DNA of 64,000 nt, from the NCBI RefSeq assembly GCF_018397995.1, contig NZ_BBQH01000034.1:1-64000 (forward strand), written 5' to 3'. This document shows, piece after piece, positions 1 to 64,000 of this stretch. The notes beneath the pieces were generated by a model, which saw only the letters and a list, made by a program, of their open reading frames with translations, was not told where the DNA came from and did no database searches. The number at the start of each line of letters is the position of its first letter. Positions within the stretch are counted from its first letter, which is position 1. The stretch comes from Rhizomonospora bruguierae. Its GTDB lineage: Bacteria > Actinomycetota > Actinomycetes > Mycobacteriales > Micromonosporaceae. Position numbers and translations under genes: made by a program.

Positions 1-96
1 GGCGAGTGGGGCGCCGGCGGCGTGGGGCGCGGCCTGCGCGCCGTGCGCTGCCGCGTGGGCTCGGTGGGCGAGGGTCTCTGGCGTGGGTCTGGTCAT
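1..96 (-). CDS. 5' end of an unidentified minus-strand gene (partial)
   Basis: An open frame starts with ATG at 96 and runs off the left edge with no stop. The first 32 residues begin MTRPTPETLAHRAHAAAHGA and are rich in Ala and His. An AAGG purine stretch about ten bases upstream could be the ribosome binding site. The fragment is too short to name a family. It could also be a chance frame in G+C-rich DNA, and only the neighbouring sequence would settle it. Confidence 0.35.
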   Translation of the reverse strand, partial: MTRPTPETLAHRAHAAAHGAQAAPHAAGAPLA

Positions 97-175
97 GGCG
101 AATCCGACCTTAGGCTCGACGATCGTGGGACTGGTCCGCTACGGGGCTGCTCGCTACGAAGATCCATTTTTGACC

Positions 176-211
176 AACAAAAAGGCCCACCGTGCCGAAT
201 GCACGGGGGCC
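176..211 (-). terminator. Rho-independent terminator after the GGDEF-EAL gene
   Basis: On the minus strand a G+C-rich hairpin (arms at 201-211 and 184-195, loop at 196-200) is followed at once by TTTTTG. It lies about 70 bases past the stop of the GGDEF-EAL gene, where a terminator is expected. It is one of the few classical terminators with a U-tract in the window. Confidence 0.75.
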
Positions 212-212
212 A

Positions 213-240
213 GCGCACTCTCGCGGCAGCGGGAGTGCGC
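213..240. terminator. Second stem-loop next to the terminator
   Basis: Perfect 8-bp arms GCGCACTC (213-220) and GAGTGCGC (233-240) enclose a 12-base loop. It lies between the GGDEF-EAL stop codon and the U-tract terminator, so it may act as a tandem terminator or an RNA 3'-end stabiliser. It has no U-tract of its own. Confidence 0.45.
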
Positions 241-280
241 TCAGGTAAGTACTCGGAGCGACCAAGTCAACGACATGGGG

Positions 281-2611
281 CTAACTCTTGCGCATCTCAT
301 GCCCTGAGTCAACTTGTCCCACCTGATGGGCCCCGGACGGGGACACCGGACCGGCTGCCGGCCGGGACGCGGGCGGCGACCCGTCGCGCTGGAGCGGCAC
401 CAGCGGCGGCGGGCTGGCGGCCAGCCGCGCCTCCAGGTGCTCGGCCGGCACCGCCCCGCCGAACAGCCAGCCCTGGCCCCAGCGGCACCCGGCCCGCTCG
501 ACGGCGATCCGGTGCCGCGGCTCCGCCATCCCCTCGGCGATCACCTCCAGGCCCAGCTTGTGCCCCAGCCGGACGCCGATGTCCACCAGGGGCGCCTCGG
601 CTCCGCCGGGGCCGGCCGCCACGTCGGCGACCAGCCGCTGGTCGATCTTGAGGATGTCCACCGGCAGCGTGCGCAACTGGCCGAGCGACGAGTAGCCGGC
701 GCCGAAGTCGTCCAGCGCTATCCGCACCCCGGTGTCCCGCAGCGCGCGCAGCCGGCGCACCAGCTCCGCCAGGTCGGTGGCCACGGCGTGCTCGGTGACC
801 TCCAGCACCAGCCGCTGCGGCGGTACCCGGTGCGCCCGCAGCGCGCCCGTCACCCGTTCGACGTAGTCCGCGGCGTGCAGCTCCCGCGGCGACACGTTCA
901 CCGAAACCCACACGTCGTGCCCCGCGGCCAGCCAGAGCGACAGCCGGTGGCACGCCTGGCGCAGCACCCAGGCGCCGATCGGGACGATCTGCCCGGTCTC
1001 CTCGGCGATCGGCACGAACTCCTCCGGCGACACCGCGCCCAGCTCCGGGTGGTCCCAGCGCAGCAGCGCCTCGGCGCCGACCGGGCGCACCGACGGCAAC
1101 GTCACCACCGGCTGGTAGGCCAGGCGCAGCTCGCCCCGCTCGATCGCGCGGCGCAGCTCGTGCTCGATCGTGCTGCGGCGGCGCAGCAGCCGGTCGTACG
1201 CGACGTCGTACGGCTCCACCCGGGACTTGCCGCGCTGCTTCGCGTACCGCAGCGCCAGGTCGGTGTTGCGCAGCAGGGTGGGCACGTCCGGGGCGCTCGC
1301 GCCGCTGGCCAGGCCGATGCTCACCGACAGGAACAGGGAGGATCCGCCCAGCTCGTACGGCTGGCCGAGCACCCCGAGCAGCCGCTCGGCGACCCGCCGC
1401 GCCTCGGCCGGGTCGGCGGGCATGAACACCGCGAACTCGTCCCCGCCGAGGCGGGCCGGCACGTCGTCCGGGCGCAGGCTCGCGCGCAGCCGCCGGCCCA
1501 CCTCGACCAGCACCGCGTCGCCCACGTCGTGGCCGCGCATGTCGTTGACGTTCTTGAACCCGTCCAGGTCCAGGCCGAGCAGCACGCACGGCGGGCCGCC
1601 GACCGTGGCGTACATGGCGCGCAGCAGGCCGCGCCGGTTCGCCAGGCCGGTCAGCGGGTCGGTGTGCGCCAGCTCACGGAAGTGCGCCTCGCGCTCGGCC
1701 AGCCGCTGCGCGTACCGGCGCACGTCGCGCAGGGCGAAGAACTGCCGGCCGGCCAGGGCCAGCCCCTCCAGCATCCCGGCCACCAGGCCCACCGCGTCGT
1801 AGTGCCCGCCGGCCATCAGGTGGTACAGCGCCGCCACCGACATGGCGAGCATCGGCAGGAACGCGTACGCCGTGCCGGCGCGGACCAGGTTCGCGTCCAG
1901 TTCGGCCGGGCGGTCCCGGGCCCGGGAGACCAGCGCCACCATCGGCAGGCCGACGCCGACCGCCACCGCGGCGCCCCCGACCAGGCCGTTGCGGCCCTCG
2001 CACAACCCGCTGGCCAGCACCCCGCCGCCGGCCGCGGTCAGCGCCACGCCGGCGCCCGCCAGGCCGGCCCAGTGGCGCGGGGCGGGGCAGCGCACGGCGC
2101 ACACCACGGCCAGCCCGAACGCGAACGCGGCCAGCGCCGCGGGCAGCAGCGCCTGCGCGCTGGGCGGGGGCAGGCCGCGCTCGAACGGGAACACGTGCAC
2201 CTTCAGCAGGGCCCAGCCCACGTACCAGACGGCGGCGGCGGCGACCACCGCGTCCAGCCCGTGGCGGAGGATCAGGCCGGGCGTGCCGCCGATCCCGGGC
2301 AGGCTCAGCACCCCGGCCAGCAGGAGCAGCACCGCGATCACGATGCCGGCCGAGACGCCGGTCGCGGCGGCCACCGAGTCGACGCTCGGCGGGCCCTCGG
2401 GCAGCGTCAGGGCCACCGCGACCCCACCCACGGCGGTCACCCCGGCCAGCGCCGACCCCGCCGCCAGCAGGCGGTGCCCCAGCCGCGCCGGGCCGGTGCG
2501 CCGCCGCGCCGACGCCAGCAACTGCGTCACCCCGGCCGCGGCGGTGACCGCCGTCACGGCCGCCGCCCAGGCGCTGGAGTGAGGGAGCACGGGTCCACTG
2601 TGCAGGATCAC
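281..2611 (-). CDS. Membrane GGDEF-EAL cyclic-di-GMP protein (intact motifs)
   Basis: About 776 residues. The first 300 are strongly hydrophobic with many membrane segments. A diguanylate cyclase domain follows (about 312-475) with intact RLGGDEF at about 387-393, then an EAL phosphodiesterase domain (about 485-740). The EAL domain keeps EALLRW, NVS, EVTE, DDFGAG, KID and AEG, so both activities are possible. The product would make and/or degrade c-di-GMP at the membrane, a pathway that controls development and sporulation in filamentous actinobacteria. The start is uncertain: GTG at 2611 is chosen to keep the hydrophobic N-terminus, GTG at 2590 is an alternative, and a longer frame reaches 2731. 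It diverges from ilvD. It is paralogous to the protein at 10864-13530, sharing a YHL-x-GG segment and a DVRRYA linker before the GGDEF domain. Confidence 0.88.
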   Translation of the reverse strand: MILHSGPVLPHSSAWAAAVTAVTAAAGVTQLLASARRRTGPARLGHRLLAAGSALAGVTAVGGVAVALTLPEGPPSVDSVAAATGVSAGIVIAVLLLLAGVLSLPGIGGTPGLILRHGLDAVVAAAAVWYVGWALLKVHVFPFERGLPPPSAQALLPAALAAFAFGLAVVCAVRCPAPRHWAGLAGAGVALTAAGGGVLASGLCEGRNGLVGGAAVAVGVGLPMVALVSRARDRPAELDANLVRAGTAYAFLPMLAMSVAALYHLMAGGHYDAVGLVAGMLEGLALAGRQFFALRDVRRYAQRLAEREAHFRELAHTDPLTGLANRRGLLRAMYATVGGPPCVLLGLDLDGFKNVNDMRGHDVGDAVLVEVGRRLRASLRPDDVPARLGGDEFAVFMPADPAEARRVAERLLGVLGQPYELGGSSLFLSVSIGLASGASAPDVPTLLRNTDLALRYAKQRGKSRVEPYDVAYDRLLRRRSTIEHELRRAIERGELRLAYQPVVTLPSVRPVGAEALLRWDHPELGAVSPEEFVPIAEETGQIVPIGAWVLRQACHRLSLWLAAGHDVWVSVNVSPRELHAADYVERVTGALRAHRVPPQRLVLEVTEHAVATDLAELVRRLRALRDTGVRIALDDFGAGYSSLGQLRTLPVDILKIDQRLVADVAAGPGGAEAPLVDIGVRLGHKLGLEVIAEGMAEPRHRIAVERAGCRWGQGWLFGGAVPAEHLEARLAASPPPLVPLQRDGSPPASRPAAGPVSPSGAHQVGQVDSGHEMRKS

Positions 2612-2740
2612 GGCCGGGCCCGGGGGGACGGGCGGTGCGATGTGTGACGATCTGGCACAACGGGCACCGGCCGTCCCGGAAGATGGACGCCGGGCGGGCG
2701 CGGGCGGCGGCCCGGTGCCGTCCGGGTGCACACTGGCAGG

Positions 2741-4588
2741 ATGCCTGAGCTGCGGTCGAGGACCTCAACCCACGGCCGGACCATGGCCGGCGCCCGCGCG
2801 CTGTGGCGGGCCACCGGCATGACCGACGCCGATTTCGGTAAGCCCATCGTGGCCATCGCCAACAGCTACACCCAGTTCGTACCCGGCCACGTGCACCTCA
2901 AGGATCTCGGCGGGCTGGTCGCCGACGCGATCGCCGAGGCCGGCGGGGTCGGCCGGGAGTTCAACACGATCGCCGTGGACGACGGCATCGCCATGGGCCA
3001 CGGCGGCATGCTGTACTCGCTGCCCAGCCGCGAACTGATCGCCGACGCGGTCGAGTACATGGTCAACGCGCACTGCGCGGACGCCCTGGTCTGCATCTCG
3101 AACTGCGACAAGATCACTCCGGGCATGCTGCTCGCCGCCCTGCGGCTCGACATCCCGACCGTGTTCGTCTCCGGCGGCCCGATGGAGGCCGGCAAGACCG
3201 TCGCGATCGAGGGCGTCGTCCACGAGAAGCTGGACCTGATCGACGCCATGATCGCCTCCTCGAACGAGGCGGTCACCGAGCAACAGTTGGACACCATCGA
3301 GCGGTCCGCCTGCCCCACCTGCGGCTCCTGCTCCGGCATGTTCACCGCCAACTCGATGAACTGCCTCACCGAGGCGATCGGCCTGGCGCTGCCCGGCAAC
3401 GGCTCCACCCTCGCCACCCACGCCGCCCGCAAGGCGCTGTTCGAGCGCGCCGGCCGCCTCGTCGTGCAACTGGCCAAGCGGTACTACGACGGCGACGACG
3501 CCTCCGTGCTGCCCCGGGCGATCGCGTCCCGGCCCGCGTTCGAGAACGCCGTGGCCCTCGACGTGGCGATGGGCGGCTCCACCAACACGGTCCTGCACCT
3601 GCTGGCCGCCGCCCGCGAGGCGGACCTCGACTTCTCCGTGGCCGACATCGACGCCATCTCCCAGCGGGTGCCCTGCCTGGCAAAGGTCGCCCCGAACACG
3701 CCCAAGTACCACATGGAGGACGTGCACCGGGCCGGCGGCATCCCGGCGATCCTCGGCGAACTGGACCGCGGCGGCGCGCTGAACCGCGACGTGCACGCCG
3801 TGCACTCCCCGGACCTGGACAGCTGGCTCGCCGAGTGGGACATCCGCGGCGGCAAGGCCGGGCCGGAGGCGGTCGAGCTGTTCCACGCCGCGCCGGGCGG
3901 GGTCCGCACCACCGAGCCGTTCTCCACCGCCAACCGCTGGGCGACCCTGGACACGGACGCCGCCGGCGGCTGCATCCGCGACCTGGCGCACGCGTACTCC
4001 GCCGACGGGGGCCTGGCCATCCTGTTCGGCAACCTCGCCCCCGAGGGCGCCGTGGTCAAGACCGCCGGCGTGCCCGAGGAGTGCCTCCGGTTCCGGGGTC
4101 CGGCCCGGGTCTTCGAGTCCCAGGACCAGACGGTCGAGGCGATCCTGCGCGGCGACATCGTCCCCGGCGACGTGGTGGTGGTCCGCTACGAGGGCCCCAG
4201 GGGCGGCCCGGGGATGCAGGAGATGCTCTACCCCACCTCGTTCCTGAAGGGCCGCGGGCTGGGCCGGAGCTGCGCCCTGATCACCGACGGCCGGTTCTCC
4301 GGCGGCAGCAGCGGCCTCTCGGTCGGCCACGTCTCCCCGGAGGCGGCCAGCGGCGGGCTGATCGCCCTGGTCCGGGACGGCGACGAGATCGTCTTCGACA
4401 TCCCGGCCCGCACCGTCTCGCTGAACGTCCCCGAGGACGAACTGGCCGCCCGCCGGGTCGCCCAGGAGAAGCGGGACCGCCCGTACACCCCGGAGAACCG
4501 CGACCGCCCGGTCTCCGCCGCGCTGCGCGCGTACGCCTCCATGGCCACCTCGGCCAGCGACGGCGCCTACCGCCGCGTCCCGGACTGA
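2741..4588 (+). CDS. ilvD: Dihydroxy-acid dehydratase
   Basis: 615 aa, nearly the length of E. coli IlvD (616). It dehydrates 2,3-dihydroxy-isovalerate and 2,3-dihydroxy-methylvalerate to the 2-keto acids in valine, isoleucine and leucine synthesis. The N-terminus [20 protein letters not shown] and the segments [50 protein letters not shown] and ITDGRFSGG are near-identical to the E. coli enzyme. The cysteines in ISNCDK and CGSC are the expected iron-sulfur ligands. ATG 2741 gives the family N-terminus, and the frame upstream of it is not conserved. The 3' end overlaps the last 22 bases of a remnant gene on the other strand. No other branched-chain gene is adjacent. Confidence 0.97.
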
Positions 4589-4849
4589 CGGTTCCCGGGC
4601 GCCCAGCCCTCGGTGCCGGACTCGAACGAGGCGATGCGGATCGGGGCGCCCGGCGGGGGCTGCACGGTGACGGTCAGGGTGGCCACGTCGCCACGCCGGA
4701 CAGCGCGGCGATCACCGCGGCCGGGTCCCGCCCGTCGGGGTCCGCGCGACCGCGCGGGCCCGGATCGTGCCGTCCGGGGCGACGACGGCGGCGAGTTTGG
4801 TGCCGCCGACGTCCACCGCGAGGACGGCACCGGTCGCGCCGCCGGTCAC
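4567..4849 (-). pseudogene. ROK sugar-kinase remnant joined to a carbohydrate-enzyme fragment
   Basis: A GTG at 4849 overlaps the GH2 stop codon (GTGA), the usual sign of translational coupling. It opens a frame reading TGAVLAVDVGGTKLAAVVAP, the N-terminus and phosphate-binding motif (DxGGTK) of ROK-family sugar kinases or regulators. After about 40 codons the frame meets TGA. A neighbouring frame continues the family-like DPAAVIAALSGV, so there is a frameshift. The ROK similarity ends near 4685. A third frame then gives VATLTVTVQPPPGAPIRIAS and FESGTEGW up to a stop at 4567, inside the ilvD 3' end. The second piece looks like the C-terminal linker and binding module of a secreted glycosidase. 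Neither gene can be functional. The layout suggests that a ROK kinase once followed the mannosidase and was lost in a deletion. Confidence 0.7.
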
Positions 4850-7287
4850 GCTCCGCCCGCCGGCAGGTCGTTGACGCAGCGCAGCACCGGCCGGGAGGTC
4901 AGCGCGACCGGGTCGAGGCCGACCGCCCCGGTGACCCCGAACGTCACCGACTCGCCGGGCAGCAGCGTGACCAGTGCCCGGTCCACCTCGGCGGCCGGGT
5001 CCAGCCGGTCCGGGAACAGGGTCAGGTCGCGCAGGATCGTGCGGGCGGTGACCGTTACCCGGGTACCGCCGTCCGTGGGCTCCACGGCGGCGTCGTAGGC
5101 GGCTTGCGGGTAGGCGACGTCCTTGTCCTCGGCGAAGAAGCGCAGGGCCAGCCGCTCCTCCCCGGCGTCAGCGACCAGCAGTTCGGCGCGGGGGTCCCCG
5201 GCGGTGCCTACCTCGGCGGGCAGCGGCACCACCCGGGCCGACCGGGGCTCCACGGCCAGGTCCACGGCGGTCTTGGCGAGCGGCTCGCCGGCGAGCGAGA
5301 CCCGCGTGACGGTGACCGGGTCGCGCCAGGCGGTGCCGGCCTCGTTGACGGCGACCAGCGCGAGCCCGGCGCCGTGCGGCTGGATGGTGAGCAGCCGGTC
5401 CGCGTAGAGCCGGCGCAGCGCATACCACAGCGGCTTGCGCCGCCCGTCACCGTCCACGGCGGACCATGAGGTGACCGGCCAGCAGTCGTTGAGCTGCCAG
5501 ACGATCGTGCCCATGCACACGGGTTGCTGCGCCCGGTACCGCTCCACCGCCAGCTCGATCGCCCGCGCCTGGTTGAGCTGGGTCAGGTAGTGCCAGTCGT
5601 CGAAGTCGCGGGGCGGGGGCAGGTGCCCGTCCAGGCCCCGCTGGAGCTTGGCGTCGCCGTCCACCGCCTTCTGGTGGTGGCGCATGCCCGGCGAGTCCAC
5701 CGCCAACGGGTCATCCGACAGGGCCCGGCGCAGCGTCGCGTACGCCGGCGGCGCCTGGTACCCGAATTCGGCGACGAAGCGCGGCGAGTACCCGGCGTAC
5801 CTCGTGTAGTCGTCGGTGTTCCACACATCCCAGATGTGCATGGTGCCGTGCGCCGGGTCGTTCGGGTGGATGTCGCGGCTGCCCGAGTACGGGCTGCCCG
5901 GCCAGTACGGGCGGGTCGGGTCCAGTTCCGCGACGATCGCCGGCAGCAGCTCGAAGTAGTACCCGGCGCCCCAGGTCCGGTCCCCGAGTTGCTCGCGCCA
6001 GCCCCAGTCCTCGCGGCCCCAGATGTTCTCGTTGTTGCCGGTCCAGGTGACCAGGCTCGGGTGGCTGGCCAGGCGCACCACCTGCTCGCGCGCCTCGGCC
6101 GCCACCTCGGTGGCCAACGGCTCCTCCTCCGGGTAGGCCGCGCAGGCGAACAGGAAGTCCTGGCCGACCAGCAGCCCCAGCTCGTCGGCCAGGTCGTAGA
6201 AGTCCTCGGACTCGTACCGCCCGCCGCCCCAGATCCGCAGGTAGTTCACGTTCGCGGCGCGGGCCTGGGCGAACCGGCCGGCCAGCCGCTCGCGGGTGAT
6301 CCGGGTGACGAACACGTCGTCCGGGATCCAGTTCACCCCGCGGACGAAGACCGGCACGTCGTTGACGACCAGCGTGTACGGGGTGCCGTGCGGGTCCGGG
6401 GTGGTGTCCAGCCGGACGGTGCGGAAGCCGATCCGACGGGACCAGGTGTCGCCCCCGCCCAGGGTGACCGTCAGGTCGTAGAGCGGCTGGTCGCCGTAGC
6501 CGCGCGGCCACCAGCGCCGCACGCCCGGCACGGTCAGCGCCAGCACGGCGGCGGTCTCGCCGGGCGCGATCGTGGCCACGGCCCGCACCCCGGCCACCTC
6601 GGCGGCGACCGGCAGTGGCCCGTCGGCGGCGCGCTCCACCCGGACGTGCACCTCGACCCGCCCGTCGGCGCCATCGACCCCGACCAGCGGGCGCACCTCG
6701 GCCAGCCGGGCACCGGACCACGCGTGCAGCCCGATCTGCTGCCAGATGCCGGCGGTCACCAGGGTGGGTCCCCAGTCCCAGCCGAAGTTGCAGGCCATCT
6801 TGCGGATGAAGTTGAACGGCTCCCGGTACGCGGCGGGCCGGTCGCCCAGCTCCTCCGCCAGCCGCTGCGTGTACCGGTACGCCGAGTCGAAGCGCACCCG
6901 CAGGTCGTTCGCGCCGGGGCGGAGCAGGGCGGCCACGTCGAACCGGTACCCGCGGTGCATGTTCGCGGTGTGACCGACCTCGGTGCCGTTCAGCGCGACC
7001 GTGGCGACCGTGTCCAGGCCGGCGCAGACCAGGTCCACCCGGTCGTCGCCGGCCGGCTGCCAGTCGAACGTGGTCTCGTAGACCCAGTCGGTGCGGCCGA
7101 TCCAGCCCAGCCCGACCTCGTTGTCGTCCAGGAACGGGTCCGGGATGCGGCCGGCGGCCAGCAGGTCGGTGTGCACGCAGCCCGGCACCGTCGCCGCCAC
7201 CCGGCCCACGGACGCCGCGGCCGGCAACTGCGCGCCGAGCGCCGGGGCCACCGTCCAGCCGTCGTGCAGGGGGCGGTACGAACTCAT
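4846..7287 (-). CDS. GH2 beta-mannosidase
   Basis: 813 aa. It begins with a jelly-roll sugar-binding domain (VPGCVHTDLL, then DWVYETTF typical of beta-mannosidases), then an Ig-like domain, the TIM barrel at about 310-600, and C-terminal beta domains. WTGNNENIWG carries the acid/base Glu and VAEFGYQAPP carries the nucleophile Glu. There is no signal peptide, so it should act in the cytoplasm, releasing mannose from beta-manno-oligosaccharides brought in by a transporter encoded elsewhere. The start ATG at 7287 has GGAG just upstream; a longer frame to 7326 lacks family similarity. It diverges from a LacI regulator (7542), the likely controller. Its stop codon overlaps the start of a broken ROK gene. 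Confidence 0.93.
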   Translation of the reverse strand: MSSYRPLHDGWTVAPALGAQLPAAASVGRVAATVPGCVHTDLLAAGRIPDPFLDDNEVGLGWIGRTDWVYETTFDWQPAGDDRVDLVCAGLDTVATVALNGTEVGHTANMHRGYRFDVAALLRPGANDLRVRFDSAYRYTQRLAEELGDRPAAYREPFNFIRKMACNFGWDWGPTLVTAGIWQQIGLHAWSGARLAEVRPLVGVDGADGRVEVHVRVERAADGPLPVAAEVAGVRAVATIAPGETAAVLALTVPGVRRWWPRGYGDQPLYDLTVTLGGGDTWSRRIGFRTVRLDTTPDPHGTPYTLVVNDVPVFVRGVNWIPDDVFVTRITRERLAGRFAQARAANVNYLRIWGGGRYESEDFYDLADELGLLVGQDFLFACAAYPEEEPLATEVAAEAREQVVRLASHPSLVTWTGNNENIWGREDWGWREQLGDRTWGAGYYFELLPAIVAELDPTRPYWPGSPYSGSRDIHPNDPAHGTMHIWDVWNTDDYTRYAGYSPRFVAEFGYQAPPAYATLRRALSDDPLAVDSPGMRHHQKAVDGDAKLQRGLDGHLPPPRDFDDWHYLTQLNQARAIELAVERYRAQQPVCMGTIVWQLNDCWPVTSWSAVDGDGRRKPLWYALRRLYADRLLTIQPHGAGLALVAVNEAGTAWRDPVTVTRVSLAGEPLAKTAVDLAVEPRSARVVPLPAEVGTAGDPRAELLVADAGEERLALRFFAEDKDVAYPQAAYDAAVEPTDGGTRVTVTARTILRDLTLFPDRLDPAAEVDRALVTLLPGESVTFGVTGAVGLDPVALTSRPVLRCVNDLPAGGA

Positions 7288-7304
7288 GCTGGCTCCACGG
7301 TTAC

Positions 7305-7397
7305 TGAACCGGATAAGTACGGCCAACCGTACGGCCGGCCCGAATGGGTGTCAATGGAGTAGCGGAAGCGGCCGGTTGGCGTAACGTAAACGGTTCG
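7305..7397. promoter_or_regulatory. Candidate LacI operators between the divergent mannosidase and lacI genes
   Basis: The 254-base divergent gap holds two imperfect palindromes with the central CG and flanking AA/TT of LacI-family sites: GAACCGGATAAG around 7305-7317, 20 bases from the mannosidase start, and GTAAACGGTTCG at 7386-7397. Both would suit repression of the mannosidase and autoregulation. Symmetry is only partial (AA-x-CG-x-TT in the second), so the exact sites are uncertain. Confidence 0.4.
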
Positions 7398-7541
7398 GCG
7401 GGCCGCCCCGCACACTTAACCGCGCAAGCGCCGCGGGCCGAACGGCGGAGCGCGCGGGGGCCGTCCGGCGCCAGGTAGCGTGATGAGCCGTCCGCGCAGC
7501 CCACGTGCGGGGCACGTGGCCGCGGCCAGAGAGGAGTCCCG

Positions 7542-8576
7542 GTGAAGCGCCCCACGATCGCCGACATCGCCCGGCGCGCCGGCGTCTCCAAGGGCGCCGT
7601 CTCGTACGCGCTCAACGGGCAGCCCGGCGTCTCCGAGGCGACCCGGCGGCGGATCCTGGACATCGCCGAGGAGATCGGCTGGAACCCGAACAGCGCCGCC
7701 CGCGCGCTCTCCGGCGCCAACGCCAAGGCGGTCGGCCTGGCCCTGTGCCGGCCCGCGCGCACCCTGGGCATCGAGCCCTTCTACATGGAGCTGATCAGCG
7801 GGGTGGAGGCCGAACTGGCGGACCGCTCCTACGCGCTGACCCTCCAGTTCGTCGCCGACCAGGCGGCCGAGGTGGCCGTGTACCGCCGCTGGTGGGGCGA
7901 GCGCCGGGTGGACGGCGTGTTCCTGTGCGACCTGCGGGTGGACGACCGCCGGGTGCCCGCCCTGGAGGAGATGGAACTGCCCGCCGTGGTGATCGGCGGC
8001 CCGACCGGCGTGGGCCGGCTGGCCAGCGTCTGGTCGGACGAGGCCGCGGCGCTCGCCGAGACCGTGGAGTACCTGACCGCGCTCGGTCACCGCCGCATCG
8101 CCCGGGTCGGTGGCCTGCCCGGCCTGCTGCACACCGAGCAGCGCGGCGAGGCGTTCACCGCCGTCTGCCGCGGCCTCGGGCTGGCGGACGCGGTCACCGT
8201 GCCGTCCGACTACACGGGCGAGGAGGGTTCCCGGGTCACCCGCCGGCTGCTCAGCGCCGGGGCGAACCGCCCGACCGCGGTGATCTACGACAACGATGTG
8301 ATGGCCATCGCCGGCCTCGCGGTGGCGCAGGAGATGGGGCTGTCCGTCCCCGGGGACCTGTCGATCGTCGCCTGGGACGACTCGCCGCTGTGCCAACTCG
8401 TCCACCCGCCGCTGACCGCGCTCAGCCGGGACATCCCCGCGTACGGGGCGAACGCCGCCCGCCAGTTGCTGGCCGCCATCGCCGGCGAGCAGATCACCAG
8501 CTACCAGGACGAGACGCCACACCTCACGCCGCGGGGCAGCACCGCGCCACCGGCCACCGCCCGGGGCGCCGCCTAG
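7542..8576 (+). CDS. LacI-family transcriptional regulator
   Basis: 344 aa. The N-terminal helix-turn-helix reads TIADIARRAGVSKGAVSYAL with the hinge motif NPNSAARALSG (about 46-58), which is diagnostic of the LacI/GalR family. A periplasmic-binding-type effector domain (about 62-330) follows and ends with VAWDDSPLCQLVHPPLTAL. It starts at GTG 7542 with GAGGAG five bases upstream. Divergence from the GH2 beta-mannosidase suggests that it represses that gene and senses a mannoside or mannose. The ligand is inferred from position only. Confidence 0.93.
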   Translation: MKRPTIADIARRAGVSKGAVSYALNGQPGVSEATRRRILDIAEEIGWNPNSAARALSGANAKAVGLALCRPARTLGIEPFYMELISGVEAELADRSYALTLQFVADQAAEVAVYRRWWGERRVDGVFLCDLRVDDRRVPALEEMELPAVVIGGPTGVGRLASVWSDEAAALAETVEYLTALGHRRIARVGGLPGLLHTEQRGEAFTAVCRGLGLADAVTVPSDYTGEEGSRVTRRLLSAGANRPTAVIYDNDVMAIAGLAVAQEMGLSVPGDLSIVAWDDSPLCQLVHPPLTALSRDIPAYGANAARQLLAAIAGEQITSYQDETPHLTPRGSTAPPATARGAA

Positions 8577-8631
8577 CCAGGGAGCCGCTCCAGGGGTGCT
8601 CAGCGGCGCATGGTCCCCCCGCCGCGCTGGG

Positions 8632-8637
8632 TAGGAT
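8632..8637 (+). promoter_or_regulatory. Putative -10 box of glyA
   Basis: TAGGAT lies about 10 bases before the first conserved element of the riboswitch, so transcription would begin just upstream of the aptamer. No good -35 box is seen 17 bases further up. Confidence 0.4.
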
Positions 8638-8646
8638 GCCGGGGTA

Positions 8647-8725
8647 ACCGCGACTGGCGCAGCAAAAGGTGGAACCGACCACCGGGGAGCGACCTCAGAC
8701 GCGGCACCGCGCGCCTGGGTGCCCG
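8647..8725 (+). promoter_or_regulatory. ZTP (pfl) riboswitch in the glyA leader
   Basis: The leader contains the conserved blocks of the ZTP/ZMP riboswitch in order: CGCGACTGGCG (8650-8660), a paired GGTGG...CCACC stem, CCGGGGAGCG (8682-8691), and after a spacer the second pseudoknot block CGCGCCTGGGTGCCCG (8710-8725). This RNA class senses ZTP/ZMP, the alarmone of 10-formyl-tetrahydrofolate shortage, and is common before one-carbon genes including glyA in actinobacteria. The leader ends about 23 bases before the ATG, near GTAGGAG (8736-8742), so control of translation initiation is plausible. No U-tract terminator is visible. Confidence 0.85.
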
Positions 8726-8748
8726 CGCCGACCCGTAGGAGCGCGCCC

Positions 8749-10020
8749 ATGCACGTACCGCCGATCCCGACGCTCACCGCCGCCGACCCGCAGATCGCCG
8801 ATCTGATCGAGCGGGAGAGCCAGCGCCAGCACGACAAGCTGCGCATGATCGCCTCGGAGAACTACGTCTCCGCCGCCGTGCTGGAGGCCACCGGCACGGT
8901 GCTGACCAACAAGTACTCCGAGGGGTACGCCGGCAAGCGGTACTACGAGGGCCAGCAGCTCATCGACCCGATCGAGACGCTGGCCATCGAGCGCGCCAAG
9001 GCCCTGTTCGGCGTCGAGCACGCCAACGTCCAGCCGTACTCCGGCTCCCCCGCCAACCTCGCCATCTACCTGGCCTTCCTGGAGCCGGGTGACACGGTGA
9101 TGGGCATGGCCCTGCCGATGGGCGGCCACCTGACCCACGGCTGGTCCGTCTCGGCCACCGGCAAGTGGTTCCGCTCGGTCCGGTACAACGTCTCCCGGGA
9201 GACCGGGCTGATCGACTTCGACGAGGTCCGCGACCTGGCCCGGCGCGAGCGGCCCAAGGTGATCTTCTGCGGCGGGACGGCGATCCCCCGCACCATCGAC
9301 TTCCCCGCCTTCGCCGAGATCGCCCGGGAGGTCGGCGCCGTCCTGGCGGCCGACATCGCGCACATCGCCGGCCTCATCGCGGGCGGCGCCCACCCGTCCC
9401 CGGTCGGCCACGCCGACGTCATCTCGACCACCACGCACAAGACCCTGCGCGGGCCCCGGGGCGCCATGCTGATGTGCACCGCCGAGCACGCCAAGGCGAT
9501 CGACAAGGCGGTCTTCCCCGGCCTGCAGGGCGGCCCGCACAACCACACCACCGCCGGCATCGCCGTGGCCCTGCGCGAGGCGTCCACCCCGGAGTTCGGC
9601 GCGTACGCCCACCAGATCGTGGCCAACGCGCGGGCCCTCGCGGCGGCGCTGATCGAGCGCGGCTTCGACCTCATCTCCGGCGGCACCGACAACCACCTCA
9701 TCCTCGCCGACCTGAGCAGCAAGGGCATCGGCGGCAAGCCCGCCGCCCAGGCGCTGGACCGCGCCGGCATGGAACTGAACTACAACACCGTCCCGTACGA
9801 CACCCGCAAGCCGTTCGACCCGTCCGGCATCCGGCTGGGTACCGCGGCGCTGACCACCCGGGGGCTGACCGAGCAGCACATGCCCCAGGTCGCCGCGTGG
9901 ATGGACGACGCGGTGTCGGCGGCCCGCAAGGAGGACGAGGCCGCCCTGGAGCGGATCGCCGGCGAGGTTCGCGACCTGCTGGCCGCCTTCCCCTCTCCCG
10001 GCTGGGCCGCCACCGCCTGA
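8749..10020 (+). CDS. glyA: Serine hydroxymethyltransferase
   Basis: 423 aa. It interconverts serine and glycine with tetrahydrofolate, the main source of 5,10-methylene-THF. IASENYVS and TNKYSEGYAGKRYYEG near the N-terminus are family signatures, and the PLP-binding lysine lies in TTTHKTLRGPRG. ATG 8749 is set by the Shine-Dalgarno at about 8738-8742; the longer frame to 8719 would overlap the riboswitch. It appears monocistronic, with a ZTP riboswitch in front and a long hairpin behind. Many glycine-cleavage or stress paralogues exist in actinobacteria, but length and motifs fit standard GlyA. Confidence 0.96.
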   Translation: MHVPPIPTLTAADPQIADLIERESQRQHDKLRMIASENYVSAAVLEATGTVLTNKYSEGYAGKRYYEGQQLIDPIETLAIERAKALFGVEHANVQPYSGSPANLAIYLAFLEPGDTVMGMALPMGGHLTHGWSVSATGKWFRSVRYNVSRETGLIDFDEVRDLARRERPKVIFCGGTAIPRTIDFPAFAEIAREVGAVLAADIAHIAGLIAGGAHPSPVGHADVISTTTHKTLRGPRGAMLMCTAEHAKAIDKAVFPGLQGGPHNHTTAGIAVALREASTPEFGAYAHQIVANARALAAALIERGFDLISGGTDNHLILADLSSKGIGGKPAAQALDRAGMELNYNTVPYDTRKPFDPSGIRLGTAALTTRGLTEQHMPQVAAWMDDAVSAARKEDEAALERIAGEVRDLLAAFPSPGWAATA

Positions 10021-10030
10021 CGGCGTACCC

Positions 10031-10075
10031 GGCCCCGCCCGCCGCGACCGTCCACGGGTCGCGGCGGGCGGGGCC
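10031..10075. terminator. Bidirectional hairpin between glyA and the methyltransferase gene
   Basis: A perfect 19-bp stem (10031-10049 pairing with 10057-10075), almost all G/C, with a 7-base loop lies between two convergent genes, 10 bases after the glyA stop and 6 before the opposing stop. It lacks a U-tract, as is common in high-G+C actinobacteria, and by symmetry would serve both genes. Confidence 0.7.
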
Positions 10076-10081
10076 GCCGCG

Positions 10082-10816
10082 TCAGCGCAGGACCAGCAGG
10101 TCGAGGTAGTCCATCGCGGGGCGGGTGTCGGGTCCGGCCGCGGCGGCGCGGAGGCGGGCCAACCCCGCCCGGTACTCGCCGTCGGCCAGCAGGCGCAGCG
10201 GCGTGTGCGCGGAGCGGTTCAGGGTGGCCGCCAACTCCATGACGCGGGGCGCGGGCTGGCCGACGGGTTCGAGACAGACCCGGCGGTAGCCGGCGGTGGC
10301 GAACGCCGCCTCGACGGCGGAGACCGCCGGGTAGCGCTCGTCGATCACGCGGCCGGCCTCGGGGAAGTACCGGAACAGCGCGATCCGGTGCCAGCGGCCG
10401 GGAAAGGTGCCGCGGATCAGCACCGGGGCGCCCGGGGTGAGCACCCGGCGCAGTTCGCGGGCGGCGGCGGCCAGGTCCGCGATGTGGTGGACCACCGTGG
10501 ACAGCCAGCCCGCCCCGGCGACCCCGGCGGCGAGCGGCAGGGCGGTGGCGGTGCCGGCGCACCAGTGCACGCCGGGCGAGCGGGTGGCCAGGCGCAGCAT
10601 CTGCGACGACGGCTCCACCGCCAGGACCCGGGTGCCGTACCAGCCGGCGAACGCGTCGGCGAAGACACCCGTGCCCGCGCCAACGTCGAGCAGGGTGCCG
10701 CGGCCGGACAGGTAGGGCTGCACCGCGACCCGCCAGCCGGCCAGGCCGGAGCGCGTGAGCCCGCGCTGCGAGACGAAGCCGCGCGCGGCCGCCGCGTCGT
10801 ACTCCATCATGGCCAT
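10082..10816 (-). CDS. Class I SAM-dependent methyltransferase
   Basis: 244 aa. LLDVGAGTGVFADAF (about 45-59) is the SAM-binding motif I of the Rossmann fold, VLAVEPSSQML is motif II with the acidic ribose ligand, and STVVHHIADLAAAARELRRV matches later motifs of Methyltransf_11/25-type proteins. The substrate cannot be read from the sequence. It is the second gene from the GGDEF-EAL gene on the same strand, 47 bases downstream, so co-transcription is possible. Start ATG 10816 has a weak GGAACG upstream, and ATG 10810 is an alternative. Convergent with glyA. Confidence 0.82.
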   Translation of the reverse strand: MAMMEYDAAAARGFVSQRGLTRSGLAGWRVAVQPYLSGRGTLLDVGAGTGVFADAFAGWYGTRVLAVEPSSQMLRLATRSPGVHWCAGTATALPLAAGVAGAGWLSTVVHHIADLAAAARELRRVLTPGAPVLIRGTFPGRWHRIALFRYFPEAGRVIDERYPAVSAVEAAFATAGYRRVCLEPVGQPAPRVMELAATLNRSAHTPLRLLADGEYRAGLARLRAAAAGPDTRPAMDYLDLLVLR

Positions 10817-10863
10817 GCAGGCAGCGTTCCAAACGCCGGGCGTTACGGCCAGCGTGCGTTCGG

Positions 10864-13530
10864 TTACAGGGACGGGGTGCGGTGCTCCTCGAGGTACGCC
10901 TCGATGTGCTCGGCGGGGGCCGGCCGGCCGAGCAGGTACCCCTGGCCGTACCGGCAGCCGGCGCCGACGACGAGGTCGCGGTGGGCCGCCGACTCCAGCC
11001 CCTCGGCGACGATCTCCACGCCGAGGCGGCGGCCGAGACCCACCACCACGTCGACCATGGAGGTCGCGGCGCCCTGCCGGCCCGCGGGGTCGACGAACAG
11101 CGCGCTGTCGACCTTGAGCACGTCCACGGGCAGGCGGCGCAGGTGGGCCAGGGACGCCTGGCCGGCGCCGAAGCCGTCCAGCGCGGTACGCACGCCGAGG
11201 GCGCGCAGGCCGGCGAGCTGGGTGACGGCGTTCGGCAGGTCGGCGCCGACCTGGGACTCGGCGATCTCGACGAGCAGCCGCTCCGGCGGGGTCGCGTGGG
11301 CGGCCAGCACGCGGGCGACCGAGCCGACGAAGCCGGGGTCGGCGAGCTGGCGGACGGAGACGTTCACCGCCAGCCAGACGTCCCGCTCGTCGCGCAGCCA
11401 GCGGGACATCTGCCGGCAGGCGGTGCGCAGCACCCAGTCGCCGACCTCGCCGACGACGCCGAGCTGCTCGGCGACCGGGATGACCTCCGCCGGCAGGATC
11501 GTGCCGAGCACCGGGTTGCGCCACCGCAGCAGCGCCTCCAGCCCGACCGGCCGGCCGTCGGTCAGGTCCACGATCGGCTGGTAGACCAGGTCCAGCTCGC
11601 CCCGGCCGGCGGCACCGGGCAGCTCCCGCTCCAGGTCCAGCCGGCGGACCAGCTGCTCCTCCAGGGACTCGTCGTACCACTCGACGCGGTCCCGCCCGAG
11701 CTGGCGGGCGCGCCGGCGGGCCAGGTCGGCGCGGGAGAGCACGTCGTCCACGCTGTCGTCGGCGCCCAGGTCGGCCAGGCCGATGCTGGTGTGCAGGTGC
11801 ACGGTCGCGCCGGGCAGCTCGTACGGGCGGGTCAGCTCGGCGAGCAGCCGGGTGCCGAGCGCGTACGCGGGGACCGGCCCCTCGGCGGTGACCATCCCGA
11901 ACTGGTCCCCGGAGAGGCGGGCGACCAGGTCGTCCTGGCCGGCGACCGCCCGGAGCCGGACCGCCACCTCGATCAGTACGGCGTCGCCCACGTCCCGGCC
12001 GCGCAGGTCGTTCACGCCGGTCATGCCGTGCAGGTCGATCACGAGCAGGGCCCCGCTCGGCCCCGGCCCCCCGCGACCGAGCCGGGCGGCGACGGTGCGG
12101 GTCAGCTCGCGCCGGTTCGCCAGCCCGGTGAGCTGGTCGGTGAAGGTGAGCTGGTGCAGGGTGCGTTCCAGGTGCTTGCGCTCGCCGACGTCCCGCAGGT
12201 GGATCACCAGCGCGCCCACCTCGGGGGTGGCCCGCTGGTCGCTGACCGTGGACTCGGTGTCCCGCCACCGCCCGAACCCGTCCCGCAGCCGCGCCTCCAC
12301 CAGCGTGGACCGGCCGGGCCCGTCCTCCCGGCTGCCGGGCAGGTTGCGCAGCGACCGCGCGACGCCGGCCGCGTCCTGCGGGTGCAGCAGGTTCGCGAAG
12401 GGGTGGCCGAGCACGTCCTGGTCGGAGAGGCCGAACTGGCGGGCGGCGGCCGGCGACTGCCATCGGACGATCAGCTCCTCGTCGAGGACCATCGTCACGT
12501 CCTTGGCGCCGGAGACCAGCGCCCGGAAGTGCGCCTCCTGGGTGACCAGGCGCGCGGCGTAGCGGCGCACGTCCACGACGGCGAGCGCCTCGCGGGTGAC
12601 CATCGCGGACGAGACGCCGATCGCCAGCAGGATCGACGTGTGGTCGAACTCACCGCCGGTGAGCAGGTGGTACCCGGCGGCCAGCACCGCCATCCCGAGC
12701 GGGAGGGCGAGCACCGGGTACCCGGCGAAGGCGCCGTCGGCCTCGGTCGGCGACAGCGCGGGCGGCCTGGCCTCGACCCGCTGGGCGCCGGCCCAGACCA
12801 GCAGCGGCCCGGCCACGATCGGCGCCGCGGGCAGCAGCAGGGCCGGCTCGGGCGCCCCGTAGGCGATCATGGCCACGGTCCCGGCGAGCCCGAGCACGGC
12901 CAGTTCGGCACCGCTGGCGCAGAGCAGGGCGGCCCTACGCTGCCGGGCGGAGCGCAGCCCGTTGAGCGCGACGGCCGGCGTGGCGACCGTGACGGCCAGC
13001 GCCGCGAGCAGCGCCGCCGGCGGGATCGGCCCGCCGGCGGGCAGTAGCACGTACGCCACGAACGAGAGGCTGACGCCCACGCTCAGCCCGTCCAGCGCGC
13101 GGCGCAGGCGGACCTGCGGGCCGAACGACATGCCGGGCAGCATGAACAGCCCGAACGTGTACACCGCGACCGCCACGACCAGGCCGAACGCGCCCCCGAG
13201 CGCGCGCATCGACGCGGACCACAGGGGCAGCGACCCGGTGGTCAGCGCGGTGAGGATCACCGCGATCCCGAGGAAGCCGGCCCCCCGGCAGGGCCCGAAG
13301 CTGCGGGTGGCGCGGTGGATGGACAGCGCGTGCCGGATCAGCCGGAACGCCGGGCCGGCGGCCGCCAGGACCACCGCGACGGCGATCGTGACCAGCGGCG
13401 GCAGCAGCCCGACGGCGCCGCCGCCGAGCACCGCGCCGGCCAGCACCCCGGCGCCGGCGAGCAGCAGGATGGACCGGCCGGAGCGGGCGGGCCGCCCGGG
13501 CCGGTGCCGGGACGAGAACGCCATGGACAT
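10864..13530 (-). CDS. Membrane PAS-GGDEF-EAL protein with degenerate catalytic motifs
   Basis: About 888 aa: a hydrophobic N-terminus with around ten membrane segments (to about 320), a PAS domain (about 330-450, WQSPAAARQFGLSDQDVLGH), a GGDEF domain (about 460-620) and an EAL domain (about 630-880). The GGDEF signature is RLSGDQF, with the second Gly and catalytic Glu both changed, so cyclase activity is unlikely. In the EAL domain EALLRW, NVS, KVD and AEGLE are present, but DDFG is DGFG, losing one metal-ligand Asp. It is more likely a c-di-GMP receptor or a GTP-regulated protein than an active enzyme. It is paralogous to 281-2611, which has intact motifs. Start ATG 13530 has AGAGGA about 11 bases upstream. 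Confidence 0.88.
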   Translation of the reverse strand: MSMAFSSRHRPGRPARSGRSILLLAGAGVLAGAVLGGGAVGLLPPLVTIAVAVVLAAAGPAFRLIRHALSIHRATRSFGPCRGAGFLGIAVILTALTTGSLPLWSASMRALGGAFGLVVAVAVYTFGLFMLPGMSFGPQVRLRRALDGLSVGVSLSFVAYVLLPAGGPIPPAALLAALAVTVATPAVALNGLRSARQRRAALLCASGAELAVLGLAGTVAMIAYGAPEPALLLPAAPIVAGPLLVWAGAQRVEARPPALSPTEADGAFAGYPVLALPLGMAVLAAGYHLLTGGEFDHTSILLAIGVSSAMVTREALAVVDVRRYAARLVTQEAHFRALVSGAKDVTMVLDEELIVRWQSPAAARQFGLSDQDVLGHPFANLLHPQDAAGVARSLRNLPGSREDGPGRSTLVEARLRDGFGRWRDTESTVSDQRATPEVGALVIHLRDVGERKHLERTLHQLTFTDQLTGLANRRELTRTVAARLGRGGPGPSGALLVIDLHGMTGVNDLRGRDVGDAVLIEVAVRLRAVAGQDDLVARLSGDQFGMVTAEGPVPAYALGTRLLAELTRPYELPGATVHLHTSIGLADLGADDSVDDVLSRADLARRRARQLGRDRVEWYDESLEEQLVRRLDLERELPGAAGRGELDLVYQPIVDLTDGRPVGLEALLRWRNPVLGTILPAEVIPVAEQLGVVGEVGDWVLRTACRQMSRWLRDERDVWLAVNVSVRQLADPGFVGSVARVLAAHATPPERLLVEIAESQVGADLPNAVTQLAGLRALGVRTALDGFGAGQASLAHLRRLPVDVLKVDSALFVDPAGRQGAATSMVDVVVGLGRRLGVEIVAEGLESAAHRDLVVGAGCRYGQGYLLGRPAPAEHIEAYLEEHRTPSL

Positions 13531-13686
13531 CTGCTGGCGATCCTCTACAGGGGGCGACAACGGGGGGTGGTGCGGGGGCGCCGCCGGAAACGGCACCACC
13601 TACCAACGGTCAACGGGCGCCGGCCGTTCGGGTTACGCCCGGCGGTCGAACAAAGATCACAATGCGACGGGTGGCAGGATGGCCGG

Positions 13687-14178
13687 ATGAGCGCCCCCGA
13701 CCCGTCCCCCCGCACGCCGACGCACGGGCTGCGCTTCCGCCCGCACGGCGCGCTGGCCGTCGCGGCCCTGGTCGCGGCGCTCGGGGGGCTACCGCTGATC
13801 AGCACCGCCTGGTACACGGCGCCGGTGCTGCTGGTCCCGCTGGCCGTGGTGGTGTGGGTGCTGCGCTCGGGCACCGTCGCGGACGCGACCGGCCTGCGGG
13901 TCCGGGCGCTGCTCGGCGAGCGGTTCGTGCCGTGGACCGAGGTGGAGGAACTCGCGGTGGAGCGCCGGCGCCGCGTCGTGGCGGTCCTGCACGGGCACCG
14001 TTCCGTGTGGCTGAGCGCGGTGCGGCCCGCGCACCTCCCGGCGATCATCGCCGTCGCCGGTGGCACACCGCCACCCGCGCCGCCGTCCCCCGAGCAGCCG
14101 CCCCCCGCACAAACGCCCCCCGCACACACACCCCCGGCGCAAACGCCCTCAGTAGCCGTCGACCACCCGGTTGACTAG
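13687..14178 (+). CDS. Membrane PH-domain protein
   Basis: 163 aa. Two membrane helices (about 21-62) are followed by a small bacterial PH-like domain (about 63-125) with the typical TGLRVRALLGERFVPWTEVE, as in the PF10756-type proteins common in actinobacteria. The last 35 residues are a Pro/Gln-rich tail with PPAQTP/PPAHTP repeats. The role of this family is not established; membrane stress or envelope functions have been proposed. It diverges from the GGDEF-EAL gene and its 3' end overlaps the convergent dehydrogenase gene by 30 bases. Much of that overlap encodes the low-complexity tail. Confidence 0.8.
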   Translation: MSAPDPSPRTPTHGLRFRPHGALAVAALVAALGGLPLISTAWYTAPVLLVPLAVVVWVLRSGTVADATGLRVRALLGERFVPWTEVEELAVERRRRVVAVLHGHRSVWLSAVRPAHLPAIIAVAGGTPPPAPPSPEQPPPAQTPPAHTPPAQTPSVAVDHPVD

Positions 14179-15090
14179 CGGCTCGCCGGCCAGGTAGCGG
14201 CGTAGCTGGTCGACGACCAGCCGGTAGGCGCGGGGCAGCAGCCCGTGCACCGCGCCGCCCGTGTGCGGGGTGATGAACACGTTCGGCATCGCCCACAGCG
14301 GATGGTCGGCGGGCAGCGGCTCCGGATCGGTCACGTCCAGGGCGGCGGCGATCCGCCCGGTGGCCAGTTCGGCGGTGAGCGCGGCGGTGTCCGCGACCGG
14401 CCCCCGGGCCGCGTTGACCAGCAGCGCGCCGTCCGGCAGCCGGGCCAGGAACTCCGCGTCCACCATGCCCCGCGTGGCATCCGTGTGCGGGACCACGAGG
14501 ACCGCCACGTCCGCCTGCGGCAGCAGGGCCGGCAGCTCGGCCACGCCGTGCACCCCCTCCGCGGGGCGGGGCCGCCGGGCCACCAGGGTCAGCTCGACCT
14601 CGAACGGCCGCAGCCGCGCGGCGATCGCCGCCCCGATCGAGCCCGCACCGATGATCAGCACCCGCTTGCCGGCCAGCTCGTCGGTGGGCGCGTACTCCCG
14701 GTTCGACCAGCGTCGCTGCGCCTGCGCGCGGGCGAACGCCGGGAACTGGCGCAGCACGCCCAGGACGGCGCCCACCACCCACTCGGCGGTCGGCGCGTCG
14801 TGCACCCCGCGCGCGTCGCACAGCGTCACCTCGCCGGCCAGCCGCCCGACCCACGCGTCCGCGCCGGCGCTGAGCAACTGGACCACCCGCAGCGCCGGCA
14901 TCTTGGCGGCCAGCCCGACGGAGTCCGCCTGGGCCAGGAACGGCGGCACCCAGAACCCCACCTCGCCCGGGTCACCCGGCGGGGTGGCATCGCCACTGGG
15001 GAAGACCCGCAGGACGACACCGTCCGGCGGCGTTCCGATCATGGCCAGGCCCTGCTCGTGCGGGATCCACATCTCCACGCCGTCCGACAC
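14149..15090 (-). CDS. D-isomer-specific 2-hydroxyacid dehydrogenase
   Basis: 313 aa. The NAD-binding motif is [16 protein letters not shown] (about 143-158). The catalytic residues of the family are present: Arg in [12 protein letters not shown], Glu in [13 protein letters not shown] and His in ITPHTGG. Overall it is a short, SerA/phosphoglycerate-dehydrogenase-like enzyme without an ACT domain, closest in style to glyoxylate/hydroxypyruvate reductases. The substrate is unknown. It starts at GTG 15090. No operon partner is on the same strand, and it is divergent from the dehydrogenase-like lipoproteins. Confidence 0.9.
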
Positions 15091-15149
15091 TAGCCGGGCG
15101 GCATTCCGGCGGGGACGGCGCCACCGGCGACAGCGGCTACCCTGGGCCG

Positions 15150-16304
15150 GTGAGCTTCCCGTACCGCATGGCCCTGGCCGCCGCGCTGGCCGCGACGCTC
15201 GCGGCGACCGCGTCGTGCAGCTTCGGGCCGCCCAGCGCGGACCGGGCCGGCCAGCCGCCCACGTTCCCCACCCCGACCGCCACGCCGAGCGGGGTCAACG
15301 AGGCCGCCGCCGCGATCACCACGGTCCTCGCCAAGCGGCTGAAGGTTCCGTGGGGGGTGGCGTTCCTGCCGGACGGCGGCGCCCTGGTGACCGAGCGCGA
15401 CACCGGCCGGATCCTCCAGGTCGGCCCCGGCGGCGGGGTGGACGGGCTGAAGGTCGCCGAGGTGCAGACCATCGCGGAGGCGGACAGCCGCGGCGAGGGC
15501 GGCCTGCTCGGGATCGCCGTCTCGCCCGACTACGCCACCGACAAGACCGTCTTCGTCTACTACTCCACGGCGCGGGACAACCGGATCGCCAAGCTGACCC
15601 TGGGCGGCGCCCCGAAGCCGATCGTCACCGGTATCCCGCTCGCCGGCATCCACAACGGCGGCCGGCTCGCCTTCGGCCCGGACGGGTACCTGTACGCGAC
15701 CACGGGCGACGCGTCCCGGCGCGAACTGGCGCAGGACAAGCGCAGCCTGGCCGGCAAGATCCTGCGGATGACCCCGGACGGCAAGCCCGCGCCGGGGAAC
15801 CCGTTCCCGCGCTCGTTGATCTGGTCCTACGGGCACCGCAACGTGCAGGGCATCGCGTGGGACGAGGGCAAGCGGATGTACGCGACCGAGTTCGGCCAGG
15901 ACACCTGGGACGAGATCAACCGGATCGAGCCGGGGAAGAACTACGGCTGGCCGACCGTGGAGGGCAAGGGCGACGACCCGAAGTTCACCGACCCGATGGT
16001 GGTCTGGGCCCCGAAGGAGGCGTCCTGCGCCGGCGCGGCGGTGGTCGCGCAGACGCTGGTCGCGGCGTGCCTGCGCGGCGAGCGGCTGTACCTGATGTCG
16101 CTGACCGGCCGGGGCGCCCTGTTCGGGGCGCCGCAGCCGGTGCTGACCGGCGACTACGGGCGGCTGCGCACCGCCGTCGCGGCGCCGGACGGCTCGCTGT
16201 GGGTCACCACCTCGAACCGGGACCAGAACGGCAAGCCGGGCCCGGACGACGACCGCATCCTGCGGATCGTGCTGCCCGGCGGTGGCGGCGCCGGAAAGAG
16301 CTGA
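15150..16304 (+). CDS. PQQ-type sugar dehydrogenase-like lipoprotein (copy 1)
   Basis: 384 aa. A signal peptide ending in the lipobox TASC (Cys about 23) predicts a lipid-anchored extracellular protein. A Thr/Pro linker precedes a six-bladed propeller of the soluble glucose/sorbosone dehydrogenase family. Diagnostic segments are [45 protein letters not shown] and [13 protein letters not shown]. Known members oxidise aldoses or sorbosone with PQQ, but many actinobacterial homologues have no proven substrate. Start GTG 15150. It is followed after one base by a close paralogue in the same frame register, so the two are co-transcribed. Confidence 0.88.
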
Positions 16305-16305
16305 C

Positions 16306-17430
16306 GTGCGCCGACTCGCCGCGTCCGGGGTCGCCCTCGCGCTGCTCGGCACCGCCGCGTGCGGCACCGGACGGCCCGGCCCCACACCGACCACCCTGCC
16401 CGTCACCGGGCCGACCACCACCGCGCCGGCACCCGCGACGAGCGCCGCCCGCCCCGCACCCGGCCCGCCGAGCGTGATCGCCACCGGGCTGGAGGTGCCG
16501 TGGGAGGTCGCCTTCCTGCCGGACGGGGCGGCGCTGGTCACCGAGCGGGACAGCGGGCGCATCCTGCGGGTCGAGGCGCCGGCCGGCGGCGGGCAGGCGC
16601 GGGTCAGCGAGGTGCGGCGGATCCGCCCATCGGTGCACCGGGGCGAGGGCGGGCTGATGGGGCTGGCCGTCTCACCCGGCTACGCCACCGACAAAACGAT
16701 CTTCATCTACTACACGACCGGCGACGACAACCGCATCGCCCGGCTGACCCTGGGCGGCGAACCGCAGCCGATCGTCACCGGCATCCCGGCCGCGGCCAAC
16801 CACAACGGCGGGCGGCTGGCGTTCGGCCCGGACGGGTACCTGTACGCGAGCACCGGCGACGCCGCCGACCGGGCCCGCGCGCAGGAGCCGGGCAACCTCG
16901 GCGGCAAGATCCTGCGGATGACCCCGGACGGCAGGCCCGCGCCGGGCAACCCGTTCGGCACGCTGGTCTGGTCGTACGGGCACCGCAACGTGCAGGGCCT
17001 CGCCTGGGACCGGGCCGGCCACCTGTACGCGACCGAGTTCGGCCAGAACACCTGGGACGAGATCAACCTGATCGAGCGGGGTGGGAACTACGGCTGGCCC
17101 GCGGTCGAGGGGCGCGCCGGCAACCCCCGGTACATGGACCCGGTGGCGCAGTGGCACACCGGCGAGGCGTCCTGCTCCGGCGCGGCGGTCGTCGGCGACG
17201 TGCTGGTCGCGGCGTGCCTGCGGGGCGAGCGGCTCTGGGCGATGGACCTCAAGCCCGGCGGCGGGCTCGCCGGCCAACCCCGCGCCCTGCTGCACGGCGA
17301 CTACGGCCGGCTCCGCGCCGCGGTGGTCGCCCCGGACGGCGCGCTGTGGGTCACCACCTCGAACCGGGACGGCCGGGGCAGCCCGAGCGCCGCGGACGAC
17401 CGGATTATCCGGGTCACCGACGTCGGTTGA
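16306..17430 (+). CDS. PQQ-type sugar dehydrogenase-like lipoprotein (copy 2)
   Basis: 374 aa. Signal peptide with lipobox GTAAC, then a Thr/Pro-rich linker and the same propeller as the gene before it. [33 protein letters not shown] and GQNTWDEINLIERGGNYGWP match copy 1 almost word for word, so the pair arose by tandem duplication. The linkers and signal peptides have diverged most. GTG 16306 starts one base after the TGA of copy 1. A longer frame back to 16282 would overlap copy 1 and skip the signal peptide. Confidence 0.88.
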   Translation: MRRLAASGVALALLGTAACGTGRPGPTPTTLPVTGPTTTAPAPATSAARPAPGPPSVIATGLEVPWEVAFLPDGAALVTERDSGRILRVEAPAGGGQARVSEVRRIRPSVHRGEGGLMGLAVSPGYATDKTIFIYYTTGDDNRIARLTLGGEPQPIVTGIPAAANHNGGRLAFGPDGYLYASTGDAADRARAQEPGNLGGKILRMTPDGRPAPGNPFGTLVWSYGHRNVQGLAWDRAGHLYATEFGQNTWDEINLIERGGNYGWPAVEGRAGNPRYMDPVAQWHTGEASCSGAAVVGDVLVAACLRGERLWAMDLKPGGGLAGQPRALLHGDYGRLRAAVVAPDGALWVTTSNRDGRGSPSAADDRIIRVTDVG

Positions 17431-17512
17431 TTTCGCCCAACGCCCGGTGCATGCCCCGATCAGTGCCGCCGTGGTTTCGCCAACCCGCAACCAGGAAAGG
17501 TCATGATTAACC

Positions 17513-19177
17513 ATGGCCGAATCGGACCAGACCCCCACCGACCCGACCCCCAACCCCCGACGCCGACCCACCGCCGCCCGCGCGGCCGCGGTGGCACGGC
17601 GCGCGGCCGGTAGAGCCGGCCGGGTGGCGGGGCGCGTGGCGAGCGCGATCGCCCACCCCGGGCGGGCACGGCGGCACCCGGTGCTGTGGCGCGCCGCCAC
17701 CGTCCTCGCCGTCCTCGCGGTCGGGGTCGGCGGCGCGGTCCTCGGCATCCTGCTCTTCGGCCGGACCGGCGTCGACGTGGGGCCGTTCCACGCCGAGATG
17801 CGGCTCTCCCCGTCCGCCTCCGGCGGCAGCCAGGTCAACATCCCGCCGCTCGGCGCCCTGCACCTGGCCACCCACGCCGGCCCCGCCCACTTGAGCATCA
17901 CCCTCGACTCCCTCGACCAGCGCCGGACCGAGGAACTGATCACCGACCCGAACGCGATCACCCGGGCCAGCCAGACCGCCGTCTCCGACGTGACGAACGG
18001 GGTGATCCGCCTCAGCCTGCGCACGCTGGCCGTGGCCGTGCTGACCGGGCTCCTGCTCGCCGCACTGATCTTCCGGCGGGTGCGGCTGGTGGCCTGGTCG
18101 GGCACGGTCGCGCTGGCCACCACGGCGGCGAGCCTGGGCATCGCCGCGGGCACGTTCCGGGTCGGCGCCATCGAGGAGCCGCGGTACACGGGCCTGCTGG
18201 TCAACGCCCCCGCCGTGGTCGGCGACGCGCGCCGCATCGCCGACCGGTACGACCAGTACGCGGCGCAGTTGCAGTCGATCGTCGGCAACGTCAGCCGCCT
18301 CTACACCACGGTCTCGACGCTGCCGGTGTACCAGCCCAACTCCGAAACCACCCGGGTGCTGCACGTCTCGGACCTGCACCTGAACCCGACCGCGTGGTCG
18401 CTAATCCGGACCGTGGTGGAGCAGTTCGACATCGACGTGGTGATCGACACGGGTGACATCAACGACTGGGGCAGCGAACCGGAGGCGTCGTTCGTCGACA
18501 CGATCGCGCTGCTCCGGGTGCCGTACGTGTACATCCGCGGCAACCACGACTCGTACCTGACCGAGCGGGCGGTGGCCCGGCAGCGCAACGCGATCGTCCT
18601 GGACAACTCGATCCGCACCGTCGCGGGACTCACCATCGCGGGCATCGGCGACCCCCGGTTCACCCCGGACAAGCAGGAGTCGCCGCCCGGCTCCGGCAGC
18701 CTTCCCGGCACCATCGACAGCGTCCTGAACTCGGGTCGGCAACTCGCCGACACGATCCACGCCTCCGGCCGCCAGGTGGACATCGCCCTGGTGCACGACC
18801 CGGCGTCGGCGGGGGCACTGGCCGGCGTCTGCCCGCTGGTACTCGCCGGGCACCTGCACAACCGCACGGTCAGCGAACTCGACCCGCCGCCCGGCAGCCT
18901 ACCGGGAACGAAGCCGACCCGGCTGCTCGTGGAGGGCTCCACCGGCGGGGCGGGGCTGCGCGGGCTGGAGGGCGAGCAGCCCACCCCGCTGGCGATGTCG
19001 GTGCTGTACTTCGACCGCCTGCACGCCCTACAGGCGTACGACGACATCACCGTCGGCGGGACCGGCCAGTCCCAGGTCGAGCTGAAGCGCCACCTGGTCG
19101 GCGAGCCCCAGCCGGCGGGGACAGCGACACAGGCGCCGCCGCCCGCGCAGTCCCCGCCGCCGACCCCGACCCGCTAG
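17513..19177 (+). CDS. Membrane-anchored metallophosphoesterase
   Basis: 554 aa. A basic N-terminus and a membrane helix (about 63-85), an extracytoplasmic segment, then two more helices (about 180-225) precede a calcineurin-like phosphoesterase domain (about 280-510). All metal-binding blocks are present: LHVSDLHLN, IDTGDIND, RGNHDS, LVHDP and AGHLHN. The tail is Pro/Gln-rich. The substrate is unknown; a phosphodiester or phosphoprotein at the membrane is likely. Start ATG 17513 has AGGAAAGG upstream. It converges on gatB with only 7 bases between the stops. Confidence 0.87.
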   Translation: MAESDQTPTDPTPNPRRRPTAARAAAVARRAAGRAGRVAGRVASAIAHPGRARRHPVLWRAATVLAVLAVGVGGAVLGILLFGRTGVDVGPFHAEMRLSPSASGGSQVNIPPLGALHLATHAGPAHLSITLDSLDQRRTEELITDPNAITRASQTAVSDVTNGVIRLSLRTLAVAVLTGLLLAALIFRRVRLVAWSGTVALATTAASLGIAAGTFRVGAIEEPRYTGLLVNAPAVVGDARRIADRYDQYAAQLQSIVGNVSRLYTTVSTLPVYQPNSETTRVLHVSDLHLNPTAWSLIRTVVEQFDIDVVIDTGDINDWGSEPEASFVDTIALLRVPYVYIRGNHDSYLTERAVARQRNAIVLDNSIRTVAGLTIAGIGDPRFTPDKQESPPGSGSLPGTIDSVLNSGRQLADTIHASGRQVDIALVHDPASAGALAGVCPLVLAGHLHNRTVSELDPPPGSLPGTKPTRLLVEGSTGGAGLRGLEGEQPTPLAMSVLYFDRLHALQAYDDITVGGTGQSQVELKRHLVGEPQPAGTATQAPPPAQSPPPTPTR

Positions 19178-19184
19178 CGGGACG

Positions 19185-20681
19185 CTACTGGACGCCCAGC
19201 CGCGACAGGATCAGCTCGCGGACCGCCTTCGCGTCCGCCTGCCCGCGGGTGGTCTTCATGACCGCCCCGACCAGCACCCCCGCCGCCGCCACCTTGCCCT
19301 CGCGGATCTTGGCGGCCACGTCCGGGTTGGCGGCGATCGCCTCGTCCACGGCCGCGCCCAGCGCGCCGGTGTCCGACACGACCTCCAGGCCGCGCGCCGC
19401 CATCACCTCGGACGGCGTGCCCTCGCCGGCCAGGACGCCCTCGAGCACCGTCCGGGCGAGCTTGTCGTTGAGCCGCCCGGCGTCGACCAGCGACTGCAAC
19501 TCGGCCACGTCCGCCGGCGTGGCGCCGACCGTCGACAGGTCGACCCCGGCCTCGTTCGCGCGCCGGGCCAGCTCGCCCAGCCACCACTTGCGGGCGCCCT
19601 CCGGCGACGAACCCGCCGCCACCGTACGCTCGATCAGCTCGACCGCGCCGGCGTTGAGCACCGCCTGCATGTCCAGGTCGGACAGCCCCCACGCCTGCTG
19701 GAGCCGGGCGCGGTGCACCCGCGGCAACTCCGGCAGTTCGGTCTTCAGCCGGGCCACCCACTCCGGGTCCGGCGCCAGCGGCACCAGGTCCGGCTCCGGG
19801 AAGTACCGGTAGTCCGTGGCCGTCTCCTTGGACCGCCCCGGCCGGGTGTCCCCGGTCTCCTCGTGAAAGTGGCGGGTCTCCTGCACGATCCGCTCGCCGG
19901 CGTCCAGCACCGCGGCCTGGCGCAGCATCTCCGCCCGGACCGCCCGCTCCACCGACCGCAGCGAGTTGACGTTCTTGGTCTCGGTGCGGGTGCCCCACTG
20001 GTCGCCCGGCCGGTTCAGCGACGTGTTCACGTCGCAGCGCAGCGAGCCCTGCTCCATCCGTACGTCCGAGACGCCGAGCACCCGGATCACGTCCCGCAGT
20101 TCGGTCACGTACGCGCGGGCCACCGCGGGCGCGTCCGCGCCGGTACCCGGGATCGGCCTCGTCACGATCTCCACCAGCGGGATGCCGGCCCGGTTGTAGT
20201 CCACAAGCGACTCGGTGGCGCCGTGGATCCGGCCGGTCGCGCCACCCACGTGCAGCGTCTTGCCGGTGTCCTCCTCCAGGTGCACCCGCTCGATGTCGAT
20301 CCGCACCGGGCGCCCGTCCACCTCGACGTCCAGGTAGCCGTCCGTGCACAGCGGCTCGTCGTACTGGCTGGTCTGGAAATTCTTCGGCATGTCCGGGTAG
20401 AAGTAGTTCTTCCGGGCGAACCGGCACCAGGACGCGATCGTGCAGTTCAGGGCGAGCCCGATCCGGATCGTCGCCTCGATCGCGGCGGCGTTGGCCACCG
20501 GCAGCGAGCCGGGCAGCCCCAGGCACACCGGGCAGACCTGGGTGTTCGGCTCGGCGCCGAACCCGGTCGGGCAGCCGCAGAACATCTTCGTCCGGGTACC
20601 CAGTTCGACGTGCGTCTCCAGGCCGATCACCGGCTCGAACCGGGCGGTCACGTCCTCGTACGGAGGCAGCGTGATGGTCAT
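19185..20681 (-). CDS. gatB: Asp/Glu-tRNA amidotransferase subunit B
   Basis: 498 aa from ATG 20681, which has AGGAG six bases upstream. With GatA and GatC it converts Glu-tRNA(Gln) and Asp-tRNA(Asn) to the amidated forms; GatB binds the tRNA and phosphorylates the substrate. The N-terminus [20 protein letters not shown], the zinc cysteines in FCGCP and CPVCLGLPG, and the C-terminal YqeY-like domain are all present. It is the full family length. The frame continues upstream of the ATG without a stop through a DUF4276 domain to 21368, so a 727-residue fusion could also be made. The usual gat operon order is broken by a two-gene insert between gatA and gatB. Confidence 0.97.
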
Positions 20682-21368
20682 CGTCGCTCCTGACTGTTTG
20701 GGCGCTTGACGGCTACCCGCCCACAAAACATCAATCTCATTGACGCCGCCGGTAGCTATGTGAACGGGAGCATCAGCCGTGGAGTCCTGCCATTCAAGGA
20801 AGGACGGCACAGACCGCAGCCTCTCGAGCGATATCAACTCGGCCAAGCGTTCGAAGTAGTTTTCAACGGGCCGCCCGATACGCGTTCCAATCTTCGCGAG
20901 TGGAACCTTGGGATCGTGAATTCGTTCCACGTCGCAGGCGCGGACAGGTACGCCCAGCTCCGGATCACGCCAACGCACGCCGAGCGCCCGGCGAAGGGCC
21001 TCCCCGTCAGCCAGAACCCAGGACTCGGTCTCCCTGACGGGAATGACCATGACCAGTTTCTCCGGTCGCGGCCCCCATCCCGCCACGAGCGGTTCGACCC
21101 ATTCTCGCTCGCACCGGGCGCGATTAGCTCCCTGATCCCGATGCACAAACACCACGGAAAAACTACCGCGGTTTCTGTCCACCAGCCGAAGTATTTCATC
21201 CCGCGAAGGCGGCCCTGACCTGTGCCGAACCACCGTGACATCCGGAATCTCGATGGCATCCAGAAACGCGGTAGCGCACAGGTCGTCGAGCGCGCGCCCC
21301 AGCAGCCTGGGCAACAGCCGATCGTCGGTGGCGCCTTCCGAGATGAGGGCGGATGTCAAGTATCGCAT
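20682..21368 (-). CDS. DUF4276 Toprim-like protein, fused in frame to gatB
   Basis: 229 codons from ATG 21368 to the gatB start, with no stop of its own. [20 protein letters not shown] at residues 8-27 matches the acidic EGxTD start of DUF4276 and OLD/Toprim-type proteins, VVFVHRDQG is the following acidic block, and [14 protein letters not shown] is the E-x-E-x-W block of DUF4276. Such proteins are usually about 200-230 aa and are encoded beside an SMC-like ATPase. The start overlaps the ATPase stop by one base (TGATG), so the two are translationally coupled. Local G+C is low: 32 of 60 bases at 21121-21180. The expected role, nucleic-acid cleavage or nucleotide-dependent toxicity controlled by the ATPase, is an inference from family and context. 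Confidence 0.72.
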
Positions 21369-22747
21369 CAGACGCCCAGCGCCTCGCTGACCTCGAAGTC
21401 CGCTATCTCCGCCGGACTGACCACCGCGCCGACGTCCAAGCCCGGGCCGGTCTGCTCCATGGCGGAGACACCTCGCACCCGCGTAACGCGGCTCTTCGGC
21501 GAGCCCGGCGTCACCTTGGCGGCCGTGTCCACAAAGACCACATCTCTGCGCAGCCCGGTGCCGTCCGCCGAGCGGAGGGCACGCAATATTGCCGGGGAAT
21601 GGCTGCTGAGGATGAGCTGGTTCAGAGAGGACCGATCGTCGGTAAGCCGCCGCTCAAGTGAACGGTCCACGAGTGTACGCAGATGCCGCACGAATTGCGC
21701 CAGGCGTTCGGGATAGATTCCGTTCTCGGACTCTTCAAAGCAGATCAACCCGGGCCCTCTGGGGTCATATAGAGCCGCAAGCAACGCGATGGCCCTAAGC
21801 GTGCCGTCTGACGCGACGCGGGCCGAGAACGGGGCCTCGTCGCGCGCGACGACCTGAACTTGGCGCTGGCGGCGTGCCTCATCCTCGTCGAGGCCGACCC
21901 CAACGACTTCAGGAATGACCGCCGCGAGGTCTGCGGACAGGTCGTTCAGGACACCGTCCGGCCGGTCAGCGCTGCCGGTCTCCTGGGCTATCCGTCGAAG
22001 AGCGTTTGCCAGATGAGCGCCGTTTGCGCCGAGTACATCGGGGTCGTCGTAGGAGTCGGCGGCGCGCAGCGCCGTGGGGTCCAGATGCAGCAGCTTCCAC
22101 GACCGGAACTCGGCTCTGAGGGCATACAATAGAGGGAACTCATTCGCCGTGGTGAGACTCGAAAGAACGGTAGCGGTCGCCTCGCTGGCGGGCAGTTCCC
22201 GAGGACGGCCCTGCGCACCCTTCTGTTGCCTGATCACGAACTTTGGTCGCGCCGGATCGCTCGTATCCGTCTCAAGGAGATCGGATGTGCGCGAACTGTA
22301 GACAGCCAGTCCCGGAGCGAATGTGGCGATCCATGTGTCTTCGCTGCGCCTGATCGGTCTGACTGACTCCCGGACGACGTACGGCCGCAGACCGCGCGAC
22401 TCCCGCAACTCGATCGACACTTCATATCTCAGCCGCGAATGGCCGACAGGCGCCGTATCACCGAAGGCGTCGGTAACACTGCGATCAAGCAGGACCTCCG
22501 CGGCGAAGGTCATGCACGTCGCTCTGCCGCCGTCGCTGTAACGATGAAATAGCTCCGTAACCTCGCCCCGCGCGTGCTGAGCGGCTTCTAGCAGCGACCC
22601 GTCAGCCAGCAGACGGAGAAACTGCAGCGCGTCGAACAGGTTGGACTTACCGGCCGCGTTGCGTCCGAGCACGACAAGAAAGGGGGGCACGTCCAGAGCG
22701 AAGTCTCGAAACGTCTTAAACCCATCTATCTCTATTCTCGTCAGCAT
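21368..22747 (-). CDS. AAA/SMC-type ATPase of a two-gene putative defence cassette
   Basis: 459 aa. The N-terminus [12 protein letters not shown] and Walker [10 protein letters not shown] (28-36) are those of AAA_21/RecF-like ATPases. [14 protein letters not shown] is the signature region, [13 protein letters not shown] is Walker B with Glu at the catalytic pair, and [11 protein letters not shown] is the sensor His motif. Partners of this ATPase type include nucleases and toxins in anti-phage systems (OLD, Gabija, PARIS, AbiL-type). The gene follows gatA after 27 bases with its own GGGGAGAG site. Early codons include AGA, two ATA and two TTT, rare in such G+C-rich genomes, which indicates acquisition from another source. 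It is translationally coupled to the DUF4276 gene. Confidence 0.85.
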
Positions 22748-22774
22748 TAGCTCTCCCCTGCCCTCCAGTCGCCA

Positions 22775-24250
22775 TCACAGCGCCGGCGGGGTGAGCGTGC
22801 CGACGGCGGACTCCAGCGCCGCGGCCACCCGGTACATCCGGTCGTCGGCCATGGTCGGCGCCATGATCTGGAAGCCGACCGGCAGCCCGTCCGACAGGCC
22901 GCACGGGACCGAGATGGCCGGGCCCCCGTACAGGTTCGTCGGGATCGTGAACAGGTCGGCGAGGTACATCTGGTACGGGTCGGAGGTGCGCGAGCCGAAC
23001 GGGAACGCCACGAACGGCGTGGTCGGCGACACCAGCACGTCGACCCGCTCGAACGCGGCGGTGAAGTCCCGCGTGATCAGCGTGCGGACCTTCTGCGCCT
23101 GCCCGTAGTAGGCGTCGTAGTAGCCGGACGACAGCGCGTACGTGCCGATGATGATGCGCCGCTTGACCTCCGGGCCGAAGCCCGCCTCCCGGGTCAGCGA
23201 CATGACCTCCTCCAGCGAACGCTGGCCGTCGTCGCCCACCCGCAGGCCGTACCGCACCCCGTCGAAGCGGGCCAGGTTCGACGAGCACTCGCTCGGCGCG
23301 ATCAGGTAGTACGCCGGCAGCGCGTACTCGAAGTGCGGGCAGGACACCTCGACCACCTCGGCGCCCAGCTTGGTCAGGCGCTCCAGCGCCTCGCCGAAGG
23401 CGGCCATCACCCCCGGCTCCGCCCCCTCACCGGAGAACTGACTCACCAGGCCCAGCCGCACGCCGGACAGGTCGCCCGTGGCGCCCCGGCGGGCCGCGGC
23501 CACCACCTCCGGCACCGGCTGCGGGATCGACGTGGAGTCGCGCCGGTCGTGCCCGCCGATCACGGCGTGCAGCAGCGCCGCATCCACCACCGTGCGGGCG
23601 CACGGGCCCGGCGTGTCCAGCGACGACGAGAACGCGATCAGCCCGTACCGGGACGTGCCGCCGTAGGTGGGCTTCGCCCCCACCGTGCCGGTGACCGCGC
23701 CCGGCTGGCGGATCGAGCCGCCGGTGTCCGAGCCGATCGCCAGCGGCGCCTCGTACGCGGCCAGGGCGGCCGCGCTGCCGCCGCCCGAGCCACCCGGGAT
23801 GCGTCCCAGGTCCCACGGGTTGCGGGTCGGCCCGTAGGCCGAGTACTCCGTCGACGAGCCCATCGCGAACTCGTCCATGTTCGTCTTGCCGACGATCACC
23901 GTGCCGGCCGCCCGCAGCCGCTGCACGATCGTCGAGTCGTACGGCGGGCGCCAGCCCTCCAGGATCTTCGAGCCGGCGGTGGTCGGCACGCCCCGGGTGG
24001 TCAGCACGTCCTTCACCGCGACCGGGACGCCCGCCAGCGGGCCCAGCTCCTCGCCGGCGGCGCGGGCGCGGTCCACCCGCTCCGCGGCGGCCAGCGCGCC
24101 GGCCTCGTCCACGTGCAGGAACGCCGCCACCTGGCCGTCCACCTCGGCGATCCGGTCCAGGTGGGCGCGGGTCGCCTCGACCGCGGACGCCTCGCCCCGG
24201 GCGATCGCCCCGGCCAGGTCCGCGGCGCTCAGCCTGATCAGGTCGGTCAT
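22775..24250 (-). CDS. gatA: Asp/Glu-tRNA amidotransferase subunit A
   Basis: 491 aa. The amidase subunit releases ammonia from glutamine for GatB. The Ser-cis-Ser-Lys catalytic triad is visible: Lys in [12 protein letters not shown], cis-Ser in [13 protein letters not shown] and the nucleophile Ser in [16 protein letters not shown]. It lies 3 bases downstream of gatC, giving a standard gatC-gatA pair. Downstream the foreign ATPase gene starts after 27 bases where gatB (or pfkA then gatB in M. tuberculosis, from memory) would be expected. Confidence 0.97.
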
Positions 24251-24253
24251 GGC

Positions 24254-24553
24254 TCAGGCCTCCTCGTCCAGGATCCGCGGTACCCGGAACCGGTCCTCCG
24301 CGGCGTCCGGCGCACCGGCCAGGACCTCCTCGCGGGGCAGGCACGGCTCCGCCACGTCGTCGCGCAGCACGTTGGTCAGCGGGACCGAGTGCGACGTGGG
24401 CGGGATGTCCCCCGCGGTCACCTCGCCGACCCGGGCCACCGCCTGGAGGATCACGTCCAGCTGGCCGGCGAACGTGTCCAGCTCCGCCTCGGTGACGGCG
24501 AGCCGCGACAGGCGCGCCAGGTGCGCGACCTCCTCGCGGGAGATGGCGGCCAT
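24254..24553 (-). CDS. gatC: Asp/Glu-tRNA amidotransferase subunit C
   Basis: 99 aa, normal for the family. It bridges GatA and GatB in the amidotransferase. SREEVAHLARLSRLAVTEAE at the N-terminus is the conserved helix and FRVPRILDEEA the C-terminal strand. It starts the gat operon. GGGAG lies nine bases before ATG 24553. A TAGACT sequence on the minus strand (24622-24627) could be the -10 box of the operon and overlaps the stop codon of the upstream GGDEF-EAL gene. Confidence 0.95.
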   Translation of the reverse strand: MAAISREEVAHLARLSRLAVTEAELDTFAGQLDVILQAVARVGEVTAGDIPPTSHSVPLTNVLRDDVAEPCLPREEVLAGAPDAAEDRFRVPRILDEEA

Positions 24554-24624
24554 GGGTAACTCTCCCTGTCCGTGGACGACCGGTGGCGCGCGCGGCGTCC
24601 CACGCGCGCGGTGACCCCGCGAGT

Positions 24625-26733
24625 CTATTTGCCGCCCGCCGCGCCCGAGATGCTGGGTGGCTTCCTGTGCCGCCCACCGCCGCCCGACACCGCGGGCGGC
24701 CGGTAGCGGGCCAGCCAGCCGATCAGCTCGTCACCCGGCATGGGGCGGCCGAAGAACCAGCCCTGCGCCGCGTGGCAGCGCGCCTCGCGCAGCCGCCGCC
24801 AGGTCGCCTCGTCCTCCACGCCCTCGGCGACGACGCGCAGCCCCAGGGCCCGCGCCAGCTCGATCGTGGACGTGACGATCGCGGCGTCGTCCGCGTCCTG
24901 GACCATCCCCAGCACGAACGAACGGTCCACCTTCACCTCGGTCACCGGAAGCCGCCGCAGGTGTTGCAGCGACGAGTACCCGGTGCCGAAGTCGTCCAGG
25001 GCGATCCCGACGCCGATCCGGTCCAGCCGGGCGATCGTCGCCAGCACCCGGCGCGGGTCCGCCATCAGCGCGCCCTCGGTGATCTCCAACTGGAGCAGCG
25101 CGGCCGGCACCCCGTACCGCGCCAGCCGGTCCGCGACGCGGTCGGCCAGCTCGCCGGTGTGCAGGTCCCGGACGCTCACGTTCAGCGAGGCGCGCAGCCG
25201 CACCCCGCTCGCCGCCCACTTGGCCATCTGCTCCACCACGTCGTCCAGCACCCGGTGGGTGAGCAGGCGCATCACCGCGGTGTGCTCGGCCGCCCGGATC
25301 AGCTCCTCCGGGTTCACCCGCCCGCGCCGCGGGTGGTGCCAGCGCAGCAGCGCCTCCACCCCGACCACCTCGCCGGTCTCCAGTGCCACCTGCGGCTGGT
25401 AGTACATGGTGATCTCGTCGCTGCCCGGGGTTTCCAGGGCCCGGCGCAGGTCGGCGAGCAGGCTCAGCCGCTCCGGCGAGTTGTGGTCGCTCTCCGGCGC
25501 GTACACCGAGACCGTGGCGCCCCGGCTCTTCGCGTCGTACATCGCCACGTCGGCGTGGCGCATCAGGGTGGCGAAGTCGTCGCCGTGCTCCGGGTACAGC
25601 GCCACGCCGATCGCGGCGCCCACGTCCAGCGGCAGCCCGTCCAGCCACACCGGCTCGGCCAGCGCCAGCGCCACCCGCCCGGCCGCCGCGCGGGCGTCGT
25701 CGGCGTCGACCAGCCCCGGCACCAGCACCGCGAACTCGTCCCCGCCCAGCCGGGCCACCGCCGCCGCGTCGCCGACCGTGTGCACCAGCCGCTGCCCCAC
25801 CTCGACCAGCAGGCGGTCGCCGACCGCGTGCCCCAGCGCGTCGTTGACGTGCTTGAACTGGTCCAGGTCCAGCAGCAGCAGCGCCATCCGCCGCTCGGCC
25901 GCCCCGTCCGCCGCCCGGGTGGCGTGCGCGGCCGCCTGGTCCGCCACCTCGGCCAGCAGCGCCTTACGGTTGGCCAGCCCGGTCAGCGGGTCCATCCGGG
26001 CGAGCTGCTCGTGGTCGACGGAGGCCCGGACCATCCGGTGCACCGCGTACAGCGGCAGCAGCACCAGCGGGATCAGCGCCCAACTCGCCGCCGCGGCGGC
26101 CAGCAGCACCGGGCCGAGCAGCAGCAGCGCCCCGGCGCAGATCGCCTCGAACAGCAGCGCCCGCGCGTCGGCCGCACCCGCCGCGGGACCGAGCCGCAGC
26201 CGCGCGCCGGCGGCGTCCAGCCCGTACCGGACCGCGAACCAGGCGCCCGCCGCGGCCACCGTCACGGTCACCGCCGACCACCGCGGCTGCCCGCCGAAGG
26301 CCAGCTCGCCGTGCCGCGCCAGGCCGACCACCAGCGCGGCCGCGGCCAGCGCCAGCTCGTACTGCGCGACCGCCAGTCCGACCTGCCACGCCGGCTGCCG
26401 CAGCCGCAGCGCGCCCACCGCGACCGCCACCGCCTGCACCGCCACGGCCGGGCCCAGGCCCCAGCCCAACATGATCGCGAAGGAGAAGCAGATGGACGGG
26501 TAGATCGGCGAACCGAGCCCGCGCCCCTGTGGCGCCAGCGGCCGGGCCCCGGCGGCGACCGCCAGCCCCGCCATCACCCACCACGCCACCGGCAGTTCGG
26601 GCAGGCGGGCCGGCAGCCCCGCGAGGGGGACGGCGACCGCGGCCACGGCGAGCGCCGCCACCGCCGCCACGAAGCCGAAGAACGGCACGGCCCGGTCCGG
26701 CGGTACGGAGCTCCGCAGAGCGGCGCTCTCCAT
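24625..26733 (-). CDS. Membrane GGDEF-EAL cyclic-di-GMP protein (consensus motifs)
   Basis: 702 aa. About eight hydrophobic segments (20-235) form an N-terminal membrane sensor region, followed by a GGDEF domain (about 248-415, RLGGDEF intact) and an EAL domain (about 430-680) with EALLRW, NVS, EITE, DDFGTG, KVD and AEGVE all intact. This is the most complete of the three GGDEF-EAL proteins here and is likely catalytically competent. The tail is Gly/Arg-rich. ATG 26733 is chosen because GGAGG lies five bases before it; the GTG two codons upstream would abut the site. It lies between ligA and gatC, interrupting the usual housekeeping order, and is not closely paralogous to the other two in its membrane region. 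Confidence 0.9.
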   Translation of the reverse strand: MESAALRSSVPPDRAVPFFGFVAAVAALAVAAVAVPLAGLPARLPELPVAWWVMAGLAVAAGARPLAPQGRGLGSPIYPSICFSFAIMLGWGLGPAVAVQAVAVAVGALRLRQPAWQVGLAVAQYELALAAAALVVGLARHGELAFGGQPRWSAVTVTVAAAGAWFAVRYGLDAAGARLRLGPAAGAADARALLFEAICAGALLLLGPVLLAAAAASWALIPLVLLPLYAVHRMVRASVDHEQLARMDPLTGLANRKALLAEVADQAAAHATRAADGAAERRMALLLLDLDQFKHVNDALGHAVGDRLLVEVGQRLVHTVGDAAAVARLGGDEFAVLVPGLVDADDARAAAGRVALALAEPVWLDGLPLDVGAAIGVALYPEHGDDFATLMRHADVAMYDAKSRGATVSVYAPESDHNSPERLSLLADLRRALETPGSDEITMYYQPQVALETGEVVGVEALLRWHHPRRGRVNPEELIRAAEHTAVMRLLTHRVLDDVVEQMAKWAASGVRLRASLNVSVRDLHTGELADRVADRLARYGVPAALLQLEITEGALMADPRRVLATIARLDRIGVGIALDDFGTGYSSLQHLRRLPVTEVKVDRSFVLGMVQDADDAAIVTSTIELARALGLRVVAEGVEDEATWRRLREARCHAAQGWFFGRPMPGDELIGWLARYRPPAVSGGGGRHRKPPSISGAAGGK

Positions 26734-26847
26734 GCGCACCTCCGTACGCGGAAGGAGGAACTACCCACTTGGGGTAACGCCTGGGGCCGTTCGTAGCCAC
26801 TAGTCGCGACTAAGTTGAAATAGACCACATATCCGAATTACCGGCGG

Positions 26848-30309
<3,462 letters not shown>

Positions 30310-30313
<4 letters not shown>

Positions 30314-31533
30314 CCGGCACCGCCCCCGGAAACAGCGGGCCCCGCGAAAACCGCAGGCCCCGCGGAACCGCCAGACCCCGCAGAAACGCCAGGGCCCCCG
30401 GAAACAGCAGGGCCCCCGGAAACGCCAGACCCCGCGGAAACGCCAGGCCCCGCGGCGACGGACGCGGACGTGATGGTGGCGGAGAGGAGGACCACGTCGC
30501 CGGCCCGCTCCGGGCGGTACGCGACCAGCGCCTGCCCCGGTGCCACCCCGCGCGCCGGGCGGTGCAGGTCGGCGCGGACCCCCTCGGGCGTGGCGACCAG
30601 CGTGGCGGGCAGCGGCTCGCCGTGGGCGCGCACCTGGACTTGGCACTCCATCGGCAACTCCAGCCCCGGCGCCGTCCACACCGGGCGGTCGGCGCACACC
30701 GCCGAGACGTCCAGCGCCTCGGCCGGGCCGACCGTGACGGTGTTGGTCACCGGGGTGATCGACAGCACGTACCGGGGGCGGCCGTCCGGCGCCGGCCGCT
30801 CCAGGCGCAGGCCGCGCCGCTGGCCGACCGTGTACGCGTACGCGCCCTCGTGGCGGCCGAGCGTCTCCCCGGTCGCGGCGTCGACGATGTCGCCGGGGGC
30901 GGCGCCGAGGCGGCCGGCGAGGAAGCCGCGGGTGTCCCCGTCGGCCACGAAGCAGATGTCGTGCGAGTCGGGCTTGTCGGCCACGGCCAGCCCGCGCGCG
31001 GCCGCCTCGGCGCGGACCTGCGCCTTGGTGGCGTCGCCCAGCGGGAACATGGCGTGCGCGAGCTGCTCGCGGGTCAGCACGGCCAGCACGTACGACTGGT
31101 CCTTCGCGGCGTCGACCGAGCGCCGCAGCAGGCCGTCGGGGCCGAGGCGGGCGTGGTGGCCGGTGACCACCGCGTCGAAGCCGAGGGCCAGCGCCCGGTC
31201 CAGGACCGCCGCGAACTTGATCTTCTCGTTGCAGCGCAGGCACGGGTTCGGGGTGCGGCCGGCGGCATACTCGGCCACGAAGTCGTCCACCACGTCGGCG
31301 TGGAAGCGGTCCGCCATGTCCCACACGTAGAACGGGATGCCGATCACGTCGGCGGCGCGGCGGGCGTCCCGGGCGTCCTCGATGGTGCAGCAGCCCCGGG
31401 CGCCGGTGCGGTACGTCTGCGGGTTGCGGGCGAGCGCCAGGTGCACGCCGGTGACGTCATGCCCCGCCGTGGCGGCCCGGGCCGCGGCGACCGCCGAGTC
31501 GACGCCGCCGGACATCGCGGCCAGCACCCTCAT
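30310..31533 (-). CDS. mnmA: tRNA-specific 2-thiouridylase with a repeat-extended C-terminus
   Basis: 407 aa from ATG 31533 (GTG 31539 is also possible). It thiolates U34 of Lys, Glu and Gln tRNAs using sulfur from a cysteine desulfurase. [13 protein letters not shown] is the PP-loop for [15 protein letters not shown] holds the first catalytic Cys and [12 protein letters not shown] the second. The conserved protein ends near [12 protein letters not shown]. About 48 extra residues follow, made of Gly/Ser/Val/Pro repeats ([22 protein letters not shown]) encoded by an 18-bp tandem repeat. It lies 16 bases after iscS, its sulfur donor, and overlaps the next gene by 4 bases. Confidence 0.95.
30323..30457 (-). 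repeat. 18-bp tandem repeat in the 3' end of mnmA
   Basis: About seven copies of an imperfect 18-bp unit of the form CCGCGGAAACGCCAGGCC (plus-strand sense) run through the last codons of mnmA. The unit length is a multiple of three, so copy changes keep the frame and only alter the Gly/Ser/Val tail. The region stops at the overlap with the MetE-like gene. Confidence 0.8.
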
Positions 31534-31549
31534 GCCCACGCCGCAAAGC

Positions 31550-32725
31550 CTATCTGGCCGGCTTGACCGCGCCGGCCCGGCGGGCCCGCTCCACGGCGCC
31601 GGGCAACGCCGCGATCAGCGCGTCCACGTCCGCGCGGGTGGAGGTGTGGCCGAGCGTGAAACGCAGCGACGAGCGGGCGCGGTCGTCGTCGGCGCCCATC
31701 GCGAGCAGGACGTGCGACGGCTGCGCCACCCCGGCCGAGCAGGCCGACCCGGTGGAGCAGGCGATGCCCTGCGCGTCCAGGAGGAGCAGCAGCGCGTCGC
31801 CCTCGCAGCCGGGGAAGGAGAAGTGGGCGTTGCCGGGGAGGCGCTCCGCCCGGTCCCCGTTGAAGACCGCGTCGGGGACCGCGGCGCTGACCCGCTCGAC
31901 CAGGTCGTCGCGCAGCGCGCCGACGGTGGCGGCGAAGTGCTGCTGCTGCTTGACCGCGGTCTCGACCGCGACGCCGAACGCCACGATGCCGGGCACGTCG
32001 AGGGTGCCCGAGCGCACGTCCCGCTCCTGGCCGCCGCCGTGCAGCAGCGGCGTGCACGGCACGTCCCGGCCGAGCAGCAGCGCGCCCACGCCGACCGGGC
32101 CGCCCAGCTTGTGCCCGGTGACGGTCAGCGCGGCCTGACCGCTGGCGGCGAAGTCCACCGGCACCTGGCCGACGGCCTGCACCGCGTCCGTGTGCGCCGG
32201 CACCCCCGCCGCGGCGGCCGCGGCGGCCAGGTCGGCGACCGGCTGGACGGTGCCCACCTCGTTGTTGGCCCACATGGTGCTGATGACGGCGACCTCGTCG
32301 CCGCGCGCCGCCAGTTCGGCGCGCAGCGCGGCCGGATCGAGCCGGCCCCGGTCGTCAGCCGGGAGCCAGGTGACCTCGGCCCCCTCGTGCGCGACCAGCC
32401 AGGCCACCGAGTCCATCACCGCGTGGTGCTCGACGGCGCTGGCGACCACCCGGTTGCGCCGCGGATCGGCCGCCCGGCGGGCCCAGAAGATGCCCTTGAC
32501 GGCGAGGTTGTCGCTCTCCGTCCCCCCGGTGGTGAAGATCACTTCGGACGGGCGGGCGCCCAGCGCGGCAGCGATCCGCTCCCGGGACTCCTCCACCCGG
32601 CGGCGGGCACACCGGCCGGGGGCGTGCAGCGACGACGCGTTGCCGACGTCGCGGGCGGTGGCGGCGTACGCCTCCAGTGCCTCGTCGAGCATCGGGGTGG
32701 TCGCCGCATGATCCAGATAGGTCAT
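31550..32725 (-). CDS. iscS: Cysteine desulfurase
   Basis: 391 aa. A PLP enzyme that takes sulfur from cysteine for tRNA thiolation and iron-sulfur clusters. [11 protein letters not shown] opens the protein, the PLP lysine is in [16 protein letters not shown], and the persulfide Cys is in [18 protein letters not shown]. The compact active-site loop after GSACSAG fits IscS/NifS class I enzymes. ATG 32725 matches homologues; the longer frame to 32791 is not conserved. It is first in an iscS-mnmA-MetE-like operon, which fits sulfur relay to MnmA. Confidence 0.95.
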
Positions 32726-32780
32726 CGCCGTCCAGCCTAGTCCTTGAACCCGCTGGCAGCGGTGCCGCCAGGGGCGAACG

Positions 32781-33114
32781 TCACCCGACACGCGAAGCGG
32801 TCACCCGCGCCAGCACGGCCTGCCACGGGTGACCGGGATGGGCGAGCGCCAGCGCGTCGCGCAGCCAGGACCTGCCGGGGGCCACCTGAATCTGGTCCAG
32901 GACCGGGACGCCCGTGAGCCGGCTCGGCGAGTACCGGATCGGCGAAGGCGTCCACCAGGCAGGCGGCGCCCACCGGCGTCGGCCCGTCAAACGCGATCAG
33001 AACCGCGCCCACCCCGGGACGGGCGAGGCGGTGGGCGAAGTACTCGCCCTCGCCCACCGCGAGGACCAGGCTGTCCAGATCCTCGCGGCGGGCGGGGCGG
33101 ATGTCGACGGTCAT
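32781..33114 (-). pseudogene. Frameshifted GNAT acetyltransferase
   Basis: ATG 33114 opens [20 protein letters not shown] and the frame reads like a GNAT N-terminus up to [11 protein letters not shown] near 32930. From there the acetyltransferase-like sequence ([20 protein letters not shown]) continues in a different frame that ends with TGA at 32781. The acetyl-CoA loop expected just after LDQIQVAP (R/Q-x-x-G-x-G/A) is missing and replaced by [13 protein letters not shown]. So there is one frameshift and loss of the cofactor motif. It lies between etfA and iscS on the same strand. A sequencing error could explain the frameshift but not the missing loop. Confidence 0.65.
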
Positions 33115-33145
33115 CGCGTGACCCTAGAGCAGGGCCGCGCGGCCG

Positions 33146-34126
33146 TCACGTGCGTTTGCGGATCTCCTCGGCGGCCTGCGGGACGACCTTGAACAGGTCG
33201 CCGACGACGCCGAAGTCGGCCAGTTCGAAGATCGGCGCCTCGGGGTCCTTGTTGACCGCGACGATCGTCTTCGAGGTCTGCATGCCGGCCCGGTGCTGGA
33301 TCGCCCCGGAGATGCCCAACGCCACGTACAACTGCGGGGACACCGTCTTGCCGGTCTGCCCGACCTGGAACTGGTGCGGGTAGAACCCCGAGTCGGTCGC
33401 CGCCCGGGACGCGCCGACGGCGCCGCCGAGCAGGTCGGCGATCTCCTCGACGAGCTTGAAGTTGTCCGCGCTGCCGACCCCCCGGCCACCGGACACGACG
33501 ACGTTCGCCTCGGTCAACTCCGGCCGGGTCCCCTTCTGCTCGGCGACCCGCTCGACGACCCTGGCCAGGGTGTCGTTCTCCCCCAGCGCGACCGCCACCG
33601 CCTCCACCGCCGGCGCGGCCGCCGGGGCGGGGGTCGGGGTGACCGAGTTGGGACGCACCGTCACCAGCGGCAGGCCCCTCGTGACCCGGGACTTGACGAT
33701 GGTGGAGCCGGCGAACGCCACCTGCGTCGCCGTGCCGTCCGCGGCCAGGGCGACCACGTCGGTCAGCAGGCCGTTGTCCAGCTTCACCGCGACCCGGCCG
33801 GCGATCTCCTTGCCCTCCTGCGTGGAGCCGATCAGCACCGCCGCGGGCTGGACCCGGCGGATCAGCTCGGCCAGCACGGTCGCCTTCGGCGCGACCAGGT
33901 GAGCGGTGATCTGCTCCCCTTCCGCCGCGTAGACCTTCACCGCGCCGTACTCGCCCAGCTTCGCGCCCAGTTCCTGCGCGCCACCCGGGGCGCCGAACAC
34001 GACGGCGGCCGGCTCGCCCAGCTCGCGGGCGAGGGTGAGCATCTCCAGCGTGACCTTCTTCACCCCGTAGCCACCAGCGGCCCCCACCGCCCCGGTGGTT
34101 TCGACGACGACCAGAACCTCAGCCAT
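33146..34126 (-). CDS. etfA: Electron transfer flavoprotein alpha subunit
   Basis: 326 aa. It forms the FAD-carrying ETF heterodimer that takes electrons from acyl-CoA and other dehydrogenases. The C-terminal FAD domain shows [59 protein letters not shown] and [20 protein letters not shown], all family signatures. The N-terminal domain is [20 protein letters not shown]. It follows etfB after 11 bases, as in M. tuberculosis fixA-fixB. Confidence 0.97.
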
Positions 34127-34137
34127 GCCACACCCCC

Positions 34138-34917
34138 TTATACGAACTTCTCGGCCGCGAGGAACTCGACCAGCCGCACGCCGCCGTCGCCCCCGTCGGT
34201 GATCTTCTGTCCGCCGGAGCGCGGCGGCCGCTGGCTGTGCTCCACCACCGCGCTGGTCGCACCCGCCAACCCCACCTCATCGGCCGGAATGCCCAGGTCG
34301 GCCAGGGCCAGCGTCCGCAGCGGCTTCTTCTTCGCCGCCATGATTCCCTTGAACGACGGGTACCGCGGCTCGTTGATCGTGTCCCACACCGACACCACCG
34401 CCGGAGCCGGCGCGGTGACCACCTCGTACCCCTCCTCGGTCTGCCGCTCGACCGTCAGCGTGCCGCCGTCGACGGTGAGCTTCCGCGCGCCGGTCAGCGC
34501 CGCGACGCCGAGGCGCTCGGCCAGCATGTGCGGCACCACCTGAACCCGCCCGTCGGTGGACTCCGCGCCGCAGAGCACCAGATCGGGGCTCAGCGTGCGC
34601 AACGCCGCGGCGAGCACCTTCGAGGTGGCCACCGCGCAGGAGCCGTGCAAGGCGTCGTCCACCACGTGGACCGCCCCGTCCGGGCCCATCGACAACGCCT
34701 TGCGGATCGACTCGGCGGCGCCGGCCGGGCCCATGCTCAGCACGGTCACCTCGCCGCCGTGCGCCTCCCGGATCCGCAGCGCCTCCTCGATGGCGTACTC
34801 ATCCATCTCATTGATGACATTGCTCGCCGACCCCCGGTCGACCGTGCTGTCGTCAGAACGCAGGTTCCGCTCCGCACCGGAGTCCGGCACCTGCTTGACG
34901 AGGACGACGATGTTCAT
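34138..34917 (-). CDS. etfB: Electron transfer flavoprotein beta subunit
   Basis: 259 aa. MNIVVLVKQVPDS is the typical ETF-beta start, and ALRIREAHGGEVTVLSMGPA and the AMP-binding LCGAESTDGRVQVVPHMLAE regions are present. The gene leads the etfB-etfA pair. AGGAGGG lies about 11 bases upstream of ATG 34917. A candidate -10 TAACAT and a palindrome (34966-34979) lie in the 121-base gap upstream. Confidence 0.97.
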   Translation of the reverse strand: MNIVVLVKQVPDSGAERNLRSDDSTVDRGSASNVINEMDEYAIEEALRIREAHGGEVTVLSMGPAGAAESIRKALSMGPDGAVHVVDDALHGSCAVATSKVLAAALRTLSPDLVLCGAESTDGRVQVVPHMLAERLGVAALTGARKLTVDGGTLTVERQTEEGYEVVTAPAPAVVSVWDTINEPRYPSFKGIMAAKKKPLRTLALADLGIPADEVGLAGATSAVVEHSQRPPRSGGQKITDGGDGGVRLVEFLAAEKFV

Positions 34918-34965
34918 CGCGCTCGGGACCCTCCTGCTTGTTCGCGTGTGGCCGTGTTCGGAATG

Positions 34966-34979
34966 TTACTCGCTAGTAG
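34966..34979. promoter_or_regulatory. Candidate TetR-type operator of etfBA
   Basis: The 14-mer TTACTCGCTAGTAG is an imperfect palindrome (TACT-x-GC-x-AGTA) about 50 bases before etfB, overlapping a possible -10 TAACAT on the minus strand. TetR-family regulators of fatty-acid catabolism often use sites of this shape. No regulator gene is nearby, so the assignment is tentative. Confidence 0.3.
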
Positions 34980-35038
34980 GTTGTTGCCGTCCCGCCACTC
35001 AGCGTGACGCCCCTCACCGCGCCGGGAGCGACCCGGTG

Positions 35039-35866
35039 TCACCGGTTCGGGTCGAACACGTACGGCGTCGTCGTGGTGACCGCCACAAACCCCAGGCGCT
35101 GGAGGACCGGCCGGCTGTCGTCGGACGCGTCCACCTGGAGGTAGACGAAACCACGCGCGTCGGCCAGCCGGGCGCGGTGGGTCACCAGGGCCTTGTAGAT
35201 GCCCTGACGCCGCCACGCCGGCAGGGTCGAGCCGCCCCACAGCGTCGCGAAGCCGGTACCGGGCACGTAACGCACCCAGCCGGCGCTGACCACCTCACCG
35301 CCGCCCGCACCGCCAGCGCCCACGCCGGTCTCCGCCACCACGACCGACAGCCCGTCCGGGTCGGCGGCCAGTTCGCGCTCCAGGCCATCGGCCAGCCACC
35401 CGCGCGAGTCGCCCCAGACCCGCTCCTCCATCCGGGCGATCCGCTCCAGGTCGACGCGGTGGGTCACCTCGCGCAACCGGATGCCCTCCGGCAGGACCGG
35501 CATGGTCGCGGCCAGCGGGGCGGCCGGGCCGATCACCACGGTCTCCTCCGGCTCCGGCAGGAAGCCGGCCGCGCGCAGCCGGTCGCCCAGGTCAGCCGGC
35601 TCGTCGTGGCCGTGCAGCTTCCACTCCACCGCCTCGCCGCGGGCGGCGAAGAACTCCCGCTGCCGCCGGATCAGCCCGTCCAGGTCCGGGCCGTCCAGGC
35701 CACCCAGATCCCGGTACGTGAGGAAGCCGCCCCGGTCCAGCCCGCTGATCCGCAGCAGGGGGCCGTCGCGGTCGGTGGTCGCCCCCGGCGGCACCGGATC
35801 GGGTTCGCGGGCGCGCACTTTCGTGTCGTACGCGACCCGCAGGGCCACCGGGTCCAGATCAGTCAT
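35039..35866 (-). CDS. GNAT family N-acetyltransferase
   Basis: 275 aa. An N-terminal degenerate half (about 1-130) is followed by a GNAT domain (about 140-270) with the acetyl-CoA loop LPAWRRQGIYKALVTHR and the C-terminal DSRPVLQRLGFVAVTTTTPY. The substrate is not predictable. It starts at ATG 35866 with no leader: the start codon lies in a perfect palindrome shared with the divergent DUF202 gene (35891). Confidence 0.85.
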   Translation of the reverse strand: MTDLDPVALRVAYDTKVRAREPDPVPPGATTDRDGPLLRISGLDRGGFLTYRDLGGLDGPDLDGLIRRQREFFAARGEAVEWKLHGHDEPADLGDRLRAAGFLPEPEETVVIGPAAPLAATMPVLPEGIRLREVTHRVDLERIARMEERVWGDSRGWLADGLERELAADPDGLSVVVAETGVGAGGAGGGEVVSAGWVRYVPGTGFATLWGGSTLPAWRRQGIYKALVTHRARLADARGFVYLQVDASDDSRPVLQRLGFVAVTTTTPYVFDPNR

Positions 35867-35893
35867 GTGGCCAGCCTAAATAATGGCCACATG
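35864..35893. promoter_or_regulatory. Palindrome containing both start codons of divergent leaderless genes
   Basis: Perfect 10-bp arms CATGTGGCCA (35864-35873) and TGGCCACATG (35884-35893) flank a 10-base spacer GCCTAAATAA. The outer trinucleotides are the ATG start codons of the two divergent genes. The A/T-rich spacer provides TAAATA on plus and TATTTA on minus, each 8-10 bases from its own ATG, the spacing expected for -10 boxes of leaderless mRNAs. The arms could also bind a dimeric regulator, coupling the two genes. Confidence 0.6.
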
Positions 35894-36271
35894 ATCGGCT
35901 TCGTGAGGCGGTGGTTCGACCCGGTCGACCTACGCCAGGCCGGCGAGCGCCCGGACTACCGGTTCTCGCTGGCCAACGAGCGCACCTTCCTGGCCTGGAT
36001 CCGCACCGGCCTGGCCCTGGTCGGCGGCGGGCTGGCGGTGGCCCAGTTCCTGCCGCCGCACGGCGGCCTGCGCACCGTGCTCGCGATCGCCCTGCTGCTG
36101 CTCGGCGCCCTGGTCGCGCTGCGGGCGGTCGATCACTGGGCCCGCGCCGAACTGGCCATGCGCCGCCGCGAGGAGTTGCCCACCTCCCGCTTCCCGGGGT
36201 TGCTGTCCATCGTGGTCGGGGCGGGCGCGCTGGCCCTCGCCGTCGCGGTCCTGGCGGGCGTACTCGGGTGA
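35891..36271 (+). CDS. DUF202 (YidH-type) membrane protein 1
   Basis: 126 aa. RFSLANERTFLAWIRTGLAL is the DUF202 signature, followed by three membrane helices. Function of the family is unknown. ATG 35891 has no leader (see the palindrome entry). The stop overlaps the GTG of a second DUF202 gene (GTGA), a pairing typical of this family in actinobacteria. Confidence 0.88.
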   Translation: MIGFVRRWFDPVDLRQAGERPDYRFSLANERTFLAWIRTGLALVGGGLAVAQFLPPHGGLRTVLAIALLLLGALVALRAVDHWARAELAMRRREELPTSRFPGLLSIVVGAGALALAVAVLAGVLG

Positions 36272-36564
36272 GCGCCCCCGACGGGCTGGCCTGGCAGCGC
36301 ACGCAACTGGCGTGGCGGCGCACCGTGCTCGCCGCCGGCGTCGTGGCGCTGCTGGCGGTCCGGCTGGCCGTGTACCGCGGCGCCGACCCGGCCCGGCTGG
36401 TGATCGCCGCCGCCACGCTGGCCGGCTGGTCCGCGCTGGTGGTGCTGGCGAACCGGCGGTCCCGGGCCGCCGAGCGGCCCCCGTCCCGGGCCGCGCTGCT
36501 GCGGGTCGCCGCGCTGGTGGTGGGGTACGGCGCGATCGGCGCCACGCTTGTCATCCTATTGTGA
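36268..36564 (+). CDS. DUF202 membrane protein 2
   Basis: 98 aa. It opens MSAPDGLAWQRTQLAWRRTV, the shorter DUF202 variant (LAWQRT-x-LAW-RT), then has three membrane helices. GTG 36268 overlaps the stop of the upstream DUF202 gene by 4 bases, so the two probably act as a hetero-oligomer. No known function. Confidence 0.87.
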   Translation: MSAPDGLAWQRTQLAWRRTVLAAGVVALLAVRLAVYRGADPARLVIAAATLAGWSALVVLANRRSRAAERPPSRAALLRVAALVVGYGAIGATLVILL

Positions 36565-36609
36565 CGCTCCGTAGTAGGCGGTGCGCCGGGGCGGCGTCAT
36601 CATTGGGCG

Positions 36610-36996
36610 ATGGTCCGCCTGTACCTCCTGCTCTTCCTCTCCGGCCTGTCGCTCACCGTCGTCGCCGTGATCGGCTGCCTGTCCGCCGAGCCCGACCGGG
36701 TCCGGGTCCTGTCCCGGCCGGTCTGGCTGCTGGTGATCCTGCTGCTCCCGGTGGCCGGCGCGATCGCCTGGTTCGTCACCGGGCGCCCGCTGCCGGTCGG
36801 GACGGCCCCCGGCCAACACCCCGCGTCGGGCCGCACGCCGCCCCGCCCCCTCGCCCCGGACGACAACCCCGAGTTCCTCCGCTCCCTCGACGAGGCGCTG
36901 GGCCAGGAGCGGTCCGAGCGAAACCAGGAACTGTTCGAGCACTGGGAGGAGGACCTGCGCCGGCGACGCCGCGCGGACGGCGAGGAACTCCCCTAG
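36610..36996 (+). CDS. PLDc_N-type small membrane protein
   Basis: 128 aa. Two membrane helices (about 5-25 and 38-58) with the pattern RPVWLLVILLLPVAGAIAWF match the phospholipase D nuclease N-terminal domain (PF13396), which in actinobacteria occurs alone as a small membrane protein. A Pro-rich linker and a charged C-terminal helix (SERNQELFEHWEEDLRRRRR) follow. No catalytic HKD motif is present, so no enzyme activity is implied. Confidence 0.8.
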   Translation: MVRLYLLLFLSGLSLTVVAVIGCLSAEPDRVRVLSRPVWLLVILLLPVAGAIAWFVTGRPLPVGTAPGQHPASGRTPPRPLAPDDNPEFLRSLDEALGQERSERNQELFEHWEEDLRRRRRADGEELP

Positions 36997-37112
36997 CCAT
37001 CCTCGGCCCACGGACCTCCCCCTGTGCCACCGGACGACTGAGCGCACCGGCGGACGGCGACTTCGCCGGGGAAGGCCGGACGCCCCGCGGCGCGGGGTGA
37101 CATGGTGGTGGG

Positions 37113-37988
37113 GTGGGCGGCCCGCTGGCGATCACCGGTTCGACCGGCCGGCTGGGCGGGCGGATCGCGCGGCGGCTGGCGCGGGCGGGCGTGCCGCAGC
37201 GGTTGCTGGTCCGCGACCCGCGACGGGCGCCCGAACTGGCCGGCGCCGAGGTCGCGGTCGCCGGTTACGGCGACGCGGCGGCGGTCCGCGCCGCGCTGGC
37301 CGGCGTCGGGACGGTCCTGATGGTCTCCGCCGCCGAGAACGAGCACCGCCTCGACGAGCACCGGACCTTCGTCGACGCGGCGGTCGCGGCCGGGGTGCGG
37401 CGGCTGGTCTACACCTCGTTCGCGGGCGCCTCGCCGGGTGCCACGTTCACGCTCGCCCGCGACCACTGGCACACCGAGCGGCACATCGCCGCCAGCGGCC
37501 TGGCGTACACGTTCCTGCGCGACAACCTGTACCTGGACTTCCTGCCGCTGATGGTGGGCGCGGACGGGGTGATCCGGGGGCCGGCCGGCGAGGGGCGGGT
37601 GGCCGCGGTGGCGCTGGACGACATCGCCGACGTGGCCGTGGCGGTACTGCGGGCGGCGGACGACCGCGGCAGCCCGCACGACGGCGCCACGTACGAGCTG
37701 TCCGGACCGCAGGCGCTGACCATGGCCGAGGCCGCGGCGGCGCTGACCCGGGCCACCGGCCTCAGGGTCACCTACCGCGCCGAGACGGTGCCCGAGGCGT
37801 ACCGGTCGCGCGCCCGGTACGGGGCGCCGCCGTGGCAGGTGGACGTCTGGGTGAGCACGTACACGGCGATCGCCGCCGGCGAACTGGCCGAGGTCACCGA
37901 CGCGGTGGACCGGCTCTGTGGCCGCCCGCCGATGAGCCTGGAGCAACTGCTGGGCGTCACCGCCCGGCTGCGCGAGCTTGACAGGTGA
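37113..37988 (+). CDS. NmrA-family NAD(P)-binding oxidoreductase
   Basis: 291 aa. The glycine-rich ITGSTGRLGGRIARRLARAG at residues 7-26 is the Rossmann motif, and VRRLVYTSFAGASP and YTFLRDNLYLDFLP follow the NmrA/azoreductase-like subfamily of atypical SDRs. There is no YxxxK catalytic pair in the usual place, typical of this subfamily, whose members may sense NADP(H) or reduce quinones. Start GTG 37113. It stands alone. Confidence 0.85.
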   Translation: MGGPLAITGSTGRLGGRIARRLARAGVPQRLLVRDPRRAPELAGAEVAVAGYGDAAAVRAALAGVGTVLMVSAAENEHRLDEHRTFVDAAVAAGVRRLVYTSFAGASPGATFTLARDHWHTERHIAASGLAYTFLRDNLYLDFLPLMVGADGVIRGPAGEGRVAAVALDDIADVAVAVLRAADDRGSPHDGATYELSGPQALTMAEAAAALTRATGLRVTYRAETVPEAYRSRARYGAPPWQVDVWVSTYTAIAAGELAEVTDAVDRLCGRPPMSLEQLLGVTARLRELDR

Positions 37989-38067
37989 TCGCGGTTCCGG
38001 GGGCCGCTCGCATCCGGGCCCGCTCGCGCATGCGTGACACCGCCCGCCGCGGTTAGGCTTCGGCGGC

Positions 38068-39255
38068 ATGAGCGCTGGGCTGGAACAGGGCACCGTGGCG
38101 GCGGCGAACCGGCTCACGGCGGGCTGGGTCGAGCGGCTGGCGGGCACCGGCTCCACCGTGCTGTCCGGCGCCGGCGCGTGGCCGCTGCTGGCGCTGCTGG
38201 CCGCCGCCGCGGCCGACCCGGCCCGCGCGGAACTGGCCGCGGCGGTGGGCGTCCCGGCCGAGGGCGCCGAGGCCCGAGCCCGGGAGCTGCTCGCCGCGGT
38301 GGCGGCGGCCGAGGGCATGGACGGCGCCTTCGGCGTGTGGACCCGCGCCGACCTGCCCGTCGCCGACTGGTGGCGGCAGCACGCGCCGTCGGGCGTCCAT
38401 GGCACGCTGACCGGTGACCCGGCGACGGACCAGGGCGTCCTCGACGCCTGGGCGGCCGGGCACACCCGGGGGCTGATCCCCCGCATGCCGGTCGCGGTCG
38501 GGCCGGATACGCCCGCCGTGCTCGCCACGGCGCTCACCGCGGTCACCACGTGGCCCGAGCCGTTCCGGGACACGCCGCTGCGGTCCGACGAGGGGCCGTG
38601 GTCGAGGCCGGCGCCGATCGCCGGTCTGGTCCGCACCGACCGGGATCTCGGGGCGGTGACCGTCGCGCGGACCAGCGCCGGCCCGGTCACCCGGTACGCC
38701 GTCGCCGGCGCCGGCGACTTCGACGTCCATCTTGTACTCGGGGAGCCCGGCGCCCGCCCCGGCGCGATCCTGGCGGCGGCGGTGCGCGGCGAGGGCACCC
38801 CGGTACCCGGCGCGGAGCTGCTGGCCAACGGCGCCGGCGGCCCCGGGCTGCGGGTCACCGAGGAGAGCAGCTTCGACACCCGGCCGCGGGTGCGGGCCAC
38901 CACGGTCCGCTTCACCGTGGCCGCCGAGCACGACCTGCTCGCGCGGGCGGACCTGTTCGGGCTCGCCGCCGCCGCGCGGGAGGGCGCGTTCCCCGGGCTC
39001 AGCCCGGTGCCGCTGCGGATCGGGGCGGCCCGGCAGGCGGCCATGGCCACGTTCACCGCCGAGGGTTTCAAGGCGGCCGCCGTAACCGCCGCGATGATGC
39101 TCGTCGGCATGCCGAGCGGCACCGCGCCGACCCTCGCCGTCACCTTCGACCGCCCGTTCGGCTTCGTGGTGACCCACCGGCGCAGCGGGTTGGTGCTGTT
39201 CGCCGGCTGGGTCGCCGAGCCCGAGCCGTACCCGCCGGACACCGGCCCGTGGTGA
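38068..39255 (+). CDS. Bacterial serpin
   Basis: 395 aa, the normal serpin length. No signal peptide is visible, so it may act in the cytoplasm. The reactive-loop hinge region reads TFTAEGFKAAAVTAAMMLVG and the C-terminal signature VTFDRPFGFVVTHRRSGLVL, then FAGWV, fits the serpin pattern. The hinge (EGFKAAAVTAAM) keeps small residues, so loop insertion and true inhibition are possible. The target protease is unknown. Serpins are sporadic in bacteria. Its stop codon lies in the first unit of a 14-bp tandem repeat. Confidence 0.82.
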   Translation: MSAGLEQGTVAAANRLTAGWVERLAGTGSTVLSGAGAWPLLALLAAAAADPARAELAAAVGVPAEGAEARARELLAAVAAAEGMDGAFGVWTRADLPVADWWRQHAPSGVHGTLTGDPATDQGVLDAWAAGHTRGLIPRMPVAVGPDTPAVLATALTAVTTWPEPFRDTPLRSDEGPWSRPAPIAGLVRTDRDLGAVTVARTSAGPVTRYAVAGAGDFDVHLVLGEPGARPGAILAAAVRGEGTPVPGAELLANGAGGPGLRVTEESSFDTRPRVRATTVRFTVAAEHDLLARADLFGLAAAAREGAFPGLSPVPLRIGAARQAAMATFTAEGFKAAAVTAAMMLVGMPSGTAPTLAVTFDRPFGFVVTHRRSGLVLFAGWVAEPEPYPPDTGPW

Positions 39256-39320
39256 GCCGGCCGCAGTGAGCCGGCCGCAGTGAGCCGGCCGCAGTGAGCC
39301 GGCCGCAGTGAGCCGGCCGC
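39253..39320. repeat. 14-bp tandem repeat between convergent genes
   Basis: Four full copies and a 12-base partial copy of TGAGCCGGCCGCAG fill the 71-base gap between the serpin stop (the TGA of copy 1) and the stop of the ThDP enzyme gene. Each unit contains the self-complementary GCCGGC and CGGCCG, so transcripts could fold into several alternative hairpins. Confidence 0.9.
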
Positions 39321-39326
39321 GAGCCG

Positions 39327-40949
39327 CTAGGCCAGGTTCGCTGACCGGGGGTAGGCGTCGGCCGGGTCGGTGAGCACGTTCACCAGGTACGGCACGCCCG
39401 CGTCGAACGCCCGGGTCAGCGCCGGCCCCAGGTCGGCCGCCCTCGCCACGGTCTCCCCCGCGCCGCCGAGCGCCCGCACCACCTCGTCGTACCGCAGGCC
39501 CGGCTGGAGGTCGGCGGCCACGTCGTACCCGTACATGGCGCGCATCGGGTGCTTCTCCAGCCCCCAGATGCCGTTGTTGCCGACCACGATCACGACCGGC
39601 AGCCCCTGCCGGGCCAGCGACTCGGCGTCCATCAGCGAGAAGCCGGCCGCGCCGTCGCCCATCAGCACGCACACCTGGCGGTCCGGGTAGGTGAGGCGGG
39701 CGCCCATCGCGTACCCCATGCCGGTGCCGAGGCAGCCGTACGGGCCCGGGTCCAGCCAGGTACCGGGCAGCGCCGGCTCCAGGTAGCGCCCCGCGTACGA
39801 GACGAAGTCGCCACCGTCACCGATCGTCACCGCGTCCCGGTCCAGCACGCGCCGCAGCTCCCCGTACACCCGGGCCGGCTTGATGGGGTCGGCGTCGGCG
39901 GCCATCTCCCCGGCGTGCCGCGCGGCGGCGGCCGCCTCCCGCTCGCGCAGCCCGGCGACCCAGCCGGCGTGGTCCGTGCGGGGGCCGGTGTGGTCGGCGA
40001 AGGCGGTGAGGATGAGCCGCAGGTCCCCGGCGGGTGAGACGGCCGGCTCGACGTGCCCGGCCCGCTGGCCCGGCGCGTCCACGACGTGGATCACCGTGGC
40101 GGCGCCGAAGTCGCCGAAGCCCAGCCGGAAGTCCAGCGGGGTGCCGACGACGGCCACCACGTCCGCGCCGCCGAGCGCCGCCCGGCGCGACTTCGAGAAC
40201 GCCAGGCGGTGCTCCGGTGGCAGGGCGCCCCGGCCCATGCCGTTGGTGAACACCGGCACGTCCAGCGCCTCGGCGGCGGCCCGCAGCGCGTCGACCGCGT
40301 CCCCCGCGTACACGTCCGAGCCGGCGATGAGCACCGGGCGCTCCGCCCGGGCCAGCAGCTCGGCGGCGCGGGCGACCTGCTCGGGGTCGGCCTCGGCGGC
40401 CGGGGGCGCGACCGGGCCGGGCTCGTCGGCCGCCCCGGTCGAGAAGATCACTTCGAGCGGCAGGTCCAGGAAGGCGGGGCCGCGGTGCGGGGTGAGCGCG
40501 GCGGTCAGCGCCGCCGCGACCGCGCCCGGGATGTCGTCCGGCGCGCCCACCGTCGCCGCGTACTTGGTGACCGGCGCGACCAGCGGCACGTGGTCGATCT
40601 CTTGGAGGCTGCCCGACCCCCACCGGAACGCGGGCGCCCGCCCGCCGAGCACCAGCACCGGCGAGCCGTTGAAGAACGCGCTGGTCAGCCCGGAGATCCC
40701 GTTCGTCACGCCGGGACCGGCGGTGAGCACCGCGAGGCCCGGCGCCCGCCGCAACTTGGCGACCGCCTCGGCGGCGAACACCGCGGACTGCTCGTGCCGC
40801 ACGTCGTGGATGGGGAAGCCGGCCCGGTGCGCGGCGTCGTACAGCGGGAACACGTGCCCGCCGGAGAGGGTGAACATCTCCCGCACCCCGGCCGCCTTCA
40901 GCACGGCCAGCGCCAGGTCCCCGCCGTGCCCCTCGATCCGCCCGCCCAT
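39327..40949 (-). CDS. Thiamine-diphosphate enzyme of the acetolactate synthase family
   Basis: 540 aa with the three domains of this superfamily. The activating Glu is in VRHEQSAVFAAEA (about 52), the central NAD/FAD-fold domain spans about 190-330, and the ThDP/Mg motif is MGDGAAGFSLMDAESLARQG with VVGNNGIWGLEKHP. It resembles IlvG/IlvX-like and 2-hydroxyacyl-CoA lyase-like proteins more than the biosynthetic IlvB, and no small regulatory subunit is next to it. The substrate is therefore uncertain. It lies downstream of an enoyl-CoA hydratase gene on the same strand, 94 bases apart. Confidence 0.87.
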   Translation of the reverse strand: MGGRIEGHGGDLALAVLKAAGVREMFTLSGGHVFPLYDAAHRAGFPIHDVRHEQSAVFAAEAVAKLRRAPGLAVLTAGPGVTNGISGLTSAFFNGSPVLVLGGRAPAFRWGSGSLQEIDHVPLVAPVTKYAATVGAPDDIPGAVAAALTAALTPHRGPAFLDLPLEVIFSTGAADEPGPVAPPAAEADPEQVARAAELLARAERPVLIAGSDVYAGDAVDALRAAAEALDVPVFTNGMGRGALPPEHRLAFSKSRRAALGGADVVAVVGTPLDFRLGFGDFGAATVIHVVDAPGQRAGHVEPAVSPAGDLRLILTAFADHTGPRTDHAGWVAGLREREAAAAARHAGEMAADADPIKPARVYGELRRVLDRDAVTIGDGGDFVSYAGRYLEPALPGTWLDPGPYGCLGTGMGYAMGARLTYPDRQVCVLMGDGAAGFSLMDAESLARQGLPVVIVVGNNGIWGLEKHPMRAMYGYDVAADLQPGLRYDEVVRALGGAGETVARAADLGPALTRAFDAGVPYLVNVLTDPADAYPRSANLA

Positions 40950-41043
40950 GCGTCCTCCCGCGTCGTCCTCCCGCCGACCTTACCGGCCGGTAGCCCGCGG
41001 CTCCCGCCGCCGGGTCCACTGCCGACCGGCGGTCGGCGCGCGC

Positions 41044-41817
41044 CTACCGGCCGGTGAACGTGGGCTTGCGCTTCGCCACGAAGGCCGCCATGCCCTCGGC
41101 CCGGTCCTCGGTGGCGAACAGCGCGGCGAACAGCTGGCTCTCCCAGGCCAGGCCGCCCGCCAGGTCGCGGTCCAGGCCACCGTCGATGGCCAGCTTCGCG
41201 GCCCGCAGCGCCTGGGCCGGCCCGTCCACGTACTGCCGGACCAGGGCGACCGCCTCGTCGTAGACGGCCGCGGCGGGGACCACCCGGTCGGCCAGGCCGA
41301 TGCGCAGCGCCTCGGCGGCGTCCACCATCCGGCCGGACATCACCAGATCCTTGGCGCGGGCGGGGCCGACCAGCCGGGCCAGCCGCTGGGTGCCGCCGGC
41401 GCCGGGGATGATGCCCAGCTTGATCTCGGGCTGGCCGAGCTTGGCGTCCTCGGCCACCACCCGCCAGTCGCAGGCCAGCGCCAGTTCGCAGCCGCCGCCG
41501 AGGGCGTACCCGGTGACCGCCGCCACCACCGGCTTGGGGATCCGGGCCACGGCGTCGAACGCGCCGGACAGCGCGCCCGCCCGGGCGGCCATGTCCACGT
41601 AGGACATGGCGGCCATCTCCTTGATGTCGGCGCCGGCGGCGAACACCTTCGCCCCGCCGTAGACCACGACCGCGCGCATGCCGTCGTCGGCGGCCGCGCC
41701 GGCCGCAGCCGCCCGCAGTTCCTCCTGGACCTGCGCGTTCAGCGCGTTCATCGGCGGCCGCTCCAGCCGGATCGTGCCGATTCCCCCGCTCACCTCGAGC
41801 CGCACGAACTCGCCCAC
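41044..41817 (-). CDS. Enoyl-CoA hydratase/isomerase
   Basis: 257 aa, full crotonase length. The oxyanion segment is FAAGADIKEMA, and the two catalytic glutamates lie in GGGCELALACDWR and GQPEIKLGIIPGAGGTQRL. It would hydrate trans-2-enoyl-CoA in beta-oxidation; electrons from the partner acyl-CoA dehydrogenase would go to the ETF encoded at 33-35 kb. ATG 41817 matches crotonase starts. Confidence 0.94.
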   Translation of the reverse strand: MGEFVRLEVSGGIGTIRLERPPMNALNAQVQEELRAAAAGAAADDGMRAVVVYGGAKVFAAGADIKEMAAMSYVDMAARAGALSGAFDAVARIPKPVVAAVTGYALGGGCELALACDWRVVAEDAKLGQPEIKLGIIPGAGGTQRLARLVGPARAKDLVMSGRMVDAAEALRIGLADRVVPAAAVYDEAVALVRQYVDGPAQALRAAKLAIDGGLDRDLAGGLAWESQLFAALFATEDRAEGMAAFVAKRKPTFTGR

Positions 41818-41910
41818 GCTGACCTCCTCGTCGAAGCCGACCGCCGCAGCGAGCCTACGTCGGGCAGTACCGCGGGCGGGCCGCGGGTAAGTACAGTGAC
41901 GACGGAGCGC

Positions 41911-42426
41911 ATGATGATCACCTATTACCGGGACCGCTCGGTGCTCGTGACCTCCGCCGCCATCCAGGTGGACGGGCGCAGCTACCCGCTACCCGACCTG
42001 GCCCGCGTCTGGCACCGCCGGGGCGAGCGCTCCTGGCGGATCCTCGCCGGGCGCGGCGCGCTGCTGGCGACCGTCGGCATACCCGTGGTGCTGGCCCTGT
42101 GCGGGGTGATCGCCGCGCTGGCCTGGCGGACCACCGCGCTCAACCGGCTGGCCGTGATCGCCGTGGCGGCGCTGGTCGGCATGCTCACCGGCCCGCTGCT
42201 GGACTACGTCCTGGAGCACGTGGACCGCTCCTACGCCCACGGGGCGCACGAGTACGAGATCTGGGCGGAGCCGCGCGGCGGCGAGGGCTGGCGCGGCGCG
42301 CCGGTGCGACTGTGGCACACCCGGGACGCGCTGCGGTTCGGCCAGGTGTACCGGGCGATCCAGCGCGCGGTCGAGAACCACGCGCCCCGGCGGGCGGTAC
42401 CGCCCGCGCACCGCGGCCGGCCGTAA
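41911..42426 (+). CDS. DUF6232 family membrane protein 1
   Basis: About 171 aa. ITYYRDRSVLVTSAAIQVDG and YPLPDLARVWHRRGERSWRI are the conserved N-terminal region of this actinobacterial family, followed by two membrane helices (about 48-95) and a cytoplasmic tail ending FGQVYRAIQRAVE. The function is unknown. GGAG at 41904-41907 fits ATG 41914 slightly better than 41911. A paralogue starts 41 bases downstream. Confidence 0.78.
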   Translation: MMITYYRDRSVLVTSAAIQVDGRSYPLPDLARVWHRRGERSWRILAGRGALLATVGIPVVLALCGVIAALAWRTTALNRLAVIAVAALVGMLTGPLLDYVLEHVDRSYAHGAHEYEIWAEPRGGEGWRGAPVRLWHTRDALRFGQVYRAIQRAVENHAPRRAVPPAHRGRP

Positions 42427-42467
42427 AGCCGACAGTAAAAGTGGCGCCGACACGGTTTCCTTGACGA

Positions 42468-42944
42468 GTGACTGTCCACTATCAGGACGCCACGATCCAG
42501 GTGACGTCGACGGCGATCCGGATCGACGGGGAGGTCTACCCGATCCGGGACCTGACCTACGTCTGGCACCAGCGTGGCCGCCCCTCGGTACGCATCGGCG
42601 CCCGCCGGGTCGGCCGCGGCGTGCTGATCCTGCTGCTGTCCATCCCGCCGCTGGTCGCCGCCGTGTGCGTGCTCTCCCTGGCGTACTCGGCCCAGGAGCG
42701 GGCGAACTGGCGGCTGGCGCTGATCATCCTGGCGGTCGGCGCCGTCGCGGCGTTCGCCCTCGCCCCGCTGGTGGAGATCCCGCTGGCCTGGCTGGACCGC
42801 TCCTACGACCGGGGCAACCGCACGCAGGAACTGTGGGTGCAGTTCCGGGGCGACCGGGTCATGCTGCTGCGCAGCGGCGACGAGCTGCGATTCGGCCAGG
42901 TGTACCGGGCGGTCCAGCGGGCCGTCGAGCGCTCCGAAGCATGA
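42468..42944 (+). CDS. DUF6232 family membrane protein 2
   Basis: 158 aa. TVHYQDATIQVTSTAIRIDG, YPIRDLTYVWHQRGRPSVRI, two membrane helices and the ending FGQVYRAVQRAVERSE align with the preceding protein over their whole length, so this is a tandem duplicate. GTG 42468 is the start. Function unknown; a homo- or hetero-oligomeric membrane role is plausible. Confidence 0.78.
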   Translation: MTVHYQDATIQVTSTAIRIDGEVYPIRDLTYVWHQRGRPSVRIGARRVGRGVLILLLSIPPLVAAVCVLSLAYSAQERANWRLALIILAVGAVAAFALAPLVEIPLAWLDRSYDRGNRTQELWVQFRGDRVMLLRSGDELRFGQVYRAVQRAVERSEA

Positions 42945-42991
42945 CCGTCCGGCCCTCCTGCCGGCACGCCCCATTGCAGTAGGGTGCCCCG

Positions 42992-43780
42992 GTGACCGCG
43001 CGTTGGCAGCGCGCCACCGTGGCGCCATCCTGGGTCCGGTGGTTGCCGTGCGCGTTCGCCTACCTCACCGTGGTCCCGCCGCAGCGGCCGTTCCGCCGCT
43101 CGGTCTGGGACGAGGTGGTCCCCTGGGACGAGCCCGTGTGGTGCGACCCGGGCGACGTCACCGAGTGGGTCAGCCGGGCGCGCCGCCTCGGCCGGGACCG
43201 CCGCGACCCGGCCGGCCTGGACGCGCGGGCCCGGGCGCACTACGCGCAGGTGGTCCAGCTACGCGAGCAGCGGATCGCCCTGTTCGCCGAGGCGTGCCGC
43301 CGGCTCGACGTGCCGGTGCCGCACACGCTGCGCGACCTGCTGCCGTGCCTGGCCGGCTTCGGCCTGTTCACGCTGGCCGACGACGGGGACGGCGACCCGT
43401 GGGTCACCACCCGGCTCGAGCGCGACCCGCTGGACCTGCTGCCGCTCGTCGAGGACGAGATCGCCGCCGAGCGCGAGGCCCAGCGCGCCGACCGGGCCCT
43501 GCTGGTGGCCATCGAGATCCGCAAGCTGGTCGAACGGGGACGCGGCCGGTGGCGCCGGCGCAGCGCCCAGACCACCCTGCCCGAGTTGGCCGCCCGCAGC
43601 GGCGTCGCCCCCGCCGACCTGGCGGCGGCGCTGACCGACCTGCGGGCGGCCGGACGGCTGGCGGTCGAGGTGGCCCGGGCGGGCGGCGAGCCGGCCCGGC
43701 TGCGGGTCACCGTGCCGTGGCCGGCGTTCGGCCACCAGTACCCCTTCGACGACCTGCCCGCCCCGGAACACGGCCTCTGA
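42992..43780 (+). CDS. Conserved hypothetical protein
   Basis: 262 aa, soluble, with no signal peptide. I do not recognise the family. The N-terminal half has many Trp and Pro residues (VAPSWVRWLPCAFAYLTVVP, VWDEVVPWDEPVW), then charged helices around 85-180. Residues about 185-225 (TTLPELAARSGVAPADLAAA) look like a winged helix or short HTH, so a regulatory role is possible. GTG 42992 starts 47 bases after the DUF6232 pair, possibly in the same operon. Confidence 0.7.
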   Translation: MTARWQRATVAPSWVRWLPCAFAYLTVVPPQRPFRRSVWDEVVPWDEPVWCDPGDVTEWVSRARRLGRDRRDPAGLDARARAHYAQVVQLREQRIALFAEACRRLDVPVPHTLRDLLPCLAGFGLFTLADDGDGDPWVTTRLERDPLDLLPLVEDEIAAEREAQRADRALLVAIEIRKLVERGRGRWRRRSAQTTLPELAARSGVAPADLAAALTDLRAAGRLAVEVARAGGEPARLRVTVPWPAFGHQYPFDDLPAPEHGL

Positions 43781-43795
43781 CCGGGGCAACCGGCC

Positions 43796-44209
43796 TCACC
43801 GGACGGTGACGGGGCGCGGGGCGCGCAGGTCGTCCAGGTCGACGACCTCGCGACCCAGGGGCCAGAAGGCGGCCGGCACCAGCTTGAAGTTCGCGATGCC
43901 GAACGGGATGCCGATGACGGTCACGCACAGCGCGACGCCGGCCAGGATGTGGGTGAGCGCCAGCCACCAGCCGGCCAGGACGACCCACAGCACGTTCCCG
44001 ATACCGGAGCCGATGCCGGCGCCCGGCTTCGGGACGAGGGTGCGGCCGAAGGGCCAGAGCGAGTAGTAGGCCAGACGCAGGGAGGCGATCCCGAACGGGA
44101 TCGTGACGATGAACACGAAGCAGATCAACGCCGCGATGCCGTACCCGAGGGCGAGCACGATGCCGCTGCCGAAGAACAGCCAGAGCAGGTTCAGGACCAA
44201 CCGGATCAT
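43796..44209 (-). CDS. YccF-domain membrane protein
   Basis: 137 aa. Two copies of the YccF pattern are visible, VTIPFGIASLRLAYYSLWPFG and VIGIPFGIANFKLVPAAFWPLG, each following a membrane helix, with four helices in total. The family is widespread and of unknown function. It lies 27 bases downstream of the ribokinase gene on the same strand but is unlikely to be related in function. Confidence 0.9.
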   Translation of the reverse strand: MIRLVLNLLWLFFGSGIVLALGYGIAALICFVFIVTIPFGIASLRLAYYSLWPFGRTLVPKPGAGIGSGIGNVLWVVLAGWWLALTHILAGVALCVTVIGIPFGIANFKLVPAAFWPLGREVVDLDDLRAPRPVTVR

Positions 44210-44236
44210 TCGTTCATGGTGGCAGCCGGGCGCCAG

Positions 44237-45133
44237 CTACCGGTAGGTCTCGCGGTAGAGGGCGTCGATGGCGGCGCGCTCGGGCAACGCGACGGAGGCG
44301 CCCAGCCGGCGGGCGCAGGCGGCACCCGCGGCGCTGGCCCAGCGCACGGCGTCCACGAGGTCCCGCCCCTCGCCCCAGGCGACCGCGAGCGCGCCGGTGA
44401 ACGCGTCCCCGGCGGCGGTCGTGTCGACCGCCGCGACGACGGGCGCCGGCACGTGGACCGGGTCGGCGCCGCGCTCGGCGTACCGGGCGCCCTCGCCGCC
44501 CAGCGTGAGCACCACCCGGGGCACCAGGGCGAGCAGGGCGGCGGCGTCCCGGCCGCGACCGGTCAACTGGTCGGCCTCGAGTTCGTTGACCACCAGCAGG
44601 TCCACCGCCTCGAACAGCTGGTGCCCGGGGATCGCGCGGGCGGGCGCCGCGTTGAGCACGACCCGGGTGCCGCCGTCGCGGGCGCAGCGCGCCGCGTCGG
44701 CCACCGTCTCGATCGGGATCTCCAGCTGGGCGACCAGCACGTCCGCGGCGGCGATGGCGGCGCGCTCCTCGCCGGTCAGGTTCTTCAACGCCGCGTTGGC
44801 GCCGGGGGTCACCACGATCTGGTTCTCCGCCCGCTCACCCACCACGATCAGCGCGACCCCGGAGGCGCCGTACACCACCCGGGTCAGCGAGGTGTCCACC
44901 CTGGACGCGGTGAGCCGGGCCTTGAGGGTGACGCCGAACGAGTCCGAGCCGATGGCGCCGAGGAAGGCGCAGTCGGCGCCGGCCCGCACCGCGGCGATGG
45001 CCTGGTTGGCGCCCTTGCCGCCGGGCACGGTGGTGAAGTCGCGGCCGAGCACCGTCTCCCCCGGCCGGGGCAGCACCGGCGACGTGGCGACCAGGTCCAT
45101 GTTGGCGCTGCCGACGACCACGACCCGGGTCAT
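44237..45133 (-). CDS. rbsK: Ribokinase
   Basis: 298 aa. PfkB-family kinase that phosphorylates ribose. VVVVGSANMDLV and VPGGKGANQAIAAVRAG form the sugar-binding N-terminus, and DTTAAGDAFTGALA carries the anion hole and catalytic Asp. SANMDLV and GGKGANQA favour ribokinase over other PfkB kinases. No ribose transporter or rbsD is nearby. It starts 4 bases after an ABC ATPase gene, so they are co-transcribed, though a shared role is not obvious. Confidence 0.9.
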   Translation of the reverse strand: MTRVVVVGSANMDLVATSPVLPRPGETVLGRDFTTVPGGKGANQAIAAVRAGADCAFLGAIGSDSFGVTLKARLTASRVDTSLTRVVYGASGVALIVVGERAENQIVVTPGANAALKNLTGEERAAIAAADVLVAQLEIPIETVADAARCARDGGTRVVLNAAPARAIPGHQLFEAVDLLVVNELEADQLTGRGRDAAALLALVPRVVLTLGGEGARYAERGADPVHVPAPVVAAVDTTAAGDAFTGALAVAWGEGRDLVDAVRWASAAGAACARRLGASVALPERAAIDALYRETYR

Positions 45134-45137
45134 CGGG

Positions 45138-45926
45138 TCAGGCCGACCGGGCGGTGAAGCGGTCGCCGGCGCGGTCGACGCGCAGCGGCAGGCCGAACGT
45201 CTTGGACAGGTTCTCCGCCGTCACGGTGTCATCCAGCGGGCCCTGCGCCACGATCGCGCCCTCGCGCAGCAGCAGCGCGTGGGTGAACCCGGGCGGGATC
45301 TCCTCCACGTGGTGGGTGACCAGGACCAGCGTGGGCGCGTCCGGGTCCCGCGCCAACTCGGCGAGGCGGGCCACCAACTCCTCGCGGCCGCCCAGGTCCA
45401 GGCCGGCGGCGGGCTCGTCGAGCAGCAGCAGTTCGGGGTCGGTCATCAGCGCGCGGGCGATCTGCACCCGCTTGCGCTCGCCCTCGGACAGGGTGCCGTA
45501 GTCGCGGTCGGCCAGCCCGGCGACGCCCAGCTGCTCCAGCAGGCCGCCGGCGCGGCGCTCGTCCATCGCCTCGTACGTCTCCCGCCAGCGGCCCAGCACC
45601 CCGTACGCGGCGGTGACGACCACGTCCCGGACCCGCTCGTCGCCGGCGATCCGCTCGGCGAGGGCGGCGGTGGACAACCCGATGCGGGTGCGCAACTCGT
45701 TGACGTCCACCAGGCCGAGGCGCTCGCCGAGCACGTCCACCGTGCCGGTGGTCGGGTGCATCCGGGCGGCGGCCAGGTTCAGCAGGGTGCTCTTGCCGGC
45801 GCCGTTCGGGCCCAGCACCACCCAGCGCTCGTCCTGCGCCACCCGCCAGTCGATGCCGCGCACCAGGTACCCGCCGGAGCGGGTGACGCCCACGCCGGCA
45901 ACGTCGATCACCACATCGGCTTGCAC
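45138..45926 (-). CDS. ABC transporter ATP-binding protein
   Basis: About 262 aa. Walker A GPNGAGKSTLLN, signature LSEGERKRVQIARAL and Walker B LLLLDEPAAGLD are complete, with the switch His in LVLVTHHVEEIPPGF. The EEIPPGFTHALLL ending resembles YlmA/molybdate- or metal-type ATPases that lack an adjacent permease. The start GTG 45926 is tentative. It is translated just ahead of rbsK. Confidence 0.85.
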   Translation of the reverse strand: MQADVVIDVAGVGVTRSGGYLVRGIDWRVAQDERWVVLGPNGAGKSTLLNLAAARMHPTTGTVDVLGERLGLVDVNELRTRIGLSTAALAERIAGDERVRDVVVTAAYGVLGRWRETYEAMDERRAGGLLEQLGVAGLADRDYGTLSEGERKRVQIARALMTDPELLLLDEPAAGLDLGGREELVARLAELARDPDAPTLVLVTHHVEEIPPGFTHALLLREGAIVAQGPLDDTVTAENLSKTFGLPLRVDRAGDRFTARSA

Positions 45927-45992
45927 GGCACCATCCAACCACGCTCCACGCCGCGCCCCCCACGGCGGGCCGATTACCCGTATGGTCCGCGC

Positions 45993-47006
45993 ATGACGAC
46001 CGCGGTCATCGAGATCGAGAACCTGCGCAAGACGTTCCGCGCGTGGCACCGGCCCGAGCGGGTGGCCCTGGACGGCTTCGACATGCGGGTCGAGCGCGGC
46101 CAGGTGCACGGGTTTCTCGGTCCCAACGGCTCCGGCAAGACCACCACGCTGCGGACCCTGCTCGGCCTGGTCCGCCCGGACGGCGGCCGGATGTCGATCC
46201 TGGGCGCCCAGGCGCCGCGGGAGCTGCCGGCGGTGGCGCCGCGGTTCGGGGCGATCGTCGAGAGCCCGCAGTTCTACGGCAACTTCACCGGCCGGCGCAC
46301 GCTGCGCCTGCTCGCCACCGCGGGCGGGGTGCCGCCCGGGCGGGTCGAGGAGGTGCTCACCCAGGTCGGCCTGCGCGACCGCGGCGACCAGCGGGTCAAG
46401 GCGTACTCGCTGGGCATGAAGCAGCGGCTGGCGGTGGCCTCGGCCCTGCTGAAGAAGCCCGAGCTGCTGATCCTGGACGAGCCGGCGAACGGCCTGGACC
46501 CGGCCGGCATCCGCGAGATGCGGGACCTGATGCGCACGCTGCGCGAGGCCGGCGTGACCGTGCTGCTGTCCAGCCACATCCTGGCCGAGATCGAGCAGAT
46601 CTGCGACTCCGTGACGATCATCTCGCGGGGCCGGCGGGTACTCGCCGGCCCGGTGGCGCAGGTGCTGTCCCGCTTCGACTCGGGCCGCTTCCGGGTGCGC
46701 GCGGGGGACCTCGCCGCCGCGGCCGCCGTGCTCACCGAGGCCGGGCAGCGGGTCGAGACGCAGCCGGACCACCTGGTCGTCTCCGGGGTCGCCGACGGTG
46801 CCCTGATCGCCGAGACGCTCGGCCGGCGCGAGGTCTGGGTGACCGAGCTGACCCCGCTCGCCCCGGATCTGGAGAGCGTCTTCCTCACGCTCACCGGCAC
46901 CACGCCCACGCCGGACCGGCCGCTCCAGGTGGACGACTCGGTCCGCCCGGGCGCGCCGCCGGGCAGCGTCGACCTGGGCCCGACCGGTTCGGAGGTGCCG
47001 GCATGA
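45993..47006 (+). CDS. ABC exporter ATP-binding protein
   Basis: 337 aa. Walker A GPNGSGKTTTLRTLLGLVRP, signature YSLGMKQRLAVASALLKKPE and Walker B LLILDEPANGLDPAGIREMR are complete. The architecture with a C-terminal accessory domain fits DrrA/CcmA-type drug or lantibiotic self-resistance ATPases. It is coupled to its permease by an ATGA overlap. ATG 45993 is the start; the divergent ABC ATPase gene begins 66 bases away. The exported substrate is unknown. Confidence 0.92.
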   Translation: MTTAVIEIENLRKTFRAWHRPERVALDGFDMRVERGQVHGFLGPNGSGKTTTLRTLLGLVRPDGGRMSILGAQAPRELPAVAPRFGAIVESPQFYGNFTGRRTLRLLATAGGVPPGRVEEVLTQVGLRDRGDQRVKAYSLGMKQRLAVASALLKKPELLILDEPANGLDPAGIREMRDLMRTLREAGVTVLLSSHILAEIEQICDSVTIISRGRRVLAGPVAQVLSRFDSGRFRVRAGDLAAAAAVLTEAGQRVETQPDHLVVSGVADGALIAETLGRREVWVTELTPLAPDLESVFLTLTGTTPTPDRPLQVDDSVRPGAPPGSVDLGPTGSEVPA

Positions 47007-47989
47007 TCGTCAACCTGGTCCGGGCCGAGGTGGTCCGGCTGGCCGCCCGCCGGTTCGTCGGGGGCATGCTGGCGCTGCTGCTGGGCGCGCTGGTGATCAC
47101 GTTCGCCACCACGGTGGCCAGTTCGCACGCCCCGAGCCAGGTCGAACTGGACCAGGCGCGGGTGTCCATGCAGGAGGAGCGGGCCCGGATCGTTCAGACC
47201 CGGCAGGAGTGCCGGGAGGCGCAGGCCAAGCCCATCGGCGGCTGGCCCGGGGTGGACTGCGAGCGGCAGTTCGACCCCGACCGGGTCCGGGTGGAGAACT
47301 TCCTGGACGGCGTGTTCGTGTTCGCCGGCTCGATCCGATCCCTGGTGCTGTTCCTCACCGCGTTCCTGGCGCTGTTCGGCTTCCTCGTCGGCGCGTCGTT
47401 CGTCGGCGCGGAGCTGGCCTCGGGCGGGATGACCAACCTGCTGCTGTGGCGACCGCAGCGGCTGACCGTCCTGGGCACCAAGCTGGGCGTGCTGCTGGCC
47501 GCCGTGCTGGCGCTGTCGGTGGTGGTGACGGCCGGCTACCTCGGCGTGTTCCGGCTGCTCGCCGAGGTCGGCGGCACGGCCGGCGACACCGGCGGCACCT
47601 TCTGGCCGGACCTGCTCTGGCTGAGCGTGCGGGGCATCCTGCTGGCGGTCGGCGCCACGGCGCTCGGTTTCGTGCTGGCCACCGTCGGGCGGCACACCGC
47701 CGCCGCGCTGGGGGCGCTGGCCGCGTACGCCGTGGTCTGGGAACTCGGCGGCCGGATCGTCGCGGAGATGATCCGCGTGTCCCGGCCGTCGCTGCTGTTC
47801 CTGGGCACCTACCTGGCGGCGTGGCTGGACGGCGACATCCGGCTGCACGACACGCGCTGCGGGTTCGCGGACCCCTGCGTGAGCTTCTACACGATCACCT
47901 GGGTGGAATCCGGGGCGGTGATGTTCGTCGCGTTGGCCGCCGCCCTGGTGGCCACGTTCGCGCTGTTCCGCCGCCGCGACCTGACCTGA
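47003..47989 (+). CDS. ABC exporter permease
   Basis: 328 aa, six predicted membrane helices. The first (about 19-40) is followed by a large extracytoplasmic loop (about 45-105) with two Cys, as in ABC-2-type permeases. SGGMTNLLLWRPQRLTVLGT is the cytoplasmic coupling segment. ATG 47003 overlaps the ATPase stop (ATGA) with GGAGG upstream. A short G+C-rich hairpin region of 41 bases separates it from the convergent ROK gene. Confidence 0.9.
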   Translation: MIVNLVRAEVVRLAARRFVGGMLALLLGALVITFATTVASSHAPSQVELDQARVSMQEERARIVQTRQECREAQAKPIGGWPGVDCERQFDPDRVRVENFLDGVFVFAGSIRSLVLFLTAFLALFGFLVGASFVGAELASGGMTNLLLWRPQRLTVLGTKLGVLLAAVLALSVVVTAGYLGVFRLLAEVGGTAGDTGGTFWPDLLWLSVRGILLAVGATALGFVLATVGRHTAAALGALAAYAVVWELGGRIVAEMIRVSRPSLLFLGTYLAAWLDGDIRLHDTRCGFADPCVSFYTITWVESGAVMFVALAAALVATFALFRRRDLT

Positions 47990-48030
47990 GGCCGCGGCGG
48001 CACCGTCCGGGGTGCCCGGGCGGCCGCCGC

Positions 48031-49206
48031 TCAGCCGACCGTGGAGCCGAAGACCTCCTCGCGGACCGCGTCGAGGGCGGTGCGCAGCGCCCCGGTGAGC
48101 ACCGGCTCCTCGGTGACCTCGGTGACCAGCACCCGCGGCGCGGTGAGCGTGATCGCGGCCACCTCGTGCTGGACCCGCTCGGCCAGGGCGCTCCCGCCCG
48201 CCTGGCCGATCTCGCCGGCCAGCACCACCAGCGGCGGGTCGAGCACCACGCAGATGCTCGCCACGCCGAGCGCGAGCCGGGCGGCGACCGCGTCCAGGAA
48301 CGGGCCGCCGCGGGTGCCGGCGGCGATGGCGGCGCGGACCGCGGCCGCGGCGCTGGACGCCCGGAAGCCGTGCTCGCGGGCCAGGGCGCGGACCGCCTCC
48401 GCCGCCGCGATCTGCTGGAACGCACCCTTGCTGCGCCGCCACACGTCGCGCGGGACGGGCGCGCCGGCCACCGGCAGGTACCCGATCTCACCGGCCGCGC
48501 CGCTGCTGCCGCGGTGCAGCCGACCGCCCAGCATGACCGCCAGGCCGACGCCGCCGGCCGCCCACACCAGGGCGAAGTCCGAAACGCCGCGGGCGGCGCC
48601 GATCTCCGACTCGGCGACCGCCGCCAGGTTCACGTCGTTCTCGAACAGGACGGTGGTGTCCAGGTCCTCGCGCAGCGCGGCGAGCAGCCCCCGGTGCCAG
48701 CGGGGCAGGTTCCAGGCGAACGCGATGTCGCCGGTGGCCGGGTCCACGAGGCCGGGCGTGCCGAGCACCACCCGACGGATGCTCGACAGGTCCGCCCGGG
48801 CGGTGCCGGCGACCTCGATCACCGCGTTGTGCACCACCCGCAGCGGGTCGTCGGTGTCCTGGGTGGACTGCTCGACCCGCCCGGTGACCTGGCCGGTGAT
48901 GTCCGCGCAGGCGGCCACCACCCGGTCCGCCCTGACGTCCACCCCGACCACGTGGGCGCTGTTCGGCGCGACCGCGTAGAGCTGGGCGTTCGGCCCGCGC
49001 CCGCCGGCCTGCTCGCCGACCCGGGTGACCAGCCCGCGCTCCTCCAGCCGCTCCACCAACTGGGACGCGGTGACCTTGCTCAGCCCGGTCAGCTCGCCGA
49101 GCTGCGCGCGGGTCAGCGGGCCGCGGGCCAGCAGCAGCTCCAGCGCGGACCGGTCGTTCAACGCGCGCAGCAGGCGGGGGGTACCGGGGAGCCGCGGGGA
49201 GCCCAT
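48031..49206 (-). CDS. ROK-family transcriptional regulator (zinc motif absent)
   Basis: 391 aa. An N-terminal winged helix (about 12-65, LTRAQLGELTGLSKVTASQL) precedes a ROK domain with VVGVDVRADRVV, VLGTPGLVDPATGD and ENDVNLAAVAE. The cysteines of the ROK zinc loop (C-x-C-G-x2-G-C-x-E) are missing; the equivalent stretch reads VPRDVWRRSKGAFQQ. It is a DNA-binding regulator rather than a kinase. It diverges from a GH3 hexosaminidase gene, with a ROK-like palindrome in the gap, so it probably controls that gene and itself in response to an amino-sugar or glucoside. Confidence 0.9.
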   Translation of the reverse strand: MGSPRLPGTPRLLRALNDRSALELLLARGPLTRAQLGELTGLSKVTASQLVERLEERGLVTRVGEQAGGRGPNAQLYAVAPNSAHVVGVDVRADRVVAACADITGQVTGRVEQSTQDTDDPLRVVHNAVIEVAGTARADLSSIRRVVLGTPGLVDPATGDIAFAWNLPRWHRGLLAALREDLDTTVLFENDVNLAAVAESEIGAARGVSDFALVWAAGGVGLAVMLGGRLHRGSSGAAGEIGYLPVAGAPVPRDVWRRSKGAFQQIAAAEAVRALAREHGFRASSAAAAVRAAIAAGTRGGPFLDAVAARLALGVASICVVLDPPLVVLAGEIGQAGGSALAERVQHEVAAITLTAPRVLVTEVTEEPVLTGALRTALDAVREEVFGSTVG

Positions 49207-49224
49207 CAGCCGTCCTCTGGTTTT

Positions 49225-49237
49225 TTAGGAAACCTAA
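49225..49237. promoter_or_regulatory. Candidate ROK operator
   Basis: TTAGGAAACCTAA is a palindrome with perfect 5-base arms (TTAGG/CCTAA) 19 bases from the ROK regulator start, in the divergent gap shared with the GH3 gene. Sites of the TTAGGAAA...CCTAA type are typical of ROK-controlled carbohydrate genes in actinobacteria. The surrounding run of T and A is unusual for this DNA. Confidence 0.55.
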
Positions 49238-49337
49238 CTATTACAGTGGTGCACCTTAACGACAGCCGTAGCGTAGCCGCAGCGAGCGGCGCCACACGGC
49301 CTACGATCAGACAGGTACGCGATCCACCAACCGGGCA

Positions 49338-49351
49338 TGGGAGCGCTCCCC
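49338..49351. promoter_or_regulatory. CebR-like operator upstream of the GH3 gene
   Basis: TGGGAGCGCTCCCC matches the streptomycete CebR box TGGGAGCGCTCCCA at 13 of 14 positions. It lies 32 bases before the GH3 start. CebR is the LacI-family cello-oligosaccharide sensor that represses cellulose-utilisation genes. The box suggests that cellobiose also induces this glycosidase. No cebR gene is in the window. Confidence 0.7.
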
Positions 49352-49382
49352 AGCCTGGTCGGCGGGCACGGGGAGGATGACG

Positions 49383-50834
49383 ATGGCGATGGACCCAGGG
49401 CTGCGCCGGCTGGCGCTGCGGACCCTGCTGGCGGCGTTCCCGGGCACCGTACCGCCGCCGTGGGCGCTGGACCTGGTCGGCGAGGGCCTCGCGGGGCACA
49501 CGCTGTTCGGCTTCAACATCATTGACCCGGCTCAGGTCGCGGCGACCGCCGCCGCGCTGCGCGACGCCCGCCCCGACGTGCTCATCGCCATCGACGAGGA
49601 GGGCGGGGACGTCACCCGCCTGGCCCACCTGACCGGCAGCCCCTACCCCGGCAACGCCGCGCTCGGCGCCATCGACGACCCCGAACTGACCCGCCGGGTC
49701 TACCGCTGCATCGGCGCGGAACTGGCCGGCGCCGGCCTCAACCTGAACCTCGCGCCGACGGTCGACGTCAACACCGCCGACGACAACCCGATCATCGGCA
49801 CCCGCTCGTTCGGCGCCGACCCCGGGCGGGTCGCCGCGCACTCCGCGGCCGCCGTCGAGGGCCTCCAGGAGACCCGGGTCGCCGCCTGCGCCAAACACTT
49901 CCCCGGGCACGGCGCCACGGTCACCGACTCGCACCACGAACTGCCCACCGTGGACGTCCCACCGGCCGTGCTCAAGGCCCGCGACCTGCCCCCGTTCGCC
50001 GCCGTCATCGCGGCCGGGGCGCGGGCCGTGATGACCGCGCACATCCGGGTACCGGCGCTGACCGGCGAGGCGCCGGCCACGTTCAGCCGCGCCGTCCTGG
50101 TCGACCTGCTGCGCGCCGACCTCGGCTTCGACGGCGTCGTGGTCACCGACGCGCTGGAGATGAAGGGCGCGGCCGGGGCGGCCGGCGGCGTCGGCCCCGG
50201 CGCGGTCCACGCCCTCAACGCCGGCGCCGACCTGCTCTGCATCGGCGCGCGGGTCGACGCCGGCCTGATCGAGCACGTGCTGGACGAGATCGTCGCCGCC
50301 GTCCGCGACGGGCGCCTGCAGCGGGCCCGGATCGAGCAGGCCGCCGCCCGCACCGCCGACCTGGCCGCCTGGACCGCCGCCGCCGGCACCCCCGAGGCCG
50401 GCCCACCCGACCTGGGGTACGCCGCGGCCCGCCTCGCGGTACGGATCGAGGGCTCGCTGGACGGCTTCGACCACCCGCTCGTCGTCCAACTCGAATCGTC
50501 CTCCACGATCGCCGAGGGGCGGGTCCCCTGGGGTCTCGGCCCGCACCTCAACGGCACCGAGCAGCTTCGGGTCGTCGCCGCCGAGGTCGACCCCGCCGCC
50601 ATCCGGGCCGCCGCCGCCGGCCGCCCGATCGTCTTCGTCGGCCGCCACACCCACCGGGTACCGGGGGCCGCCGCGCTGGTCGAATCCCTCGCCGTCGACC
50701 ACCCGGTCGCGCTGGTCGAGATGGGCTGGCCGGCCACCTGGCGACCGGCCGGCGCATGGGCCTTCGTCACCACCTACGGCGCCAGCCACGCCAACGGCCG
50801 CGCCGCCGCCCAGGCGCTCAACCTCGCGGCCTGA
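49383..50834 (+). CDS. GH3 beta-N-acetylhexosaminidase-type glycosidase
   Basis: 483 aa, with no signal peptide. The GH3 NagZ motif KHFPGHGATVTDSHHELP (His/Asp dyad for acid/base) and VVVTDALEMKGA (Asp nucleophile) are intact. A C-terminal domain from about 350 is the extra domain of two-domain NagZ-like enzymes. It should cleave terminal beta-GlcNAc, or related glucosides, from oligosaccharides in the cytoplasm, for chitin use or wall recycling. ATG 49383 is chosen over 49377, because GGGAGG abuts the latter. Two operators (ROK and CebR types) lie upstream. It overlaps the convergent nhaA by 17 bases. Confidence 0.9.
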   Translation: MAMDPGLRRLALRTLLAAFPGTVPPPWALDLVGEGLAGHTLFGFNIIDPAQVAATAAALRDARPDVLIAIDEEGGDVTRLAHLTGSPYPGNAALGAIDDPELTRRVYRCIGAELAGAGLNLNLAPTVDVNTADDNPIIGTRSFGADPGRVAAHSAAAVEGLQETRVAACAKHFPGHGATVTDSHHELPTVDVPPAVLKARDLPPFAAVIAAGARAVMTAHIRVPALTGEAPATFSRAVLVDLLRADLGFDGVVVTDALEMKGAAGAAGGVGPGAVHALNAGADLLCIGARVDAGLIEHVLDEIVAAVRDGRLQRARIEQAAARTADLAAWTAAAGTPEAGPPDLGYAAARLAVRIEGSLDGFDHPLVVQLESSSTIAEGRVPWGLGPHLNGTEQLRVVAAEVDPAAIRAAAAGRPIVFVGRHTHRVPGAAALVESLAVDHPVALVEMGWPATWRPAGAWAFVTTYGASHANGRAAAQALNLAA

Positions 50835-52008
50835 CCGGTCCGGCGCGGGCCCGGGCGGTCCGCCGGCGCAGCAGGCCGACGGCGATCAGCGACGCGGCCG
50901 TGGAGGCGGCGAGGACCGCGGCGGCGGCCCGGTCCTGCGCGGCCGCGTCGGGCAGGGCCAGCCGGGCGACCAGCAGGCTCACCGTGTACCCGATGCCGCC
51001 CAGCACCGCCACCGGCAGCATGTCGCCCCAGCCGACGCCGGCCGGCAGCCGGCCCACGCCCAGCCGCACGGCCAGCCAGGCACCGCCGAAGATGCCCAGC
51101 GCCTTGCCGACCAGCAGGCCGGCGACGATACCGTGCGCCACCGGGTCGGTCACGGCGGCCCGGGCGGCAGCCAGCGGGATGCCGGCGGCGGCGAGCGCGA
51201 ACAGCGGCACGGCGAGCCCGGCCGAGAACGGGTGCAGGCGGTGCTCGAACCGCTCCGCGAGCGACTCCTCCTCCCCGGCCGCCGGGCGGACCGGGGTGAG
51301 CAGGCCGAGCAGGATGCCGGTGACCGTGGCGTGCACCCCCGACGCGTGGACGCAGCCCCACGCGGCCACCCCGAGCGGGACCAGCAGCCAGACCCAGCGG
51401 CGCCGGGCGGCGTACCCGTAACCGGCGCACAGGGCCAGGCCGGCCAGCAGCCACCACGGGCGCAGGTCCCGGGTGAACAGCGTGGCGATCAGCGCGATCG
51501 CACCGAGGTCGTCGATCACCGCCATGGACAGCAACAGCACCCGCACACCGGACGGCAGCGCCGACCCGGCCAGCGCCAGCACCCCGAGCGCGAACGCGAT
51601 GTCCGTGGCCACCGGGATGGCCCACGCCCCGCCCCCGGCCAGGGCGCCCCGCGAGGCGCCGAGCGCCACCAGGGCCGGCACCACCATGCCGCCCGCGGCA
51701 GCGGCGACCGGCAGCGCGGCGGCCCGCCACCCCGCCAGCTCGCCGACGGTCAGTTCGCGCTTGACCTCCAACCCGGCGACGACGAAGAACACCGCCAGCA
51801 GGCCATCGGCCACCCACCCGGACAGCGGCAGGTGCAGGTGCAGCCCGCCCGGCCCGACCTCGGTACCCCAGAACCGGGTGTACGACCCGGCGGCGAGATT
51901 GGCCCAGAGCAGGGCCAGTGCGGTGGCCGCGAGCAGCAACCGGCCACCCGTGGTCTCCTGCCGAAGGAACTCCGTAAGCGCTCCGACCCGCCGACGCATC
52001 TCCCGCAT
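50818..52008 (-). CDS. nhaA: Na+/H+ antiporter NhaA
   Basis: 396 aa, 11-12 membrane helices. VPVATDIAFALGVLALAG and the two Asp of SMAVIDDLGAIALIATLF are the NhaA ion-binding core, and GVHATVTGILLGLL and GGIGYTVSLLVA are conserved helices. It exchanges Na+ for H+. It follows an NhaD/ArsB-type permease gene after 4 bases. ATG 52008 or 51999 could be used; AGGGGG sits directly before the first and nine bases before the second. Confidence 0.95.
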   Translation of the reverse strand: MREMRRRVGALTEFLRQETTGGRLLLAATALALLWANLAAGSYTRFWGTEVGPGGLHLHLPLSGWVADGLLAVFFVVAGLEVKRELTVGELAGWRAAALPVAAAAGGMVVPALVALGASRGALAGGGAWAIPVATDIAFALGVLALAGSALPSGVRVLLLSMAVIDDLGAIALIATLFTRDLRPWWLLAGLALCAGYGYAARRRWVWLLVPLGVAAWGCVHASGVHATVTGILLGLLTPVRPAAGEEESLAERFEHRLHPFSAGLAVPLFALAAAGIPLAAARAAVTDPVAHGIVAGLLVGKALGIFGGAWLAVRLGVGRLPAGVGWGDMLPVAVLGGIGYTVSLLVARLALPDAAAQDRAAAAVLAASTAASLIAVGLLRRRTARARAGPVRPRG

Positions 52009-52012
52009 CCCC

Positions 52013-53305
52013 CTACGCGAAGGCGAAGTACCGCAGCCACAGGTAGGGAACCGCGAGCGCGATCGAAACCGCGGTCACCACGAGCCCGTACCGGGTGAAC
52101 TGCCAGAACGTGATGGGGCGGTGGGCGCGCTCGGCGAGCCCCAGAATGACCACGTTGGCCGAGGCGCCCACCGCCGTGGCGTTGCCACCCAGGTCGGCGC
52201 CCAGCGCCAGGGCCCACCACAGCACGTGCCCGGGCCCGCCGCCGGCGCCGCTGAGGTCCGCCACGACCGGACTCATCGTGGCCACGTACGGGATGTTGTC
52301 CACCACCCCGGACAGCGCGGCCGAGCCGCCGAGCAGGACAATCGACGTCAGCAACGGACGGCCCCCGGCGGCGTCGGCGGCGGCCCGGGAAACCGCGTCG
52401 ATCACGCCGGTGGCGACCAGGCCACCGACCATGATGAACAGCCCGGCGAAGAAGACCAGCGTCGGCCACTCCACGTCCCGGACCACCTCGCCGGCATCCA
52501 ACCGGGACAGCGCGAGCAGCAGCAGGCCGCCGCTCATCGCGACCACCGCCGGGGCCAGCGGAAGCACCGAGTGCAGCACGAACGCGGCGGTCACGGCGCC
52601 CAGCACGGCCATGCTGACGACCAGCAACCGGCGCTCCCGGATGGCGTCCCGCTCGCGCAGGCGCAGCACGTCGGCGACCCGATCGGCGTCGAAGACGAAC
52701 GCCTTGCGGAACAGCACCCGGCACAGCCCCACGAACACCACCAGCAGGACCGCGATGAACGGCGCCAGATGCACCAGGAAATCGTTGTACGTCAGCCCGG
52801 CCCGGGACGCGATGATGATGTTCGGCGGGTCGCCGACCAGGGTGGCCGTGCCGCCGATGTTGGACGCCATCGCCTCGGCGATCAGGTACGGGGCGACCGG
52901 CACCGCCAGCCGGTCGCAGACCAGGAACGTCACCGGCGCGATTAGCAGCACCGTGGTGACATTGTCCAGCGCGGCCGACGCGACCGCGGTCACCAGCACG
53001 AGAATGACCATGACCCGGAACGGCCGGCCACGCGCCCGCTTCACCGACCAGATCGCCAGGTACTCGAACGCGCCGGTGCGCCGCAGCACGGAGACGATGA
53101 GCATCATCCCGGTCAGCAGGAAGATCACGTCCCAGTCGATGCCGGAACCGGCCGAGTAGAACGCGTGCTCCGGATCGGTGACGCCGAGCAGCAGCATCAG
53201 GACGGCGCCGCCGAGCGCCGCCGCCACCCGGTGCACCCACTCGGTCGCGATGAGCAGGTACGCGCCGGCAAAGATCGCCACCGCCACCCAGCCGGTGACG
53301 CTCAC
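52013..53305 (-). CDS. SLC13/ArsB-NhaD-type ion permease
   Basis: 430 aa, about 11 membrane helices. Segments [55 protein letters not shown] and [16 protein letters not shown] are the two pseudo-symmetric halves of the ArsB/NhaD/CitMHS ion-transporter superfamily. It may carry Na+, arsenite or dicarboxylates; pairing with nhaA favours Na+/H+ exchange. GTG 53305 is chosen, with AAAGG nine bases upstream supplied by a repeated element. The frame remains open to 53467 through the repeats, but that stretch is not protein-like. Confidence 0.87.
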
Positions 53306-53500
53306 CGGGCTTGCCTTTCGCTCGCGACTGCGGTGCTTCCTCCGCGGCTCTCGCTCGCGACTGCGGTGCTTCCTCCGCGAACACCAACCAGCACGCTCCG
53401 GGCGCTCCTCGCGCTCACCGGGCTTGCCTTTCGCTCGCGACTGCGGTGCTTCCTCCGCGAACACCAACCAGCACGCTCCGGGCGCTCCTCGCGCTCACCG
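53301..53500. repeat. 80-bp direct repeat separating a stop codon and a start codon
   Basis: CTCACCG occurs at 53301, 53414 and 53494. Between the last two lies an 80-base unit; between the first two lies the same unit with an internal 33-base duplication (113 bases). The core CTCGCGACTGCGGTGCTTCC thus occurs three times. On the minus strand each anchor reads CGGTGAG: the 53494 anchor gives the CBS stop (TGA) and the 53301 anchor gives the permease start (GTG). The two genes would be GTGA-coupled without the insert. Confidence 0.88.
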
Positions 53501-53941
53501 TGCCAGCATTCGGTCCAGCAGACCGTCCAGGGTCACGGCGCCGATCATGCGACCGGCCGGGTCCACGACCGCGACCAACGGGCTGCGGGACCGGGCCATC
53601 AGCGCGGCCAACTCCAGCACCGTGGCGTCGGCCGTCACCACGGGCAGCTCGCGCCGCTCCCGGGGGAGCGCCTCGGCCACCGTCCGGTCGCCCAACTCCC
53701 GCAGGAACAGGTCCGCCGCGTCCTCGTCCACGACCCGGGCCAACGCCGGGTCGTCCTGGCAGTAGTCGGGCACCGCCATGCGCAGAACCTGGGTGCCGGG
53801 GAGCACGGTCACCGGGCAGCCCTCGTCGTCCACCACCACCAGGCCGGGCAGATCCTGGCCGGCGAGCAGCCGGGCCGCCTCGATCGCCCGGGTGCGCGGG
53901 TGGACCGTGGGGAAAGGTACAGCGAGATCACCAGCGTGCAC
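53495..53941 (-). CDS. CBS-domain protein
   Basis: 148 aa made of two CBS motifs: about 1-65 (VHPRTRAIEAARLLAGQDLP, LVVVDDEG) and 85-145 (LPVVTADATVLELAALMARS, LVAVVDPAGRMIGAVTLDGL). CBS pairs bind adenosyl nucleotides and often gate transporters. It is the first gene of an apparent operon with the SLC13-type permease and NhaA, so it may sense energy state for ion exchange. GTG 53941 with GGAGG four bases upstream is preferred over the longer frame to 53995. Confidence 0.86.
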   Translation of the reverse strand: MHAGDLAVPFPTVHPRTRAIEAARLLAGQDLPGLVVVDDEGCPVTVLPGTQVLRMAVPDYCQDDPALARVVDEDAADLFLRELGDRTVAEALPRERRELPVVTADATVLELAALMARSRSPLVAVVDPAGRMIGAVTLDGLLDRMLAR

Positions 53942-54040
53942 GGAACCTCCCGGAGCCGTCGTCGAACCCGACGCCGACCAGGCTTCCCGGCACACCTGTC
54001 GGTCACACTACCCGGTCGGGCGGGCAGGGTGACCGGCCCG

Positions 54041-57000
54041 CTACGCCGCCGCCGTCCGAACCAGCGTGCGCACCTGACGCAGCAGCACCGACAGCGCCGC
54101 CAGGTCGGCACCGGAGTCGTCCACCTCCCCGATGGCGACCCGCGCCTGCGCGATCGAGGCGGCGTTGACCTGCTCCCACTGGCTGACCCGGTCCTGGGCG
54201 GAATCCTCCGCGGTGGAGCGCAGAACCTCGCCGGTCAGCGCCGCGAGCGCCGCGTACAGGTCGTAGCGCAGGGCCATCCGGGCCAGGGTCTGCCACCGGT
54301 CCTCGCGCGGCAGGGCGGAGATCTTGGAGAGCAGGTCGTCCACCCGGAAGCGCTCGGAGAGCACGTAGTAGACCTCGGCGACCCTGGCCGGGTCGGTGCC
54401 GGTGCCGGCGGCGGTCTCCAGCACGTCCAGCAGGCCGAAGCCGTAGATCAGCCGGGCGGACCAGGTCGCCAGCTCCGCCGGGACCCGCCGCTGCACCAGC
54501 GCCTCGACGTGCTGGCGCAGCGCCGCCCGGTCCCGCTCCAGGAACAGGTCCTCCATCCGCGGCAGCAGGCCCTCCAGCGGGCCGCGCAGCCGCTCGATCT
54601 CCCCCGGCACGTCCAACGGCGAGCGCCGGTTGCTGATCAACCAGCGGACCGCCCGGTCCATCAGCCGGCGGGCCTCCAGGTAGACGGCGGTCTGCGCGGC
54701 GCTCGGCACCCGGTTGTCCAGCGCCTCCACGGCGGCCCACAGCGCGCGCAGGCCGTACACCTCGCGGACGATCACGTACGCCCGCAGCACGTCGGCGGCG
54801 GTCGCGCCGGTCTCCTCCATCGCCCGGTACACGAAGGAGGTGCCGCCCCGGTTGACCACCTCGTTCACCAGCACGGTGGTGACGATCTCGCGGTGGAGGC
54901 GGTGCCCGGGCATCCGGTCGGCGAAGCGCTCGCGCAGCGGGGTCGGGAAGTACTCGCGCAGCACCTCGTGGGTCCACTCCTCGTCCGGCAGCCCGGACAC
55001 GAGCACCTCGCCCTCCAGCACGATCTTCACGTACGCGAGCAGCACCGCGAACTCGGGCGAGGTCAGGCCGGCGGGGCGGGCCGCCAGTTCCTCGTCCGTG
55101 GGCAGCGCCTCCAGCGACCGGTCCAGCTGGCCGGCCTTCTCGAAGTCGGTCAGCATCCGCCGGTGCACCGGCAGCAGCAGGCCGGACTGCTCCCGGGCGT
55201 TGCCCAGGGCGGTGGCCTGCGCGTAGTTGTCCCGCAGGACCAGCGCCGCCACCTCGTCGGTCATCGCGGCGAGCAGCTCGTTGCGCTCGCCGTCCGGCAG
55301 CGGCGGGTCGGCCAGCAGGATCTTGATGTTGACCTCGCGGTCCGAGCAGTCCACGCCGGCGGAGTTGTCGATGAAGTCGGTGCCGATGCGCCCGCCCCCG
55401 AGCGCGTACTCGATCCGCCCGCGCTGGGTCATGCCCAGGTTCCCGCCCTCGCCGACCACCTTGCAGCGCAACTGCCTGCCGTTGACCCGGATCGCGTCGT
55501 TGGACTTGTCGCCCACGTCCGCGTGGGACTCGGTGCTGGCCTTGACGTAGGTGCCGATGCCGCCGTTGAACAGCAGGTCGACCGGGGCGAGCAGGATCGC
55601 CCGGATCAGTTCGGGCGGGGCGAGCCGGGTCACGTCGTTGGCCAGGCCGAGCGCGGCCCGCACCTGCGGCGTGATCGGGATGGACTTGGCGGTGCGCGGG
55701 TAGACGCCGCCGCCCTCCGAGATCAGCTCCCGGTTGTAGTCGTCCCAGGACGAGCGGGGCAACTCGAACAGCCGGCGGCGCTCCGCGTGCGCGGGGGCCG
55801 CCTCCGGTGACGGGTCCAGGAAGATATGCCGGTGGTCGAACGCGGCCACCAGCCGGATGTGCTCGGAGAGCAGGGCGCCGTTGCCGAACACGTCACCGGA
55901 CATGTCCCCGATGCCGACCATGGTGAAGTCCTGCGCCTGGGTGTCCACGCCCACGCTGAGCCCATCGCTTCCGCTGGCAAGCTCGCGGAAGTGGCGCTTC
56001 ACGGACTCCCAGGCGCCCCGGGCGGTGATGCCCATCTTCTTGTGGTCGTACCCGGCCGACCCGCCGGACGCGAACGCGTCGCCGAGCCAGAACCCGTGCG
56101 CCACCGAGATCGCGTTGGCCGTGTCGGAGAACGTGGCGGTGCCCTTGTCGGCCGCGACCACCAGGTACGGGTCGTCATCGTCGTGCCGGACCACGTCCGG
56201 CGGCGGGACGATCCGGCCGCCGACGATGTTGTCCGTCACGTCCAGCAGCGCCGAGATGAAGCGCTTGTAGCAGGCCACGCCCTCGGCCTGCAACGCCTCC
56301 CGGTCGCCGGGCGACGGCGGCTGCTTCAGCACGAAGCCGCCCTTCGCGCCCACCGGCACGATCACGGCGTTCTTCACCGTCTGCGCCTTGACCAGGCCCA
56401 GCACCTCGGTGCGGAAATCCTCCCGCCGGTCGGACCAGCGCAGCCCGCCGCGCGCGACCCGCCCGAACCGCAGGTGCACGCCCTCGAACCGGGGCGAGTA
56501 CACGAAGACCTCGAACCTGGGGCGGGGCGCCGGGAGCAGGTCCGGTATCGCCTGCGGGTCCAGCTTGAAGGCCACGTAGGACTTGGGACGCCCGTCCGGG
56601 GTCCGCTGGAAGAAGCTGGTGCGCAGGGTGGCCTGGATCAGCTTCAGGAAGCTGCGCAGGATGCGGTCCTGGTCCAGGCTGGTCACCGCGTCCAGCTCGC
56701 CGTCGATCCGCTCCACCACGGCCTTGACCCGCGCCGCCCGCTCCTCGGCGGACCACCGCTCGGCCGGCGAGAACCGGTGCTCGAACAGCCGCACCAGCAA
56801 CTCGGCGAGCCGCGGGTACGCGATGAAGGTGGTCTCGATGTACTTCTGCGAGAAGACCGTGCCGGCCTGGCGCAGGTACTTGGCGTACGCGCGCAGCACC
56901 ACCACCTGGCGCCAGGTGAGCCCGGCCCGCAGCACCAGCTCGTTGAAGCCGTCCACCTCGGCCTCGCCGCGCCAGGTGGCGGAGAAGGCGTTGGCCACCT

Positions 57001-59014
57001 TCGCCCGCACCTCGGCGATGGCCCGGGCGCCCTCCGGCAGGCCCAGGCCGAAGTCGTACAGGTAGATCGTCCCGTCCGCGCGGCCGATCTCGTACGGGCG
57101 CTCGTCGTTGACCAGCACCCCGAGCGAGTGCAGCACCGGCAGCACCGCGGACAGGATCATCGGCTCGCCGTACCGGAACACCTTGAACCGCACGTCGGAC
57201 TCGTCCACCGTGCCGTCCGGCCGGCGCCGGCGGAACAGGTGCATCTCCAGCTGGCCGGGCTCCTCCAGCAGCTCCAGCTTGGCCAGGTCCTTCACCGCGT
57301 CCATCGGCGTGTGCTCGTTCTTGTACGCCTCGGGCAGCGCGTGCGCGTACCGGTCGAACAGCTGCTTCTCGGCCGCGTCGCCGAGCTTGCGCTCCAGCAC
57401 GAGGCGGAAGTCGTCGTCCCAGAACCGGGTGGCGTCGGCGAGCAGCTCGGCCAGCCCGTCGGGGTCGACCGCCGCCGGCGGGTTCTTCGGGTCGGTGCGG
57501 ACGATGAAGTGGACCCGGGCCAGCATCGACTCCGTCACCCGGGTCGTGTAGTCGACGCCGACGCCGTTCAACTCGCGCAGCAGGATCTCCTGCATGCGCA
57601 GCCGGTTCCCGGTGGTGAACCGGTCCCGGGGCAGGAAGATCAGGCAGGAGATGAACCGGCCGTACCCGTCGCGGCGCAGGAAGAGGCGAAGCTGCCGGCG
57701 GCCGGCCATCCGCAGCACGCCGACCACCGCGTGGTACAGGTCCTCGGTCTTGATCTGGAACAGCTCGTCCCGCGGGTAGGTCTCCAGGATCTCCAGCAGG
57801 TCCTTGCCGGAGTGGCTGCGCGGGCTGAGCCCGGAGCGGTCCAGCACCTCCGCCACCTTGCGCCGGACCACCGGCAGCTCGCGCACGCTGGTCCGGTAGG
57901 CCGAGCTGGACAGCAGTCCGAGGAAGCGCTTCTCGCCGGTCACGTTGCCGGCCTCGTCGAAGGTCTTGAAGCCGATGTAGTCCAGGTAGTGCGAGCGGTG
58001 TACGGTGGCCCGGGAGTTCGCCTTCGTGATGATCAGCAGGCGTTTCTCCAGCACCTTCCCGTACGCCTCGGGGGCCAGCGAGCTGATCACCCGCGGGGCC
58101 ACCTGGTCCTGGCGGAGGATGCCCAGGCCGCTGCCCAGCCTGGCGCGCAGCACCATCTCGCCGCCGGGCCCGCCCACCAGCTCGTACTCGCGGTACCCGA
58201 GGAACGTGAAATGGTCGTCCGCGAGCCAGTGCAGCAGCTCGACGGAGTCGGTGATGTCCTTCTCCGGCACCGGCGGCTTCTCGGCCAGCAGCTCGTCGGC
58301 CAGGCGCCGGGCCCGCTCACGCATCCGCGGCCAGTCCTCGACCGCCTCGCGCACGTCGGTCAGCACCCGCTGGAGGTCGTTGCGCAGCTCGTCCCGCTCG
58401 GCCGGGTCGCGGACCGGGTCTGTCTCGACCCGCATCCAGCTCTCCAGCTGGTCGGTCGCCAGCGCGTCGTCCGGCTCCACGTCGGCGCAGACCTCGACCA
58501 GCCGGCCCAGCGGCTCCCGGTGCACCACGAGGATCGGGTGGACCAGCAGGTGGACGCCCAGGTTGCGGGCGCTCAGGGCGCCGGTCACCGAGTCGACCAG
58601 GAACGGCATGTCATCGACGACGATTTCAATGGTGGTGCGCTCGACGGCGGCGCCCACGTGCGCGTCCCGGATCCGCAGCTTCAGCTCGCCGCTCACCCGC
58701 TGCCGGGCCAGCTCGCGGTGCTCCCGCGCCGCGGCCAGCATCTCCTGCGGCGTGCAGCCGACCAGTTCCTCGTCCGGCGCGAAGCGCCAGTACCGGTCGA
58801 CCAGGGTCGCCAGGTCCAGATCGTCGCCGGCCAGCGCCACCGCCTGGGCCACCAGGCGCTCGGCGTTGGGCACCGCGTCGTCCAGTTCGGCGTCGTCGGG
58901 CTCGTCGCCGTCGGCGCGGCCGGCACTACCGGTGGCCAGTGGGGTCTCGATGAACGGGGTATCCACGCTCGCGCCCGCCACGGTGGTGACAGCGTCCAGC
59001 GGCGGCCGGTTCAT
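54041..59014 (-). CDS. gdh: NAD-specific glutamate dehydrogenase (large type)
   Basis: 1,657 aa, matching the about 1,600-residue bacterial L-GDH class. It deaminates glutamate to 2-oxoglutarate with NAD. ACT-like regulatory domains occupy the first half. The catalytic core at about 760-1200 shows [40 protein letters not shown] (substrate lysines), [15 protein letters not shown] and [15 protein letters not shown], and a long helical C-terminus follows. ATG 59014 has GAGAGG upstream and the family-like start [14 protein letters not shown] -10 box lies 49 bases upstream. It stands alone. Confidence 0.95.
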   Translation of the reverse strand: [1657 protein letters not shown]

Positions 59015-59062
59015 GAGTACACCTCTCCCCTCACCCACCACGTTGTGGGTCGTCCGTCCCCT

Positions 59063-59068
59063 AGCCTA
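59063..59068 (-). promoter_or_regulatory. Putative -10 box of gdh
   Basis: TAGGCT on the minus strand, 49 bases before the gdh start, fits the TANNNT consensus of SigA-type promoters in actinobacteria. No clear -35 box is seen. Confidence 0.4.
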
Positions 59069-59186
59069 GGCCCTCGGCTGACCCGGCATATCGAGTAGGC
59101 GGGGCGGCGCGCCGCTGGCAGCGCGTACTACGGTCGGTAACGGTAATCAGCCGCCGCTGGTCGCCCCGCCGGTAAGGAGTGCCCCC

Positions 59187-61109
59187 ATGCGTCGCGTGAC
59201 CACCGTCGCCGCAGCCCTGGCCGCCGCCCTGCTCGCCACCGGCGGGCTGGCCGCGTGCTCCGGCCAGGACGAGCCGAAGAAGACCCTCGGCGCCTTCCTC
59301 GCCGGCTGGCCCGGCGGCACCCTCGACGCCATCGGGTTCGCCTCACCCAGCGGCCAGCGGATCCCCGCCGACCAGGTGGCGGAGGAACTGCGCGGCCTCG
59401 CCGGAGAGTTCCGGGACACGCCGCCGGCGCTGTCCATCGCCGAGGGGCCGAAGGTGGTCGAGGACGTGGCCACCGCCACCGTCACCGTGGACTGGCCGCT
59501 GCCCGGCGGCGCGCGCTGGAAGTACCCGACGACCGTCCGGCTCGGGAAGGTCAAGGAGGGCTGGCAGATCCTTTGGGAGCCCGCGATCGTCCATCCGGAG
59601 CTGACCGCCGGTGACAAGCTCGGCATCCGCCGGGAGCCCGCGCAGCGCGGCGCCGTCACCGACGGCGCGGGGCAGCCGCTGGTCGCGCCCCGCAACGTGG
59701 TGCGGGTGGGCGTGCAGCCCAACGCCGTCCAGGACGAGAAGGCCCTGATCCGGGAACTGGACGCGGCGTTCAAGTCGGTCCGCGGCGAGATCGGCGACGT
59801 CGGCCTCGCCGACCTCCCGGCCCGGCTCAAGGCCGCGGACGGGGGCGCGTTCGTCGACGTGGTGACGCTCCGCGAGCCGGTCTACCTGAAGATCAAGCCA
59901 CGCATCTACCGGCTGCCCGGCACCAAGTTCGTGGCCGAGAAGCGGGACCTGGCGCCCACCCGCGAGTTCGCCCGCGCCCTGCTCGGCAGCGTGGACGACG
60001 TGCAGCGCGACGACCTGGTCCGCAGCCCCGACAAGTACGGCACCGGCGACAAGGTCGGCCACGGCGGGCTCCAGGGCGCGTACGACGACCGGCTGCGCGG
60101 CACCGCCGCCACCCGGGTCGTGATCGTCACCACCAAGCCGGACAAGAGCACCAGCGAGCGGAAAATCTACAGCACCGAGGCCGCGGCCGGACAGCCCGTG
60201 CACACCACCCTGGACGTGAAGGTGCAGAACGCGGCGGACCAGGCCCTCGCGTCGGACACGAAGCACCGCAGCGCGCTGGTCGCCATCCGTATCAGCGACA
60301 ACGCGGTCCTGGCGGCGGCGAACGGACCCGCCGGGCAGGGGCAGAACTTCGCCTTCACCGCCCAGGTGCCGCCCGGCTCCACGTTCAAGGTGGTCAGCGC
60401 GCTCGGCCTGCTCGACAACGGCGCCGTCACCCTGGACTCGCCGGTCGCCTGCCCGGCCCGGTACACCGTGGAGGGGCGGTCGTACAAGAACTCCCACGAC
60501 TTCTCCATCCCCGGCCAGGTCCCGTTCCGCACCGACTTCGCCCGCTCGTGCAACACCGCGTTCGCGTCCCTGTACGAGCGCCTCGGACCGGATGGGCTGA
60601 ACGCCACCGCCACCACCCTCGGCATCGGCGGCACGTGGAACGCGGGCCTCGACGCCTTCACCGGCTCGGTCGGCACCGGCGGCGGTGCCACCGCCCGGGC
60701 GGAGGCCATGTTCGGCCAGGGCGACACGATCGTCAGCCCGCTCGCCATGGCGGCCGCCACCGCCGCGGTCGCGCGCGGCCACTGGCAGCAGCCCCGCCTG
60801 GTCACCGACCCGGCGCCGCAGAACCCCGCGCCGGACGGCCCGCGACTGAAGCCGGAGAGCATCGCCGCGCTCAAGACGATGATGCGCGAGGTGGTGACGC
60901 AGGGCACCGCCACGCAGCTCAAGTCGGTGCCCGGGGGCCCGGTCTACGGCAAGACCGGCACGGCCGAGTACGACGACAACTCCGACCACTCGCACGCCTG
61001 GTTCGTCGGCTGGCGCGGCGACGTCGCCTTCGCCGTCTTCGTGGAGGCCGGCGGCAACAGCACCGACACGGCCGTACCCCTGGCCGGTCGCTTCCTCCGC
61101 GCCTTCTAG
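59187..61109 (+). CDS. Class B penicillin-binding protein, lipoprotein type
   Basis: 640 aa. A signal peptide with lipobox GLAAC (Cys 24) predicts lipid anchoring rather than the usual single membrane helix. An NTF2-like MecA-N domain (about 30-145) and a PBP dimerisation region (about 150-320) precede the transpeptidase domain. Its active-site motifs are STFK in VPPGSTFKVVSALG, SCN in FARSCNTAFAS and KTG in VYGKTGTAEYDD. It cross-links peptidoglycan outside the membrane. MecA-N-containing PBPs in actinobacteria have been linked to low beta-lactam affinity, but that cannot be judged here. It diverges from gdh. Confidence 0.93.
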   Translation: MRRVTTVAAALAAALLATGGLAACSGQDEPKKTLGAFLAGWPGGTLDAIGFASPSGQRIPADQVAEELRGLAGEFRDTPPALSIAEGPKVVEDVATATVTVDWPLPGGARWKYPTTVRLGKVKEGWQILWEPAIVHPELTAGDKLGIRREPAQRGAVTDGAGQPLVAPRNVVRVGVQPNAVQDEKALIRELDAAFKSVRGEIGDVGLADLPARLKAADGGAFVDVVTLREPVYLKIKPRIYRLPGTKFVAEKRDLAPTREFARALLGSVDDVQRDDLVRSPDKYGTGDKVGHGGLQGAYDDRLRGTAATRVVIVTTKPDKSTSERKIYSTEAAAGQPVHTTLDVKVQNAADQALASDTKHRSALVAIRISDNAVLAAANGPAGQGQNFAFTAQVPPGSTFKVVSALGLLDNGAVTLDSPVACPARYTVEGRSYKNSHDFSIPGQVPFRTDFARSCNTAFASLYERLGPDGLNATATTLGIGGTWNAGLDAFTGSVGTGGGATARAEAMFGQGDTIVSPLAMAAATAAVARGHWQQPRLVTDPAPQNPAPDGPRLKPESIAALKTMMREVVTQGTATQLKSVPGGPVYGKTGTAEYDDNSDHSHAWFVGWRGDVAFAVFVEAGGNSTDTAVPLAGRFLRAF

Positions 61110-61345
61110 CCAGCCGCCCGCCCACCGCGCCCGCCGGTGAAAGGCGGGCCGGCGAGTCGGCTCCCGTTGAGGCCGGCGGTCAACTCCACCCGAAGCCGGC
61201 GTGGCGGCTCCCCCCCAGGGCAGCGTGACGACGCCGCCCGGGGCCGACGCTGTGGCGCCGCCCGGGGCCGTGGCGCGGCTCCATCCGGGGCGATGTGGTG
61301 GCGCCGCCCGGGCCGACGCGGCCGGCGGGAGCGGCGGGAGCGTGG
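61110..61345. other. Gap between convergent genes with degenerate G+C-rich repeats
   Basis: 236 bases without a supported gene. GACGCCGCCCGGGGCCG-like blocks recur at about 61230-61320 (three imperfect copies of CGCCGCCCGGG) and loosely resemble the minisatellite of the adjacent arginase-fold gene. They may be a decayed extension of it. I see no terminator with a U-tract. Confidence 0.5.
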
Positions 61346-62920
61346 TTAGGCGATATCAGCAGAGGCCGTGGGGTCGGCGGGCGTGCGGGGAGTGGGCGCC
61401 GCGGGCCCGGACGGCCCGGCACCCTCTCCCGGCGAATCATCGCCCGACTCGCTCGCCGGGCCGCTCGCGGACGCTGCCCCGGGCTCGTCACCAGGCGCCG
61501 GCCCGTCGCCGGGCGCCGACATGCGCGCCTCTTCGACCGGCCGCCGCCGCAGCTTGCCGGGCGCGGTCGAGTCGTCCGCCGCGCTGCGCGCCAACCGGCC
61601 GGGCGCCGTGGCGTCATCCACCGCGCCCCGGGCGAGCCCACCCGGCGCCGTGGCGTCGTCCACGACACCCCGGACGGACCGACCTGGCCGCGTGGCGTCA
61701 TCCACCGCGCCCCGGGCGAGCCCACCCGGCGCCGTGGCGTCGTCCACAGCACCCCGCGCAAGCCCACCCGGCGTCGTAGCGTCATCCACGACACCCCGGA
61801 CGGGCCGACCTGGCCGCGTGGCGTCATCCACCGCGCCCCGGGCGAGTCGGCCCGGGGCCGTGGCGTCGCCGGTGCCGCGGCGGGGCTTAGCGCGAGCGGC
61901 GGACGCACTGCGCGCCCCGGTGGTCGTGGCGGCGCGGGCGGGTGGTGGGGCGGCGACCGGAGGCAGGGCGGTGGTCGCCGTCATCGCGACGTGCGCCGGC
62001 GTGGGGGCCGGCGGGCGCAGCGGGGCCAGGCCGGCGACCAGGGTGTCGGCGATGTCGGCGGCGTAACCGCCGTCCGGGTCGTAGTCCGGGTCGAAGACCG
62101 TGATCTCCAGGCCCAGGCAGTGCGGCGTGCTGACCAGGCCGGCGATGAGCAGTTCCAACTCGCCGAACGCGATGCCGCCCGGGTCGGGGGCGTCGACCGC
62201 CGGCATGACCGCCGGGTCGAGCACGTCCACGTCCACATGCGCCCAGAAGCCGGCGCAGTCGGCCAACTGCTCGATGGCCCACTGGGCGCTGCGGGCGGCC
62301 CCCTCGGCGCGCAGGGTCGGCACGGCACGGGCGACGATGCCGGCGGCCTGGAGGTCGAGGCGGTACTCGTCGTGGCCCCGGATGCCCATGACCACCACGT
62401 CCGCGTCCCGGAAGTACGGGCGGCGGCCCTCGATGGCGGCCAGGTCGGCCTGGCCCCGGCCGGTGACCAGGGCCAGGTCCTCGCCGGCGGCGGCGCCCAC
62501 GTACGAGGCGTTGCCGGGGTGCCGGAAGTCGGAGTGCCCGTCCACGAAGACCAGCCCGATGCGCCCGCCGACCGCCTCCCCGAGCCGGTGCATGGCCAGC
62601 GCCGAGCCGAGCAGGATCGAGCAGTCGCCGCCAAGGATCAGCGGGAACTCGCCCGTGTCGATGATGCCGCCGATCCGCTCGGCCAGGCGCATCGTGTAGC
62701 TGGCGATCTGCTGGGCGTGGCAGATGCCGTCCCCGGGGCGCCAGCCGCCCGGGTCATACCGGGGCGGGGTCAGGCAGCCGGCGTCCCGGGCGCCGAGGCG
62801 GGCCAGCAACTGGTGGTCGCGCAGGGCCCCGGGCGCCTTGCCGCAGCCCGGCACCGAACTCTCGGTGGGCGGGCGCAGGCCGAGGTTCGACGGTGCGTCG
62901 AGGACGGCGATGCGGCGCAT
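61346..62920 (-). CDS. Arginase/agmatinase-fold protein with repeat tail
   Basis: 524 aa. Residues 1-300 are the ureohydrolase fold: ILGGDCSILLGSA (96-108), VFVDGHSDFRHPGN and FWAHVDVDVLDPAVMP are the metal-binding loops. The first His of GGDHS is Cys here, so one manganese site is altered and the substrate may not be arginine. Residues 301-524 are an added tail: exactly eight 14-residue repeats (351-462, DDATAPGGLARGAV type), then Pro/Ser/Gly-rich sequence. Homologues normally end near residue 300. It converges on the PBP gene and follows the thioredoxin gene after 27 bases. Confidence 0.85.
   Translation of the reverse strand: MRRIAVLDAPSNLGLRPPTESSVPGCGKAPGALRDHQLLARLGARDAGCLTPPRYDPGGWRPGDGICHAQQIASYTMRLAERIGGIIDTGEFPLILGGDCSILLGSALAMHRLGEAVGGRIGLVFVDGHSDFRHPGNASYVGAAAGEDLALVTGRGQADLAAIEGRRPYFRDADVVVMGIRGHDEYRLDLQAAGIVARAVPTLRAEGAARSAQWAIEQLADCAGFWAHVDVDVLDPAVMPAVDAPDPGGIAFGELELLIAGLVSTPHCLGLEITVFDPDYDPDGGYAADIADTLVAGLAPLRPPAPTPAHVAMTATTALPPVAAPPPARAATTTGARSASAARAKPRRGTGDATAPGRLARGAVDDATRPGRPVRGVVDDATTPGGLARGAVDDATAPGGLARGAVDDATRPGRSVRGVVDDATAPGGLARGAVDDATAPGRLARSAADDSTAPGKLRRRPVEEARMSAPGDGPAPGDEPGAASASGPASESGDDSPGEGAGPSGPAAPTPRTPADPTASADIA
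61535..61870 (-). repeat. 42-bp in-frame minisatellite (8 units) in the arginase-fold gene
   Basis: 336 bases, 8 x 42, encode eight 14-residue units at residues 351-462. Two unit types occur, A (DDATAPGGLARGAV) and B ([14 protein letters not shown]), ordered A-BAA-BAA-A, so a 126-bp higher-order repeat is present. Near-identity of the central units suggests recent unequal exchange or slippage. Confidence 0.9.
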
Positions 62921-62947
62921 CGGCTCAGCGTGACAGAACTCGCGGGG

Positions 62948-63868
62948 TTAGAACAGCGCGCTGGCCAGGGCGCGCCGGGCGGCGGCCACCGCCGGGTCGT
63001 CCGGGCCGGCGACGGTGAACAGCGAGACCAGGTGCTGGCGGATCCGGTCCCGGTCCTCGCCCGGGGTCCGCCGGACCAGGCCGATCAGTCGGGTGTACGC
63101 CTGCTGGGCGAGCCCGCTGAGCATCTCCACGTCGGCGGCGAGCAGTTGGGCGGCGATGTCGTCCGGGTCCGCCTCGGCCTTGGCGAGCGCGGCCTGCGGG
63201 TCCACACCGGTCACGCGGCGGGCCAGGCGCACGTGGGCCAGGCCGGCCTCGGCCGACGCGTCCGCCGGGTGCTCCGCGAGGATCTTCTTGTACGCCTGCT
63301 CGGCCGCGTCCAGGTCGCCGGTCATGAGCGCCTCGTCGGCGACGTCCATGCGTGGGTCCTCGGGGGTCTCCACCTGCACGCCGCCGGCCTTGAGCACGGC
63401 GCCGATCCACTGCCGCAACTGGGCCTCGGGCACGACGCCGGAGAACGCGTCCACGGGCTGGCCGCCGACCACCGCGAAGACCATCGGGATGCCCTGCACC
63501 CGGAACATCTGCGCCAGCCGCTGGTTGGCGTCCACATCGATCTTGGCGAGGACCCAGGCGCCGCCGCCCTCCATCGCGAGCCGCTCCAGCACCGGGGAGA
63601 GCTGTTTGCACGGTTCGCACCACTCGGCCCAAAAGTCGATCACCACCGGGGTCCGCAGCGAGCGCTCCAGCACCTCCGACTGGAACGTCGCCTCGGTGAC
63701 GTCGATCACGGCGACGCCGCCGCCGGGGCCAGGTGGGGCCGCCGTGGCGGCGGGCGCACCGCCGGCGGGTGCGGGGGACGGCGCGGGCCGGGATGGGGCG
63801 CTGCGCAGGGCGGACAGGTCCACCGCGCCACGGGTGAAGATGGAAGGCGAGGTCCGCGGGTCACTCAT
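62948..63868 (-). CDS. Thioredoxin/TPR co-chaperone (CnoX/YbbN type)
   Basis: 306 aa. A Pro/Ala-rich linker precedes a thioredoxin domain (about 52-165) with the redox motif WCEPC (83-87), then TPR-like helices (about 175-300) starting DEALMTGDLDAAEQAYKKIL. This layout is that of CnoX/YbbN, which protects unfolded proteins and hands them to chaperonin. Unlike E. coli CnoX, the two active-site cysteines are present, so redox activity is possible. It is one of few genes here with a clear stress role; downstream is the arginase-fold gene. Confidence 0.9.
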   Translation of the reverse strand: MSDPRTSPSIFTRGAVDLSALRSAPSRPAPSPAPAGGAPAATAAPPGPGGGVAVIDVTEATFQSEVLERSLRTPVVIDFWAEWCEPCKQLSPVLERLAMEGGGAWVLAKIDVDANQRLAQMFRVQGIPMVFAVVGGQPVDAFSGVVPEAQLRQWIGAVLKAGGVQVETPEDPRMDVADEALMTGDLDAAEQAYKKILAEHPADASAEAGLAHVRLARRVTGVDPQAALAKAEADPDDIAAQLLAADVEMLSGLAQQAYTRLIGLVRRTPGEDRDRIRQHLVSLFTVAGPDDPAVAAARRALASALF

Positions 63869-63874
63869 GGTTGT

Positions 63875-64000
63875 CTAGTCTGGCACGCGCGCGCCGGGTC
63901 GTCGCCCACCGCCGACCGTGCCGCCCCGTCCGGTGACGGTGCCGCGGGCGGAGCCGTTGAACCGGGCCGCGAAGCGGGCGGCGAGCAGCAGCACCACCCC
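63875..64000 (-). CDS. 3' end of an unidentified gene (partial)
   Basis: The minus-strand frame is open from the right edge to TAG at 63875-63877, six bases before the thioredoxin gene start. The visible residues are GVVLLLAARFAARFNGSARG, then a Gly/Arg-rich tail. The hydrophobic stretch suggests the last membrane helix of an integral membrane protein, but 41 residues are too few to assign it. Confidence 0.4.
   Translation of the reverse strand, partial: GVVLLLAARFAARFNGSARGTVTGRGGTVGGGRRPGARVPD

Follow-up and report, generated by a model that had tools for sequence, protein, structure and literature searches.

A dispersed MIRU-type repeat in Rhizomonospora bruguierae, a candidate relay of translational coupling between overlapping genes

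Introduction

Dispersed small repeats of bacterial genomes include the REP/ERIC-type and the protein-coding palindromic repeats, which are palindromic. Others, the MIRUs, underlie the strain typing of tuberculosis, and their function is still open; the wording "DTGA sites" was reportedly used for the MIRU by Supply et al. in 1997.

The closest described systems to the element reported here are these MIRUs. The passages of PMC2734929 that bear on them give units of 40-100 bp at 41 locations in H37Rv, units of 55 and 79 bp for VNTR3239, and an rnc-fpg1 spacer that is repeat-bearing in the tuberculosis complex and of 1-54 bp in other mycobacteria. In the portion concerned, a review presents MIRUs as apparently mobile and inserting at start codons, with an internal ORF coupled at -4 nt and a minimal impact on expression (PMC12548453), and an excerpt of PMC4473831 defines them by a lack of dyad symmetry and by small ORFs that share the orientation of the contiguous ORFs and overlap them. 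For senX3-regX3, the corresponding part of PMC4213456 reports units of 77 and 53 bp and promoter activity in the spacer.

In this study, we describe an element of Rhizomonospora bruguierae that would work like a MIRU. We do not file it as a MIRU, since it belongs to another family and the comparison is one of architecture, not of sequence homology. A MIRU-like element outside mycobacteria that is sequence-diverse, occurs in many genera and forms dozens of arrays in a genome allows a statistical test of what is conserved.

Results and Discussion

Two open units between a CBS-domain gene and a permease gene

The window analysed is a stretch of 64,000 nucleotides (positions 1 to 64,000 of contig NZ_BBQH01000034.1), and the features of the site lie on its minus strand. 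The upstream gene is a CBS-domain ORF (53495..53995; Pfam CBS PF00571, E 1e-11 on 53498-53947) whose 5′ limit is that of the ORF and not a called start codon; its 3′ end reads CTG GCA CGG TGA (stop TGA at 53495-53497), its protein ends in LLDRMLAR*, and the same C-terminus is found in relatives. The downstream gene encodes a permease of 430 codons (52013..53305; Pfam CitMHS, E 9.7e-95, with a weaker ArsB match) and is followed by a gene for an NhaA-type Na+/H+ antiporter (Pfam). Between the two lies an insert of 193 bp, composed of a unit of 80 bp (53419..53498) and a unit of 113 bp (53306..53418), the latter being the 80-bp unit with an internal duplication of 33 bp, a multiple of 3. CGGTGAG is present at all three unit boundaries. 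A preliminary description of this DNA had proposed the insert, its two units and their CGGTGAG limits, all of which are borne out by the coordinates, by TRF (score 300, period 80, 100% matches) and by BLAST. Chance does not account for the array: when 3 mismatches are allowed, the 64-kb window holds 3 matches to the 20-mer CCGCAGTCGCGAGCGAAAGG vs 0.06 expected.

The same description had located the CBS stop and the permease start in the outermost GTGA motifs, and this holds on the minus strand. The left junction GTGA (53495..53498) joins the CBS TGA to the GTG of a first mini-ORF of 27 codons (53415..53498), the middle junction (53415..53418) joins the stop of this mini-ORF to the start of a second one of 38 codons (53302..53418), and the right junction (53302..53305) joins the stop of the latter to the permease GTG (53303-53305). 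A feature that had been missed is that the units are open mini-ORFs, each of which ends exactly in the following GTGA. Both window units are 2 mod 3 in length, as a unit must be because its GTG must be in frame with the next TGA, and a 4-nt overlap is found at every boundary. Mini-ORF 2 has a Shine-Dalgarno-like GAAAGG (53427..53432) 8 nt ahead of its GTG, and another (53314..53319), the ribosome site that the insert had rightly been said to bring, ends 8 nt before the permease GTG. At the start of mini-ORF 1 the Shine-Dalgarno match is nearly nil (GAA). A mechanical ORF list placed the permease start inside the repeat, in another frame.

We consider it likely that the insert is one array of a dispersed MIRU-type repeat, a mobile "relay mini-cistron" that would keep the CBS and permease genes translationally linked. 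Its insertion site would be an RTGA of 4 nt that serves as stop for one gene and as start for the following one, and each unit would provide, from RTGA to GTGA, an open ORF of 2 mod 3 length, usually with GAAAGG 8 nt before its end. We infer that the mini-ORFs are translated and that termination and reinitiation follow each other along the chain: a ribosome ending the CBS gene would restart on the overlapping GTG of mini-ORF 1, terminate at the TGA that overlaps the GTG of mini-ORF 2, and terminate again at the TGA that overlaps the permease GTG. The start of mini-ORF 1 would rely on ribosomes that come from the CBS gene. Neither the insertion nor a subsequent tandem duplication would unlink the genes, and the downstream start would gain a Shine-Dalgarno site. 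At each boundary, the 4-nt overlap is that of ordinary GTGA/ATGA termination-reinitiation coupling, as treated in part of PMC12548453, and that of the relatives' site; the difference is that repeated mini-cistrons without a conserved peptide are interposed here.

Copies within the R. bruguierae genome

With one unit as query, BLAST returned 87 pieces in the genome, and two end-motif patterns gave 75 and 74 matches vs 7 and 6 for the reversed control. Thirty-seven places were fetched and read. A fixed fuzzy unit definition yielded 29 arrays with at least one complete unit and 65 complete units in all, a count that leaves out the L050 units and 9 incomplete units that were dropped. The arrays are single (9), double (10), triple (6), fourfold (2) or fivefold (2). 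In 25 of the 29, both flanks fit: a long GC3-rich ORF stops in the left GTGA and another starts in the right one; by this ORF and GC3 criterion both flanking genes are co-directional with the unit in these 25 arrays, and the other 4 fail on one side. It had been suggested that a genome-wide BLAST be used to see whether other copies of the 80-mer also sit at stop/start junctions, and this count shows that they do.

The upstream stop lies within the left GTGA in 26 of the 29 arrays, again by criterion. At L032 and L033, the upstream gene stops 20 and 9 nt earlier, at another GTGA or ATGA, and a short ORF leads on, which has 7 codons at L032 and is in frame with the first unit at L033. At L036, a truncated unit of 38 bp is followed by a HisH-like gene, and at L047 the upstream side fails the flank criterion without explanation. 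The left junction base is G in 27 arrays and A in 2, and the right base is always G.

The element shares several traits with MIRUs. Its units are short, dispersed and often tandem between co-directional genes (37 places, 50-113 bp, 20 of 29 arrays with two or more units), they have the same orientation as the flanking ORFs (25/29 on both sides), and the ends of the small ORFs overlap these ORFs (27/29 downstream, 26/29 upstream by criterion). It differs by its own sequence and by its occurrence in Micromonosporaceae (named carrier Micromonospora terminaliae), not in Mycobacterium.

Three units contain internal duplications, namely those of 110 bp (L039), 92 bp (L042) and 113 bp (window), to be compared with forms of 89, 74 and 80 bp; the differences of 21, 18 and 33 bp are all multiples of 3.

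Empty sites in relatives

A search with the permease gave matches in 30 of 61 genomes, and 29 loci of relatives were fetched. Where the permease is at least 69% identical, the CBS TGA directly overlaps the permease start, as ATGA or GTGA, in 16 of 18 relatives; no CBS end was found in the other two (L205 and L213). Among 11 more distant relatives, a CBS end that does not overlap was found in L215 and L221, and a doubtful one or none in the others; weak motif matches at L216 and L223 were dropped from this comparison. No insert was found at the CBS-permease junction in any relative read, within the stretches shown. The uninterrupted junction that had been proposed as a check does exist in close relatives, and the claim that a small repeated element has inserted where stop and start overlap in GTGA stands, with GTGA at both ends and the empty overlap in those 16 genomes. 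Insertion at a start codon, -4 nt spacing and a short spacer in relatives (here the RTGA overlap in 16/18) are further likenesses to MIRUs. The duplicated target may be either RTGA or TGA.

The complement match to the anti-Shine-Dalgarno sequence was scored at the empty site of 15 relatives, of which 11 have 3-4 nt, 3 have 5-6 nt and 1 has none. The insert thus presents GAAAGG at 8 nt where relatives show matches of 0-6 nt, which would suit an adaptive tuner that raises or sets downstream expression through copy number and GAAAGG, closure being one part only. The multiple units of 20 of the 29 own arrays would agree with this, as would the report, in a passage of PMC2734929, that fpg1 mRNA in M. 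tuberculosis was higher when the repeat upstream of this gene was longer. We nonetheless regard such tuning as unlikely, because the arrays precede unrelated genes with no evident functional theme and because the orthologous junctions of relatives are usually empty.

Three further junctions that carry arrays in R. bruguierae were compared. At tldD-tldE, 21 of 29 relatives have a direct overlap, 6 have one mini-ORF and 2 have another stop type. Between ribE and the next gene, the overlap is direct in 25 of 29 (in five of which the next gene has about 232 codons and is not RibA), 3 have another stop type and 1 a longer overlap (L367). At murG-murC, 3 of 29 loci without a MurG end were left out, and the remaining 26 comprise 2 direct overlaps, 13 cases with one mini-ORF and 11 other stops, a number that includes the discarded TTGA case (L283). 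The hisB-hisH junction was viewed and left uncounted, a further gene lying between hisB and hisH in many relatives.

The mini-ORFs of relatives at murG-murC (13) and tldD-tldE (6) have 9 to 105 codons, and all 19 fill exactly the interval between the upstream TGA overlap and the downstream start; some share a genus, so that the independent cases are fewer. Most are unrecognisable as copies of the element; L261 and L329 contain the element or its left end, and L274 has GTCGCGAACGGAAGG. We put forward tentatively, as an idea that we would not yet favour, that relay cistrons may be a general class of ORFs in the family under selection for closure alone; the repeats would be their mobile form, and the mini-ORFs at murG-murC and tldD-tldE decayed or independent members kept for ribosome hand-over, with no role for a peptide. 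If this is true, new bicistronic leaders would arise from a parasite that leaves translational coupling intact.

One hisB 3′ end carries independent-looking arrays in two genera, which differ in unit type: two units of 59 bp at L111 (genome G008) and the 74-bp type at L036 (own genome, C31:61513). This shared position may be either a preferred site or an old insertion.

Frame closure in the genome and in the family

Among the 65 complete own units, 62 are 2 mod 3 (50 of 53 distinct sequences), in 12 in-frame lengths (50, 68, 71, 74, 77, 80, 83, 89, 92, 101, 110 and 113 bp). The three off-frame units measure 81 bp (L032), 79 bp (L046) and 69 bp (L056), the last being a single unit that fuses in frame with the next gene. 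When the ORF chain is followed from the left GTGA, 27 of the 29 own arrays reach the downstream start, 1 fuses and 1 misses. In the pair of units at L050, three small compensating indels shift the inner frame, yet the length of 80 bp and exact closure are kept. GAAAGG occurs in 57/65 own units; in 63/65, the distance from the best-matching site to the next start is 8 nt. A control reading shifted by 2 has no discriminating value in this genome, where 20/29 arrays still close since tandem units re-enter frame, and a shift by 1 is trivial, the same TGA being read. Half-length covariation is powerless here, as all right halves are 0 mod 3.

R. bruguierae is the sole representative of its genus among the family genomes. 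A composite unit of 95 nt matched by BLAST in at least 59 of 121 family genomes (own included) and at least 29 of 44 genera, mostly through its right half, these counts being lower bounds from the best 7 candidates of each genome. The exact 24-mer left end was tried as a family marker and set aside as too specific, since it matches 4 of the 121 genomes (own included, up to 2 mismatches). We read 91 loci from other genomes, 31 taken from the search listings and 60 chosen among the listed places; 72 held complete units, 116 in total, and 19 incomplete ones were dropped.

In these loci, 86 of the 116 complete units are 2 mod 3 and 30 are off-frame, and the chain reaches the downstream start in 56 of the 72 arrays, fuses in 7 and misses in 9, vs 22, 23 and 27, respectively, when the reading is shifted by 2. 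Off-frame units may still close as a whole array, as in 60+59, 60+60+59 and 57+56. When family units are split at their conserved core, each residue mod 3 is found among the left halves and among the right halves, and the two lengths sum to 2 mod 3 in 80 of 107 distinct units vs 48.8 if independent (0/20000 permutations). The excess is also found with the first unit of each locus (51/72 vs 32.4 expected; 0/20000) and with one unit per genome and frame combination (36/57 vs 20.7; 0/20000). As units and genomes are related, binomial values overstate significance, and relatedness is partly controlled in these covariation tests. Closure is well above chance.

By criterion, 47 of the 72 family arrays have the end of an upstream gene at their left junction, so some elements sit at a start codon without overlapping an upstream gene. 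The right junction base is A in 10/72.

This behaviour bears on the suggestion, made in the preliminary description, that the insert uncouples the two genes and provides the permease with an independent ribosome site. The genes now stand 193 bp apart and the Shine-Dalgarno site is stronger, as this suggestion would have it, but we find it improbable: both window units are open, 2 mod 3 and joined by 4-nt overlaps, closure is the rule at 27/29 arrays of the genome, the halves covary in the family to keep it, and frame-keeping would be pointless for an insulator. Since either side still has its 4-nt overlap, the insert should pass coupling on and not interrupt it.

No sign of peptide selection or of a structured RNA

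The peptides read from the own-genome units are similar (VSARSARS...GSTAVANERQ..), as expected if the mini-ORFs encoded a functional micropeptide. Such a function is hardly credible in view of two results. Minor alleles are distributed by codon position as 9/23/19 (8 arrays of 80 bp) and 22/33/29 (14 arrays of 89 bp), with no third-position excess found among the own units, which gives no indication of peptide selection. The right half of the family units is read as PAVANERQAP, APQSRTKGRHR or PRSRERKAAP, that is in all three frames. Peptide selection was rejected on these grounds. We conclude, on statistical evidence in which relatedness is partly controlled, that frame closure has been kept in the evolution of the element and the peptide not. 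Conservation of closure, not of the peptide, predicts a translational relay, and coupling may be the selected property.

The 89-bp form has a short GCCGG...CCGGC stem. No inverted repeat pair was found in 53201-53650, Rfam gave no match up to E 1, and the four units that were folded did no better than shuffles (z 0.13, 0.27, 0.30 and 1.01), on which a structured RNA was rejected. The lack of dyad symmetry is a likeness to MIRUs and, with the position on stop and start codons, distinguishes the element from REP/ERIC-type and protein-coding palindromic repeats. We also judge very improbable that a DNA or RNA element, such as a promoter, a protein-binding site or a structured RNA, merely lies between the genes. 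Part of PMC4213456 does report promoter activity for the MIRU-bearing senX3-regX3 region of M. tuberculosis; in addition to the Rfam and folding results, such an element leaves unexplained the length mod 3 and the position on stop and start codons. With respect to length, the senX3-regX3 MIRU units cited above from that source are 2 mod 3, like the present element, and the VNTR3239 units given in the cited passage of PMC2734929 are 1 mod 3, unlike its rule.

Distribution, spread and consequences for annotation

Among 298 genomes of the order, with the best 3 candidates scored per genome, a 65-nt element query matched at least 46 genomes of the own family and 1, weakly (E 6.5e-4), outside it. 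An exact scan of named genome contigs, from which records close to the own genome were possibly left out, returned 9 loci, which belong to MAGs of other phyla (among them Myxococcales and Labilithrix); the 6 inspected are runs of GAGCGCGAG-type repeats and were rejected as copies of the element. The element had no match in a phage collection. No paper on it in Micromonosporaceae was found among the matches listed in the literature, a weak negative. The element may have spread by transposition or by a copying process, and no transposase or donor was identified.

The plasmid pLB1 of Micromonospora terminaliae (NZ_CP045310.1) carries a single element of 59 bp between plsC and gpsA, 80.9% identical to the query. 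The sequence of this element up to the TGA is VSARSEPVLRAPQSRTKVAQ. By the deposited coordinates, the plsC stop falls on one end of the element and the gpsA start on the other, and this annotation gives independent support to the frame reading. In the same record of 24.9 kb (L374), the acyltransferase WP_154225121.1 is listed twice, in opposite orientation, and the element is found at two places.

Where such a repeat adjoins a gene, the start or end of the gene is easily mis-called, and some proteins have acquired an N- or C-terminal end from a fragment of the element. Such fragments were observed at L031, L041 (C31:46813), L045, L047 and L055: at L031 the end of the upstream protein is an element fragment, and at L045, L047 and L055 the downstream ORFs begin with element sequence in frame.

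Elsewhere in the window, five tandem copies of the 14-mer GTGAGCCGGCCGCA (39252-39320) start at the TGA stop of an ORF on the plus strand (38068-39255). This 14-mer is also 2 mod 3, and each full copy is a GTG...TGA micro-ORF of 5 codons. The gene that follows (39327-40949) is convergent, so that there is nothing downstream to couple.
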